Made by a program: the position numbers and the translations under genes. DNA of 48,221 bases, taken from contig JAPLFO010000165.1 of assembly GCA_026390635.1 (NCBI GenBank), positions 1 through 48,221 on the forward strand, read 5' to 3'. Positions 1 through 48,221 of the stretch are shown in pieces; positions within the stretch are counted from its first letter, which is position 1; each line of letters begins with the position of its first letter. The notes below the pieces were generated by a model that was not told the origin of the DNA, searched no databases, and saw only the letters and a program-made list of their open reading frames with translations. The DNA is from Ignavibacteriales bacterium (GTDB lineage: Bacteria; Bacteroidota; Ignavibacteria; UBA10030; UBA8401).

Positions 1-1167
1 CGTAATCCTCTCTGCAATTATGAGAATGTCTCCGACATCCTCCATCAGTCCTATGCCGAACTGACATATGCGGCAATGGACGACGACTGGTCTTCGTTAA
101 ACTTCAGGTACATCGGCGGGTTGACCCTCTTCACCAAGCTCTCTGATCGCAATTACTACGAACACTCTCTCCGTGCAGAGTATAGCCTTCGTCTACGGAA
201 GAATACGGAAGAAGCAGAAGACGATACCACCGAAGTGAATCCTGCAGATTCTACAAACAGTTTCTTCCAGGCATCGCTCGGAGCAAGCGCACGGCACGAT
301 AGAACTATTTTCCGCGAATACGACAACGCCGGCCTCTCCGGGCGTCTTGCATACCGCATACCGATAGGAGAGGAAAATTTTGTACGAGCCTCGATGACAG
401 CCGGGGCGCGCTCCTATCTCCATCTCTCCGGCTTGACAAATCTCTCAGGGATATGCGCTGTTGAGATTGGCTCGCAGTATCATGGTGATTTTCAATGGGG
501 CATCATCTTGGGCGCAGGCCTGATGCAATACCCTCATGCCGCGTACGATACATCACGGTTCGAGGAAACACCGGCATACGTCATCACCATTACAGCAACT
601 AATTCCGGTTCCGGCAAGGGAGGAATAGCGTACGACACAAGCATCGCTTCATCGGAGAAGCTACTTCTTGCAAGACCGAAGTCACAATCCTCCTATCAGC
701 TGCAGGGTGGAATGTATTGCACGCTGTCATGGAACAGCGGATCTCTTCGGTGCGACGGACTCTTCCGCCGCAACTTCAGCATGGGAGTACACTCTCTTCT
801 CCTCAACATGGACACGTCGCACTTGAACGAAGATATCTACAACGACTTTTTCAGCTACGAAGGACCGGAACTTACCCTATCGATGCAGCAGCTTCTTCCC
901 TTCGAGATCCAATCAACATGTACAGTCGGGAGTGCTGTCCGATCGTTTTCGATCCCCGCAATGGATCTGGATGGAAATGTCACCTCGCCGACGCGCACTG
1001 ACGTGAATACTGCTATTGAAATATTCCTGTCGCATGGCATTTCCCTCTTCGGATATTCCGGCATAGAGATTTCCCTCGGCACATCCTACATGCGTAACAA
1101 GTCAAACGATTTCTATAATGACTGCTCGCAGTGGAGCCTCATGGCAGGGCTTGGAATAAACTTATGA
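1..1167 (+). CDS. Probable outer-membrane beta-barrel protein, 3' part
   Basis: The frame is open from the first base of the window, so the gene is cut at its 5' end; the first ATG inside it is at 76 but nothing marks that as a real start. The visible 388 residues are rich in alternating polar and hydrophobic stretches with many Tyr, Ser and Gly and few charged clusters, and end in GLGINL, as expected for transmembrane beta-strands of a surface or outer-membrane protein. I recognise no named domain and see no sorting domain at the C-terminus. It is followed by a non-coding gap with a dispersed palindromic repeat and then by the convergent thiamine operon. Function unknown; the barrel reading is an inference from composition only. 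Confidence 0.6.
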   Translation, partial: RNPLCNYENVSDILHQSYAELTYAAMDDDWSSLNFRYIGGLTLFTKLSDRNYYEHSLRAEYSLRLRKNTEEAEDDTTEVNPADSTNSFFQASLGASARHDRTIFREYDNAGLSGRLAYRIPIGEENFVRASMTAGARSYLHLSGLTNLSGICAVEIGSQYHGDFQWGIILGAGLMQYPHAAYDTSRFEETPAYVITITATNSGSGKGGIAYDTSIASSEKLLLARPKSQSSYQLQGGMYCTLSWNSGSLRCDGLFRRNFSMGVHSLLLNMDTSHLNEDIYNDFFSYEGPELTLSMQQLLPFEIQSTCTVGSAVRSFSIPAMDLDGNVTSPTRTDVNTAIEIFLSHGISLFGYSGIEISLGTSYMRNKSNDFYNDCSQWSLMAGLGINL

Positions 1168-1234
1168 AAGAGGCTGATCACCACACACGCTAGTGCCATT
1201 TCAATTAAGTGACCTTGCATTTTCATTTACCGGA

Positions 1235-1294
1235 CGTCATGCTGAGCAAGGCCGCGAGCTCTCCCTCGACGCGCTTCGCTTGCTCGGGATGACG
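1235..1294. repeat. Dispersed palindromic repeat
   Basis: The ends form an imperfect inverted repeat: CGTCAT..GAGCAAG on the left and CTTGCTC..ATGACG on the right. The inside is rich in GCGAG/CTCGACGCG. It resembles the other GTCAT...ATGAC elements at 14523-14630 and 30986-31104 and lies between two convergent genes. Confidence 0.6.
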
Positions 1295-1373
1295 CTCGCG
1301 GCCGCGTCGAAGCATATTCCCGTTCAGACAGTTCAGACAAAACACAAGATTACTTTTTGGAGCCGGCACTAGG

Positions 1374-2831
1374 TCAGACGATTGCATCGATGGACGATAT
1401 CTGTCGGCCGTTTTTGCGGTCAAACATCATCATACTCGCCCTATCGATCCCCCACACTGCGATCGAAAATATCAATCCCGGATACATCGGTTCAATTCCA
1501 AGGAAGTACACCCCCCCCTGCATCTGACCATTGACCATCCAGGCCGACGAGATCAGCCACCCCCCCAGCATAGCTGCGAACGCAAACCGGGACCGCATTC
1601 CCAACGCAGGAAAATAGCTGGCCATCAGCGGTACGAGAAGACCAGGAATGATGGCTGTCCCAATCGAGTACCACAGCTTCACGACAGACGGAATCAGTAT
1701 TGCCAGCAACACGGCGAAAACTCCTGTAATGACCAATCCATACTGGGACCATCGCCTCATTGCCAGATTCTTCTCAGCTGCTTCACGCCCTTCCATCAGA
1801 CGCCCGACCACGTCGTTTCCAATCGTCGTCCCGCCGATGAATGTAAGACTGCTCAGTGTGGACATGATCGTCGCGAGCATGCCAATGTAAAAAATGGATT
1901 TTGCAACAGCCGGCAGCGCTGCTTCTGCAAGCATCGGATATGAGAACATCGGTTCCCGTAAATCAGGCAGGGCTGCACGGGCGTATAGTCCGGCGGCGCT
2001 GGTCAAAAAATCAAAGACCAGCCAGAATATGATCGAAATCAGTATTCCCCGTTTGGCAGTTCTTCCATCCTTTGCGGCTGCACATCGTTGATAGAATGCC
2101 GGATCGACAAGCGTCCACAATGCAATAAAAAACCAGACGAGAATAAATTGCATGGAATTTCCTCCATGCCAGGTGAGATGCAATGCCGGGAGATGAGAAC
2201 GCAGGTACTCGATGCCGCCGAAATGCGAGTAGGCGAAGACCACGACAACTGCAAACCCCAGAAACATCAGAACAAACTCCAGCACATTCGCATGGACATC
2301 GGAGCGGAATCCGCCGGCATAGAGATAGCAGATGGTGGCAAAAGTACTGAGCAGCACGGCCGGCACAAGATCGATCCCGAAGATGAGTTCAACGAGTACC
2401 CCGAGCATCAGGACGTAGGCGGCGGGAGTGACGAGTACGAACGTCAGCAACGCGCCGAGCAGAGATGTCGGGCGTCCGTAGGTCCGGTACAGTTGTTCCG
2501 GAACAGAGCCCGCATTTCCTTCCCGGGCTTTCCTGGCGAGAAAAAGTGCCACGATACGTGCAAAAAAATAGTATGGAATTCCAAAGACAACCCAGTTTGA
2601 GATTCCATACCGATAGGAATATTCACCGACACCGAGAATACCGCCATACCATGTCGACACCAGCGTCGCAACAAACACGGGCAGCGTGAGTGACCTACCG
2701 GCGAGAAGGTATTCTTCCGTACTGCTCTTGTGATGCCGGCGAGCCCGAAAGCCCACCCACATCACGCCGGCAAAATAGAGCAGAATCAGCAGGATGTCGA
2801 TAGCCGAAAAATGGACAACGGGCATCTGCAT
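1374..2831 (-). CDS. Sodium:solute symporter (SSS family), likely thiamine-related
   Basis: A 485-residue polytopic membrane protein of the SSS/PanF family: about 13 hydrophobic helices starting at residue 10 (IDILLILLYFAGVMWVG), with the family's N-terminal region EEYLLAGRSLTLPVFVATL followed by STWYGGILGVGEYSYRYG. It should couple Na+ re-entry to solute uptake across the inner membrane. It starts 6 bases after the stop of the thiamine pyrophosphokinase gene and so belongs to the TPP-riboswitch operon. Its substrate is therefore probably thiamine or a thiamine precursor; in several Bacteroidota the same slot is filled by PnuT, and SSS members under TPP control (ThiV) have been predicted elsewhere. 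Family assignment is secure; the substrate is inference from operon position. Confidence 0.88.
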   Translation of the reverse strand: MQMPVVHFSAIDILLILLYFAGVMWVGFRARRHHKSSTEEYLLAGRSLTLPVFVATLVSTWYGGILGVGEYSYRYGISNWVVFGIPYYFFARIVALFLARKAREGNAGSVPEQLYRTYGRPTSLLGALLTFVLVTPAAYVLMLGVLVELIFGIDLVPAVLLSTFATICYLYAGGFRSDVHANVLEFVLMFLGFAVVVVFAYSHFGGIEYLRSHLPALHLTWHGGNSMQFILVWFFIALWTLVDPAFYQRCAAAKDGRTAKRGILISIIFWLVFDFLTSAAGLYARAALPDLREPMFSYPMLAEAALPAVAKSIFYIGMLATIMSTLSSLTFIGGTTIGNDVVGRLMEGREAAEKNLAMRRWSQYGLVITGVFAVLLAILIPSVVKLWYSIGTAIIPGLLVPLMASYFPALGMRSRFAFAAMLGGWLISSAWMVNGQMQGGVYFLGIEPMYPGLIFSIAVWGIDRASMMMFDRKNGRQISSIDAIV

Positions 2832-2837
2832 GATTTG

Positions 2838-3503
2838 TCAGCACCTCCGGCGTTTCTTTGTTCTCACAAAGATCAGCAAGTGTCCGGTGCGGTAGTTGAT
2901 CTGGACGGTCTCTTCGATCGCTTCATTGCTGACTCCTTCGCGCACTCCAGGCTCCAGCGTTTCATTGCGGAGCGGATACTTCAGACCGCGCGTCGTAATA
3001 CCGCCGCAGCGGCCAAGAGGAAGAAGCGAAATCGTTGTGTCTCTGGCGACAATCAGCGTCGATCGGCGGGGAAGCGGGAAGATCTCGCCATCATCATCTA
3101 TGAACCGGATGTTCAGCCGCTTCTGATACTTTGCGAGGATGCTCAAATTGGCGAAGGCATGATCGGTTCTCTTCCCGGTGGCGCCCAGAACAGTTGCCCA
3201 TCGAAATTTCTTCTTCAGTAGATAGTCGAGGGCCTTTTCCAAATCGGTGCTTTCCTGTTCATCAATTTGTACCAGCGGGACACGGGCGAACTTCGTTCGC
3301 GTTTGCGGCAACACCGAATCACAATCACCGATAATCACATCCGGACGAATGCCCAGCCGCATCGCAACATTGGCGCCACCATCCGCACACACGATGAATG
3401 GCCGGCCCGAAGTACACTGCGCCGCCACCCGCTGCGACGGCGGATTTCCATTGCAAATCACCAATGCAAAGGGCCTGTCATATTTCTTCTTCAAAGACAT
3501 CAT
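2838..3503 (-). CDS. Thiamine pyrophosphokinase
   Basis: This 221-residue protein transfers pyrophosphate from ATP to thiamine to make thiamine pyrophosphate. Diagnostic features are VCADGGANVAMRLGIRPD and VIIGDCDSV in the first third, the DEQESTDLEKALDYLL segment that binds nucleotide and Mg2+, and GATGKRTDHAFANL in the catalytic domain; the C-terminal third is the all-beta thiamine-binding domain. Length is typical for the bacterial enzyme. Two adjacent ATGs occur at the start, with AAGGGG just upstream, so the true start may be 3500. It is the middle gene of the riboswitch-controlled operon, 78 bases after the TonB-dependent receptor and 6 bases before the symporter, which fits activation of imported thiamine. 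Confidence 0.93.
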   Translation of the reverse strand: MMSLKKKYDRPFALVICNGNPPSQRVAAQCTSGRPFIVCADGGANVAMRLGIRPDVIIGDCDSVLPQTRTKFARVPLVQIDEQESTDLEKALDYLLKKKFRWATVLGATGKRTDHAFANLSILAKYQKRLNIRFIDDDGEIFPLPRRSTLIVARDTTISLLPLGRCGGITTRGLKYPLRNETLEPGVREGVSNEAIEETVQINYRTGHLLIFVRTKKRRRC

Positions 3504-3581
3504 GAATCCCCTTCAAAAATTGTTCTCTTTCACTCCTGGGACCCGTCGCCGATCGAACGTCTCGGCTTCTTGCACCGGCGG

Positions 3582-5831
3582 TTACAACTGTGCGGTAATC
3601 CCAAAAAGATAGTTGCGCTCTGCAGCCGGGAAAAAGGCACTCCCCTCTCCCGTTTGCATATACAGAGTATTCAACACATTTCGAATTTCCGCCCGCACGG
3701 TGATTTCGCAATCCCAGAGACGGGGCAGCCTGTAGAGCGATTCGAAATTGACGACGGTAAATGCATCATTTTGATTCGCCCCATCCTTGAAGTTGTCAGT
3801 ATAAAAAGGACCAACGTATTTTGCCGAAATGTATGCAGACACGCCAACGCCCTGATACCCGAAACGGAAATTCCCCATCACATCGGGAAATCCTGCGATC
3901 GGGTTGCCATCCAGCTTTACGGCATGAGAGTACACTGATCCCCCGACACTGCTATCCTGCTCCACAATTGCGAACTTCACAATGCGGTTCAGCGACAGGG
4001 AAACATTTCCGCTCACCGACAATGAATACGGCAATTGGACGGAACCGTCAAGCTCGCATCCGATATGGCGTGTCCGATCGGCATTACCGTAGACGGGATT
4101 TCCAAAGATGTCCACTTGTCCGCTCTTGACGAGTTCATGAGTGAATTCCATCCAATAGACATTTACAGTGACAGTGGCTTCCTCCGTCCGATAACCGGCA
4201 CCCAGTTCAACGTCGATCAATTCTTCCGGCGTAACGAGCGGCGATGCGTAATCGTACACCGGCGCACCGTTTTGAAAACCGGAAATTGTGAACTGCGGCG
4301 TTGCGCCGGGATCCCAATAGGCGTCTTCTGCGGAGTACAGATTTCTCAGCCGCGGCTCGCGCGAGGTGTAGGCAAATGAACAATAGATATTCCATGCATC
4401 TGTGAGATTATAGTTTGCGCCTATCCTTGGATTGACAAACCAGTATGGAACACTGAAAGAATGATGGAGAAATTGTTCGTTCTGTATTTGATATTGATCG
4501 TATGCCAGCTGCATGCTTCCCATCAGTGACAACTCTTCCGTCGGCCGATACGTCTCCGTTGCATAGAGCGATGCCATGTGTTTGATCCCGTCGTACTGAT
4601 AGGTCCGATAATCGGGATTAAAATTTGGAGGAAGGCCTTCCGCCGTGGAAAGCTTTCCCCAATGCGAACCATGGTGGTAGCGGTACTCCCCGCCGATAGT
4701 AAGCTCACCTTTGTCATGCTGCAGTTCATACCGCGGCAGCCATCCCCATTGAACGAGGTCGACGCCGGCTCGAAACATCGCATTGGCAATGGATGGTGTC
4801 AGTGAAAATCCATGGATGCTGTCGATGCGAAATTCCGCCGCACCCGCCCATGAGGCATCATAGTCGTACCATCCATGGCTGTCAAAGTAGAAGAAGGTGT
4901 TATTTAATTTTTGCCGATCGCCGACCTTCCATTCATTCAGAATTTCATAATGAGGCTGATTGAACTCTTCACGCTCCTGCGGACGCCGCAGCATTCCATA
5001 CGCCGTCAGGTTCAGTCGGCGCAATTTCTTGTCATTGTTGTACGATTTGGGAAGACCGTCGTACACCAGCTCGTCGCGCAGCGGACCGCCGTACAGATGA
5101 ATGCGCGTCGTGGAATTCTCTCCCAACAACAGCGCACCAAGAAAATACGCGCCTGTTTCGATCGACGACCGAATGCGATAGCCGTTGGATTGGATTTTGC
5201 CCAGCCGGCCATAGAACATATATTTTTTGTCGATCAGTCCGGAATTGAATGATGCAGAGAGCTTCCGCATGGTCATGGGAAGGCTTTGACTGCTGTCGCC
5301 ATACTCCTGAAATCCGAACATTGCTTCGAATTTTGCATACGGCTTCGGAGTGAACGGATTGGTGACAATGTTGACCGATCCACCGATGGCGGGCGGACCA
5401 TAAAACGCGCTTCCCGCTCCCCGCTGCACTTGTACGCTGGCGGCGCTCGCCAGAAGGTCGGGAAAATCGATCCAATAGACATTATGATCTTCCGGATCGT
5501 TTTGCGGGATTCCATTCACCATCACGGACAATCGCCGTTGATCAAAGCCGCGAAGAAACACGTACGTATATCCCACACCGTTCCCGCCGTCGGAATATGA
5601 AAGCATCGATGGAAGCTGCGACAGCAGCACCGGCACATCCTGCATAGAGTATTGTTCCTGAATCAACCCTTTGCTCAGATTGGTGAACGTGACCGGCGTC
5701 TCTCGCTCCTTTGCCTGCGTTGCGGTGACAAGGACCGGTGAGAAATAGTACCGGACACTGTCGTTGACCGCCACATCCTGGCCGTGCGCAATTACTGCGG
5801 CAGCAAAGAACAACATTATCAATTTCTTCAT
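3582..5831 (-). CDS. TonB-dependent outer-membrane receptor, predicted thiamine importer
   Basis: A 749-residue TonB-dependent receptor. A signal peptide (MKKLIMLFFAAAVIAHG) is followed by a TonB-box-like segment (VLVTATQAKERE), the plug domain (VPVLLSQLPSM, VFLRGFDQRRLSVMVNGIP, QVQRGAGSAFYGPPAIGGSV) and a barrel of roughly 600 residues ending NYLFGITAQL. It should bring a scarce ligand across the outer membrane at the expense of the TonB-ExbBD energy system; no TonB genes are in this window. The first gene after a TPP riboswitch, it is most likely a thiamine or thiamine-phosphate receptor. GAGG lies 7 bases before the ATG. Receptor class is certain; ligand is inferred from regulation and from the downstream kinase. 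Confidence 0.93.
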   Translation of the reverse strand: MKKLIMLFFAAAVIAHGQDVAVNDSVRYYFSPVLVTATQAKERETPVTFTNLSKGLIQEQYSMQDVPVLLSQLPSMLSYSDGGNGVGYTYVFLRGFDQRRLSVMVNGIPQNDPEDHNVYWIDFPDLLASAASVQVQRGAGSAFYGPPAIGGSVNIVTNPFTPKPYAKFEAMFGFQEYGDSSQSLPMTMRKLSASFNSGLIDKKYMFYGRLGKIQSNGYRIRSSIETGAYFLGALLLGENSTTRIHLYGGPLRDELVYDGLPKSYNNDKKLRRLNLTAYGMLRRPQEREEFNQPHYEILNEWKVGDRQKLNNTFFYFDSHGWYDYDASWAGAAEFRIDSIHGFSLTPSIANAMFRAGVDLVQWGWLPRYELQHDKGELTIGGEYRYHHGSHWGKLSTAEGLPPNFNPDYRTYQYDGIKHMASLYATETYRPTEELSLMGSMQLAYDQYQIQNEQFLHHSFSVPYWFVNPRIGANYNLTDAWNIYCSFAYTSREPRLRNLYSAEDAYWDPGATPQFTISGFQNGAPVYDYASPLVTPEELIDVELGAGYRTEEATVTVNVYWMEFTHELVKSGQVDIFGNPVYGNADRTRHIGCELDGSVQLPYSLSVSGNVSLSLNRIVKFAIVEQDSSVGGSVYSHAVKLDGNPIAGFPDVMGNFRFGYQGVGVSAYISAKYVGPFYTDNFKDGANQNDAFTVVNFESLYRLPRLWDCEITVRAEIRNVLNTLYMQTGEGSAFFPAAERNYLFGITAQL

Positions 5832-5892
5832 ACATTTGCCTCAACGCTGCATGGATTCGTCTTGCGACGAAGCCGGGCTCACCCCGGAAATG

Positions 5893-5932
5893 AAAAAGCC
5901 GTCACTGAAATGGACAACGTCAGTAACGGCTT
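5893..5932 (-). terminator. Intrinsic terminator forming the riboswitch expression platform
   Basis: On the minus strand the aptamer is followed 13 bases later by a hairpin with arms AGCCGTTACTGA and TCAGTGACGGCT and then TTTTT. Its place between the TPP aptamer and the receptor start codon means that TPP binding probably ends transcription early. Confidence 0.85.
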
Positions 5933-5945
5933 CAAAATTCGCGGT

Positions 5946-6031
5946 ATCGTTTTCCTACGCTGGCATAATCCAGATCAGGTTCGTAGGGTATGATCTCAGA
6001 TCCGCCTTCACAGCGGATCACCCCTAACGAT
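5946..6031 (-). promoter_or_regulatory. TPP riboswitch (THI element)
   Basis: Read on the minus strand, the segment carries the highly conserved aptamer blocks: GGGGTG near the 5' end, CTGAGATCATACCC, GAACCTGATCTGG and ATGCCAGCGTAGG, closed by a P1 helix between ATCGTT (6026-6031) and AACGAT (5946-5951). A variable P3 hairpin GATCCGC/GCGGATC lies between the first two blocks. It precedes the TonB receptor, thiamine pyrophosphokinase and symporter genes and should switch them off when TPP is plentiful. Confidence 0.96.
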
Positions 6032-6069
6032 GAAAAAGTACATGAAAGAACAGTGACGACTTGTGGTAC

Positions 6070-6098
6070 AATATATTCCCCACGAGGGTAAAAGTCAA
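6070..6098 (-). promoter_or_regulatory. Promoter of the thiamine operon
   Basis: Minus strand TTGACT (6093-6098) and TATATT (6070-6075) are separated by exactly 17 bases, a good sigma70-like match, and lie about 40 bases before the first base of the TPP aptamer. Start of transcription would fall near 6062. Confidence 0.65.
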
Positions 6099-6164
6099 CC
6101 GGAATACGTATATTGGCTTTTCGAACTTAGTTATTGAGGTACGCGTTTTAGAATCACTAAACAA

Positions 6165-6296
6165 TTTGCCACAGAGGACACAGAGCCCACAGAGAGCCGC
6201 TGGAATGCATCAATGGCGGCGTTGTGTTAAATATGTTTCTCGGTATTCTCTGCCCGCTTCGCCAAGCTCAGCGAGGCGAGTGAGCTCGGTGGCAAA
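6165..6296. repeat. Dispersed element bounded by TTTGCCAC/GTGGCAAA
   Basis: The outer ends are an 8-base perfect inverted repeat, TTTGCCAC and GTGGCAAA. The left arm continues as a CACAGAG-type direct repeat (ACAGAGGACACAGAG). A related pair bounds 14454-14699 and a single arm lies near 25120-25136. No coding frame is evident. The element sits just before the Nudix gene. Confidence 0.6.
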
Positions 6297-6313
6297 TATT
6301 ATTTTCCAATGAA

Positions 6314-6709
6314 ATGAAAGAACAACAAATCTCAGTTGTCGCCGGACTTATCATCGAAGACGGAAAAATTCTCGTCTGCCAGCGCAAGCAAACAGCGCGC
6401 TATCCGCTGCAATGGGAGTTTCCAGGGGGCAAACTGGAATCAGGAGAGACCATTGCGGAATGTCTTCGGAGAGAACTGCGCGAGGAGCTCGGCATCGACG
6501 CCCTCATCGGAAAAGAATTCCATCATCACGCGTGGACATATCCTGATTCGGGAACATTTTCTGTCCACTACTATTTTGTCGATAGTTATGCGGGAGCTCC
6601 GGTCAACAATGTGTTCGAGCAAATTCGGTGGGTGCCGATCGCAGATCTGCCTGCCATCGACATGCTGGAAGGCAATCGCGAGGTGATCATACTTCTTACC
6701 CGGCCCTGA
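6314..6709 (+). CDS. Nudix hydrolase, MutT-type 8-oxo-dGTP diphosphatase
   Basis: A 131-residue single-domain Nudix protein. The Nudix box is complete: GGKLESGETIAECLRREL followed by REELGI, matching GX5EX7REUXEEXGU, and the N-terminal VVAGLIIEDGKILVCQRK and QWEFPGGK are typical of MutT-like pool sanitisers that hydrolyse 8-oxo-dGTP. Size equals E. coli MutT. The stop is one base before the mutY start, so the two are almost certainly co-transcribed and probably translationally coupled; together with the Ogg2 gene that follows they cover all three branches of oxidised-guanine defence. Substrate is inferred from subfamily features and operon partners; other (deoxy)nucleotides remain possible. 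Confidence 0.88.
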   Translation: MKEQQISVVAGLIIEDGKILVCQRKQTARYPLQWEFPGGKLESGETIAECLRRELREELGIDALIGKEFHHHAWTYPDSGTFSVHYYFVDSYAGAPVNNVFEQIRWVPIADLPAIDMLEGNREVIILLTRP

Positions 6710-6710
6710 C

Positions 6711-7637
6711 ATGACTCCCGCTTCCCCCGCCGCAAAACGCACTATAGATTTTCGGAACCATCACCACTTGTTGCTCGAGTGGTATGCCTCCCATCGCCGT
6801 GACCTGCCATGGCGTCGAACGCGGAGCCCCTATCGCATCCTGATTTCCGAGATCATGCTGCAGCAGACACAGGTTGCGCGGGTGACACTGTACTATAGAG
6901 ACTGGCTCCGCCTCTTTCCATCCTTTCGTGCATTGGCTGCCGCGTCAAAGCGGGATGTTCTGCAAGCGTGGTCCGGACTCGGGTACAACAGCCGAGCGTT
7001 GCGTCTTCAATCGCTGGCCCGAATTGTTGCCGATCAACAGCGCGGGCGCCTGCCGGCAGACACAATCCTCCTGCAACAATTACCGGGGATTGGAAAATAC
7101 ACAGCCCATGCACTCGGCTGTTTTGCCTTCGGCCTTTCTCTGCCGGTGGTGGATGTGAACGCAAGACGCATTCTCACGAGGCTTTTTTCGAAAGTCACTG
7201 CGGCCGACGAAATGCTGGATGAAAAGTGCGCCTGGGAAATCGCTGCTTCAATTCTGCCTCGCGACGCGGCCTACGATTGGAATCAGGCACTCATGGATCT
7301 CGGCGCCGGGACATGTACTGCCGTCAATCCGGTTTGCGATGCCTGCCCGTTTACAGACCGATGCTCGTCATCACATCTGCCCGTGCTGCGCCTTCGATCC
7401 GTGCGCACGCCCAGAAAGGAGCCTTCCTTCCACGGTGTCCCGCGAAGAATTGTTCGCGGCAATATTCTAAAGATCCTTCATGCACAGAGTCGCGAGGTCG
7501 CAGAACTTCGCTCGTCACTTTCTGTCCGCTTGCGCCGGCATGAACTGCTCGCTGTGCTCTCCGCAATGCAGCGCGACGGTTTGATTGAAGTAAGAAAACT
7601 GCGCGGACGAATTCTCGTTTCAATTGCGAGCTCATGA
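6711..7637 (+). CDS. mutY: A/G-specific adenine DNA glycosylase with atypical C-terminus
   Basis: A 308-residue HhH-GPD glycosylase that removes adenine mispaired with 8-oxoguanine. Visible features: SEIMLQQTQVARV with the catalytic Glu, the helix-hairpin-helix LPGIGKYTAHALG, the catalytic Asp in PVVDVNARRIL, and the [4Fe-4S] loop CTAVNPVCDACPFTDRC (C-x6-C-x2-C-x5-C). Classical MutY is about 350 residues and ends in a Nudix-like 8-oxoG recognition domain; here the last 80 residues lack it and read like a small winged-helix (GNILKILHAQ..RRHELLAVLSAMQRDGLIEVRKLRG). The stop overlaps the next gene's ATG by four bases. Enzyme identity is firm; how this form reads 8-oxoG is open. Confidence 0.93.
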   Translation: MTPASPAAKRTIDFRNHHHLLLEWYASHRRDLPWRRTRSPYRILISEIMLQQTQVARVTLYYRDWLRLFPSFRALAAASKRDVLQAWSGLGYNSRALRLQSLARIVADQQRGRLPADTILLQQLPGIGKYTAHALGCFAFGLSLPVVDVNARRILTRLFSKVTAADEMLDEKCAWEIAASILPRDAAYDWNQALMDLGAGTCTAVNPVCDACPFTDRCSSSHLPVLRLRSVRTPRKEPSFHGVPRRIVRGNILKILHAQSREVAELRSSLSVRLRRHELLAVLSAMQRDGLIEVRKLRGRILVSIASS

Positions 7638-8266
7638 TGGATTCCAGCCTTCTCGAGCAGCTCCGGTTGACGTATGATACGCAGCGTTCAATGATTGAAG
7701 AACGTCTTGCGGAGTTTGCGGCGGTCTCGCCACAGCTCTATTTTTACGAACTTGCATACTGTCTTCTCACTCCGCAATCCAGCGCAGCAAATGCCTGGAA
7801 GGTACAGCAAAAATTGATGGAGCTTGAGTTCCGGGAAAAGATCATCAATCCGGAACCGATCCTGCGCGATCCCCGTCACTATATCCGGTTCCACACAACC
7901 AAATCCAGACACCTGTTGGCGATGAAGCAGCAATTCGAAACGATCAGATCATGTATCAGTGGCGCTGATCCTCCCCGCGTCAAGCGACAGTGGCTTGCCG
8001 ACAATGTTCTCGGGTTGAGTTACAAAGAATCGACTCATTTTCTGCGCAATATCGGCAAGAATGGCTCACTCGCCATTCTCGATCGCCACATCCTGAAACA
8101 TCTGTTGCGGCACGGCATCATCCCGGAGATTCCACCCACCTTGACAAAAAAACGATATCTGGAAATCGAGGCGGCATTTCAGGCTTTTGCAGATCAGATA
8201 CAGATCCCGGTCAATGCATTGGATCTTCTCTTCTGGAGCTCTGAGACAGGAATTATTTTGAAGTAG
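7634..8266 (+). CDS. ogg: N-glycosylase/DNA lyase, Ogg2 type
   Basis: A 210-residue bifunctional glycosylase/AP lyase of the archaeal-type Ogg2 family, which removes 8-oxoguanine opposite cytosine and nicks the strand. The key region is GLSYKESTHFLRNIG, carrying the Schiff-base lysine of the helix-hairpin-helix, followed by AILDRHILKHL with the catalytic Asp. The N-terminal LTPQSSAANAW segment is also characteristic. Length is normal for the family. The ATGA overlap with mutY indicates coupled translation. This is the last gene of the three-gene set; a gap of 125 bases separates it from the amidase gene. Confidence 0.92.
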   Translation: MMDSSLLEQLRLTYDTQRSMIEERLAEFAAVSPQLYFYELAYCLLTPQSSAANAWKVQQKLMELEFREKIINPEPILRDPRHYIRFHTTKSRHLLAMKQQFETIRSCISGADPPRVKRQWLADNVLGLSYKESTHFLRNIGKNGSLAILDRHILKHLLRHGIIPEIPPTLTKKRYLEIEAAFQAFADQIQIPVNALDLLFWSSETGIILK

Positions 8267-8391
8267 CATGTCCAAAGAAGCAGCATCACCGATCCTTTTT
8301 TCTCATCGGTGAAGAATGTTGGTGTGAAAAATGTTGGAATTCCACCAAAAATCATTGTACATTTAGGATAATCTAAAGCATCCCTGCACCT

Positions 8392-10008
8392 ATGCATTTT
8401 CATCGTTACGTTAGCACACTCATCTGCCTGGCGATTCTTCCGGTGGCGTTGCTTTTGTCGCAGACCGAAAGCAGTCTCCCCATCACCGTGGAAGGTACAC
8501 CGCCGTCCATCGTGCACGTGCGTGCGTTTGTCGACGACCAGGTCGCCTATCTCTGTCTGAATGATCTCGCCAGGGAATTGAAGATCGACACATATGCCAA
8601 CCTGGTGACACAGAAATTTGAGCTCAAAGCAGAAAACGGCATCCTGAAGGTGGCTGGTGACAATTGCTTTGTGGAGACAAGACAGCAGAAGGGAAAACAG
8701 GAATCCACAAACCAGCTTCCTCTTGCGGTTAAGTTCCGGGACTCTCTTTTCTACGGGCCAGCTCTCTATTTTCTGCCTCTTTTCAATTCAATTTCGGCGC
8801 GGCTCATCTCTGTGAATCCTGCCGATGTCGCCGCCATCGAACGACCTATTGCCGCTCCGCCAGTCTTGAAGTTCGGCATCACCGGCGTCGTCTTCGAAGC
8901 ACGTCGCAACGGCATTTTCGTCCGCATTCAAACATCCAAAGAATTCTCGGATTTTAGCAGGTTCGTCAAAGACAATTGGCTGTACATCACCGTCTCGAAT
9001 GCCAAGGCCGACACCGCACTCCTGAATGCCACGTTGAAGTCTGAAGCGTTCTCCACTATCGTCGTCACGCAATACCCGACATCCGTCCAGTTTTCTCTGC
9101 AGTCGAAAATGAAAATGACGGCGACAAATGTCAGCCGCGACAATTCGAGCACCGATCTGCTGGCCACGATTGAAACAGAGCCAAATCCGGTCCTGAAAAA
9201 CATGATTTCCAAAGAGAGCGGCGAAAAAGCGGCCCGCCAGGAAAAGTTACTAACGCAGCTCAAGAAACAGCGCACAAAATGGAAACTGGATGTCGTCGTT
9301 ATCGATCCGGGACACGGTGGTTATGATCCCGGCACCATCGGCGTGATCGGTACGCGCGAAAAAGATGTGACGCTCGGTATCGGATTGAAACTTGGGAAAT
9401 TGATCGAGCAGCAGATGCCTGATGTCAAAGTGATCTACACACGCAAGACCGACCGGTTTATCGAATTGTACCGGCGCGGACAGATTGCCAACGAAAACGG
9501 CGGCAAGCTGTTTATCTCAATTCACGCCAACTCGCTTCCGATAAAGCCGTCACCTGTCAATGGATTTGAGATCTATCTGCTGCGTCCCGGCAAAACGGAT
9601 GACGCCATCAAAATTGCCGAAAAGGAAAATGCCGCGGTGAGATTGGAAAATGACCAGGGCCGGTATCAGGAAGTCACCGAAGAAAATTTCATCATTCTAA
9701 CGATGGCGCAAAGTGCCTACATGAAACAGAGCGAACACTTCGCGGAGTTGTTGAGCGATGAAATGAGTCTGAAAATGTCGCCACAGGGGCGGGGTGTTAA
9801 GCAGGCAGGTTTCTACGTCCTTGTCGGAGCATCGATGCCGAATGTTCTGGTCGAGTCCGGTTACCTTTCGAACAAGAATGACGAAAAATTCCTCCGCAAT
9901 CCGGAGGGCCAGCAAGTAGTGGCGGAATCGATTGTGCGGACAGTGCAGCGCTACAAGCGGCAATATGAGCAGACACTGAGGGAAGATCCGGCAGACGACC
10001 ATAACTGA
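8392..10008 (+). CDS. N-acetylmuramoyl-L-alanine amidase (Amidase_3, AmiC-like)
   Basis: A 538-residue secreted zinc amidase that cleaves the bond between MurNAc and the stem peptide. A signal peptide (LICLAILPVALLLSQ) precedes an AMIN-like beta domain around residues 150-270 and an Amidase_3 domain from about 300: VVIDPGHGGYDPGTIG gives the first Zn ligand, then EKDVTLGIGLKL (Glu), LFISIHANS (His) and MPNVLVESGYLSN (catalytic Glu). It probably acts in cell separation or turnover in the periplasm. A hairpin terminator lies 22 bases after the stop, so it seems to be a single-gene unit. Domain assignments follow the AmiA/B/C family. Confidence 0.92.
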   Translation: MHFHRYVSTLICLAILPVALLLSQTESSLPITVEGTPPSIVHVRAFVDDQVAYLCLNDLARELKIDTYANLVTQKFELKAENGILKVAGDNCFVETRQQKGKQESTNQLPLAVKFRDSLFYGPALYFLPLFNSISARLISVNPADVAAIERPIAAPPVLKFGITGVVFEARRNGIFVRIQTSKEFSDFSRFVKDNWLYITVSNAKADTALLNATLKSEAFSTIVVTQYPTSVQFSLQSKMKMTATNVSRDNSSTDLLATIETEPNPVLKNMISKESGEKAARQEKLLTQLKKQRTKWKLDVVVIDPGHGGYDPGTIGVIGTREKDVTLGIGLKLGKLIEQQMPDVKVIYTRKTDRFIELYRRGQIANENGGKLFISIHANSLPIKPSPVNGFEIYLLRPGKTDDAIKIAEKENAAVRLENDQGRYQEVTEENFIILTMAQSAYMKQSEHFAELLSDEMSLKMSPQGRGVKQAGFYVLVGASMPNVLVESGYLSNKNDEKFLRNPEGQQVVAESIVRTVQRYKRQYEQTLREDPADDHN

Positions 10009-10030
10009 CGCAACGCCCGGAGACCGTGAA

Positions 10031-10064
10031 GCCGCAGAAACAGCATAGGTTTCTGTGGCTTTTT
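10031..10064 (+). terminator. Intrinsic terminator after the amidase gene
   Basis: Arms GCCGCAGAAAC (10031-10041) and GTTTCTGTGGC (10049-10059), one G-U pair, seven-base loop, followed by TTTTT. Confidence 0.85.
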
Positions 10065-10116
10065 CATTTCCCCTCGAGTGCGGACACCTCGGCTCCGGTT
10101 GGCGAGCAGCGTCGAG

Positions 10117-10650
10117 TCAGGGTTCCCGAGCGGAGTCGAGGGACGGTTCCCGAGCGGAGTCGAGGGACGGTTCCCGAGCGGAGTCGAGGGACGGTTCCCG
10201 AGCGGAGTCGAGGGACGCTCGGTGACTGTATTGTGCTTTCCAGAACGCACGGTAGAAAAGAACGCTCCCCAGAATCAAGGAGATGCCGATCATCTCATAA
10301 GCACTCGCAAGGTATTCTTTCGGGAGAAATGAGTGCCTTAACACGAACCCAAACGCCATCATAAAAGCAATGATAAGGTATCCGCGCGGCGCCTGAAAGG
10401 CGAACACCGATACTCTGCCCGCCAGACCGCCGATGCGTTTGATATTCTTCTGCGCAATAGGAACAAAGGCAAAATGGCTCATGGGAATGGCCGCACTGAT
10501 TCCCACAAGGACAAGCTCGAGCCCGGGGCGTTTCTGCACAGCGCTGAGCCAGAGGATCGCCAGCCGGCACAACATCACTCCCACCCCGTTCCACAGAATT
10601 GCCGCGATAAGATACAGCCATCGATTTGGTACCGTGACGGGTTTTATCAT
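10117..10650 (-). CDS. Small polytopic membrane protein with repeat-encoded tail
   Basis: A 177-residue protein with three to four hydrophobic segments (YLIAAILWNGVGVMLCRL, LVLVGISAAIPMSHFAFVPI, GYLIIAFMMAFGFVL, YEMIGISLILGSVLFYRAF). I do not recognise the family. The C-terminus after about residue 143 is not natural-looking sequence: it is the octapeptide SLDSAREP four times over, encoded by a 24-bp tandem DNA repeat that runs to the stop codon. The original stop was presumably overrun when the repeat landed there. The gene lies 53 bases downstream of the FAD/Fe-S oxidoreductase stop on the same strand and may be co-transcribed with it. A role cannot be given. Confidence 0.7.
   Translation of the reverse strand: MIKPVTVPNRWLYLIAAILWNGVGVMLCRLAILWLSAVQKRPGLELVLVGISAAIPMSHFAFVPIAQKNIKRIGGLAGRVSVFAFQAPRGYLIIAFMMAFGFVLRHSFLPKEYLASAYEMIGISLILGSVLFYRAFWKAQYSHRASLDSAREPSLDSAREPSLDSAREPSLDSAREP
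10121..10216. repeat. Four exact copies of a 24-bp tandem repeat
   Basis: Units at 10121-10144, 10145-10168, 10169-10192 and 10193-10216 each begin GGTTCCCGAGCGGAG and end GAGGGAC. No mismatches are seen among them. The length of 24 is a multiple of three, so each unit adds eight in-frame residues to the minus-strand membrane protein. The CGAGCGGAGTCGAGG core resembles part of the dispersed repeats elsewhere in the window. Confidence 0.95.
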
Positions 10651-10703
10651 GAAGTCGGCCTGTGTTCAAATATCAGATCCAATGGAGGTTTGCCGATCTA
10701 TAT

Positions 10704-13700
10704 TCAAAACAGCATCTTCCCGACACCTTTGCGCCTGATGTCTTTGAGAAATTTTTTCTCCCACTGTTTGCCGAGGTATTGCTCCGCCGCGTGGACAATC
10801 AGCGATTTCCCTTTGACAGCAACGCCGTTGCTGATCCGCGAGAGGCCCTGCACGCAGGAGGGACACGTCGTCAACACCGTCACCCTGGAGTGCGACGTCG
10901 CTTCCTCGATGGCGGCGGCTTTTCTCTCGCGCAGGACATTGGCGATCTCCGGCGTGGAAAGCGCCAGCGTTCCTCCTTCGCCGCAGCACGATGGTACAGT
11001 GACAGGACTCTGCGAGAAGAGCGACTCGATGGTCTGTTGCGCGCCAAGCGCCTTCATCGGTGTATGGCACGGCTCGTGATACAGCAGTTGATGCTTTGAC
11101 GGCGGCAGAGCATGATAGAGTTTCTGCTTCACCAGAAATTCATTCACATCGATCAGATGCGCACCGTTGAAAATATTTTCCAGCTCGTACCGTTCCAGCA
11201 TTTCGTAACAGGTGCCGCAGGAGACGATAACGTCCCGGATCTCCATATAGCCGGTGGCCGCAGCAATGCGGTGGAGGATGACGCGGTTCTCATAGCTTTT
11301 CATGTTGGCCTGATCGATACGGCCGTTGGCAAGCAGCGGATATCCGCAGCAGAGAAATTCCGGCGGAATGACAACGCGCACGCCGGCGCCATACAACAGC
11401 GCGATGGTTGCCATGCTGATTTCCGGAGACATTCGTTCGGAACCGCAGCCCGGGAAATAAACGACGCTCTTCACCACCGGCTTGTCCCGATTTTCAAAGC
11501 AGAAGAAATTTGTGGAACCGGAGAGCTTCAATTCTTCCCGCAGAGACCGCTTTCCACCGGCAGGCAGCTTGCCCTTCAGCATTTCATTCACCGCCGGCAA
11601 TATTCTGGCGGTCACTTGCGATAGCGGTTTGTTCAGAAAATGGCCCATGCGCTGTGCGCCATATCCCATCTTCAGCAGTCCGAACCGGAAAAGTTTGTTG
11701 ACGTAGTATCCCCTTCTCCGCAAATAGAAGAGCGTTAGACGCGTGATCAGTTTCGTTTTCTGCATTTTCCGCTGTACCATCACGTCGCGAATATTGAGCG
11801 TCACTTCGCCGAAGTCAATTTTGACCGGACAGGGTGTCTGACATTTGTGGCACATCGTGCAGTGGTTCGAGATTTCGCGCAGCTTGGTCAGAGGACGAAA
11901 TGAAACGGTATTCATGGTCTGCGCTTCAAACAACACCGCTTCCGTGATCAATCCGACGCCCAAAATCTTATTCCGGGGATTGAAAAACATCGTTCCTGCC
12001 GGATAATGGGTATTACAGACCGATTTGCACTTGCCGCAGCGAACACACGAGGCGATGGACGTGGAGAGCTTTTCAAGATCGGTCGCTTCCAGAATAAAGG
12101 CCTCCAGTTCCAGCAAATTGAACGACGGCGTGTAGACGCGATTCAACGGAAATGCCCTGCTCAGTTTTCCCGGATTGAAAAGATCGTCCGGATCATTCTC
12201 CTTCTTGTACGCGCGATAGGCATCCAGGATGTCGTCGTCGATGAAGCGAAGCTTTGTCAGCCCGATGCCGTGTTCTCCGGAGACGACACCGCCCAGCCGG
12301 ACCGCTTCATGCATCGCCGCCGACGCGGCTTCGTCGGCCTCATGCATCATCAAATAATCATTGGAAAGCACGGGGATATTAACATGCACATTGCCGTCAC
12401 CGGCGTGCATGTGCGTGGCGATGATAACTTTGCGCTTCCGCTCTTTTTCCACCAGTGTTTCGAATTTTTTCAGGATATCATCATAACCGTGAAACACCTG
12501 CCGGAAACGCTCGATGATGTCGCTGTCACAGGAGACGGTAACTTCGCCGTCGCGAATGGCATGGAAGACGCTGCTCTTGTTCCGCGCGGGAATTCCATGC
12601 TTGAAGATCGCCGTTGCCGGCGCATCCATCTGATTGACGATGCCGCTGTAGAGTTTTCTTGCTGACTTCAATTCTTTTCTAATGCTGTTCACACGTGCAG
12701 TGAGGGCATCATCCGCCGTTGCACCCCGCTCATGCTGCAGCAATTCCTCCATTCCGTCGATGAGTGCGATGTCATTTTCCAACTGCTTCGTCAGATTCAA
12801 CTTCTCGGTGAAATCGGCAAACTCCGGCAGTTTCTCCAACGGAATGACGACATCCTCATTCAGCTTGAAAGCATTCGTATGTTTTGCGATCGCGCCGAGA
12901 TTCTTGCGGTCTTTCCAGAATATGACGCGTTCAGCATTGCCGGATGCCGCGGTTGCCTCGGCATTATAGATCTTAATGCGCTTCAGCACTTTTGCACAAG
13001 CAGCCGTGAGCTTCTGCTCGTCATTGCTCTCCGCGTCGATGAGAAGAACCGCTTTCGGGATTTCGGTTCGTTTCGACTTGTTCCTGTAGTTGACGGCGAC
13101 AACGTACTTCTCATCAAAATGTTCAAGCGCGGTCAGAAAAACGTATTTATCTCTTTCAAACATTTCGTTGATGTCGACGATCGCACGGGAGGCGTTGATC
13201 AGATTCGTGCCGAAAAATTCGACGCACAGCGTACGGCAGTGCTGAAACGGTTTATACAGCACGAAACACGCGGAAACAATAATTCCGTCGCCGCCCTCTT
13301 TCTGGATTCCCGGCAGGCCCTTCAATGCCTTGTTGGTAATATCCTTCCCCAAACCCTTCTTTCGGATGTCGGTTCCGGACAATTCAATAGTACGAACGAC
13401 GATCTGCCGGCCCGATTCTCTTCTCATGACATCGAAGATGACGGTGTCGGTGGGCAGAATCTTTCTGTGTTGATGATTCCGGCGTTTCACCTCCAGCACA
13501 TGCCCAGCCGCATTCACAATCTTGAAAGAGTAGAGATTGTCGATGGCTGTCCCCCACATCACGCATTTCTTCCCGCCCGCATTTTCGGCAATATTCCCGC
13601 CGATTGTGGACGCCCAGGAGGACGTCGGATCGGTTGCAAATATGTATCCATGTGACTCGCAGTGCTCTATGACGTCGTCCGTCACCACTCCTGCATCAAC

Positions 13701-14420
13701 CGTGATAACGGGAATGGAAATACCGCCTTCGCGCACATGCTCGATACTGCCGATGCGGCGAAGCTTCTCCAAATTGATGACCATTGTCCGCTTGTTGACA
13801 GGCACGGCCCCACCAGTCAGGCCGGTGCCGCCGCCGCGAGGAATGATACTTAATTTCAATTTCTTCGCCGCCTTCACAAGACCGGGAATTTCATCCGCTG
13901 TCGCCGGATAGACAACCACAGCAGGATATTCCACTCGCCAGTCGGTTGCGTCTGTGGAGTGAGCGACTTTGTGGAATGCCCCGAAATGGATATTCTCTTT
14001 CGCCGTAACTCCCAGCAACCCGAACATGATTTTTGTCTGCAGACGCTTTTCTGACGCAAAAGAATGGAAGAACGCATTATCGATCTCGCGTGTACGGTTG
14101 ATCAGATCATGCACCAGCGGATTATCATTTGCCGCCAGGAGTATCGTCTGCAGGCGATCGTTGTGCAGTTTTTGGAGCTTCTGTAGTTTCGACTTATTAT
14201 CCCGATAGTCCTGAAGCAGATACGGATTGCGGTCGATAATAAATATTTCACCGATGATCTCAGCGAGCAGCTTTGCACTGCGCCCCGTCACACGCTGATT
14301 CCTCAACACCTCAATCAGATTCGCGGTCTCTTCGCCAAAGATTTTGAGAACAATCTCGCGATCGGAGAAGGATGTGTAGTTGTACGGTATTTCACGAAAT
14401 CGAAAGTCTTTTTTCATCAT
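10704..14420 (-). CDS. FAD-linked oxidoreductase fused to Fe-S/CCG module (DUF3683 type)
   Basis: A 1238-residue fusion. Residues 1-130 match the DUF3683-type N-terminus; an FAD-binding PCMH domain follows (PRGGGTGLTGGAVP at 195-208, ATDPTSSWASTIGGNIAENAG near 280) and then a FAD-oxidase C-terminal domain (THMHAGDGNVHVNIP, GGVVSGEHGIGL). Near residues 790-870 are two [4Fe-4S] motifs, CVRCGKCKSVC and CTMCHKCQTPC. The last third is a pair of CCG domains (PGCGSE, FLCCGYP, HEPCH, SCCGEGG), as in GlpC and heterodisulfide-reductase-like subunits. The layout equals GlcD+GlcF or D-lactate dehydrogenase joined in one chain, so it probably oxidises a 2-hydroxy acid and passes electrons to the quinone pool. 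The substrate is not determined by sequence. Confidence 0.88.
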   Translation of the reverse strand: MMKKDFRFREIPYNYTSFSDREIVLKIFGEETANLIEVLRNQRVTGRSAKLLAEIIGEIFIIDRNPYLLQDYRDNKSKLQKLQKLHNDRLQTILLAANDNPLVHDLINRTREIDNAFFHSFASEKRLQTKIMFGLLGVTAKENIHFGAFHKVAHSTDATDWRVEYPAVVVYPATADEIPGLVKAAKKLKLSIIPRGGGTGLTGGAVPVNKRTMVINLEKLRRIGSIEHVREGGISIPVITVDAGVVTDDVIEHCESHGYIFATDPTSSWASTIGGNIAENAGGKKCVMWGTAIDNLYSFKIVNAAGHVLEVKRRNHQHRKILPTDTVIFDVMRRESGRQIVVRTIELSGTDIRKKGLGKDITNKALKGLPGIQKEGGDGIIVSACFVLYKPFQHCRTLCVEFFGTNLINASRAIVDINEMFERDKYVFLTALEHFDEKYVVAVNYRNKSKRTEIPKAVLLIDAESNDEQKLTAACAKVLKRIKIYNAEATAASGNAERVIFWKDRKNLGAIAKHTNAFKLNEDVVIPLEKLPEFADFTEKLNLTKQLENDIALIDGMEELLQHERGATADDALTARVNSIRKELKSARKLYSGIVNQMDAPATAIFKHGIPARNKSSVFHAIRDGEVTVSCDSDIIERFRQVFHGYDDILKKFETLVEKERKRKVIIATHMHAGDGNVHVNIPVLSNDYLMMHEADEAASAAMHEAVRLGGVVSGEHGIGLTKLRFIDDDILDAYRAYKKENDPDDLFNPGKLSRAFPLNRVYTPSFNLLELEAFILEATDLEKLSTSIASCVRCGKCKSVCNTHYPAGTMFFNPRNKILGVGLITEAVLFEAQTMNTVSFRPLTKLREISNHCTMCHKCQTPCPVKIDFGEVTLNIRDVMVQRKMQKTKLITRLTLFYLRRRGYYVNKLFRFGLLKMGYGAQRMGHFLNKPLSQVTARILPAVNEMLKGKLPAGGKRSLREELKLSGSTNFFCFENRDKPVVKSVVYFPGCGSERMSPEISMATIALLYGAGVRVVIPPEFLCCGYPLLANGRIDQANMKSYENRVILHRIAAATGYMEIRDVIVSCGTCYEMLERYELENIFNGAHLIDVNEFLVKQKLYHALPPSKHQLLYHEPCHTPMKALGAQQTIESLFSQSPVTVPSCCGEGGTLALSTPEIANVLRERKAAAIEEATSHSRVTVLTTCPSCVQGLSRISNGVAVKGKSLIVHAAEQYLGKQWEKKFLKDIRRKGVGKMLF

Positions 14421-14453
14421 CAGTCAGTATGGTTGATACTCGTGGTAAAAGAT

Positions 14454-14699
14454 TTTGCCGCAGAGAAAGAATCTTAATTCTCACTTCATAATTCGAGACT
14501 TCTGAAAAACTCCTGGATGCCGGTCATTCTGAGCACTTCGGCTCCGCTCAGCACAAGCTCCGCGAATAATCCATTTGTTGTTTTCAGATCACAATGATGG
14601 ATTCTTCGTCGCTAGGCGACTCAGAATGACAATCCGCGATGGTTTTTCAGACGTTTCAATTCGTAATTCAAAAATATTCTCTGTGCTCTCTGTGGCAAA
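14454..14699. repeat. Nested dispersed repeats
   Basis: The outer ends TTTGCCGCAGAGA and TCTCTGTGGCAAA form an inverted repeat like that at 6165-6296. Inside, GTCATTCTGAG (14523-14533) and CTCAGAATGAC (14620-14630) are perfect 11-base inverted ends of a second element. The whole gap between the oxidoreductase and phoH genes is made of this; no coding frame is supported. Confidence 0.7.
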
Positions 14700-14709
14700 G
14701 TACCATATT

Positions 14710-15990
14710 TTACAACAGATTGCTTGCCAGTTCGGCGAGCTTGGAGCGCTCTCCTTTTTCAAGATTCATGTGAGCGTAGAGCGGTTGACCCTGCATCTTC
14801 TCAATCATGTAGGACAATCCGTTGGACTGGCTATCCAAGTACGGATGATCGATCTGGAAAATATCGCCGGTGAAGACGACCTTTGTCCCTTCTCCTGCGC
14901 GGGTGATAATGGTCTTCACTTCGTGCGGCGTCAAATTCTGCGCTTCATCCACAATAAAGAAGATGTTCACAAGACTTCGTCCGCGAATATAGGAGAGCGG
15001 CTCCACGACAAGTTTTTCTTCTTCAATAAACTTCTGGATTCGGTTGCCTTTGCCCTCCGTCTCCGCCGCCTGATGCTGCACAACGCCCAGATTATCATAC
15101 AAGGGCTGCATATACGGATCAAGTTTGGATTGAATATCGCCCGGCAGGAAACCGGTATCTTTGTTGCTCAGCGGAACGATGGGGCGCGCCACCAATATCT
15201 GCCGATATTGCTTTCGTCGTTCCAGCGCGGCAGCAAGTGCAAGAAGCGTCTTTCCCGTCCCGGCTTTTCCGCTGATACTCACCAGCTGGATATCCGGATT
15301 CAAGAGCGCGTTTAAAACAAAAATCTGCTCGGCATTTCTCGGCGTGATGCCGTAGGCCGGCGCCTTGTCGACGCGATAGATTTTGTCCGAGGCCGCGTTG
15401 TACGTGGCAAGTACGGAATGCTTCCCATTGCGCAAAATCAGATATTCGTTCGGAACCAGTTCGCGGCGCAGCATTAAATCGTCCGCCTCCAACTCAAACG
15501 GCGGATTGTGCAGCGACTGTATGATGTAGTCGGGAATGTCCTCCTCGATCCGGTGCCCCGTGTAGAGAGCTGAGATATCTTTCACCTGATCCGATCTGTA
15601 GTCCTGAGCCTGCAGTCCGAGGGATTTTGCCTTCATGCGCAGGTTGACGTCTTTGGTGACGAGAATAACCTGCCGCTGGGAAAGTTCCTTCGCCACGTGG
15701 TATGCCAGATTGAGAATCAGATGATCGGGCTTTTCACACCCAAAATTCATCGCCAGATCGGGATGAAACGATCGTTCCATCTTGATGCTTATTTTTCCGA
15801 GACCGGCACCGATCTGAACACCGCCGTTGAACAACTTGTCGCCGCTCAGCGTATCCAGCGTGCGCACAAATTCGCGAGCGTGAATCACCGGTATGATGAT
15901 GTCATTTTCCTCGAACTGCAGGATACAGGAGCTGTCATGCAGAATGACGTTTGTATCAAGAATAAAGGTCTTCTTGCGTTTAGGGGGCAT
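14710..15990 (-). CDS. PIN-PhoH family ATPase (PhoH2/YlaK type)
   Basis: A 426-residue protein with an N-terminal PIN ribonuclease domain (TFILDTNVILHDSS with the first acidic residue; VILVTKDVNLRMKAKSLG with later acidic ones) and a C-terminal PhoH ATPase domain (Walker A SGKAGTGKTLLALAAAL near 241-255, Walker B NIFFIVDEAQNLTP, and TRAGEGTKVVFTGD). PhoH2 proteins of mycobacteria unwind and cut RNA in an ATP-dependent way, so an RNA-processing or stress role is likely. GGAG lies nine bases before the ATG. It is flanked by repeats and has no obvious operon partner. Confidence 0.93.
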   Translation of the reverse strand: MPPKRKKTFILDTNVILHDSSCILQFEENDIIIPVIHAREFVRTLDTLSGDKLFNGGVQIGAGLGKISIKMERSFHPDLAMNFGCEKPDHLILNLAYHVAKELSQRQVILVTKDVNLRMKAKSLGLQAQDYRSDQVKDISALYTGHRIEEDIPDYIIQSLHNPPFELEADDLMLRRELVPNEYLILRNGKHSVLATYNAASDKIYRVDKAPAYGITPRNAEQIFVLNALLNPDIQLVSISGKAGTGKTLLALAAALERRKQYRQILVARPIVPLSNKDTGFLPGDIQSKLDPYMQPLYDNLGVVQHQAAETEGKGNRIQKFIEEEKLVVEPLSYIRGRSLVNIFFIVDEAQNLTPHEVKTIITRAGEGTKVVFTGDIFQIDHPYLDSQSNGLSYMIEKMQGQPLYAHMNLEKGERSKLAELASNLL

Positions 15991-16259
15991 CGATTGATTC
16001 TCCGTACGTATCGTGAAAAAATGTTCTCCGAACCGAAATCGTCAATCACGCTCGGCGGCCAAGGCCACGTATTCCAAATACCGGGGCTAATTTAATTTAG
16101 CAAAAACGGGGTCTTTCTCAACATGGAATCTTGATTCTCGGGAATATTTCCCACAGATTTGATGGCGGTCGTATCCATTCTTCCAGCCGCATTCCATCGA
16201 TGCACGATGGATTTGCTTTCCGGTCTTTCTGCGTCCTTTTTCAATGAGAGGATCCTCTT

Positions 16260-18158
16260 GTGACAAATCGCTCTGCTCTCCGCCGGGGCCTGATGCTCGT
16301 CCTCGTGTTGGTTATCTTCACCGGCACATCTCTTTTTGCCGGCACATCCGGCCAGAAATTCCGATTTGCCTGGTTGACGGATACCCATGTCGGCAGCGGG
16401 ACGGGTGCCGATGATCTGCGGGCATCCGTCAAGGACATCAACAGCCGCCGCGATATAGAGTTTGTACTCGTCTCCGGCGATGTCACGGAACTCGGTCGCA
16501 CCTCCCAGCTCCAGCTCGCCAAGCAGATACTCGACAGCCTCACGGTACCATGCCACATCATCCCCGGCAATCATGATACAAAATGGTCGGAATCGGGGGC
16601 GACCGTCTTTCCGCGTCTGTGGGGCGCTGACCGTTTTGTTTTCGACGCACACGGATACCGTTTTGTCGGATTACATCAGGGACCGATCATGCGCATGGGT
16701 GACGGCCATTTTGCACCAGAGGATTTGCGCTGGCTGGATTCGACACTCCGGCCATTGCAGACATCGCGCCAACCCCTCATCTTTGTCACCCACTATCCAC
16801 TCGATGAAAGTATCGACAATTGGTATGATGCAATCGCAATGCTGAAAAAGTGCAATACACAGGTGGTTTTGCTCGGCCACGGGCACAGCAATGAAATCAT
16901 GAACTTTGAAGGTCTGCCCGGTATTATGTCCCGTGCCAACCTGCGTGGCGGAAAATGCGGCGCCGGCTATACCATCGGCACCATTCGAAACGATTCGCTC
17001 ATCTGTGAAGAAAAGATTTCCGCCTCCGACAATCTGCGCCGGTGGCACGGGCTTCTGCTGCAGGAACATGCCTTTGCGGGAGATACCACACACTACGGAC
17101 GCCCGGACTTTGCGCTCAACGTGCGATACCCGGATGTTCATGCTGTGTGGGAATATCAAACGCATTATACGATAGCCGCATCGCCCGCGGTGTGGAATGA
17201 CCGCGTGATATTTGCCGACAGGAGCGGAACTGTCACGTGTCTCTCCTTGAAAGACGGATCGCCGCGATGGAAATTCAATGCGGGATCTGCGGTCTTCTCA
17301 AGTCCGGCGGTCAGCGACGGAAAGGTTCTCTTCGGTGCGACAGATTCCATGATCTATTGTCTTGCTGTGAAGAATGGAAAAGTTCTTTGGAAAGTCCACA
17401 CGGGAGCCCCGGTGGTCGCATCGCCATGCATCGAAGGAGGCACCGCCTACATTGGAGCCGGTGACGGCGCATTCAGAGCCATCGACGTTGCATCCGGCTC
17501 GGCACGATGGACGTTCAAAGACGTCGAATCATTTGTTGAAGACAAACCGCTGTTCTATCAAAACAAGATCTACTTCGGTTCGTGGGACTCCTACCTGTAC
17601 GCCTTGGATGCGACAACGGGAACTCTTGCGTGGAAGTGGTCGAACGGAACGGGGACGCTCAATCTCTCTCCTGCCGCATGCTGGCCGGTCGGATCGAATG
17701 GACGAGTCTTCATCGTCGCACCCGATCGCGCCATGACCGCCATTGATGCGGAAACCGGAAAACAGATCTGGCGCTCCAAACGCCATCAAGTCCGGGAAGA
17801 AATCGGCATATCGGAAGACGGATCACGCATCTATGCAAAATGCATGAATGACACACTGTTTGCGTTCTCCGCTGCAGCTCCCGGGCAGCAGACCGTCTGG
17901 GCTACTCACTGCGGGTATGGCTACAATATTGACGCGTCGATGATTCGCGAAAAAGAGGGAACGGTTTTTTTCGGAACAAAAAACGGGCGCATCTTTGCTC
18001 TGGACGCCTCCTCCGGTACTATCAAATGGGCTCACCGTACCGGAGTTTCCATCATCAGCACGCCGACGCCGATCGATTCGAATCGCGTCGTGATAACCAC
18101 ATTTGATGGCATTGTCACGCTGCTGGAGAAGCAACTGAGCGAAAAGACCAAAAAATAG
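16260..18158 (+). CDS. Secreted metallophosphoesterase fused to PQQ-type beta-propeller
   Basis: A 632-residue protein starting at GTG, with GAGAGGA seven bases upstream. A signal peptide (LMLVLVLVIFTGTSLFAG) leads to a calcineurin-like phosphoesterase domain of about residues 37-270: AWLTDTHVGSG, VLVSGDVTELG, IIPGNHDTKW, FVTHYPLDES and LLGHGHSNE supply the two-metal ligands. From about residue 300 there are PQQ/BamB-like blades (SPAVWNDRVIFADRSG, SPAVSDGKVLFGATD, ALDATTGTLAWKW, ALDASSGTIKWAHRTG). The protein should be periplasmic or surface exposed and hydrolyse a phosphomono- or diester; the propeller may bind a ligand or partner. It stands alone upstream of the glycan cluster. Substrate unknown. 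Confidence 0.9.
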   Translation: MTNRSALRRGLMLVLVLVIFTGTSLFAGTSGQKFRFAWLTDTHVGSGTGADDLRASVKDINSRRDIEFVLVSGDVTELGRTSQLQLAKQILDSLTVPCHIIPGNHDTKWSESGATVFPRLWGADRFVFDAHGYRFVGLHQGPIMRMGDGHFAPEDLRWLDSTLRPLQTSRQPLIFVTHYPLDESIDNWYDAIAMLKKCNTQVVLLGHGHSNEIMNFEGLPGIMSRANLRGGKCGAGYTIGTIRNDSLICEEKISASDNLRRWHGLLLQEHAFAGDTTHYGRPDFALNVRYPDVHAVWEYQTHYTIAASPAVWNDRVIFADRSGTVTCLSLKDGSPRWKFNAGSAVFSSPAVSDGKVLFGATDSMIYCLAVKNGKVLWKVHTGAPVVASPCIEGGTAYIGAGDGAFRAIDVASGSARWTFKDVESFVEDKPLFYQNKIYFGSWDSYLYALDATTGTLAWKWSNGTGTLNLSPAACWPVGSNGRVFIVAPDRAMTAIDAETGKQIWRSKRHQVREEIGISEDGSRIYAKCMNDTLFAFSAAAPGQQTVWATHCGYGYNIDASMIREKEGTVFFGTKNGRIFALDASSGTIKWAHRTGVSIISTPTPIDSNRVVITTFDGIVTLLEKQLSEKTKK

Positions 18159-18415
18159 TACAGATCTTCGTGAATTCGCCGACGGAAGGCCTAATCTCGT
18201 TGTTTTTCAAGCCGATTTGTGTTACTTTGTACATTGTCCGGTTCTCTACAGGGAACAACTAACTCTTCCCACCGTGTCACAATCCCTGGAAGCGATGACC
18301 CTGTTTCCCGGCTGTTCCGTTTTCCGGACGGCAGAACAGCAGTTGGGAGCATCAGCGGGTATCGCATCCGATTGTGCAGAACGAGTGGCCCATTTATTAC
18401 AACACAGGCGTAGCT

Positions 18416-19597
18416 ATGGCAGAAGAAAACAACGAACAGAAACCGCGAGATAATTCGCACAGACGCAGGTATCCTCGGTATCGACGGCCGCACAACAAGA
18501 CGGTCGATCCGTCCCCGGAAACGGCTGCACTGGAAACCACAGAGGGAGAAGAGACTCCCGTAGCAGTTTCTGAACCCGCGGAGCAGCAGCAACAGCCCCG
18601 TCAGCAACAGCCCCGTCAGCAGCAGCCCCGCCAGCAACCGCAGCAGCCGGCGCAGCAGGCACAGCAGCGCGTCGATTATTCTGTCGTTATCCCGCTGTTC
18701 AATGAAGAAGAATCGCTCCGGGATCTTTCGGAACAATTGAAGGTCGTTCTCACCCGCCTCGGCGGACGGTACGAGATCATCTTCATCGATGACGGCAGCA
18801 CGGACAATTCATTCCGCGTATTGCGTGATCTTCATTTCAAGAATAAGCGCATCAAGGTGATCAGCTTCCGCCGGAACTACGGCAAGAGCGCTGCGCTCAT
18901 GGTCGGATTCCAGAAAGCACAGGGCGATTTTGTAATCACGATGGACGCCGATCTGCAGGACGATCCGGCAGAAATTCCGAATCTCGTCAAACAACTCCGT
19001 GCAGGATTCGACGTCGTCTCCGGCTGGAAGAAGAAGCGGAACGACCCCATCACCAAAACGGTGCCGTCCAAGTTCTTCAACTTTGTCACGAGCATGGCGA
19101 CGGGAATCAAGATCCACGACTTCAATTGCGGACTGAAAGCGTACCGGAAGGAAGTCACTAAGAGCGTCAATGTCTACGGCGAACTACACCGCTATATTCC
19201 TGCCCTGGCGCATTGGCTGGGTTTCCGCATCGGCGAAGTTCCGGTGCAGCATCGCCCACGCAAATTCGGAAAATCCAAATTCGGTGCCGGCCGCCTCTTC
19301 AAGGGCGGACTGGACCTTCTCACGGTTCTCTTCACAACTCGCTACATGACGCGTCCGCTTCATTTCTTCGGCGTCTGGGGTATGATATCGGCGATGGCCG
19401 GGTTCTTTCTGGATGCGTACCTCGCCGTCGAGTGGATGCTCGGCAGAACTGCACTGAGCAATCGCCCGCTCTTCATCGTCGGATTGATCTTAATCATCGT
19501 TGGCGTGCAGTTTGTCTCGCTCGGCCTGCTCGGCGAGATGATCACCAAGGGACAGAATTCAGAAAAAGAATATTCCATCCGGGAAGTTCTGAAATAG
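18416..19597 (+). CDS. Family 2 glycosyltransferase (dolichol-phosphate mannose synthase-like)
   Basis: A 393-residue protein if translation starts at 18416 (MAEENNEQKPRD), which I prefer to the ATG 42 bases upstream because the extra residues look non-coding. The first 80 residues are low-complexity, charged and then Gln/Pro rich. The GT-A domain follows: DYSVVIPLFNEEESL, IFIDDGSTDNSFRVL and the DxD motif in ITMDADLQDDPAEIPNL, then FNCGLKAYRKEV and HRYIPALAHWLGF. Two membrane helices end the protein (FFGVWGMISAMAGFFLDAYL; LFIVGLILIIVGVQFVSLGL). Such enzymes transfer a sugar to a polyprenyl phosphate at the inner membrane. The stop abuts the next ATG, so it is coupled to the GT4 gene. Confidence 0.9.
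   Translation: MAEENNEQKPRDNSHRRRYPRYRRPHNKTVDPSPETAALETTEGEETPVAVSEPAEQQQQPRQQQPRQQQPRQQPQQPAQQAQQRVDYSVVIPLFNEEESLRDLSEQLKVVLTRLGGRYEIIFIDDGSTDNSFRVLRDLHFKNKRIKVISFRRNYGKSAALMVGFQKAQGDFVITMDADLQDDPAEIPNLVKQLRAGFDVVSGWKKKRNDPITKTVPSKFFNFVTSMATGIKIHDFNCGLKAYRKEVTKSVNVYGELHRYIPALAHWLGFRIGEVPVQHRPRKFGKSKFGAGRLFKGGLDLLTVLFTTRYMTRPLHFFGVWGMISAMAGFFLDAYLAVEWMLGRTALSNRPLFIVGLILIIVGVQFVSLGLLGEMITKGQNSEKEYSIREVLK
18582..18668. repeat. CAG/CCCCGT minisatellite inside the GT2 gene
   Basis: A 15-bp unit, CAACAGCCCCGTCAG with small variants, is repeated about three times and continues as CAG-rich sequence. It encodes RQQQP-type repeats ahead of the catalytic domain. Length changes in steps of 15 would keep the frame. 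Confidence 0.8.
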
Positions 19598-20581
19598 ATG
19601 AAGATTGCCCTTGTCGGTCCGGCGTATCCGCTGCGCGGCGGTAACGCACTCTTTGTTGCATACCTGTACGAAGCGCTGACGGCGTCGCACGATGTCACCG
19701 TCATTTCGTTTTCGCGCCTGTATCCGGGATTTCTTTTCCCGGGTGTCCGGCAAAACGACGTGAGTGGAACAGCCATCAAGCAGCATCCCGCGGAGCATAT
19801 CATCGACTGCCTCAATCCCTTCACATGGATTGCTGCGGCGCGCCGCGCCGCTCGTCTGCAGCCCGACATGCTCGTATTTACCTGGTGGAATCCTTTCTTC
19901 GGCCCCATTGTGCGGACCATCGCGTCGCTCTTTAAATGGATGACTGGAAAACCGGTGATTATCATCGCCGAAAATGTCATTTCTCACGAGGCGCGTTTCG
20001 TGGACGTAGTGCTCACCAGACTCGCATTGAGTACCGCAGACAGGTTTCTCGTGCTGTCAAACGTCGTCGAAGAGGCCATTCAGAAAATGTTCCCGCACGT
20101 ACGCGTCTTCAAGTCGTCGCTACCCGTCTACGATTGCTATCAAACGGGGGCCGGGCTGACGAAGGAAGCGGCCCAGGCTGCATTATCCATCAGCAACAAG
20201 CAGGTCATTCTTTTCTTCGGATATGTTCGTGCCTATAAAGGACTGATGAACTTGATCGAAGCGCTTCCTGCCGTTCTTCGTGCGGTTCCGGACACACACT
20301 TGCTGGTCGTGGGAGAATTCTACGATAATCCCGCGCCGTATCATGATGCGATCGCCCGGCTCGGCATTGCAGGACACGTGACATTTGTGGCGGAGTATGT
20401 GCCGAACGAACGCGTCCATGAATTTTTCGATGCGTCGGATGTTGTGGTGCTGCCGTACAACGAAGCCACCCAGAGCGGTATTCTGAGCATTGCATACGGA
20501 TTTGCCAAGCCGGTTATCGTGACGGATGTCGGAGGATTGGCCGAACTCGTTGACGAGAACTCCACTTCGTTCTATATTTGA
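19598..20581 (+). CDS. Family 4 glycosyltransferase, C-terminally short
   Basis: A 327-residue GT-B enzyme. The N-terminal Rossmann half begins MKIALVGPAYPLRGGNALFV; the C-terminal half has VILFFGYVRAYKGLMNLIEA, LLVVGEFYDN, VTFVAEYVPNERVHEFFDAS and DVVVLPYNEATQSGILSIAYG (the acidic/EX7E-like donor-binding region). It ends abruptly after VTDVGGLAELVDENSTSFYI, where related proteins usually continue for 40-50 residues with the last helices that fold back on the N-domain. The gene begins right after the GT2 stop and is followed 27 bases later by a GT9 gene. It probably adds a sugar in the same surface glycan pathway, if the short form is active. Confidence 0.88.
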   Translation: MKIALVGPAYPLRGGNALFVAYLYEALTASHDVTVISFSRLYPGFLFPGVRQNDVSGTAIKQHPAEHIIDCLNPFTWIAAARRAARLQPDMLVFTWWNPFFGPIVRTIASLFKWMTGKPVIIIAENVISHEARFVDVVLTRLALSTADRFLVLSNVVEEAIQKMFPHVRVFKSSLPVYDCYQTGAGLTKEAAQAALSISNKQVILFFGYVRAYKGLMNLIEALPAVLRAVPDTHLLVVGEFYDNPAPYHDAIARLGIAGHVTFVAEYVPNERVHEFFDASDVVVLPYNEATQSGILSIAYGFAKPVIVTDVGGLAELVDENSTSFYI

Positions 20582-20608
20582 TGAGATTCTCACGGATATT
20601 CGAAGCTC

Positions 20609-21751
20609 ATGAATCTAAAACTTGACTGCAAACACTTCCCCGGCGATCGTCCCTGTGTTTTCAATAAGCAGGAAGGCGTGATGTGTCCGGAGTGCTCCCA
20701 TTATGCGGTGGCCGGATTTCGGATCATCGTTGTGAAACTCGACGCCGTCGGCGATGTGCTACGGACGACCGCCATACTGCCGTCGTTGAAGGCGCGCTAT
20801 CCCGACTCTGTCATCACCTGGGTCACGCGGGGGGAAGCGATGCCGCTGCTGGAGAACAATCCATTTGTCTCCCGGGCGTTGTCCTACAATGCTGCAGAGA
20901 CGGGCTATTGTCTCGCAGTCGAAGAATTTGATTTGCTTCTGAATATGGATTCCTCTCACGACAGTGCAGCGCTCGCATCGCATATTCACGCCAATGAGAA
21001 ACGCGGCTTCGGACTCAACGCACGGGGAAATGTATTTCCTTTCAATCCGGAAGCGGAGCACTGGCTGGAAATGGGCGCGTTCGATTCTCTGAAGAAGGAG
21101 AACGCCCGCTCGTATCAGGATTTGATGCTAGATCTCTGCTGCCTGCCTGCACACCCCAAAGATATCGTCCTCTGCCTCTCTGCGAAAGAGCAGGAAGCAG
21201 CGGCCGAATTTGCACACCTGCACCGCATCACGGGAAACAATGTAATTGTCGGCCTCAATACCGGCGCAAGCGGCCGCTGGCAGCTGAAGCAATGGACGCT
21301 GGAGGGATTTGAAAAACTGATCGTCATGCTGCTGGAAAAGACCAATGCCGTGGTATTTCTCACCGGCGGCTGGTTGGAGAGAGAGCGGAATGAGTATCTT
21401 TCGCGGATTCACCCGCAGCGCGTTGTGAATACCGGTTCCGACAATTCTCTCCGGCAATTTTTCGGCCTCGTTTCGTTGTGTGATGTTTTCGTCACCGGCG
21501 ATACTCTCGCCCTCCACGCGGCAACGGCCCTGAAGAAAAAAGTGATTGCACTCTTCGGACCGACATCCAGCGCAGAGATCGATTCCTATGATGGACAGAT
21601 CACGAAAATTACTGCCGATCTTGATTGCCTTGTATGCTACAAGACGCGCTGTGATTTTGAACCCAACTGCATGAATTCGATCACGCCGGAACGATTCTTC
21701 AACGAAATTCTTTCGGCGGCAGCAACGATACCCGGAAAACATCTTTCATGA
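20609..21751 (+). CDS. Family 9 glycosyltransferase (ADP-heptose:LPS heptosyltransferase-like)
   Basis: A 380-residue GT-B protein of the heptosyltransferase family. IIVVKLDAVGDVLRTTAILP is the family's N-terminal signature; VGLNTGASGRWQLKQWTLEGF and VTGDTLALHAATALKKKVIALFGPT form the sugar-nucleotide site. Two cysteine groups are notable: a leader of about 35 residues with CKHFPGDRPC and MCPEC, and CLVCYKTRCDFEPNCM near the end, together possibly binding a metal. It lies in a cluster with GT2, GT4 and a methyltransferase, and its stop overlaps the next start by four bases. Likely role: addition of heptose or a similar sugar to LPS core or another surface glycan. Confidence 0.9.
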   Translation: MNLKLDCKHFPGDRPCVFNKQEGVMCPECSHYAVAGFRIIVVKLDAVGDVLRTTAILPSLKARYPDSVITWVTRGEAMPLLENNPFVSRALSYNAAETGYCLAVEEFDLLLNMDSSHDSAALASHIHANEKRGFGLNARGNVFPFNPEAEHWLEMGAFDSLKKENARSYQDLMLDLCCLPAHPKDIVLCLSAKEQEAAAEFAHLHRITGNNVIVGLNTGASGRWQLKQWTLEGFEKLIVMLLEKTNAVVFLTGGWLERERNEYLSRIHPQRVVNTGSDNSLRQFFGLVSLCDVFVTGDTLALHAATALKKKVIALFGPTSSAEIDSYDGQITKITADLDCLVCYKTRCDFEPNCMNSITPERFFNEILSAAATIPGKHLS

Positions 21752-22557
21752 AATACGATCCCATTAAAAGAGACTTTGGAACCGTTATTCGCACCTGGCC
21801 GGCACTACGTGCGGTGTTCTATAAACTACTCGGCGTAATGTTTCTGCGGGAATGGCATGTGAAGCGTGAACTGCGGAAGCAGCTTGCCTCCCGGACGCCG
21901 CCGCCTGTGATTTTTGATGCCGGCAGCGGATTTGGACAGTATTCCTACTATTGTGCAAAACACTTTTCCGGATGCACGATTCATGCTGTCGATGTCAAGG
22001 AAGAACAGATCAACGACTGCAGAGAATTTTTCACGCGCGCAGGATTGTCCAATGTTACTTTCGCTGTAGAAGACCTGCTGGTGCCGATGCATGAGAATAG
22101 ATTTGATTTCATCATGTCTGTCGATGTGATGGAACATATCGAAGATGATGTGCAGGTGTTTAAGAACTTTTTTTGTGCTCTCAAAAAGGGCGGCAAGCTT
22201 CTGATTAATACACCGTCGAATCTCGGCGGCTCGGACGCGCATGACGAGCATGATGCAAGCTTCATCGAAGAGCATGCGCGCAACGGCTATTCGGTCGACG
22301 ATATCACGCAAAAACTGACGTCTGTCGGATTCACAATGGAATCGACGCGCTACACGTACGGGCCGGCCGGAAGTATGGCATGGAGACTAGGGATAAAATA
22401 TCCGATTCTTATGCTCGGTGCCAGCAAATTGTTTTTTGTGATCCTTCCTTTTTACTATCTGCTTACGTTTTGGCTGACGCTGATTTTGATGTATGTTGAC
22501 TACAGCTCTGCCAACAAGGCCGGCACCGGTCTTTCTATTGTGGCGGCGAAAAAATAG
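21748..22557 (+). CDS. SAM-dependent class I methyltransferase with C-terminal membrane segment
   Basis: A 269-residue methyltransferase. The SAM-binding motifs are VIFDAGSGFGQYSYYCAKHF (motif I), IHAVDVKEEQINDC (acidic end of strand 2), FAVEDLLVP and FDFIMSVDVMEHIEDD (motif II), then LKKGGKLLINTPS. A hydrophobic stretch near 222-250 (LFFVILPFYYLLTFWLTLILMY) suggests membrane attachment. The start overlaps the GT9 stop as ATGA. Placed last in the glycan cluster, it may methylate a sugar or a lipid carrier; the acceptor cannot be read from sequence. A terminator follows 25 bases after the stop. Confidence 0.87.
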   Translation: MKYDPIKRDFGTVIRTWPALRAVFYKLLGVMFLREWHVKRELRKQLASRTPPPVIFDAGSGFGQYSYYCAKHFSGCTIHAVDVKEEQINDCREFFTRAGLSNVTFAVEDLLVPMHENRFDFIMSVDVMEHIEDDVQVFKNFFCALKKGGKLLINTPSNLGGSDAHDEHDASFIEEHARNGYSVDDITQKLTSVGFTMESTRYTYGPAGSMAWRLGIKYPILMLGASKLFFVILPFYYLLTFWLTLILMYVDYSSANKAGTGLSIVAAKK

Positions 22558-22582
22558 CGTTTCGCTTCATAGAGTTTTCAAA

Positions 22583-22608
22583 GGCTCGCCCAACGGCGGG
22601 CCTTTTTT
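22583..22608 (+). terminator. Intrinsic terminator of the glycan cluster
   Basis: Arms GGCTCGCC (22583-22590) and GGCGGGCC (22595-22602) with a four-base loop and one G-U pair, followed by TTTTTT. Confidence 0.88.
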
Positions 22609-22926
22609 GTTCCTCCCAAAAAAAACGGGCACATTCGCCCGGAAATTTCCCGCCTCGTCAATCCAGTGCCAAGAAGATTTTCATACAATGTGGACGTATT
22701 CGGCTTGGAAGATTTTTGACTTTTTCAAAGATTTCTCTTGCATTTTGGGTGGGCTGTTTATATCAGGAGATTATCCGAATTCAAAGTTTCGATGGTGGGA
22801 AGATAGCCGGACGAATTGTTTTTCCTGATTCTCGGTATTCAAATGTAATTCTCATTGATGTTCCCGGGACCGGTCAAAATACGCGTAGGAAGTTCTGTGA
22901 AGAAGATAGGGCTGAATGCAGCATTT

Positions 22927-23085
22927 TTCTATTCCGCCGCCATCCATTGCCGTCGAGTCCTTCACATAGCCCTAGTCAACAGTGTATTTAAACCCGGGAT
23001 GGCGCGGATGGGATTCACTCCTTGCCCGCTCCCTGACAACACCGTGACGCCGTACCAAATCTTCCAGTGCTTCCCAGTAGTCCAT
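22927..23085 (-). pseudogene. Decayed short inorganic-pyrophosphatase-like gene
   Basis: Reading the minus strand from the ATG at 23085 gives MDYWEALEDLVRRHGVVRER, then SESHPRHPGFKYTVD, a TAG stop at 22972-22974, and on in the same frame GYVKDSTAMDGGGIE. This matches the start of short bacterial pyrophosphatase-like proteins (pattern FW-ALD-LV, SxHPRxPxFxYPLDYGYLxGT, DGGGID), with the TAG standing exactly where the conserved Tyr of LDYGYL belongs. After 22927 the frame no longer resembles the family, so the 3' part is frameshifted or lost. It fills part of the 728-base gap between the methyltransferase and plsC; the rest of that gap (22610-22926 and 23086-23285) shows nothing I can support. 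Confidence 0.7.
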
Positions 23086-23285
23086 ACTTTGCGCCTATTG
23101 CTGTTTGTGACATAAATGTAGGGAGGATTAGTCACAAGGTGCAATGAAGCAGCGGAAAGCGCTTAGACGGACGTCCTGTCTTCAATCGACCTCTGTTGTT
23201 TCTTTCCCAATCCTTTTGTATTTTTGTCAAACTACTATTTACCTCACAGCACCAATCGGCCCGAGTCTTTCATCGTTGAATTTTC

Positions 23286-23996
23286 ATGACCGCCATCGTC
23301 ACGACTGTACGACTCATCGTTATTACGCTTACTGGACTTCTGATGGGATTCGTCGCACTCGTGAGCATACCGTTGGACCGGTCGGGAAAAACATATTTCT
23401 GGACCGGATATTTTTGGTCGAAAGTGTCGCTGTATATTTCCAGGGTACAGGTGGTGGTGAAAGGACGCGAGTTCGTCGCACCCGGATCGTCATACATATT
23501 TGTGACGAACCACGCCAGTATGGCAGATATTGCGGCAATGCTGTTGACGTTTCCCCGGACACGCATCATGTTCAAGAAAGAGCTGTCCTATGTTCCCATA
23601 TGGGGCTGGGCTTTGCGTTGGGGATTTCATATTATGGTGGATCGTGCGCGTCCCGGCGAAGCGATGAAGAGTATCGAACGGGCGGCGGCGGCAATCCGTA
23701 CAGGCGGTTCGGTTCTTCTCTTCGCCGAGGGGACACGCAGTCCGGACGGAAAGTTGCAGCCATTCAAGCGGGGTGCGTTTGCGCTGGCGGCAAAATCCGG
23801 CGTTCCCATTATACCCGTGACGATCAATGGAAGCTATCGCGTCATGCCGAAACACACGTTCGCCATTCAACCAAGTACAATAGAATTGATTGTCAATCCA
23901 CCCATACCGACCGCAGGGATATCCACACGCGAAGAGGAAATCGGATTGATGAATTCCGTGCGAAATATCATTGTATCACAGTATAGAGAACAGTAA
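23286..23996 (+). CDS. plsC: 1-acyl-sn-glycerol-3-phosphate acyltransferase (PlsC family)
   Basis: A 236-residue membrane acyltransferase making phosphatidic acid from lysophosphatidic acid. Block I NHASMADI carries the HX4D catalytic pair, FKKELSYVPIWGWALRWGFH is block II, LLFAEGTRSPDGKLQPFKRG is block III and VPIIPVTINGS is block IV. One or two N-terminal helices (LIVITLTGLLMGFVALVSIPL) anchor it in the inner membrane. Length is typical. It stands between a pseudogene region and gatC; gatC has its own strong ribosome-binding site 53 bases downstream, so co-transcription is possible. An acyltransferase for another lipid is an alternative, but the motif set is classical PlsC. Confidence 0.92.
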   Translation: MTAIVTTVRLIVITLTGLLMGFVALVSIPLDRSGKTYFWTGYFWSKVSLYISRVQVVVKGREFVAPGSSYIFVTNHASMADIAAMLLTFPRTRIMFKKELSYVPIWGWALRWGFHIMVDRARPGEAMKSIERAAAAIRTGGSVLLFAEGTRSPDGKLQPFKRGAFALAAKSGVPIIPVTINGSYRVMPKHTFAIQPSTIELIVNPPIPTAGISTREEEIGLMNSVRNIIVSQYREQ

Positions 23997-24048
23997 CCGG
24001 CCGCAAAAGGTTTGCTCCCGGCGGTGTTTTGATTTCTAAGGAGAAGCT

Positions 24049-24336
24049 ATGGCTGTCACATTTGTCGATGTCGAACACATTGCTGCACTGGCGCGCTTGG
24101 AGTTCAGCGACGTAGAAAAGGAACAATTCACGCATCAGTTAAACGAAATTCTGTCCTATGTGGAAAAACTTAACGAGCTGGATACCGCCGCCGTTGAGCC
24201 GTTGTCTCACGTGATCGAACTGGATAATGTATTCCGTGATGACATCATCCAGCCGTCGCTCTCCGCAGAGATTGCTCTATCCAACGCACCGTCCCGCTCG
24301 GATTCGCACTTCAAAGTCCCGAAAGTGATCGGATGA
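24049..24336 (+). CDS. gatC: Asp-tRNA(Asn)/Glu-tRNA(Gln) amidotransferase subunit C
   Basis: A 95-residue GatC: VEHIAALARLEFSDVEKEQF, LNEILSYVEKLNELDT, VEPLSHV and the C-terminal SHFKVPKVIG are all family hallmarks. GatC holds GatA and GatB together in the enzyme that converts misacylated Glu-tRNA(Gln) or Asp-tRNA(Asn) to the correct form. AAGGAG lies six bases before the ATG. gatA and gatB are not in this window. The end overlaps kdsB by four bases (ATGA), so the two genes are translated together although their functions are unrelated. Confidence 0.96.
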   Translation: MAVTFVDVEHIAALARLEFSDVEKEQFTHQLNEILSYVEKLNELDTAAVEPLSHVIELDNVFRDDIIQPSLSAEIALSNAPSRSDSHFKVPKVIG

Positions 24337-25106
24337 GAATTGCCGGCATCATACCAGCACGGTATGCATCGCAGCGGTTTCCCGGGAAACCATTGGCGAT
24401 GATCGCCGGCAAGCCGATGATCCGCCACGTGTACGAACAGGCGCGGCAATCCGCACTGCTCACAGACGTTATCGTCGCCACCGACGATGTACGCATCGCT
24501 GACGTAGTGAAAGACTTCGGCGGCACTGCCGTCATGACATCGGATACGCTGCAGAGCGGGAGCGACCGTATCGCGTTGGCGGCAAGGGATCTTCCGTTGG
24601 ACATTGTAGTGAATATTCAGGGAGACGAACCGCTCATCCCTCCGGCGATGATCGATGCGGCCGTCCGGCTTCTTCTCGACGATCCGGCAGCTGTGGCCGG
24701 AACTGTCGTTCGGCGCATCACATCCGACGCGGATCTTCACAATCCCAACGTCGTCAAGGTCGTACTGTCCGCTGATCGCCGCGCCCTCTACTTCTCCCGC
24801 GCGGCGATTCCGTTTTTACGTGATGCGGCGGAATCGGACGCCCTGCACACGGCGCATCCATTCTATAAGCACCATGGCCTGTACGTCTATCGGGCCGATT
24901 TTCTCCAACGCTTTGCCTCACTGCCGCAGACGCCACTGGAGAAAAGCGAGAAACTTGAACAACTGCGCATCCTGGAAAATGGATATGCAATAAGCGTCCT
25001 GATAACCGAACTGGATTCCGTTTCCGTTGATACGCCGGAGGATGCCGACCGCGTTCAGGCAATTATGAATACTCGGACGCCGAGCGGAGCCGAGGCGTCC
25101 ACCTAG
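24333..25106 (+). CDS. kdsB: 3-deoxy-manno-octulosonate cytidylyltransferase
   Basis: A 257-residue enzyme that activates Kdo to CMP-Kdo for lipid A-core assembly. Signatures: AGIIPARYASQRFPGKPL (nucleotide-binding loop), VATDDVRIADVVKDFGG, SGSDRIALAA, VVNIQGDEPLIPP, FSRAAIPFLRD, HHGLYVYRADFLQRF and PLEKSEKLEQLRILENG. The last dozen residues, NTRTPSGAEAST, lie beyond the usual end and are encoded by a palindromic repeat (25075-25100) that has replaced the original stop. Presence of kdsB indicates an LPS-containing outer membrane. The ATG overlaps the gatC stop. Confidence 0.96.
   Translation: MRIAGIIPARYASQRFPGKPLAMIAGKPMIRHVYEQARQSALLTDVIVATDDVRIADVVKDFGGTAVMTSDTLQSGSDRIALAARDLPLDIVVNIQGDEPLIPPAMIDAAVRLLLDDPAAVAGTVVRRITSDADLHNPNVVKVVLSADRRALYFSRAAIPFLRDAAESDALHTAHPFYKHHGLYVYRADFLQRFASLPQTPLEKSEKLEQLRILENGYAISVLITELDSVSVDTPEDADRVQAIMNTRTPSGAEAST
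25075..25100. repeat. Palindromic repeat at the 3' end of kdsB
   Basis: GGACGCC (25075-25081) and GGCGTCC (25094-25100) are perfect inverted arms around GAGCGGAGCCGA, which resembles the core of the 24-bp array at 10121-10216. It supplies the last codons of kdsB. A CTCTGTGTCCTCTGTGGCAA arm of another dispersed repeat follows before pyrG. Confidence 0.8.
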
Positions 25107-25164
25107 TTTCTTGGTAATCTCTGTGTCCTCTGTGGCAATCTTTTAAAATGACTGACGGTACTGA

Positions 25165-26786
<1,622 letters not shown>

Positions 26787-26928
26787 GCGCCGCTTTTCTC
26801 CTTGTTTGTTTCATTGGAAGTTCTGAACTTCTTCAATAGGCGAAGGTGCCCGACGACGGAAGCCGCCGTCCGGCGCTTTCCGGAACATGACGGCTCATCA
26901 TATCGGTTTCTCATCCAGGACGGACCCC

Positions 26929-28335
26929 ATGCATCTTCAATTCATCGGCGCCACCAGAACGGTTACCGGATCTGCGCATCTGCTTCACATCAACGGGAAA
27001 AAAATTCTTCTGGACTGCGGCCTCTTTCAGGGACGCAGAGCCGAATCCACCGAGCGCAATCGATCGTTTGTATTCGAACCGTCATCCATCGACGCGGTCA
27101 TTCTCTCGCATGCCCACATCGATCATGCAGGCAATCTGCCCAATCTGGTGAAAAGTGGATTCTCCGGTCCGATCTTTTGCACACCGCCTACGAACGACTT
27201 GTGCCGGATCATGTTGATGGACAGCGCCTTCATCCAGGAACGCGACTGTGAATTCGTCAATAAGCAACATCAGAAAAAACATTTGCCGCCGGTAGAACCA
27301 CTCTATTCGGTGGAAGATGTCCCTCCCGCGATGCAGTTGTTTTCTCCGGTTCCCTATCATACGCCGTTTCATGTGACCGACGGTGTGGAGTGCACATTCT
27401 ATGATGCTGGGCATATTCTCGGTTCCGCTTCGCTCGCGCTTACGTTGGAAGAACAGAAAAACGGGACACGGAAGAAAGTTATGCTCGGCTTCACCGGAGA
27501 TCTCGGGCGCCCGAATCTTCCTATTCTCCGCGATCCGGAGTTCATCGGCAGCATGGACGCTCTGATCTGTGAAACCACGTATGGCGGCCGCTACCATACT
27601 CCCGTCGAGCAGATGCCGGCGCAATTTGCGTCTATCGTCGAAAAAGCCGCACAGCGGGGAGGGAAGATCGTCATTCCAGCGTTCAGCGTCGGCCGCACGC
27701 AGGAAATTGTCTACACCATGCACCAACTGAAGCTTGCGGGCAGGCTTCCCGATATTCCAGTTTATGTGGACAGTCCGCTCTCCACCAACGCAACCGAAGT
27801 ATTTCGCAAACATCCCGAGTGTTTCGACGAAGAAACACTCGAACTTCTGAAGCGGGACAGCGATCCGTTCGGCTTTGAACGCCTCACCTATATCCGGGAT
27901 GTGGAAGAATCAAAACGGCTCAACGAGAGCAAGGAATCCTGTATCATTATTGCCTCTTCCGGCATGTGCGAAGCAGGGCGCATCCGCCATCATATCGCCA
28001 ACACAATAGACAATCCGAAGAATCTCATTCTGATCGTCGGCTACCAGGCGGAGCACACTCTGGGCCGCCGCTTGGTCGAACAGGATACCGAAGTTACTAT
28101 TTTTGGCGAAGTGCATGAACGCAAATGCGAAGTCGTCGTCATGAACTCCTTCAGCGCCCACGCTGACCGCAACGAATTGCTCGCCTACTTCAACAACTTC
28201 GACAAGAAAAGGCTGGACAAAATTTTCCTTGTCCACGGGGACATCGATCAATCTGAAAAATTTTCGACAGCGTTGAAAGAAGTGAAGTTCAGGAACACCG
28301 CAATCCCCGTCAGGCTGGAATGTTGTGAGTTATGA
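26929..28335 (+). CDS. Beta-CASP metallo-beta-lactamase-fold RNase/hydrolase
   Basis: A 468-residue protein if it starts at 26929 (MHLQFIGATRTVTGSAHLL), preferred because this is the family's normal N-terminus and AGGACGGA lies just upstream; an in-frame ATG at 26887 would add 14 atypical residues. MBL motifs: DCGLFQG, SHAHIDHAGNLP (motif 2), DAGHILGSAS, FTGDLGR. The beta-CASP part follows (AFSVGRTQEIVYTMHQL, DSPLSTNATEVF, IIASSGMCEAGRIRHHI) and ends with the RMMBL region NSFSAHADRNELLAYF and HGDIDQSEKF. This is the YSH1/CPSF73-like bacterial group, likely an RNA endo/exonuclease. The next gene overlaps by four bases. Confidence 0.92.
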   Translation: MHLQFIGATRTVTGSAHLLHINGKKILLDCGLFQGRRAESTERNRSFVFEPSSIDAVILSHAHIDHAGNLPNLVKSGFSGPIFCTPPTNDLCRIMLMDSAFIQERDCEFVNKQHQKKHLPPVEPLYSVEDVPPAMQLFSPVPYHTPFHVTDGVECTFYDAGHILGSASLALTLEEQKNGTRKKVMLGFTGDLGRPNLPILRDPEFIGSMDALICETTYGGRYHTPVEQMPAQFASIVEKAAQRGGKIVIPAFSVGRTQEIVYTMHQLKLAGRLPDIPVYVDSPLSTNATEVFRKHPECFDEETLELLKRDSDPFGFERLTYIRDVEESKRLNESKESCIIIASSGMCEAGRIRHHIANTIDNPKNLILIVGYQAEHTLGRRLVEQDTEVTIFGEVHERKCEVVVMNSFSAHADRNELLAYFNNFDKKRLDKIFLVHGDIDQSEKFSTALKEVKFRNTAIPVRLECCEL

Positions 28336-30353
28336 TTGTTCCGGACGGGAATAGTTGGCGGATTATGCCCACCGGAAGGAGCCGCTTTATAGTCCGGTGG
28401 AGGCATGGATCCGGCCCGGAAGCGCCTTCCCGCTATTTCCGGTTTCTCTGTGCACTCCTCTTCCCTGTTTCGTTTCTTATCCAGCCTCTTGCCGCCCAAC
28501 TGCCGGAAAGCCGCATGGCGCAATCTGAATTCATTCCGCAAAACACCGCCGGCATCCGTTTCGAGCGGGCGTTCAATACGTTTCTCTGGAACTTGGGGAC
28601 ATCCTGCAATTTGCGCGGTCCCGACCTTGTTCTTTCACTGAATGAAAACTATAATTCTTCGTTGATACGAAGGGACCACAATTCCTTCCGTGATGAGCAG
28701 ACGTTCGGCATTGCGATGCAGCAGAAAGTGGCGGAGGGCCTCTTCGCCGCCACAGACGTTGCATCTCTGGTGTTGTCCGACAACCAATCGATGAACGGCA
28801 GTATCGCCGCTATTCATACCGCACTTGCCGGATTCGGCTTCCGTCCGTTCGACGGCTTCCAGGTGACACCCCTTGCCGGATTCCGGTATGATCGCCAGCA
28901 GGACTATATCGACAAGGGATGGAGCTATAAAATCACAGGCGAAACGGATACGCTGGATGTGGCCGGTTATCAGACCTACCTTCAGGCAAGAATCAATCAA
29001 AGCGACTTGACCTCCCGGACATTCAGAAACAACGGCGCCACGGCAACGATCCAGAAAGATTTCGGCGAAGGGAGCAGCGACAGCATTCGTGCAAAGTGGA
29101 TACAGACACGATCGGATTTCTATGTACCGGCAGACAATCAGGTACAGCGTGAATTCGGAGTCGCTTCCAACATCCGTTCACGCAGCGAAGATGGTTACGG
29201 AGTATTTAATGCGCTCGCGTATGGAGCAGGGCAACCGGTATCGGCGATTCTCGTCACGGGGGTGGAAAGCCGTACCGTCACCAACGGGTACCGCTATCGC
29301 TCGTTTCTTGTACCGGACCAAATTCCATTCGATTCACGGGTTAATGAATTTACGCTCAATGCCTCGTTCGATCTGGTGTATCAAAACTATCTCGGTACGC
29401 GCGCATCTGCCGGCATTGTCGTCTCGGAACGGGACGAGAAACGCGCCGCACTCGATCCGAACATACGCGATGCAGGCGTTTATGCGGCCTATCTCCGGAC
29501 ATCCCGAAAAGAATCCCAGTTGGATAACAACGCACGCCGCACTTTGCTCCGCGGCATGCTGGAGATGCCGCTGACTGCTTCCGATGCCATCTCGTTCGAC
29601 GGCTCCGCCGGCATTTTGCGGTACGATACCCCGGACACGTTGAATACCGACGATCGCGATGAACTCCTCATTACTGCCGTCCTGCGGGAACGCCACCAGT
29701 TCAGCAAATTTCTCGAACTTTCTGTGGAAGCAGAAGCGACACTTGCCCACACGGTCTATCTCTTTGAAGAACGAAGTGCCAACAACAGTTGGAATAGAAT
29801 CTTCCGCCTGATGCCGGAGATACGGTATCGTCCGATTGAAAACTTGTCCTCCGTCAACCGGTTTGAAGTACTGGCGAATTACACTGCTTTTGACTTTGAA
29901 AGCACCTTTTCCACCGTACAGAGCTACGTCTACCGTCAGTTTGCTTTTCTGGATTCTACGTCGTATGATATGACAAGACGGCTTGGCGCCGATATTTTTT
30001 TCTCCGTGCGCCTAATGGAACGGGGCGAATTGCAATGGGCGGAATTCAAGGAACGTCCCCGGCAGTTTGTGGAAGAGGCGACTTTTTCTCCGCGCTTGCG
30101 CTGCAGGATATCCGCCAGTTTTTCCTGTGCCCTGGGATTTCGTTCCTATGCGCAGAAGCGGTACACGATGGACCAGGATGTCCGGAAATACGAAGGCGGA
30201 TATTTCAGCTATGGCCCGACAACATCGGTGAGCGTTGCGCTGTCTCCGGATTCGCGGCTGGAACTGCAGGGCTGGAAGGAATATCAGCAGCAAAACGGAC
30301 GCTACTTCCAGTCCGTGACAAACATGACCATGTCTGCCCGGATATTCTTTTAG
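28332..30353 (+). CDS. Probable outer-membrane beta-barrel protein
   Basis: A 673-residue protein with a late signal-like segment at about 37-56 (FLCALLFPVSFLIQPLAAQ), suggesting that the true start may lie further in than the ATG at 28332; M12 or an alternative codon is possible. The rest alternates polar and apolar residues in long strands, with many Tyr, Arg and Asp (FRPFDGFQVTPLAGFRYD, FVPDQ-like turns) and ends MTMSARIFF, the aromatic C-terminus expected for BAM-inserted barrels. No named domain recognised. It overlaps the beta-CASP gene by ATGA, so is probably co-transcribed with it. Surface location is inferred from composition and the terminal Phe. Confidence 0.7.
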   Translation: MIVPDGNSWRIMPTGRSRFIVRWRHGSGPEAPSRYFRFLCALLFPVSFLIQPLAAQLPESRMAQSEFIPQNTAGIRFERAFNTFLWNLGTSCNLRGPDLVLSLNENYNSSLIRRDHNSFRDEQTFGIAMQQKVAEGLFAATDVASLVLSDNQSMNGSIAAIHTALAGFGFRPFDGFQVTPLAGFRYDRQQDYIDKGWSYKITGETDTLDVAGYQTYLQARINQSDLTSRTFRNNGATATIQKDFGEGSSDSIRAKWIQTRSDFYVPADNQVQREFGVASNIRSRSEDGYGVFNALAYGAGQPVSAILVTGVESRTVTNGYRYRSFLVPDQIPFDSRVNEFTLNASFDLVYQNYLGTRASAGIVVSERDEKRAALDPNIRDAGVYAAYLRTSRKESQLDNNARRTLLRGMLEMPLTASDAISFDGSAGILRYDTPDTLNTDDRDELLITAVLRERHQFSKFLELSVEAEATLAHTVYLFEERSANNSWNRIFRLMPEIRYRPIENLSSVNRFEVLANYTAFDFESTFSTVQSYVYRQFAFLDSTSYDMTRRLGADIFFSVRLMERGELQWAEFKERPRQFVEEATFSPRLRCRISASFSCALGFRSYAQKRYTMDQDVRKYEGGYFSYGPTTSVSVALSPDSRLELQGWKEYQQQNGRYFQSVTNMTMSARIFF

Positions 30354-30401
30354 CAAAACAATTTCACCTCGGCGTCCGATCACGGTCGCCAAGCGGCACC
30401 G

Positions 30402-30496
30402 CGGTCATCGAGCGAAGCCGCGGTCATCGAGCGAAGCCGCGGTCATCGAGCGAAGCCGCGGTCATCGAGCGAAGCCGCGGTCATCGAGCGAAGCCG
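30402..30496. repeat. Five copies of a 19-bp tandem repeat
   Basis: CGGTCATCGAGCGAAGCCG occurs five times without mismatch (30402, 30421, 30440, 30459, 30478). The array is closed on the right by GATGACCG, the inverse of the unit's CGGTCATC. It fills the gap between the outer-membrane gene and the RsbW-like gene. Confidence 0.95.
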
Positions 30497-30529
30497 AGAT
30501 GACCGGCTAAAAAAACTAACTATTGAATA

Positions 30530-30922
30530 ATGTACCAACTTACTCTTTCTAGCGATCCGAAAAACATTCATCAGGTGGAGGAATTCCTCCTTACCTTGAA
30601 TCAGGAGCTTCACATTGATGAAGAGAAGTTCTATGCGGTAATGCTCGTGGTGACAGAGGCGGTGAACAACGGCATTGTGCACGGCAACAAGCGGGACAAG
30701 ACCAAGCAGGTGACAGTGAGTTGCAGCACGGAGAATCACATCCTGACAATCAAGGTGGGCGATGAAGGCGGGGGATTTGATCCACGTGTGCTGCCGGACC
30801 CCCTGAAACCCGACAATATTCTGCGCGAAAGCGGCCGCGGCATTTTCCTTATGCGGCAGATGATGGACTCCGTTTCCTACAATGACAATGGAACGGAAGT
30901 CACGATGACATTGAAGTTCTAG
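30530..30922 (+). CDS. RsbW/SpoIIAB-like ATP-binding protein (HATPase_c_2)
   Basis: A 130-residue GHKL ATPase domain on its own. N box VTEAVNNGIVHGN, G1 box VGDEGGGFDP and G2 box GRGIFLMRQMMD are intact. This is the RsbW/anti-sigma serine kinase type that binds or phosphorylates an STAS partner and a sigma factor, although no partner gene is adjacent here; stand-alone copies are common in this group of bacteria, often in PP2C-linked signalling. It starts 33 bases after a tandem-repeat array, with a weak ribosome-binding site. Downstream there is only repeat DNA before the convergent mdh. Confidence 0.9.
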   Translation: MYQLTLSSDPKNIHQVEEFLLTLNQELHIDEEKFYAVMLVVTEAVNNGIVHGNKRDKTKQVTVSCSTENHILTIKVGDEGGGFDPRVLPDPLKPDNILRESGRGIFLMRQMMDSVSYNDNGTEVTMTLKF

Positions 30923-30985
30923 CTGCAATGCAGATAGCCGCAGAGTGAACAATCCTAACAGGTTGTTGAAAAAAGTCCATTGTAC

Positions 30986-31104
30986 GTCATTGCGAGTCCC
31001 GATTTATCGGGACGAAGCAATCTCAACCGTTCAATCCGAAGAGAAAAGCGAGATTGCTTCGTCGCGGAGTTTACCCCGCCATAGGCGGGGCTTCTCGCAA
31101 TGAC
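30986..31104. repeat. Dispersed GTCATTGCGAG palindromic element
   Basis: The ends GTCATTGCGAG (30986-30996) and CTCGCAATGAC (31094-31104) are perfect inverted repeats, with a second inner pair GAAGCAATCTC (31014-31024) and GAGATTGCTTC (31050-31060). Small hairpins TCCCGAT/ATCGGGA and CCCCGCC/GGCGGGG lie in the two loops. Confidence 0.9.
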
Positions 31105-31106
31105 TC

Positions 31107-31155
31107 CCAAAAAAGAAGAGAGCACAGAGGAAGGTACCCTCTGTGCTCTCTTCTT
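31107..31155 (-). terminator. Long terminator hairpin after mdh
   Basis: An 18-base perfect stem, with arms at 31113-31130 (AAGAAGAGAGCACAGAGG) and 31138-31155 and a seven-base loop, followed in the minus direction by TTTTTTGGG. It lies 45 bases after the mdh stop. On the plus strand it would also stop readthrough from the RsbW-like gene, though with fewer T residues. Confidence 0.85.
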
Positions 31156-31200
31156 CATTAGCCTCCGTGTTCTCTCTGGCTGTCTCTTTTCTTCCGATCC

Positions 31201-32178
<978 letters not shown>

Positions 32179-32254
32179 TCATCAGCAGGAAGAAGAAAAC
32201 GGCCGCAGAGAAAACGACTCAACCCGCTACCCGACGCTCTGGACAGGCGCAGAC

Positions 32255-32312
32255 AAAAAAGAAAGCGAAGTCACACTTCCCGGGCTGTGCGCCCCGAAGA
32301 ACCGTGCTTCGC
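32255..32312 (-). terminator. Intrinsic terminator of the rplU-rpmA operon
   Basis: On the minus strand GCGAAG ... CTTCGC closes a long imperfect hairpin whose inner arms are TCTTCGGGGC and GCCCGGGAA, followed by TTTCTTTTTT. It begins about 25 bases after the rpmA stop. Confidence 0.85.
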
Positions 32313-32336
32313 TCATACTTCTTCTTTCGCGGTTTG

Positions 32337-32591
32337 TTACGCAGTAACAATCGAGATCGCCTGGCGCGTCTTGCCGACGCGTTGGAACTTCACAACACCG
32401 GTGGTCAGTGCGAACAATGTATCATCGCCGCCCTTGCCGACGTTATCGCCAGGATGGAATTTTGTTCCGCGTTGGCGCACCAGAATGGTGCCGGCCAGAA
32501 CTTTCTGTCCGCTAAAGCGCTTCACGCCGAGACGCTGTGCATTGCTGTCGCGTCCGTTGCGGGAGCTGCCGCCGCCTTTTTTATGAGCCAT
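32337..32591 (-). CDS. rpmA: 50S ribosomal protein L27
   Basis: An 84-residue L27: [40 protein letters not shown] and [18 protein letters not shown] are diagnostic. The N-terminus reads MAHKKGG directly, so there is no cleaved leader of the Firmicutes type. It lies near the peptidyl-transferase centre on the ribosome. AGGAG is found nine bases before the ATG. It follows rplU by 12 bases on the same strand, the usual rplU-rpmA pair. Confidence 0.97.
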
Positions 32592-32603
32592 GTAATAATT
32601 CTC

Positions 32604-32912
32604 CTACGCTATAGACTTGATTTCAATTTGGGTGTACTGCTGGCGATGGCCGTTCTTCACACGGTAGCCTTTGCGCTTTTTCTTTTTGAAGACGATGACT
32701 TTTTCGTCTTTTACGTGTGCCAGCACCGTTGCGGAGACCGAGGCGCCGGCAACAACCGGAGCACCGACCTTGACCGACATATCGTCGGCCAGCAGCAGGA
32801 CCTTGTCGAACTTGAGATCTGCGCCGACTTCATTGGAAAGTCTCGGCACATACAATTTTTCTGACGGGCTGACCTTATATTGGGAGCCTGCAATTTCAAC
32901 GACTGCGTACAT
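32604..32912 (-). CDS. rplU: 50S ribosomal protein L21
   Basis: A 102-residue L21 from the ATG at 32912 (MYAVVEIAGSQYKVSPSEKL), chosen over an ATG 33 bases upstream because this is the invariant family start and AGGAAGGA stands nine bases before it. The middle has VLLLADDMSVKVGAPVVAGA and the C-terminus the basic KKKKRKGYRVKNGHRQ and YTQIEI typical of L21. First gene of the rplU-rpmA operon. The 290 bases upstream include a pyrimidine-rich low-complexity stretch. Confidence 0.97.
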   Translation of the reverse strand: MYAVVEIAGSQYKVSPSEKLYVPRLSNEVGADLKFDKVLLLADDMSVKVGAPVVAGASVSATVLAHVKDEKVIVFKKKKRKGYRVKNGHRQQYTQIEIKSIA

Positions 32913-33061
32913 CGCGTGCATCCTTCCTGGTGATATTTGTAACACTTTTCAAACTTGACTATAAAGATAGCCAATTCCGGCAAAAATGTCAACGGTTTTT
33001 GTGGAGAAAAGGAGAAAACCACGTTTCGCAAGCCACTTTTCCCTTCTCGTTTCGGAATAAA

Positions 33062-33127
33062 TCCCAATTTTGCTCAATCTTTGCCCACTTTTCCCTTTTT
33101 CCTTTTTCCTTTTGCCTTTTGCCTTTC
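33062..33127. repeat. Polypyrimidine low-complexity tract
   Basis: A run built on CCCTTTTTCC and TTTTGCC units (for instance CCTTTTGCCTTTTGCC). It gives spurious Lys-rich or Phe/Pro-rich open frames on both strands. No gene is supported between rplU and the toxin gene. Confidence 0.75.
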
Positions 33128-33206
33128 TTCTGTCTATCATTAGCCATTCTCCCTGTTGGGCAGAATGCTCCGGGGGACGTAGGTCGTTGTATCTGCACTT
33201 CCAATT

Positions 33207-33515
33207 CTAGAAGATGTCTTCTAAATGTCGCGCACCGTGTATGACGCGATGAAAATAAACAGTGCGTTCGTCAACAGTATAAAACATGAGGTATGATTCA
33301 ACAACGAGTACTCGGAATCCATGACGGCGTAGTTTTTGGGGTCTTGGGATTCTTCCAAGTGAAGGATGCGATTCAAGAGATTTTATACGTTTTTCAATTT
33401 TATCTACAAAGGAGTGTGCTCTTTCAATAGAATCTTGAGCAATGTAATCCAAGATGCCTATCAAATCATCAAGAGCCGTTTGTAAGTATTGCAGATGAAA
33501 CTTATTTTCGGACAT
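33207..33515 (-). CDS. RelE/ParE-family toxin
   Basis: A 102-residue toxin of the RelE/ParE superfamily: LQYLQTALDDLIGILDYIAQ, IEKRIKSLESHPSLGRIPRP, then GFRVLVVESYLMFYTVDERT and VYFHRVIHGARHLEDIF. The final motif, with an Arg-His pair, is typical for ParE-like members that poison gyrase, though mRNA interferases share the fold. It overlaps the 3' end of the Phd-like antitoxin gene by 14 bases, the standard antitoxin-first order. The module marks the left edge of the accessory region. Confidence 0.9.
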   Translation of the reverse strand: MSENKFHLQYLQTALDDLIGILDYIAQDSIERAHSFVDKIEKRIKSLESHPSLGRIPRPQKLRRHGFRVLVVESYLMFYTVDERTVYFHRVIHGARHLEDIF

Positions 33516-33774
33516 TTATTCGTTGACGAAGTTTTGAAACAACCTGTTTATGGGTAAATCCTTTCTCGCCAGTGGCAAGCTGGTTGAGTGATTCGTCAAG
33601 TTTTTCATATAGATCCAGACGAGCACTGATCCTTTCGTAATGATTAATGCTCATAACAACGAGATCACCCTCACCATTGGTTGTCAAGAAAACCGGGACA
33701 TCCTGCTCACGGCAAAGTGTGGCAATTTCACGGGTGCGATTACGAAGCGCGGAAATGGATTTGATTACAGGCAT
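33502..33774 (-). CDS. Phd/YefM-family antitoxin
   Basis: A 90-residue antitoxin: MPVIKSISALRNRTREIATL is the DNA-binding N-terminus, followed by VPVFLTTNGEGDLVVMSINH and YERISARLDLYEKLDESLNQ, the helix that wraps the toxin. It should bind its own promoter and neutralise the ParE-like toxin encoded just downstream with overlapping reading frames. AAAGGAAC precedes the ATG. Confidence 0.9.
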   Translation of the reverse strand: MPVIKSISALRNRTREIATLCREQDVPVFLTTNGEGDLVVMSINHYERISARLDLYEKLDESLNQLATGEKGFTHKQVVSKLRQRINVRK

Positions 33775-33870
33775 ATGATAGTTCCTTTCAATATAGTGTA
33801 CAAATATAACTATGAATTATGATAATATCAACTGCCTAATAAGCGCACACCTCCTAACAACCGGCAAAAC

Positions 33871-34600
33871 GTTAGGCGAAAGGCGCGAACAAAAAGGAGA
33901 ATGATATGTATTCAATTGACATGAAGAATTTTTCCATTGATGAATTCTCGAAAATATTGCATTCAATTGATTTGCTGCCTGGGAGGAAAATTCATCTTAA
34001 TAATCTTAGCCAAATTATTTCGCATCTAAAAAAACAAGGAATTCAATCCCTGCTTGATTTACAAAATCTTCTCAAGAATAAAAATGAATATAAATTATTG
34101 GCCAAGCAATTATCTGTTGATGAAGAATATCTTGCGATACTAAATCGTGAAGTAAACAGTTATGAATCGAAACCGATGAATTTAGAGAAAATAAACATCT
34201 TAACTGTAAAAGAATTAAAATCATTGAAGGATCTTGGTATAAGATCAACAAAAGAGTTATTTGAAAAATGTGTGAACCCTCGTAGCAGAAAAAAAATAAT
34301 ACAAGTAAGTAATGTTAATGAAGAAAAAATATTGAATGCGTTGCAAATAGCGGACTTGTTAAGAATCAATGGTGTTGGAGTGGTTTATGCGCAAATTCTT
34401 ATAGAGATGGGAATAAAGAGTATCAACGATTATTCAAAAATGAAATCGGAAGATATTTTGCGTAAATATCAAAAAGTGAATCATGTGAAGTCATTATCAA
34501 AGGCAAATCTTGGTATCAAAGATATAGAGTATTGTAAACGATTTTGTAAAAAACTAGACAAAGAAATAGAATGGTAAATGTTTGCGCCCTTCGCCCAACA
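33871..34600. repeat. Inverted repeats flanking an AT-rich single-gene insert
   Basis: GTTAGGCGAAAGGCGCGAAC (33871-33890) and the reverse complement of 34581-34600 agree at 17 of 20 bases. They bracket exactly one gene, the DUF4332-like gene, whose composition is far richer in A+T than its surroundings. The left arm includes GTTAGGC, preceded by CCTAAC 12 bases away, and the right arm is followed by GCCCAAC, both similar to core sites of integron attC. The downstream hydrolase begins within GTTATGC. A gene-cassette origin is possible but not shown. Confidence 0.6.
33906..34577 (+). CDS. Helix-hairpin-helix protein of DUF4332 type
   Basis: A 223-residue, Lys- and Ile-rich protein. The C-terminal half matches the DUF4332 pattern of consecutive helix-hairpin-helix units: LKSLKDLGIRSTKELFEKCV, SRKKIIQVSNVNEEKILNAL, IADLLRINGVGVVYAQILIE, MGIKSINDYSKM. 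The N-terminal half (LLPGRKIHLNNLSQIISHLK, QGIQSLLDLQNLL) repeats a similar scheme. Such folds bind DNA non-specifically or mediate protein contacts. AAAAAGGAGAATGAT precedes the ATG, a strong ribosome-binding site. Strong A+T bias and flanking inverted repeats suggest recent transfer. Function unknown. Confidence 0.82.
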   Translation: MYSIDMKNFSIDEFSKILHSIDLLPGRKIHLNNLSQIISHLKKQGIQSLLDLQNLLKNKNEYKLLAKQLSVDEEYLAILNREVNSYESKPMNLEKINILTVKELKSLKDLGIRSTKELFEKCVNPRSRKKIIQVSNVNEEKILNALQIADLLRINGVGVVYAQILIEMGIKSINDYSKMKSEDILRKYQKVNHVKSLSKANLGIKDIEYCKRFCKKLDKEIEW

Positions 34601-34658
34601 ACCAAAAGCACACATCATTTGAAATGGGTTTTGCGGCACCCCTTTTCTCGGAGCCGTT

Positions 34659-35699
34659 ATGCACAGCGATAGTAAAAAGCAAAGACGCTCGTTCCTCTTT
34701 CGGGTAGTCAAGTATGCCCTACTCGCAACAGGCACTTTGGTTCTTTTGTTGATTCTGTTTGGCGTATGGATCTACTTTTCGATGTTCTCTGGTCCCGGCC
34801 CAATGGAAATCAATGCCTTTCATCCTTTCCGCTCAGAACAAGCAAAATCACAGTATCTTGCGGTCGAGGACAAAATGGCTCAAAGGTGGCCAGTCCATTC
34901 TGAAGAATTGCTCGCCCAAACTTCCTTTGGAAAAACATTCATGCGAATCAGCGGACCAACCGATGGCCCACCTTTGGTGTTATTGCCCGGAGGGGGATGC
35001 AGTTCCCTCATATGGTTCGCCAATGTTCAAGCCCTCTCGCAACACTACCGAACATATGCTTTGGACAATATCTACGACTATGGCCGAAGTGTCTACACTC
35101 GTGGAATCATGAACGGAAATGATTATTCGAGTTGGCTCAACGAGCTTCTGGATACGCTCAGACTCGGTGCTAATGTTCGGATCGTGGGTTATTCCTATGG
35201 AGGCTGGGTTACCAGTCAGTATGCTCTTCATCATCCAGAACGACTCTCGCGCGTCATCTTAATTGCACCAGCGTATACAATTCTACCGGTCAAAGACAAA
35301 TGGATCTGGGACATGGTAGCCACGCTTGTTCCAATTCGATATTTCAAGCAAAGAGCCATGTATTCAGTCTGGAAGGACCTGCTGAATAAGGACGACACTG
35401 GCAAGGATATCGTAGATGAGCGGGTTAGGTTTGTGGAAACAGCGTACAGTTGCTTCAAATTCAAGTCTCCCGTTAATCCCACGGTTCTCTCCGATTCTGA
35501 ACTCCAGAACATGGCGGTGCCAATACTCTATTTGATTGGCGCGAATGAGACAATGTACGACGCGGATAGTGCCATTCAGCGGTTGCACCGAGTCGCTCCG
35601 CGAATTGAAACCGATTTGATTGCCGGTACAGGGCATGATCTGATGTTCACACATACCGAGGTAATGAATCGAAGGATTCTCGATTTTTTGAGAGAGTAG
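34659..35699 (+). CDS. Membrane-anchored alpha/beta hydrolase
   Basis: A 346-residue protein with one N-terminal membrane helix (YALLATGTLVLLLILFGVWI) and an alpha/beta-hydrolase domain outside the membrane. LVLLPGGGCSSLIW is the oxyanion-hole region, VRIVGYSYGGWVTSQYALHH contains the nucleophile elbow GYSYGG, LYLIGANETMYDADSA holds the acid, and GTGHDLMFTHTE the catalytic His. Likely an esterase or lipase-like enzyme; substrate unknown. The ATG lies within GTTATGC, close to the right inverted repeat of the upstream insert. It is followed by a broken HicB gene. Confidence 0.9.
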   Translation: MHSDSKKQRRSFLFRVVKYALLATGTLVLLLILFGVWIYFSMFSGPGPMEINAFHPFRSEQAKSQYLAVEDKMAQRWPVHSEELLAQTSFGKTFMRISGPTDGPPLVLLPGGGCSSLIWFANVQALSQHYRTYALDNIYDYGRSVYTRGIMNGNDYSSWLNELLDTLRLGANVRIVGYSYGGWVTSQYALHHPERLSRVILIAPAYTILPVKDKWIWDMVATLVPIRYFKQRAMYSVWKDLLNKDDTGKDIVDERVRFVETAYSCFKFKSPVNPTVLSDSELQNMAVPILYLIGANETMYDADSAIQRLHRVAPRIETDLIAGTGHDLMFTHTEVMNRRILDFLRE

Positions 35700-35762
35700 C
35701 AGGCCCAAAAATTCTCTCCAACACTACTTCTTTGGCCGGCTCGCACGGTACCTGCGACCAGT

Positions 35763-35918
35763 ATGTGCCGCAAACCGAAAAGGAACTCCGTTGAAGAAGT
35801 GCGCACAAATCTCAAAGAAGCATTGGAATTATTTTTTGAGACCGCTTCGCGCCAGGAGATCAAAGATCGACTCCACGGTGAAGTTTTTGTGACGCGCCTT
35901 GATGTGGCAGTTGGATAA
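35763..35918 (+). pseudogene. HicB-family antitoxin remnant (C-terminal part)
   Basis: A 51-codon open frame ends SVEEVRTNLKEALELFFE, TASRQEIKDRLHGEVF and VTRLDVAVG, which matches the C-terminal half of HicB antitoxins (EEALANLKEALELYLE... LHGEVFVTRxEVAVG). The N-terminal half with the partial RNase-H fold (CPELGVASQG) is absent; the bases upstream carry no such motif in any frame. Just after the stop, KLRILSG is readable, like the start of a HicA toxin, but it breaks off at once. So this is probably the relic of a hicBA pair. Confidence 0.6.
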
Positions 35919-35990
35919 GCTACGAATTCTCTCGGGGCAATCGGGATTGTCAAGGATTGAGCCAGATCGGCGGGCTCCCCATACCACTAC

Positions 35991-38096
35991 TCATCTAAGC
36001 AGCATCATTTTCTTCATGGCCACAAAACGATTTTGGGGATTCTGGGAACTGACGGCCTCTATTCGATAGAAATATAATCCTGAGGCAACACTGGCATTCC
36101 ACACCGTTTCGTGCCAACCCGATTGCTGCTCCGTCTCATTCAGATCTGCAATCTCCTGCCCAAGGACGTTGTAGATTTTGATCGATACCCGGCTTGAAGA
36201 CGGCACTGCATAGCAAATCGTTGTGCTGGGATTGAACGGATTGGGATAGTTTTGACCCAACTCATACGTCGCCGCATGTACCGTCACACCGGAGCCATGA
36301 ATCACCCGAGCACCACTGGCGACAGACAAAGCAGTCGGCTCGATTGTGAACTTTGAACCAGATTGAATCCGTAGTATTCCGCCGGGATTTATGTTCACAC
36401 TTCCCGTTCCCGCGACGGTAACATCCCCGTTAATCTCCAGTTCTCCATCAACAACAAGCATGCTATCGATGGTAATAGTAGGCGATCCCTTGATGAGCAA
36501 TTTTCTATTCGGAAGGATTCTGACCATGCCATCAAGTCTGATGTTTGATTTCCATTCCAACGGGTAAGAATCGGGCGCATAAATATTGCCGACATATTTT
36601 TGCTCCGAAAAATGGCTCATAATATTCACGATCATTTGCTGCACTTTTGCTCTATCATTCCCGGCGCATGGGTATAATGCGGCAGACAAAGCGCCGGCTC
36701 CCAATCCAAACACCCGGGCGTTGCTGAGGGTATCTTCATAATAGATCATTTCGTGCAATACCATCTCCGTGCTCCCGCCATCCTTGTAGCTTCTTACGTA
36801 CCGTTTCGCCAGAATTGTTGTTGGATAATCTGCCTTGCCGTTTGATTGAGTTGAATTGTCAAGCTCGGTTCCCAGAATACCGTACCAACGCCCATTTTTG
36901 CTATAGCCATGACCGAGCGTATCACCGCATTTCAATCCCAATCCCCGAAAGATCCAGTGGCCCGGGGTGACAATGCTGTCCGACGGTATTCCCATGTCTT
37001 CGTTATTATATGCCCGCTCATATTGAGATCCCAGGAATTTTCCTTCAGGTTTCGTCGGATCGATATTTCGAAAGCGGCTCGCTTTGGGATATGCGAGGCC
37101 AACCCACCATTTATCACATCGAAGTTGTGTGTGAGAACCATTCAACCATTGAGTTCTCCAGTAGCAGGTATTGGCAGAAAATCGGGCAAGATTATTATGG
37201 AGATGAGAATCATTCCTCCCGATGAAGCTTTCCGTCTCATCACGCTCCTTTTGCGTCCAATATTCATCGTGCTGCCATAGCACCAACGTCTTATACGCAG
37301 AGAGAAAAGGCAAACCAAGACTGTCAACGTCAATATTATTGCAGTAGTCCATCACCATGCCGCTGTCTTCCAACGTTTTGATGAACTGATTTGCGTATCC
37401 GCATCTGATCGTTCTGCTTAGTTCATACCACATCGGCCTCTCGATGCTGATAGTATCGCTAATGGTGAGTGAAGGATCCTGAGATTTGGAGTAGAGAGAC
37501 CCGCCGCCCCAATAGTTGTACGCCTGGTTGGTCGAAAAATCGTATTTGAACAATATTTTCGACATTGTTCCGGGATTGGGTGAACGTACGATGAATGGAG
37601 CATAGTACCTGTTTTGGAAAACGGAGGGCGATTGGTGCTCCAGCTGAGCGTAATACAAACCGCTTTTCCAGTTTAAGGGAATATAGAATGAAACGGCAGA
37701 TGAGTCCCAGTATTGTGTGCAGCCTTTTTGAAAATCAACCGCTCTACGGGAATAGTCTCCGATATCAATTGGATTGCCGACAGAATCGTGGAGAGAATAG
37801 AATCTTCCGGCAATGACCGATGATATGTAGAGTGCATTTGCCGTATCCGGAAGGCGAAAGATCCTGATCCTATAGTCGGTGTGCTGTGTACCGCTGTCAC
37901 ACACACTGACATAGAGTTTGATGGTCTCGCCCGCTTTCACACTCGTTGGAAGCGCATATCCTTCAATTGCATACCGTGTCCATGCCAACGGTGTCTGAAC
38001 CGCAGATTGGGAAAGGATCCTATTGGGATTTTCACTGCAGAAGAGAGATGCAGAAATCAGAGAGAAAATTGTAATATAGTGTTTGGCTATTTTCAC
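35991..38096 (-). CDS. T9SS-sorted protein with N,N-dimethylformamidase beta-like domain
   Basis: A 701-residue secreted protein. A signal segment (HYITIFSLISASLFC) may end in a lipobox-like Cys. Residues of about 150-490 resemble the C-terminal domain of N,N-dimethylformamidase large subunits: LSAYKTLVLWQHDEYWTQKE and LARFSANTCYWRTQW carry the conserved Tyr residues, with STEMVLHEMIYYED later. A beta-rich segment (DGELEINGDVTVAGTGSVNI) follows, then the type A sorting domain LGQNYPNPFNPSTTICYAVP to KKMMLLR. Export through T9SS and attachment or release at the surface is expected. Family match is moderate and the substrate unknown. A terminator-like hairpin lies 94 bases before the ATG. Confidence 0.8.
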   Translation of the reverse strand: MKIAKHYITIFSLISASLFCSENPNRILSQSAVQTPLAWTRYAIEGYALPTSVKAGETIKLYVSVCDSGTQHTDYRIRIFRLPDTANALYISSVIAGRFYSLHDSVGNPIDIGDYSRRAVDFQKGCTQYWDSSAVSFYIPLNWKSGLYYAQLEHQSPSVFQNRYYAPFIVRSPNPGTMSKILFKYDFSTNQAYNYWGGGSLYSKSQDPSLTISDTISIERPMWYELSRTIRCGYANQFIKTLEDSGMVMDYCNNIDVDSLGLPFLSAYKTLVLWQHDEYWTQKERDETESFIGRNDSHLHNNLARFSANTCYWRTQWLNGSHTQLRCDKWWVGLAYPKASRFRNIDPTKPEGKFLGSQYERAYNNEDMGIPSDSIVTPGHWIFRGLGLKCGDTLGHGYSKNGRWYGILGTELDNSTQSNGKADYPTTILAKRYVRSYKDGGSTEMVLHEMIYYEDTLSNARVFGLGAGALSAALYPCAGNDRAKVQQMIVNIMSHFSEQKYVGNIYAPDSYPLEWKSNIRLDGMVRILPNRKLLIKGSPTITIDSMLVVDGELEINGDVTVAGTGSVNINPGGILRIQSGSKFTIEPTALSVASGARVIHGSGVTVHAATYELGQNYPNPFNPSTTICYAVPSSSRVSIKIYNVLGQEIADLNETEQQSGWHETVWNASVASGLYFYRIEAVSSQNPQNRFVAMKKMMLLR

Positions 38097-38189
38097 AGAT
38101 CAAGACTTTGTCGATGTAAAAAGAAAACCCTATTTATTATGCCTCACCGGATCCTCGCTGCGATCTTGCAGCGGTGGTCACACATAGTC

Positions 38190-38231
38190 AAAAAAAGACC
38201 TCTACTATCGCCTATGCGATACCAGAGGTCT
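38190..38231 (-). terminator. Hairpin with U-tract upstream of a T9SS cargo gene
   Basis: On the minus strand AGACCTCT pairs with AGAGGTCT and, inside, ATCGC with GCGAT; then TTTTTT. It is a complete intrinsic terminator, yet the next gene in that direction starts 94 bases further on and no intact minus-strand gene ends before it. It may be an attenuator in the leader of the downstream gene or the old terminator of a lost gene. Confidence 0.75.
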
Positions 38232-38720
38232 CTGTTCCGCTCCCTCCTGCCTCCCCGGGATTCTCCCGAACTAAATAAAATACGCGAGTTTGATGACATT
38301 GTCAATAATCACGAGTGAATTCTTGAGTTTTTTATGCGCGACCGGCGAGCATTGCCCATGCATCCGGCGGCAGCATTCAAAGGGGGTAAGCCAACGCCCC
38401 GCCGCCACCTCACCAGCGGTGCGAGACCGCGGCAGGCTTCACGGATATTGTTCGATCACTTCAAAAAGCAGGCATGGCTTCCGGCCGGAGCCTCTGTTTC
38501 GACCTATCGGAATGACGGGCGAGTCTCTGACAAGATATGCTATTAAAGTCAGCAACCGGCGCCCAACTCAAAAACATGATTGCATTACTGAACTGTTTTT
38601 TGGATATTGTTTGTGCCTGCACGGATGTTTTTTCACCCAACAGGTGTTTTGGCCCGGTAGATTAGTCCCCACAGGGATTTCCATACGGGTCCACATATAT
38701 CCACAATTGGAGGTAGCGGT
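38232..38720. other. Gap without a supported gene
   Basis: Several short open frames exist on both strands but none shows a ribosome-binding site, codon pattern or motif I recognise. The last 15 bases hold the ribosome-binding site (GGAGG) of the small gene that follows. Confidence 0.5.
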
Positions 38721-38978
38721 ATGTTAACTTCATTTTGTACCGACGAGAACAAATTGTATGCAATGTACGTGGTGGGAGAAAACACCACAGTACTTCTCAG
38801 CTTTGGGACCCTTGCGGAATTCAAGAAGGAGGCCAAGGAATATTTTGTGCAGATGACAAAGAAAGTTATGATCGTGAACGTCACCAGAATGGACGGCAAA
38901 TTGTTCACAATTCGTGCAGAACGAACAGCTGGTCCTGAAGTGAAGGTGACTTATGGCGAGCTGAAGAGTGTGTCGTAA
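38721..38978 (+). CDS. Small protein of unknown function
   Basis: An 85-residue protein with a clear ribosome-binding site, GGAGG eight bases before the ATG. Sequence reads MLTSFCTDENKLYAMYVVGE, then LLSFGTLAEFKKEAKEYFVQ, KKVMIVNVTRMDGKLFTIRA and VKVTYGELKSVS: one short helix between beta-strands, soluble, no membrane segment, no signal peptide. I do not recognise it. It is flanked by a tyrosine-recombinase relic and T9SS cargo genes, and a strong terminator lies 150 bases downstream on its strand, which supports expression as a single gene. Confidence 0.65.
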   Translation: MLTSFCTDENKLYAMYVVGENTTVLLSFGTLAEFKKEAKEYFVQMTKKVMIVNVTRMDGKLFTIRAERTAGPEVKVTYGELKSVS

Positions 38979-39129
38979 CGGCTGCAGGTAGAACGATAGT
39001 AGCACTATCTGCACTTTTCGCCAGCTCAGTATTCGAACCATCGGGATAGGCCTGTTGTTTTTTCACGACGATGGGTCGCTAGAAGGTATTCGCCAGGGAT
39101 TATTATCCGATTCGAAATAAATTATTGAA

Positions 39130-39163
39130 GCCCGGTAGTTGTCTTTCTACCGGGCCTTTTTTT
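39130..39163 (+). terminator. Intrinsic terminator
   Basis: GCCCGGTAG (39130-39138) pairs perfectly with CTACCGGGC (39147-39155), with an eight-base loop and then CTTTTTTT. It serves the small gene at 38721-38978. Confidence 0.9.
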
Positions 39164-39205
39164 GTGCAACAGAATGCTGAAATCATACACATTTCAACCT
39201 GATCG

Positions 39206-39397
39206 CTACCGCTTCATACGCTGAGCCTGGTGATGTGTTGTTGCCCTCAGGCATTCGACACTAAGAGATACGGCTTTCACCGCATCAGATCCCAAATAAT
39301 GAGCATACTTCTCGGCCACCGCAATACTGGAATATCCTGCCCGCGTTTGAAGCACTTTGATATCAGCTCCAATACGGATGGGATTGGTAAATAGCAA
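39206..39397 (-). pseudogene. Tyrosine recombinase C-terminal remnant
   Basis: The 63-residue frame contains IRIGADIKVLQTRAGYSSIA and VAEKYAHYLGSDAVKAV, which matches the C-terminal end of XerC/D-like integrases (GVDIKTVQxLLGHSSIxxTEKYAHL), including the Tyr nucleophile in KYAH. The His of LLGH is replaced by AGY and the upstream HxLRH box is absent, so catalysis is lost. The break point coincides with a long hairpin at 39396-39452. Confidence 0.7.
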
Positions 39398-39452
39398 ATC
39401 CGGTACGCGGAGAATATCTCACAAGATATTCATAGTCGCGTGTACCGGATTT
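39396..39452. repeat. Long two-part hairpin at recombinase break point
   Basis: AAATCCGGTACGCG at the left and CGCGTGTACCGGATTT at the right are inverted arms with a two-base bulge; within them AGAATATCT and AGATATTC form a second stem with a four-base loop. It separates the recombinase relic from the end of the FG-GAP gene and could act as a terminator without a T-tract or be a former recombination site. Confidence 0.7.
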
Positions 39453-39489
39453 TGTATGAGCAGCTTCGCTATGTAGTCAAGGACAATAG

Positions 39490-41184
39490 CTATTTCAGAA
39501 ATTCCATCTTCATTCTCTGAGAAAAATTGCCGGCGATCATTTCAAGAATATATGTACCGGATGCAAGGGCGGAAGGATTCCACACCGTTGAATGTCCCCC
39601 TGCCTCAAGCACTTGATTTGCCAGCGTCGCTACGAGACGTCCTGTTACATCATACACTTTCAATGAGACGAATTGCGTTATCGGCAATGCAAAATCTATT
39701 GTCGTCGAAGGATTGAAAGGGTTTGGATAATTTTGGTTCAGAACATAGCCATCGACGGTCACTCCTTCATGAGACCGGACCGATGCCGATGCGGTTTTTG
39801 ATTCTATGATAATGATCGCCGGATCAGATTGACCGTGTCGAGTTCTCAGATTGTTGATAAATATCTCTTTCTTCCCGTCGCCATCAACATCATTGCCCAA
39901 TGCAATGGTCTTGAAATTAAAAAGAGAATCGGTCGCAAGTGTGTCCTGAAATATCGTGGTAAAATTATAACTGACAGAATCGCCCACCGGTCCCGATTTG
40001 TACTCCAACCTGAACACACATCGACGAGGACCAGGACCCGTAACGATATAGTCCATTTTCCCATTGCCATCGACATCACCGATATCTGCCCCTTCAAAAG
40101 ACCACGTGGAAATCGCCGGCATATCAGATGTAATCGTTTTTACAGAATTCGTAGTTAAGGTGGAAACATCGGATGTATGATCGATACAGTAGAGATTTCC
40201 CGGGTTGGTAACGTCTGTAATACCGGCAACGTACATTTCCAGCTTGCCGTCATTGTCTCCATCATAGAATTTCATACTGTGACGTGCACCGACATCATTG
40301 TCCGGTCGTGCCTGGTTGATATCGGCCTGGAGAGTATAGTCGTCTTTCTTCTGTGACTCATAGATCGCGAGACTAAAGAGATCCCAGGTGAATGCCCAAA
40401 TTTCTTTCTTCCCGTCACCGTCAAAATCGGCAATCCCCATATCATAGACCGAGCCTCCTCTCAACACACTGGAAGAATCTGCGAATTCCATGTCGATAGA
40501 GCTGAACGATTCGGGTGAAATATCTCCATTTAAATGCCCCACAACGAGCGTTCTTCCGGCGCCTGAATTCGGCGCGCCGCCATAATCATCTTTCCGTGAT
40601 GTAAGAACAATTTCCACGTCGCCATCCTTGTCAAGATCGTCGAGCAGTACCCTGGACGACCGATATTGAATCCCCTGCCTGATGCCGCATCTTGATGAAA
40701 ATGTCGGCTGAGCAGGAAACGTTGTTCCAGCAAATTCATAGAAATACACAATGTCCATCGTGTTCGAAGGAGACACCGGAGTTGCCACAACAATTTCCGG
40801 CTTGCCGTCCTTATCCATATCTGCCAGCGTGAAATCAGAATAGGCATATATTTCCTTATTCGATCCCGGAAGATGAGCTGACCACAGAAGTTTATATGAA
40901 TTATCACCATTTGCCTCGAACCAGAAAAGATATGGACGGGAAGTATCGCCATACCACACCGGATCAGCCATCGCAATAAATTCTCTCTTGCCATTTTTAT
41001 TGATATCAAAGCCGGTGAGGACTTTCTCAGCTCCCACGCTGTCCGGCCAGCCCGGGATGTTTTTAGGAAGTATCGATGTTGAGAATGTGAATCCTGCATC
41101 TATTTTATACTGCGCAAAGAGCGGGGTTGATAAAATGCAGCATGCAAAGACGCAGCATATCACACATTTTACTTTGGCTCGCAT
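39490..41184 (-). CDS. FG-GAP/VCBS-repeat propeller protein with T9SS sorting domain
   Basis: A 564-residue secreted protein starting at 41184 (MRAKVKCVICCVFACCILST, cleaved after PLFAQ), preferred over an ATG 93 bases upstream because the signal peptide begins there and GGGAGA precedes it. The body has repeated calcium-binding loops of FG-GAP type: FDINKNGKREF, ADMDKDGKPEIV, DDLDKDGDVEIV, ADFDGDGKKEIW, YDGDNDGKLEMY, GDVDGNGKMDYI, NDVDGDGKKEIF, about seven blades of a propeller. The C-terminus is a type A T9SS domain (LNQNYPNPFNPSTTIDFALP to KMEFLK). Likely a surface or released binding protein; ligand unknown. Confidence 0.9.
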   Translation of the reverse strand: MRAKVKCVICCVFACCILSTPLFAQYKIDAGFTFSTSILPKNIPGWPDSVGAEKVLTGFDINKNGKREFIAMADPVWYGDTSRPYLFWFEANGDNSYKLLWSAHLPGSNKEIYAYSDFTLADMDKDGKPEIVVATPVSPSNTMDIVYFYEFAGTTFPAQPTFSSRCGIRQGIQYRSSRVLLDDLDKDGDVEIVLTSRKDDYGGAPNSGAGRTLVVGHLNGDISPESFSSIDMEFADSSSVLRGGSVYDMGIADFDGDGKKEIWAFTWDLFSLAIYESQKKDDYTLQADINQARPDNDVGARHSMKFYDGDNDGKLEMYVAGITDVTNPGNLYCIDHTSDVSTLTTNSVKTITSDMPAISTWSFEGADIGDVDGNGKMDYIVTGPGPRRCVFRLEYKSGPVGDSVSYNFTTIFQDTLATDSLFNFKTIALGNDVDGDGKKEIFINNLRTRHGQSDPAIIIIESKTASASVRSHEGVTVDGYVLNQNYPNPFNPSTTIDFALPITQFVSLKVYDVTGRLVATLANQVLEAGGHSTVWNPSALASGTYILEMIAGNFSQRMKMEFLK

Positions 41185-41332
41185 ATATGGTCTCCCATTG
41201 AATGTGACGGAATGTTGGCGATTAACTGAGGTGCCAAACAAGAAGCAAATTTCTGTTCTAAAAAGCAAAATATTCAATGGGAGATATGGACGGCGCCACC
41301 CGCTGCCGGGCGTAAGGCCGCGTGAAACATAG

Positions 41333-41365
41333 AGAGACCTGTCAGTGGGATGCCGGCAGGTCTCT
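41333..41365 (-). promoter_or_regulatory. Leader hairpin upstream of FG-GAP gene start region
   Basis: Minus strand: AGAGACCTG pairs with CAGGTCTCT, with inner CGG/CTG pairing. The right edge lies 149 bases from the start codon of 39490-41184, and 28 bases after the stop of the MBL gene. It resembles the hairpin at 38196-38231 in its AGACCT/AGGTCT arms. No T-tract follows. Confidence 0.5.
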
Positions 41366-41392
41366 GTCTGATATCCTGCTGATGATCGAAAT

Positions 41393-42457
41393 CTATTTCA
41401 GCAAAATCATTCGCTTCGTTTTCTGGAACGGTCCTGCTGTCAATGAGCAGAAGTAGATACCGCTCGGCATCGTGGAAGCATCCCATTGCAATGAGTACGT
41501 TCCCGCGTCCTTCTTCTGATTCACCAGCGTCGCCACCTCGCGGCCGAGCAAATCAACTATCTTTACCATGACCTGCGATTGCAGTGGAATGGCATATTCG
41601 ATTGTTGTGGATGGATTGAATGGGTTGGGATAGTTTTGATCCAGACAATACGCCTGTGGTGTTATTGAGTGTGTTCTGTTTTCCTGTTTCACATCGACGA
41701 AACTCGATGAGAGTGTTATGACCCTTCCCACGCCCATCTCAACAAAGTCTGAACCGAATGCTTTTCTCAGCAATGCAATTGCCGCGTCACCTGTACAATG
41801 AGTAGCTCCGCATTTTCTTATCCCCATGTCTTTCATTTCTTTAATCAGCCCATTTACCTGCAAGTCCGTATAGTCGAGCCAATGGAATCCCCCCAGCACC
41901 AGGTATATTTTCCTATTCATAAGCTGTTGGACGCGTTGAAGAATATTGGTCACTCCGGGATGTGAGCAACCCATGATGACAACCAGACCGCTATCAGCGG
42001 AGATGATAAGGGATTGTTCGTTCACCGCTCCCGACACTTCACCGGTCGTCTGCACTCCGGGCAAGAGGTGTGCAGGCGCCGAATCCCGGACTACGGTGGC
42101 GCCCGTAAGTTTAATCGTCCGTTCCGTCAGCGTGGAGAAGGAATTGCAGATGAAAGCGGTAGCGGTGGATGCGGATCCGAGCGCCGCACTCAGTCCGCCC
42201 GTGTGGTCGCTATGATCGTGTGAGACAACAACAAGATTCGCACTTTTCGTTGACAGACCAAGTGCGGCAGCATTTGCAAGGATATCGAATCCTTCTATCA
42301 GGCATGAGAATCCCCAATCTGCTGTTGTGGCCTTATTGAATATGGTGTTGTCGTAAAGAATGGTGATCGTAACGTGATCTCCTGCAATTACTGAATCCGG
42401 GAACGCAAATCCAACAAGCAGGAGAACCAAAACGATAATGCTCAAAGTGTGTTTCAT
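41393..42457 (-). CDS. T9SS-sorted metallo-beta-lactamase-fold hydrolase
   Basis: A 354-residue secreted protein with strong ribosome-binding site AAGGAGG. After the signal peptide (LSIIVLVLLLVGFAFPDSVIA) the first part resembles the MBL family annotated as dihydropteridine-ribofuranosyl-aminobenzene phosphate synthase: ITILYDNTIFNK, DWGFSCLIEG, VVVSHDHSDHTGGLSAAL (metal motif), MGCSHPGVTNIL, LVLGGFHWLDY and CGATHCTGDAA. The normal strand with LFDTG between CLIEG and the metal motif is missing, leaving CLIEGFDILANAAALG. The C-terminal 80 residues are a type A T9SS domain (LDQNYPNPFNPSTTIEYAIP to KRMILLK). Active-site metal residues are otherwise kept; substrate unknown. Confidence 0.88.
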   Translation of the reverse strand: MKHTLSIIVLVLLLVGFAFPDSVIAGDHVTITILYDNTIFNKATTADWGFSCLIEGFDILANAAALGLSTKSANLVVVSHDHSDHTGGLSAALGSASTATAFICNSFSTLTERTIKLTGATVVRDSAPAHLLPGVQTTGEVSGAVNEQSLIISADSGLVVIMGCSHPGVTNILQRVQQLMNRKIYLVLGGFHWLDYTDLQVNGLIKEMKDMGIRKCGATHCTGDAAIALLRKAFGSDFVEMGVGRVITLSSSFVDVKQENRTHSITPQAYCLDQNYPNPFNPSTTIEYAIPLQSQVMVKIVDLLGREVATLVNQKKDAGTYSLQWDASTMPSGIYFCSLTAGPFQKTKRMILLK

Positions 42458-42476
42458 ACAGCCTCCTTGGTATATG

Positions 42477-42506
42477 AGCCTTCGCCAGCTCCCGCCAACA
42501 GAGGCT
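42477..42506 (-). promoter_or_regulatory. Leader hairpin with GNRA-type loop
   Basis: Minus strand AGCCTCTGTTGGCGGGAGCT then GGCGAAGGCT: outer AGCCT/AGGCT and inner GTTGGC/GCTGGC (with wobble pairs) capped by GGGA. It lies 20 bases before the start codon of the MBL gene. A near-identical hairpin with a GAAA loop is at 47125-47156. Confidence 0.55.
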
Positions 42507-42530
42507 TATGAATTGTTACTTGATCAACAC

Positions 42531-42577
42531 TCCCGCTACAAAGCAGCGGGATCTCAATTAAATGACTTCGTCATTTA
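42531..42577. repeat. Two adjacent small hairpins at a gene junction
   Basis: TCCCGCT/AGCGGGA (42531-42552) and AAATGAC/GTCATTT (42561-42577) lie between the propeller gene and the MBL gene; the second overlaps the stop codon of the former. They may slow or end transcription, but neither has a T-tract. Confidence 0.6.
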
Positions 42578-44814
42578 ATCAGCGACATCCGTTTCGTTTC
42601 CCGGAACTGCCCGGCGTTAAGGGTATAGAAATAGACACCGCTCGGCATCGCAGATGCATTCCAATGCACCGAATACCGCCCGGCATCCTTCTTCTCATTC
42701 ACCAGCACCGCCACCTCGCAGCCGAGTAGATCGAATATACTTACCGTGACCTGCGATTGCTGCGTGATGCTGTACTCGATTGAAGTCGTCGGGTTGAAGG
42801 GGTTGGGATAGTTTTGTCCCAATCCAAATCTCTCCGGCAACGGAGTAGATGAGTGTTTCACAGAAACCATCTCCGACAAGGGTCGTCTCCAGACGCCGCT
42901 ATTAGTCCCGGCAAAGAGATTCGTTCCGGAGACTGTAAAAGCAATAGCACCAATGTAGAAGGTCGTATCGTAAGAATCTCTCGGAAGTCCGTCATTTACC
43001 GCAGTCCAGCTTGTGCCGTTGTTTGTGGAAAGAAAGATGCCGCCATAAGTCCCGGCAAAGAGATTCGTGCCGAAGACGGCAAGAGCATTGACCCGAATGC
43101 GGCCGTTACCGTTTTTCGGTAGTAGGTAGTTGACCGCACTCCAGCTCGTGCCGTTGTTGGTGGAAAGAAAGACGCCGCCAAAAGTCCCGGCAAAGAGATT
43201 CATACCGCCTGACCCGTTGAGGGAGACGGCAAGAGCACGGACATAGGTGCCCGTTAGGCCAGTATTGGCTGAAGTCCAGATTGTGCCGTTGTTGGTGGAA
43301 ACAAACACCCCAGCCTCAGTCCCGGCAAAGAGATTCGTCCCACTTACAGCAAAACTATATACGCCGCTCGTCAAGCCGGTACTGACCGCAGTCCAGCTTG
43401 TACCGTTGTTTGTGGAAAATACAACACCGTAATCAGTCCCGGCAATGACATTGGTGCCGCTCGACGAGTCGAGTCCTCGACCTGTCCCGTTGGGAGAGAC
43501 CGCAAAAGCATTGACAGAAGAGTACGCTGGCAACCCCGTGTTAAGGGCAGTCCAGCTTGTGCCGTTGTTGGTGGAAAGAAAGACGCCGCCGTTCCCAGAC
43601 GAACCGCCACCAGTCCCGGCAAAGAGATTCGTGCTGCCCGCCCCGCCGCCAAGGGCATTGATAATAGTTTTCGTCAAGCCTGCGTTTGCAGCAGTCCAGT
43701 TTGTGCCGTTGTTGGTGGAAAGGAAGACACCGCCGATCCCGAACATATCGTTACAAGTCCCGGCAAAGAGATTCGTCCCGCCTGTCCCGTTCGGAGAGAC
43801 GGCAAAAGCAAGGACCGCATTATACGCCAAACCCATACTCGCTGCAGTCCAGCTTGTGCCGTTGTTCGTGGAAAGATAAACGCCGCGGCCCATAGTCCCG
43901 GCAAAAAGATTCGTGCCGCCCGCCCCGTTGGGGGAGACGCAAAGTGAAAAGACTTCAGCGTTCGTCAAGCCTGTGTTTACTGCTGTCCAGCTTGCGCCAT
44001 TGTTAGTGGAGAGAAAGACACCGCCGATTCCGAACATGTCGCCACGAGTCCCGGCAAATAGATTCGCGCCGCCTGTTAGGTCAGAGGGGGAAGAGACAGT
44101 GAGAGCATTAACATACGTGTTCGTCAATCCGGCATTGACTGCACTCCAGTTTGTGCCGCTGTTTGTGGAAAGAAATACTCCGCTGTAAAAAATCCCGTTT
44201 ACGTATCCAGATGCTCCAGCGAAGAGATTCGTGCCGCCTGCCCCGTTGGGTGAGACGGCAAGAGTCCAGACAGGAGTGCTCGGCAAGCCAGTATTGACTT
44301 GAGTCCAGTTTGTGCCATTGTTTGTGGAAAGAAAAACACCGCCATAAGTCCCAGCAAATAGATTCGTGGAACCTGCTGCCTCGCCAGGGGCGGTGGAAAC
44401 GGCAAGAGAGAATACACCTGTACTCGTCAAACCGGTGGCAGTCCAACTCGTGCCGTTGTTCGTGGAAAGAAAAACGCCGCTGCCAGCAGTACCGGCAAAG
44501 AGATTCGTGGAGCCCGCTCCGTCAGTGGCCGGGGAAGCGGCAAGAGCATGGACACAAAGGTCCGTCAAGCCCGTATTGACCGCAGTCCAACTTGTGCCGT
44601 TGTTGGTGGAAAGAAAAACACCATGGCCACCGCCCCCATCATAAAAACTTTCATCAGAGCCGGCAAAGAGGTTCGTGCCACCTGCTCCGTTGGGGCTCAC
44701 GGTGAAGCATCGAATATCACCACCGTAGGGGCCGTTGGTTTGGATCCATTGGGCCATTGAGATTTGAGGAAGAACAAGACTGCTAACAATGAGTAGTTGA
44801 ATAATTTTTTTCAT
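42571..44814 (-). CDS. Repeat beta-propeller protein with T9SS sorting domain (copy 2)
   Basis: A 747-residue secreted protein from the ATG at 44814 (MKKIIQLLIVSSLVLPQISM); GAGAGGAG precedes it, whereas the ATG 18 bases upstream lacks a signal-like start. The body consists of 12 repeats of roughly 40-55 residues with the core GVFLSTNNGTSWTAVNTGL and NLFAGT, the sialidase/photosystem-stability type of propeller blade. It closes with GVWRRPLSEM and a type A T9SS domain (LGQNYPNPFNPTTSIEYSIT to KRMSLIK). It starts 23 bases after the stop of its paralogue at 44837-47068, with which it shares order, repeat core and both ends, so the two arose by duplication. An insertion RGLDSSS in repeat 8 is probably repeat-derived. 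Role unknown. Confidence 0.9.
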   Translation of the reverse strand: MKKIIQLLIVSSLVLPQISMAQWIQTNGPYGGDIRCFTVSPNGAGGTNLFAGSDESFYDGGGGHGVFLSTNNGTSWTAVNTGLTDLCVHALAASPATDGAGSTNLFAGTAGSGVFLSTNNGTSWTATGLTSTGVFSLAVSTAPGEAAGSTNLFAGTYGGVFLSTNNGTNWTQVNTGLPSTPVWTLAVSPNGAGGTNLFAGASGYVNGIFYSGVFLSTNSGTNWSAVNAGLTNTYVNALTVSSPSDLTGGANLFAGTRGDMFGIGGVFLSTNNGASWTAVNTGLTNAEVFSLCVSPNGAGGTNLFAGTMGRGVYLSTNNGTSWTAASMGLAYNAVLAFAVSPNGTGGTNLFAGTCNDMFGIGGVFLSTNNGTNWTAANAGLTKTIINALGGGAGSTNLFAGTGGGSSGNGGVFLSTNNGTSWTALNTGLPAYSSVNAFAVSPNGTGRGLDSSSGTNVIAGTDYGVVFSTNNGTSWTAVSTGLTSGVYSFAVSGTNLFAGTEAGVFVSTNNGTIWTSANTGLTGTYVRALAVSLNGSGGMNLFAGTFGGVFLSTNNGTSWSAVNYLLPKNGNGRIRVNALAVFGTNLFAGTYGGIFLSTNNGTSWTAVNDGLPRDSYDTTFYIGAIAFTVSGTNLFAGTNSGVWRRPLSEMVSVKHSSTPLPERFGLGQNYPNPFNPTTSIEYSITQQSQVTVSIFDLLGCEVAVLVNEKKDAGRYSVHWNASAMPSGVYFYTLNAGQFRETKRMSLIK

Positions 44815-44836
44815 GCAAAGCGCTCCTCTCACAAAG

Positions 44837-47068
44837 TCATTTCAACAGCAGAAGCTTCCTCGTCTCCGTGAATGGACCGGCCTGTAAACGGTAGAAATAT
44901 ATCCCGCTCGGCATCGCAGATGCATTCCACTGCACCGAATACCGTCCCGCATCTTTCTTCTCATTCACCAGCACCGCTACCTCGCGGCCGAGGATGTCGA
45001 ATATTTTTGCCGTGACTTGCGATTCCTGAGGAATGTTGTATTCGATGGTCGTTGACGGGTTGAAGGGGTTCGGATAGTTTTGTCCCAATTCAAATCTCTC
45101 CGACGGTTGAGCAGATAATTGCCTGACAGAGGTGGTAATCATTTCGGACAGAGGCCGTCTCCAGACGCCTTCATTCGTGCTGGCAAACAGATTCGTGCCG
45201 CTGACGAGAAGATTATGCACACAAGCGTTCATTGAACCGGCCGCGCTCCAACTTGTACCGTTGTTGGTGGAAAGAAATACGCCTTGATCGTCGGCCCCGG
45301 CAAACAGATTCGTGCCAGAGACGGCAAGAGACCAGACACTGGCGTTCATCAAGCCGGTTGCAGTCCAGCTTGTGCCGTTGTTAGTGGAAAGAAAGACGCC
45401 GCCTGATGTGCCTGCAAAGAGATTCGTGCCGATCGCGACCATCTGACTGAAACTCGAGAATGGTGTATTTGCCGCATTCCAGATTCTGCCGTTGTTGGTG
45501 GAAAGAAAAACGCCCTTATTGTCGGTCCCGGCAAAGAGATCTGTGCCGCCTGTCCCGTTGGTAGAGACGGCAAGAGCATTTACATTTGAGCTGGTCAAGC
45601 CGGTGTTTACGGCGGTCCAGCTTGTGCCGTTGTTAGTGGAAAGAAAGGCACCGCCCGAAGTCCCGGCAAAAATATTCGTGCCGCCTGTCCCGCTGTGAGA
45701 GACGGCCAGAGCATTCACACAAAGGCTCGTCAAGCCTGTGTTTACCGCAGTCCAGCTTGTGCCGTTGTCGGTGGATAGAAAAACACTGTTACCAGTTGGA
45801 TACATCCAAAGGTTTTCACCAGTCCCTGCAAAGATAATCGTGCCGGAGACGGTAAGAGCATAGACACAAGTGTTCGTCAATCCGGTATTGACCGGACTCC
45901 AATTCCTGCCGTTGTCGGTGGAAAGGAAGACGCCGCCTCGGGCCCCGACAATGATATTCGTGCCGAACACGGCAGCCGCATGGACATCAGTGTACGCCAA
46001 ACCGGTACTCGCTGCAGTCCAGCTTGTGCCGTTGTTGGTGGAAAGAAAGACGCCGGCAAGAGTCCCCGCAAAGAGATTCGTAGAGCCTGTCCCGCCAGAG
46101 GCGGGAGACACGGCAAGAGCACTAATATAAGTGTTAGTCAATCCTGTGTTTACCACAGTCCAGCTTGTGCCGTTGTTGGTGGAAAGATAGACACCGCCAG
46201 AATAAGTACCGGCAAAGAGATTCGTGGAGCCTGTCGCTCCAGAGGCGGGAGAGACAACAAGAGCATTAACACTAGTGTAGGAGGTCGTATCGTAAAAATA
46301 TTTGGGAAGTCCATTGTTCACCGCAGTCCAGCTTGTACCGTTGTTGGTGGAAAGATAGACGCCACGACCAGTCCCGGCAAAGAGATTCGTGCCGGCGACG
46401 ACGATAGCATTGACACCGTTATTCGATGGCAGCCCTGTGCTTGCCGCACGCCAGCTTGTGCCGTTGTTGGTGGAAAGATAGACGCCGTCAGCAGTTCCTG
46501 CGAAGATATTTGTAGAGCCTGTCCCGCCAGAAGCGGTAGTGACAACAAGAGAATAGACCCACGCGTTTGGCAAGCCTGTGCTTACGTTGGTCCAGCTTGC
46601 GCCGTTGTTGGTGGAAAGGAAGACAGCCCCAGAAGCCCCAGCAAAGAGATCTGTACCCGAGACGGCAAGTGCAGTAACATAGATGCCTGTGTTTATCGTG
46701 GTCCAGGTTGTGCCGTTGTTGGTAGAAAGGAAGATCCCGCCCCCTGCGACGCTGCCAGTCCCGGCAAAGATATTTGTGCCGCCTGTTTTGTTGGGAGAGA
46801 CGGCAAAAGCATTCACACAAAGATCCGTCAAGCCCGTGTTCGCCGCAGTCCAGCTTGTGCCGCTGTCGGTGGAAAGAAAGACACCATGGCCATCGACCGC
46901 ATCAAAAAAACTGTCATTAGACCCCGCAAAGAGATTTGTGCCACTTACAGCAAAGCACCTAACATTACCGCCATATGGGCCGTCGGTTTGAACCCATTGT
47001 GCAGTTGATTGTGTGGAAATGGTGATAATGGCGAATATCACCAGGAGAAATCGAATCATTGTTTTCAT
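44837..47068 (-). CDS. Repeat beta-propeller protein with T9SS sorting domain (copy 1)
   Basis: A 743-residue secreted protein: signal peptide MKTMIRFLLVIFAIITISTQ, then QWVQTDGPYGGNVRCFAVSG shared with its paralogue, and 13 repeats of the blade GVFLSTNNGTSWTAVNTGL..NALAVSG-TNLFAGT. Blades 5 and 8 carry longer loops. It ends in GVWRRPLSEM, a linker and the type A T9SS domain (LGQNYPNPFNPSTTIEYNIP to RKLLLLK). It is the first gene after a Bacteroidota-type promoter and a leader hairpin and is probably co-transcribed with copy 2. The DNA is very repetitive: the blade core recurs many times with few changes across both genes. Likely a surface adhesin or binding protein. Confidence 0.9.
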   Translation of the reverse strand: MKTMIRFLLVIFAIITISTQSTAQWVQTDGPYGGNVRCFAVSGTNLFAGSNDSFFDAVDGHGVFLSTDSGTSWTAANTGLTDLCVNAFAVSPNKTGGTNIFAGTGSVAGGGIFLSTNNGTTWTTINTGIYVTALAVSGTDLFAGASGAVFLSTNNGASWTNVSTGLPNAWVYSLVVTTASGGTGSTNIFAGTADGVYLSTNNGTSWRAASTGLPSNNGVNAIVVAGTNLFAGTGRGVYLSTNNGTSWTAVNNGLPKYFYDTTSYTSVNALVVSPASGATGSTNLFAGTYSGGVYLSTNNGTSWTVVNTGLTNTYISALAVSPASGGTGSTNLFAGTLAGVFLSTNNGTSWTAASTGLAYTDVHAAAVFGTNIIVGARGGVFLSTDNGRNWSPVNTGLTNTCVYALTVSGTIIFAGTGENLWMYPTGNSVFLSTDNGTSWTAVNTGLTSLCVNALAVSHSGTGGTNIFAGTSGGAFLSTNNGTSWTAVNTGLTSSNVNALAVSTNGTGGTDLFAGTDNKGVFLSTNNGRIWNAANTPFSSFSQMVAIGTNLFAGTSGGVFLSTNNGTSWTATGLMNASVWSLAVSGTNLFAGADDQGVFLSTNNGTSWSAAGSMNACVHNLLVSGTNLFASTNEGVWRRPLSEMITTSVRQLSAQPSERFELGQNYPNPFNPSTTIEYNIPQESQVTAKIFDILGREVAVLVNEKKDAGRYSVQWNASAMPSGIYFYRLQAGPFTETRKLLLLK

Positions 47069-47124
47069 GCACCAAACTCCTCTCCGACGTTTGATGGATG
47101 ATATGGGCAGATTATAAAACAGTA

Positions 47125-47156
47125 AAGCCCCTGCCAGCTTTCGCCAACAGAGGCTT
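47125..47156 (-). promoter_or_regulatory. Leader hairpin with GAAA loop
   Basis: Minus strand AAGCCTCTGTTGGCGAAAGC then TGGCAGGGGCTT: outer AAGCC/GGCTT and inner GTTGGC/GCTGGC around GAAA. It lies in the 5' leader between the promoter at 47227-47258 and the propeller gene and is nearly the same as 42477-42506. Confidence 0.55.
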
Positions 47157-47226
47157 CTAAGTCCTCATCACAATTTCTTCCCCGCGCAAAGGAGTCCCCG
47201 TTGTTGCTGGGGTCAATGTATATGGG

Positions 47227-47258
47227 CAAATATAGGATTATCCACGGGCAACAGCAAT
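47227..47258 (-). promoter_or_regulatory. Bacteroidota-type promoter of the propeller genes
   Basis: On the minus strand TATATTTG (47227-47234) fits the -7 element TAnnTTTG and ATTG (47255-47258) stands 20 bases upstream, close to the -33 element TTTG. The leader would be about 150 bases long and include the GAAA-loop hairpin. Confidence 0.55.
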
Positions 47259-47292
47259 GTTTTCTGAGGCAACTGGAGCATTCAGGTAACCG

Positions 47293-47415
47293 CTGGAATG
47301 ACCAAATCAGTGCGACACATCGCTCTTTTTCTCCAAAATTTCTGCAAGCTGACGGTTGGCGGTGATCCAGCTCTAGCCTACACGTAGAATCACTGGAATC
47401 GGCAAATTAGTGCGA
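47293..47415. repeat. Two direct repeats, possible IS end
   Basis: CTGGAATGACCAAATCAGTG at 47293 and CTGGAATCGGCAAATTAGTG at 47393, each followed by CGA, agree at 19 of 23 bases and are 100 bases apart. Spaced terminal repeats like this occur at the ends of IS21-family elements, but no transposase is near. The rest of the 47069-47778 gap holds the promoter, leader hairpin and a second hairpin; no gene is supported. Confidence 0.4.
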
Positions 47416-47709
47416 TTTGGTTTTTATAAAGAATCCCTGCTCTCGGAATGTTGCCGGGGATCCAGATGACTGTCTGCCTGTCAAATGACTGTTCGTGATA
47501 TGGGTACAGTCACTATGGTCATTTTCGGGTTGCATTTCGTGCCCTAGTTGCTCGGCATTTTGTTCTCGGCTCAAACAAGAAACAAAAAATTGAAAGACTT
47601 CCCTTGCAAAGCTTTCAAGGAATGAGTAAATTGAAACACCTTATGCTACTTTTTATTGTTGCCAACAGGGCACTAACAGGTAACCAAAGGTTGAGTGAAA
47701 GAAAGTTTT

Positions 47710-47750
47710 TTCGATAGTTTTTCCAAGTATATCGTGAACCAACTATCGAA
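47710..47750. repeat. Inverted repeat just upstream of tRNA-Glu
   Basis: TTCGATAGTT (47710-47719) and AACTATCGAA (47741-47750) are perfect 10-base inverted arms 21 bases apart. It could be an operator, a terminator stem or a recombinase site near the tRNA integration target. Confidence 0.55.
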
Positions 47751-47778
47751 ATTCAACTAAAAACAAAGCTTTTCCACT

Positions 47779-47853
47779 GGCGTGTTCGTCTAACGGTTAG
47801 GACGGAGCCCTCTCAAGGCTTAAATACGGGTTCGATTCCCGTACGCGCTACCA
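47779..47853 (+). tRNA. tRNA-Glu (anticodon CTC)
   Basis: A full cloverleaf is present: acceptor GGCGTGT/ACGCGCT (two G-U pairs), D arm GTCT/GGAC, anticodon stem GAGCC/GGCTT with loop CTCTCAA and anticodon CTC at 47812-47814, T arm ACGGG-TTCGATT-CCCGT, discriminator A and an encoded CCA (47851-47853). The identity elements agree with glutamate tRNA. Its 3' half is read on the other strand as the end of a serine recombinase. Confidence 0.93.
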
Positions 47854-48221
47854 AGTGCTCCTGAATGGTAATGGAGGATTGGAGTTTTTTAGGGAATTGC
47901 TGAATTTGTTCGGATATTTGATTGAAAATTTCCAATACCGGGCTGATTCCAGTGGTTCGATAACTTAAGTGAGTGTAAATAAGTTTTCCGGGAAATATCG
48001 AACTTAGAAGTTTTGTCTTCCCTTCCAGATTTGCCCTTCTGTATAGTTCCCCCAAATCATTGATTAGATTCAAAGCAAATTCTAAGTATTCGATATAGTC
48101 GCTGCTTACTGTATTAAGCTCCTCCTTTTGAGTATCCAGCTCGATAAGTTTTGTCTTGATATCGTGTGAGATCCGGCTGAATTGCTCCATATCAATTTTA
48201 TCATCTAACATTTTTTCATCA
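47813..48221 (-). CDS. Serine recombinase, C-terminal part, ending inside tRNA-Glu
   Basis: The frame is open to the window edge, so only the last 135 residues are visible. They read DEKMLDDKIDMEQFSRISHD, IKTKLIELDTQKEELNTVSS and on through a helical region, as in the C-terminal coiled-coil of site-specific serine recombinases of Bacteroidota (the DGxIxxExF...L...KxELxxLE pattern). The last residues, LVARTGIEPVFKP, and the stop codon are encoded by the reverse strand of the tRNA-Glu T arm and anticodon arm. This is typical of an integrative element inserted at a tRNA 3' end, with the element lying to the right of the window. The catalytic domain is not visible, so the family call is moderate. 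Confidence 0.7.
   Translation of the reverse strand, partial: DEKMLDDKIDMEQFSRISHDIKTKLIELDTQKEELNTVSSDYIEYLEFALNLINDLGELYRRANLEGKTKLLSSIFPGKLIYTHLSYRTTGISPVLEIFNQISEQIQQFPKKLQSSITIQEHLVARTGIEPVFKP

Follow-up and report, generated by a model that had tools for sequence, protein, structure and literature searches.

A predicted SSS-family thiamine importer that alternates with PnuT in riboswitch-controlled operons of the Bacteroidota

The operon described here couples a TPP riboswitch to a TonB-dependent receptor, a thiamine pyrophosphokinase (TPK) and a symporter of the SSS family, the last of which occupies a position that is held in related operons by the transporter PnuT. It lies in a window of 48,221 nucleotides (the whole stretch of DNA that was analysed; contig JAPLFO010000165.1, assembly GCA_026390635.1) from an Ignavibacteriales bacterium. 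We consider it very likely that this gene set serves thiamine uptake and activation in an auxotroph, with the symporter acting as a Na+-driven thiamine importer in the role of PnuT. More broadly, a bacterial SSS subfamily is likely to import intact thiamine with sodium and to have been swapped repeatedly, in place, with PnuT within otherwise unchanged riboswitch–receptor–kinase operons of the Bacteroidota and allied phyla, such that a genome has one or the other, never both.

Anatomy and probable control of the operon

The operon spans window positions 6098 to 1374 on the minus strand and combines a promoter-like site, a TPP riboswitch, an intrinsic terminator and three genes:

6070..6098, minus strand: candidate sigma70-like promoter, TTGACT-17-TATATT, with a 10/12 match to the consensus, some 35 nt ahead of the aptamer
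5935..6035, minus strand: aptamer of a TPP (THI-element) riboswitch; RF00059, 71.1 bits, E 4e-12
about 5892..5933, minus strand: intrinsic terminator hairpin, the probable expression platform (OFF switch); -20.6 kcal/mol, followed by a U run
3582..5831, minus strand: TonB-dependent outer-membrane receptor, 749 aa; Pfam plug and barrel
2838..3503, minus strand: thiamine pyrophosphokinase (TPK), 221 aa; TIGR01378, 162.5 bits
1374..2831, minus strand: SSS-family (PF00474) symporter, 485 aa, the final gene of the operon; ThiV-like, and predicted to import thiamine with Na+

The aptamer, terminator, receptor, TPK and SSS transporter were each recovered on this strand at the place that the preliminary description had given them. 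The flanking genes, namely an incomplete gene at 1-1167 beyond the symporter and Nudix and MutY-like genes at 6314-7637 upstream of the operon, are encoded on the opposite strand, and the ends of the operon are thus clear; the symporter starts 6 nt past the TPK stop codon. Elsewhere in the window, two short near-perfect or perfect tandem arrays are found at 10096-10217 (24 bp x 5.1) and 30399-30496 (19 bp x 5.2), with units of the GAGCGGAGTCGAGGGA and GAGCGAAG types.

The aptamer, which had been read from the letters of the sequence, is borne out by the covariance model: its score lies well over the gathering score of 54.3 bits and the match is full length (model positions 1-105 of 105). It is the only TPP riboswitch detected in the source genome, and nearly every relative likewise has one. 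In the aptamers of several genomes of the family and order (L080-L094), the ACCC strand is separated from the ACCTGATC core by an extra hairpin, which pushes the Rfam scores below the cut-off; the aptamer of the window is without this hairpin.

The terminator, similarly proposed beforehand, is real: the hairpin is more stable than expected (z -6.3), none of 200 shuffled sequences was as stable, and the U run stands at its end. A consensus terminator scan overlooked it because its loop is long. Of the 39 genomes tested, 25 have a comparable GCCGTT-type hairpin after the aptamer. Pairing of the 3' strand of aptamer stem P1 with the 5' arm of the terminator would explain the switching, and is above chance in 8 of 25 genomes; in the window it amounts to only 4 bp (AACG/CGTT), no better than chance. 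The anatomy of the element points to a probable OFF switch. As to the sigma70-like promoter of the preliminary description, the consensus match is present, but it is a match only, one of 11 such sites in the region where 4.8 are expected; the candidate is weak when taken alone and is no evidence by itself.

The receptor has both the PF07715 plug and the PF00593 beta-barrel above cut-off, and a homologue of it follows the aptamer in each of the 38 relatives examined; its genomic context makes it the probable functional counterpart of OMthi/Omr1. The TPK, with its TPK_catalytic and TPK_B1_binding domains both present, scores more than twice the equivalog cut-off (76.4 bits) and is the sole TPK detected in the source genome. 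Two nearly complete genomes, G027 (L074) and G037 (L094), keep the riboswitch and the symporter, together with a divergent receptor, but no TPK was detected in either the operon or the genome; uptake of TPP itself, or a different kinase, may serve these organisms instead.

We propose the following mechanism. When TPP is scarce, the aptamer would be empty and the transcript would pass the terminator, allowing the production of the receptor, kinase and symporter. Thiamine would then cross the outer membrane through the receptor, powered by TonB, and the inner membrane through the symporter, which takes the place that PnuT has elsewhere and would use Na+. Finally, the TPK would convert thiamine to TPP, the binding of which to the aptamer would favour termination.

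Exchange of the symporter with PnuT

Among relatives of the order, the riboswitch–receptor–TPK arrangement is conserved while two kinds of gene occupy the third position. An orthologue of the symporter is found in 24 of the 41 genomes of the order; in 22 of these (the window included) it is downstream of a riboswitch and receptor, and in the other two it stands beside a TPK at a contig break. A PnuT, i.e., a PF04973 protein of 190-200 aa, is the third gene in 16 of the 41. No genome of the 41 combines the symporter with PnuT, and in just one, which is 89% complete, neither was seen. The same pattern extends to a sample of 395 genomes from the phylum: 115 encode the symporter family and 157 a PnuC/PnuT-family (PF04973) protein, with no genome encoding both as against 46 expected (Fisher p 1.8e-32, kinship ignored).

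Since this p value ignores kinship, the receptor tree matters more. On that tree the label of the third slot changes at least 4 times, and the receptor of the window falls in a clade with full support whose 12 members include 10 from operons with PnuT. The exchange can be seen within a single genus in the pair G024 and G029: their receptors are 72% and their kinases 68% identical, and they share a convergent gene further downstream, yet one has PnuT as its third gene where the other has the symporter. In a quick tree of the symporters, those of the order group together and mostly follow families; the direction that this tree suggests is of a symporter that is probably old in the order, with PnuT as the more frequent newcomer. 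The mutual exclusion is partly inherited and speaks to an interchangeable role rather than to substrate chemistry.

The linkage of the symporter to thiamine genes was evaluated in its 80 closest homologues from named genomes, a set that partly overlaps the genomes of the order. The closest named relatives come from assemblies of Ignavibacteria, Bacteroidota and Kryptonia, which makes an Ignavibacteria-like member of the Bacteroidota the likely source of the window. A TPP riboswitch precedes 57 of the 80 on the same strand, at a distance of 1.6-5.5 kb, and a TPK-like gene is located just upstream of 69; most of the remaining homologues have too little upstream sequence. The company of these symporters is hence overwhelmingly that of TPP riboswitches and TPKs, and not of pantothenate or proline genes, a point that the preliminary description had singled out for comparison. 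The association extends to KSB1, Marinimicrobia and Armatimonadetes, the last with riboswitch, TPK and symporter but no match to the receptor.

Farther out in the phylum, the symporters that have no riboswitch linked to them are mostly of two sets, TPK–symporter pairs and a separate subfamily. Within the close clade the linkage is thus strong, but it does not hold for every member of the symporter family. The separate subfamily (L216, L218, L219, L220, L221, L223, L225 and L235) has the motif ATWYGN, ATWYGS or ATWYGA, and its genes adjoin a probable CDP-alcohol phosphatidyltransferase gene, so named from its sequence, rather than a TPK or TPP riboswitch. A search of plasmid records for related symporters returned generic SSS proteins of about 21-28% identity, and the five neighbourhoods examined show no thiamine gene by annotation.

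Identity and probable substrate of the symporter

The symporter matches PF00474 with 103 bits and its predicted fold is also of the SSS type. The preliminary description had termed it a PanF-like sodium symporter: its membership in the SSS superfamily and a weak similarity to PanF and PutP stand, whereas a specific likeness to PanF does not, with scores far below the equivalog cut-offs of both (TIGR02119, 91.2 against 328 bits; TIGR02121, 49.8 against 515.5 bits). PanF itself, a sodium:pantothenate symporter, belongs to the same superfamily. The source genome has no PF04973 (PnuC-like) protein. Residues S324 and T325 of the symporter align with S340 and T341 of a PutP, the pair that binds Na+ in PutP. 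In the course of these comparisons, an SSS gene of P. mirabilis considered as SiaT was rejected, as it looks like PutP. Thiamine is the predicted substrate, and the predicted coupling is to Na+.

The substrate can be approached via the metabolic capacity of the organism. The source genome is a draft of 3.98 Mb in 202 contigs, 96.2% complete, and a gene could be missed in it; our statements of absence are all drawn from draft genomes. A search of the 41 genomes of the order recovered no ThiC, and a genuine ThiE from just 2 of them, with none detected in the source genome. ThiG is represented in the latter by a partial match of 21.8 bits, below the cut-off. Across the order, the PF05690 (ThiG) matches are short, partial, placed inside longer frames and within a few bits of the cut-off, and we judge them to be cross-matches to other TIM barrels. 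With no ThiC and no ThiE detected in the source genome and only this weak ThiG match, the bacterium is probably a thiamine auxotroph that uses intact thiamine, not precursors. The earlier reading of the operon as one of salvage is thereby supported, and given these absences, salvage is very probably obligatory.

This bears directly on the alternative in which HMP, the pyrimidine precursor, or some other degradation product is what the symporter brings in, with thiamine being finished in the cell. A precedent is provided by ThiV of SAR11, which belongs to the SSS proteins, is controlled by a TPP riboswitch and is the likely HMP importer (PMC11452348), and within the order G032 (L071) and G022 (L073) have thiM, thiE and a ThiL-like gene within the operon itself, between the riboswitch and the receptor, with no detectable ThiC. 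But the source genome and nearly all its relatives are without ThiC and without ThiE, the enzyme that joins HMP to the thiazole; imported HMP would thus be unusable, whereas thiamine together with the TPK would suffice. Moreover, the TPK of the operon acts on thiamine, and the PnuT that replaces the symporter moves thiamine in a heterologous host, as stated in PMC5613172 with reference to its reference 19. We hence regard import of HMP as very unlikely; the metabolic context favours thiamine as the substrate.

A different concern arises from the structural relationships of the symporter. Its closest solved relatives by sequence profile are the CHT1-type choline transporters (E 1e-28), and its predicted structure (mean pLDDT 82, but poor over positions 46-62) aligns with CHT1/SLC5A7 over 443 residues (Z 33.5, rmsd 4.6, 17% identity). 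Choline, like the thiamine proposed here, is a quaternary nitrogen cation, although CHT1/SLC5A7 has no link to thiamine genes. The symporter might accordingly carry quaternary cations broadly, with thiamine as one of several, or else phosphorylated thiamine (TMP or TPP), a form that G027 and G037, which retain it without a detected TPK, may take up. The adjacency of TPK and symporter in nearly all the operons points instead to free thiamine, and we rate this alternative as very unlikely. A hitch-hiking symporter with an unrelated function, e.g., pantothenate or proline uptake, that ends the operon by chance would be in keeping with the weak PanF/PutP similarity, but is extremely improbable in light of the scores far under both cut-offs, the linkage to TPK or TPP riboswitches over many families and several phyla, and the exclusion with PnuT. 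Import of intact thiamine with Na+ is the reading that we retain.

Relationship to known thiamine transport systems

In gut Bacteroidota, operons of the form TPP riboswitch–OMthi–pnuT–tnr3 are known, and PnuT and OMthi support growth at low thiamine (PMC5613172); the preliminary description was correct in naming PnuT as the usual partner in this phylum. Those operons have in common with the present one a TPP riboswitch, a TonB-dependent receptor, a TPP-making enzyme and a single inner-membrane importer; they differ in that an SSS symporter here stands in for PnuT, and in that no de novo thiamine pathway was detected in the genome.

That a TPP riboswitch may govern an SSS symporter is itself an old idea. 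According to later papers that cite it (PMC2211319, PMC4260697), a PanF-like SSS protein under such control was predicted and named ThiV in 2002; ThiV/SSSP is counted among the B1 transporters (PMC6593275) and the SAR11 version is taken to be an HMP importer (PMC11452348). By sequence and position, the symporter of the window is likewise an SSS protein under TPP riboswitch control, and we liken it to ThiV/SSSP by family and control. Tyr78, Asp139 and Phe254 (SiaT numbering) are the published signature residues of ThiV. The SAR11 protein works with a precursor-using pathway, whereas the operon here pairs the symporter with a TonB-dependent receptor and a TPK. What is new is the recurrent one-for-one exchange with PnuT, along with the metabolic argument for intact thiamine, as opposed to HMP, as the substrate; a partial literature search found no description of the PnuT/SSS alternation or of this argument. 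The missing ThiE indicates which form of the vitamin the symporter must carry, a question that had been left open for ThiV.

These distinctions have practical consequences, in that thiamine uptake by organisms that do not synthesize it decides dependencies in the communities of sediment, groundwater and wastewater. Under a generic annotation, the symporter would be named a sodium:solute, proline or pantothenate symporter, and many genomes could thus be scored as being without a thiamine importer. A simple and testable rule for naming it is offered by its strict alternation with PnuT.

A eukaryotic counterpart is seen in the fungal SSS protein Dur31, which is a thiamine transporter by genetics, its deletion strains being resistant to pyrithiamine, and which, like the symporter, is under a TPP riboswitch in many species (PMC5997356). 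It differs in being eukaryotic and in having a riboswitch that acts on splicing. In some yeasts Dur31 is displaced by Thi7, a parallel to the exchange of the bacterial symporter with PnuT.
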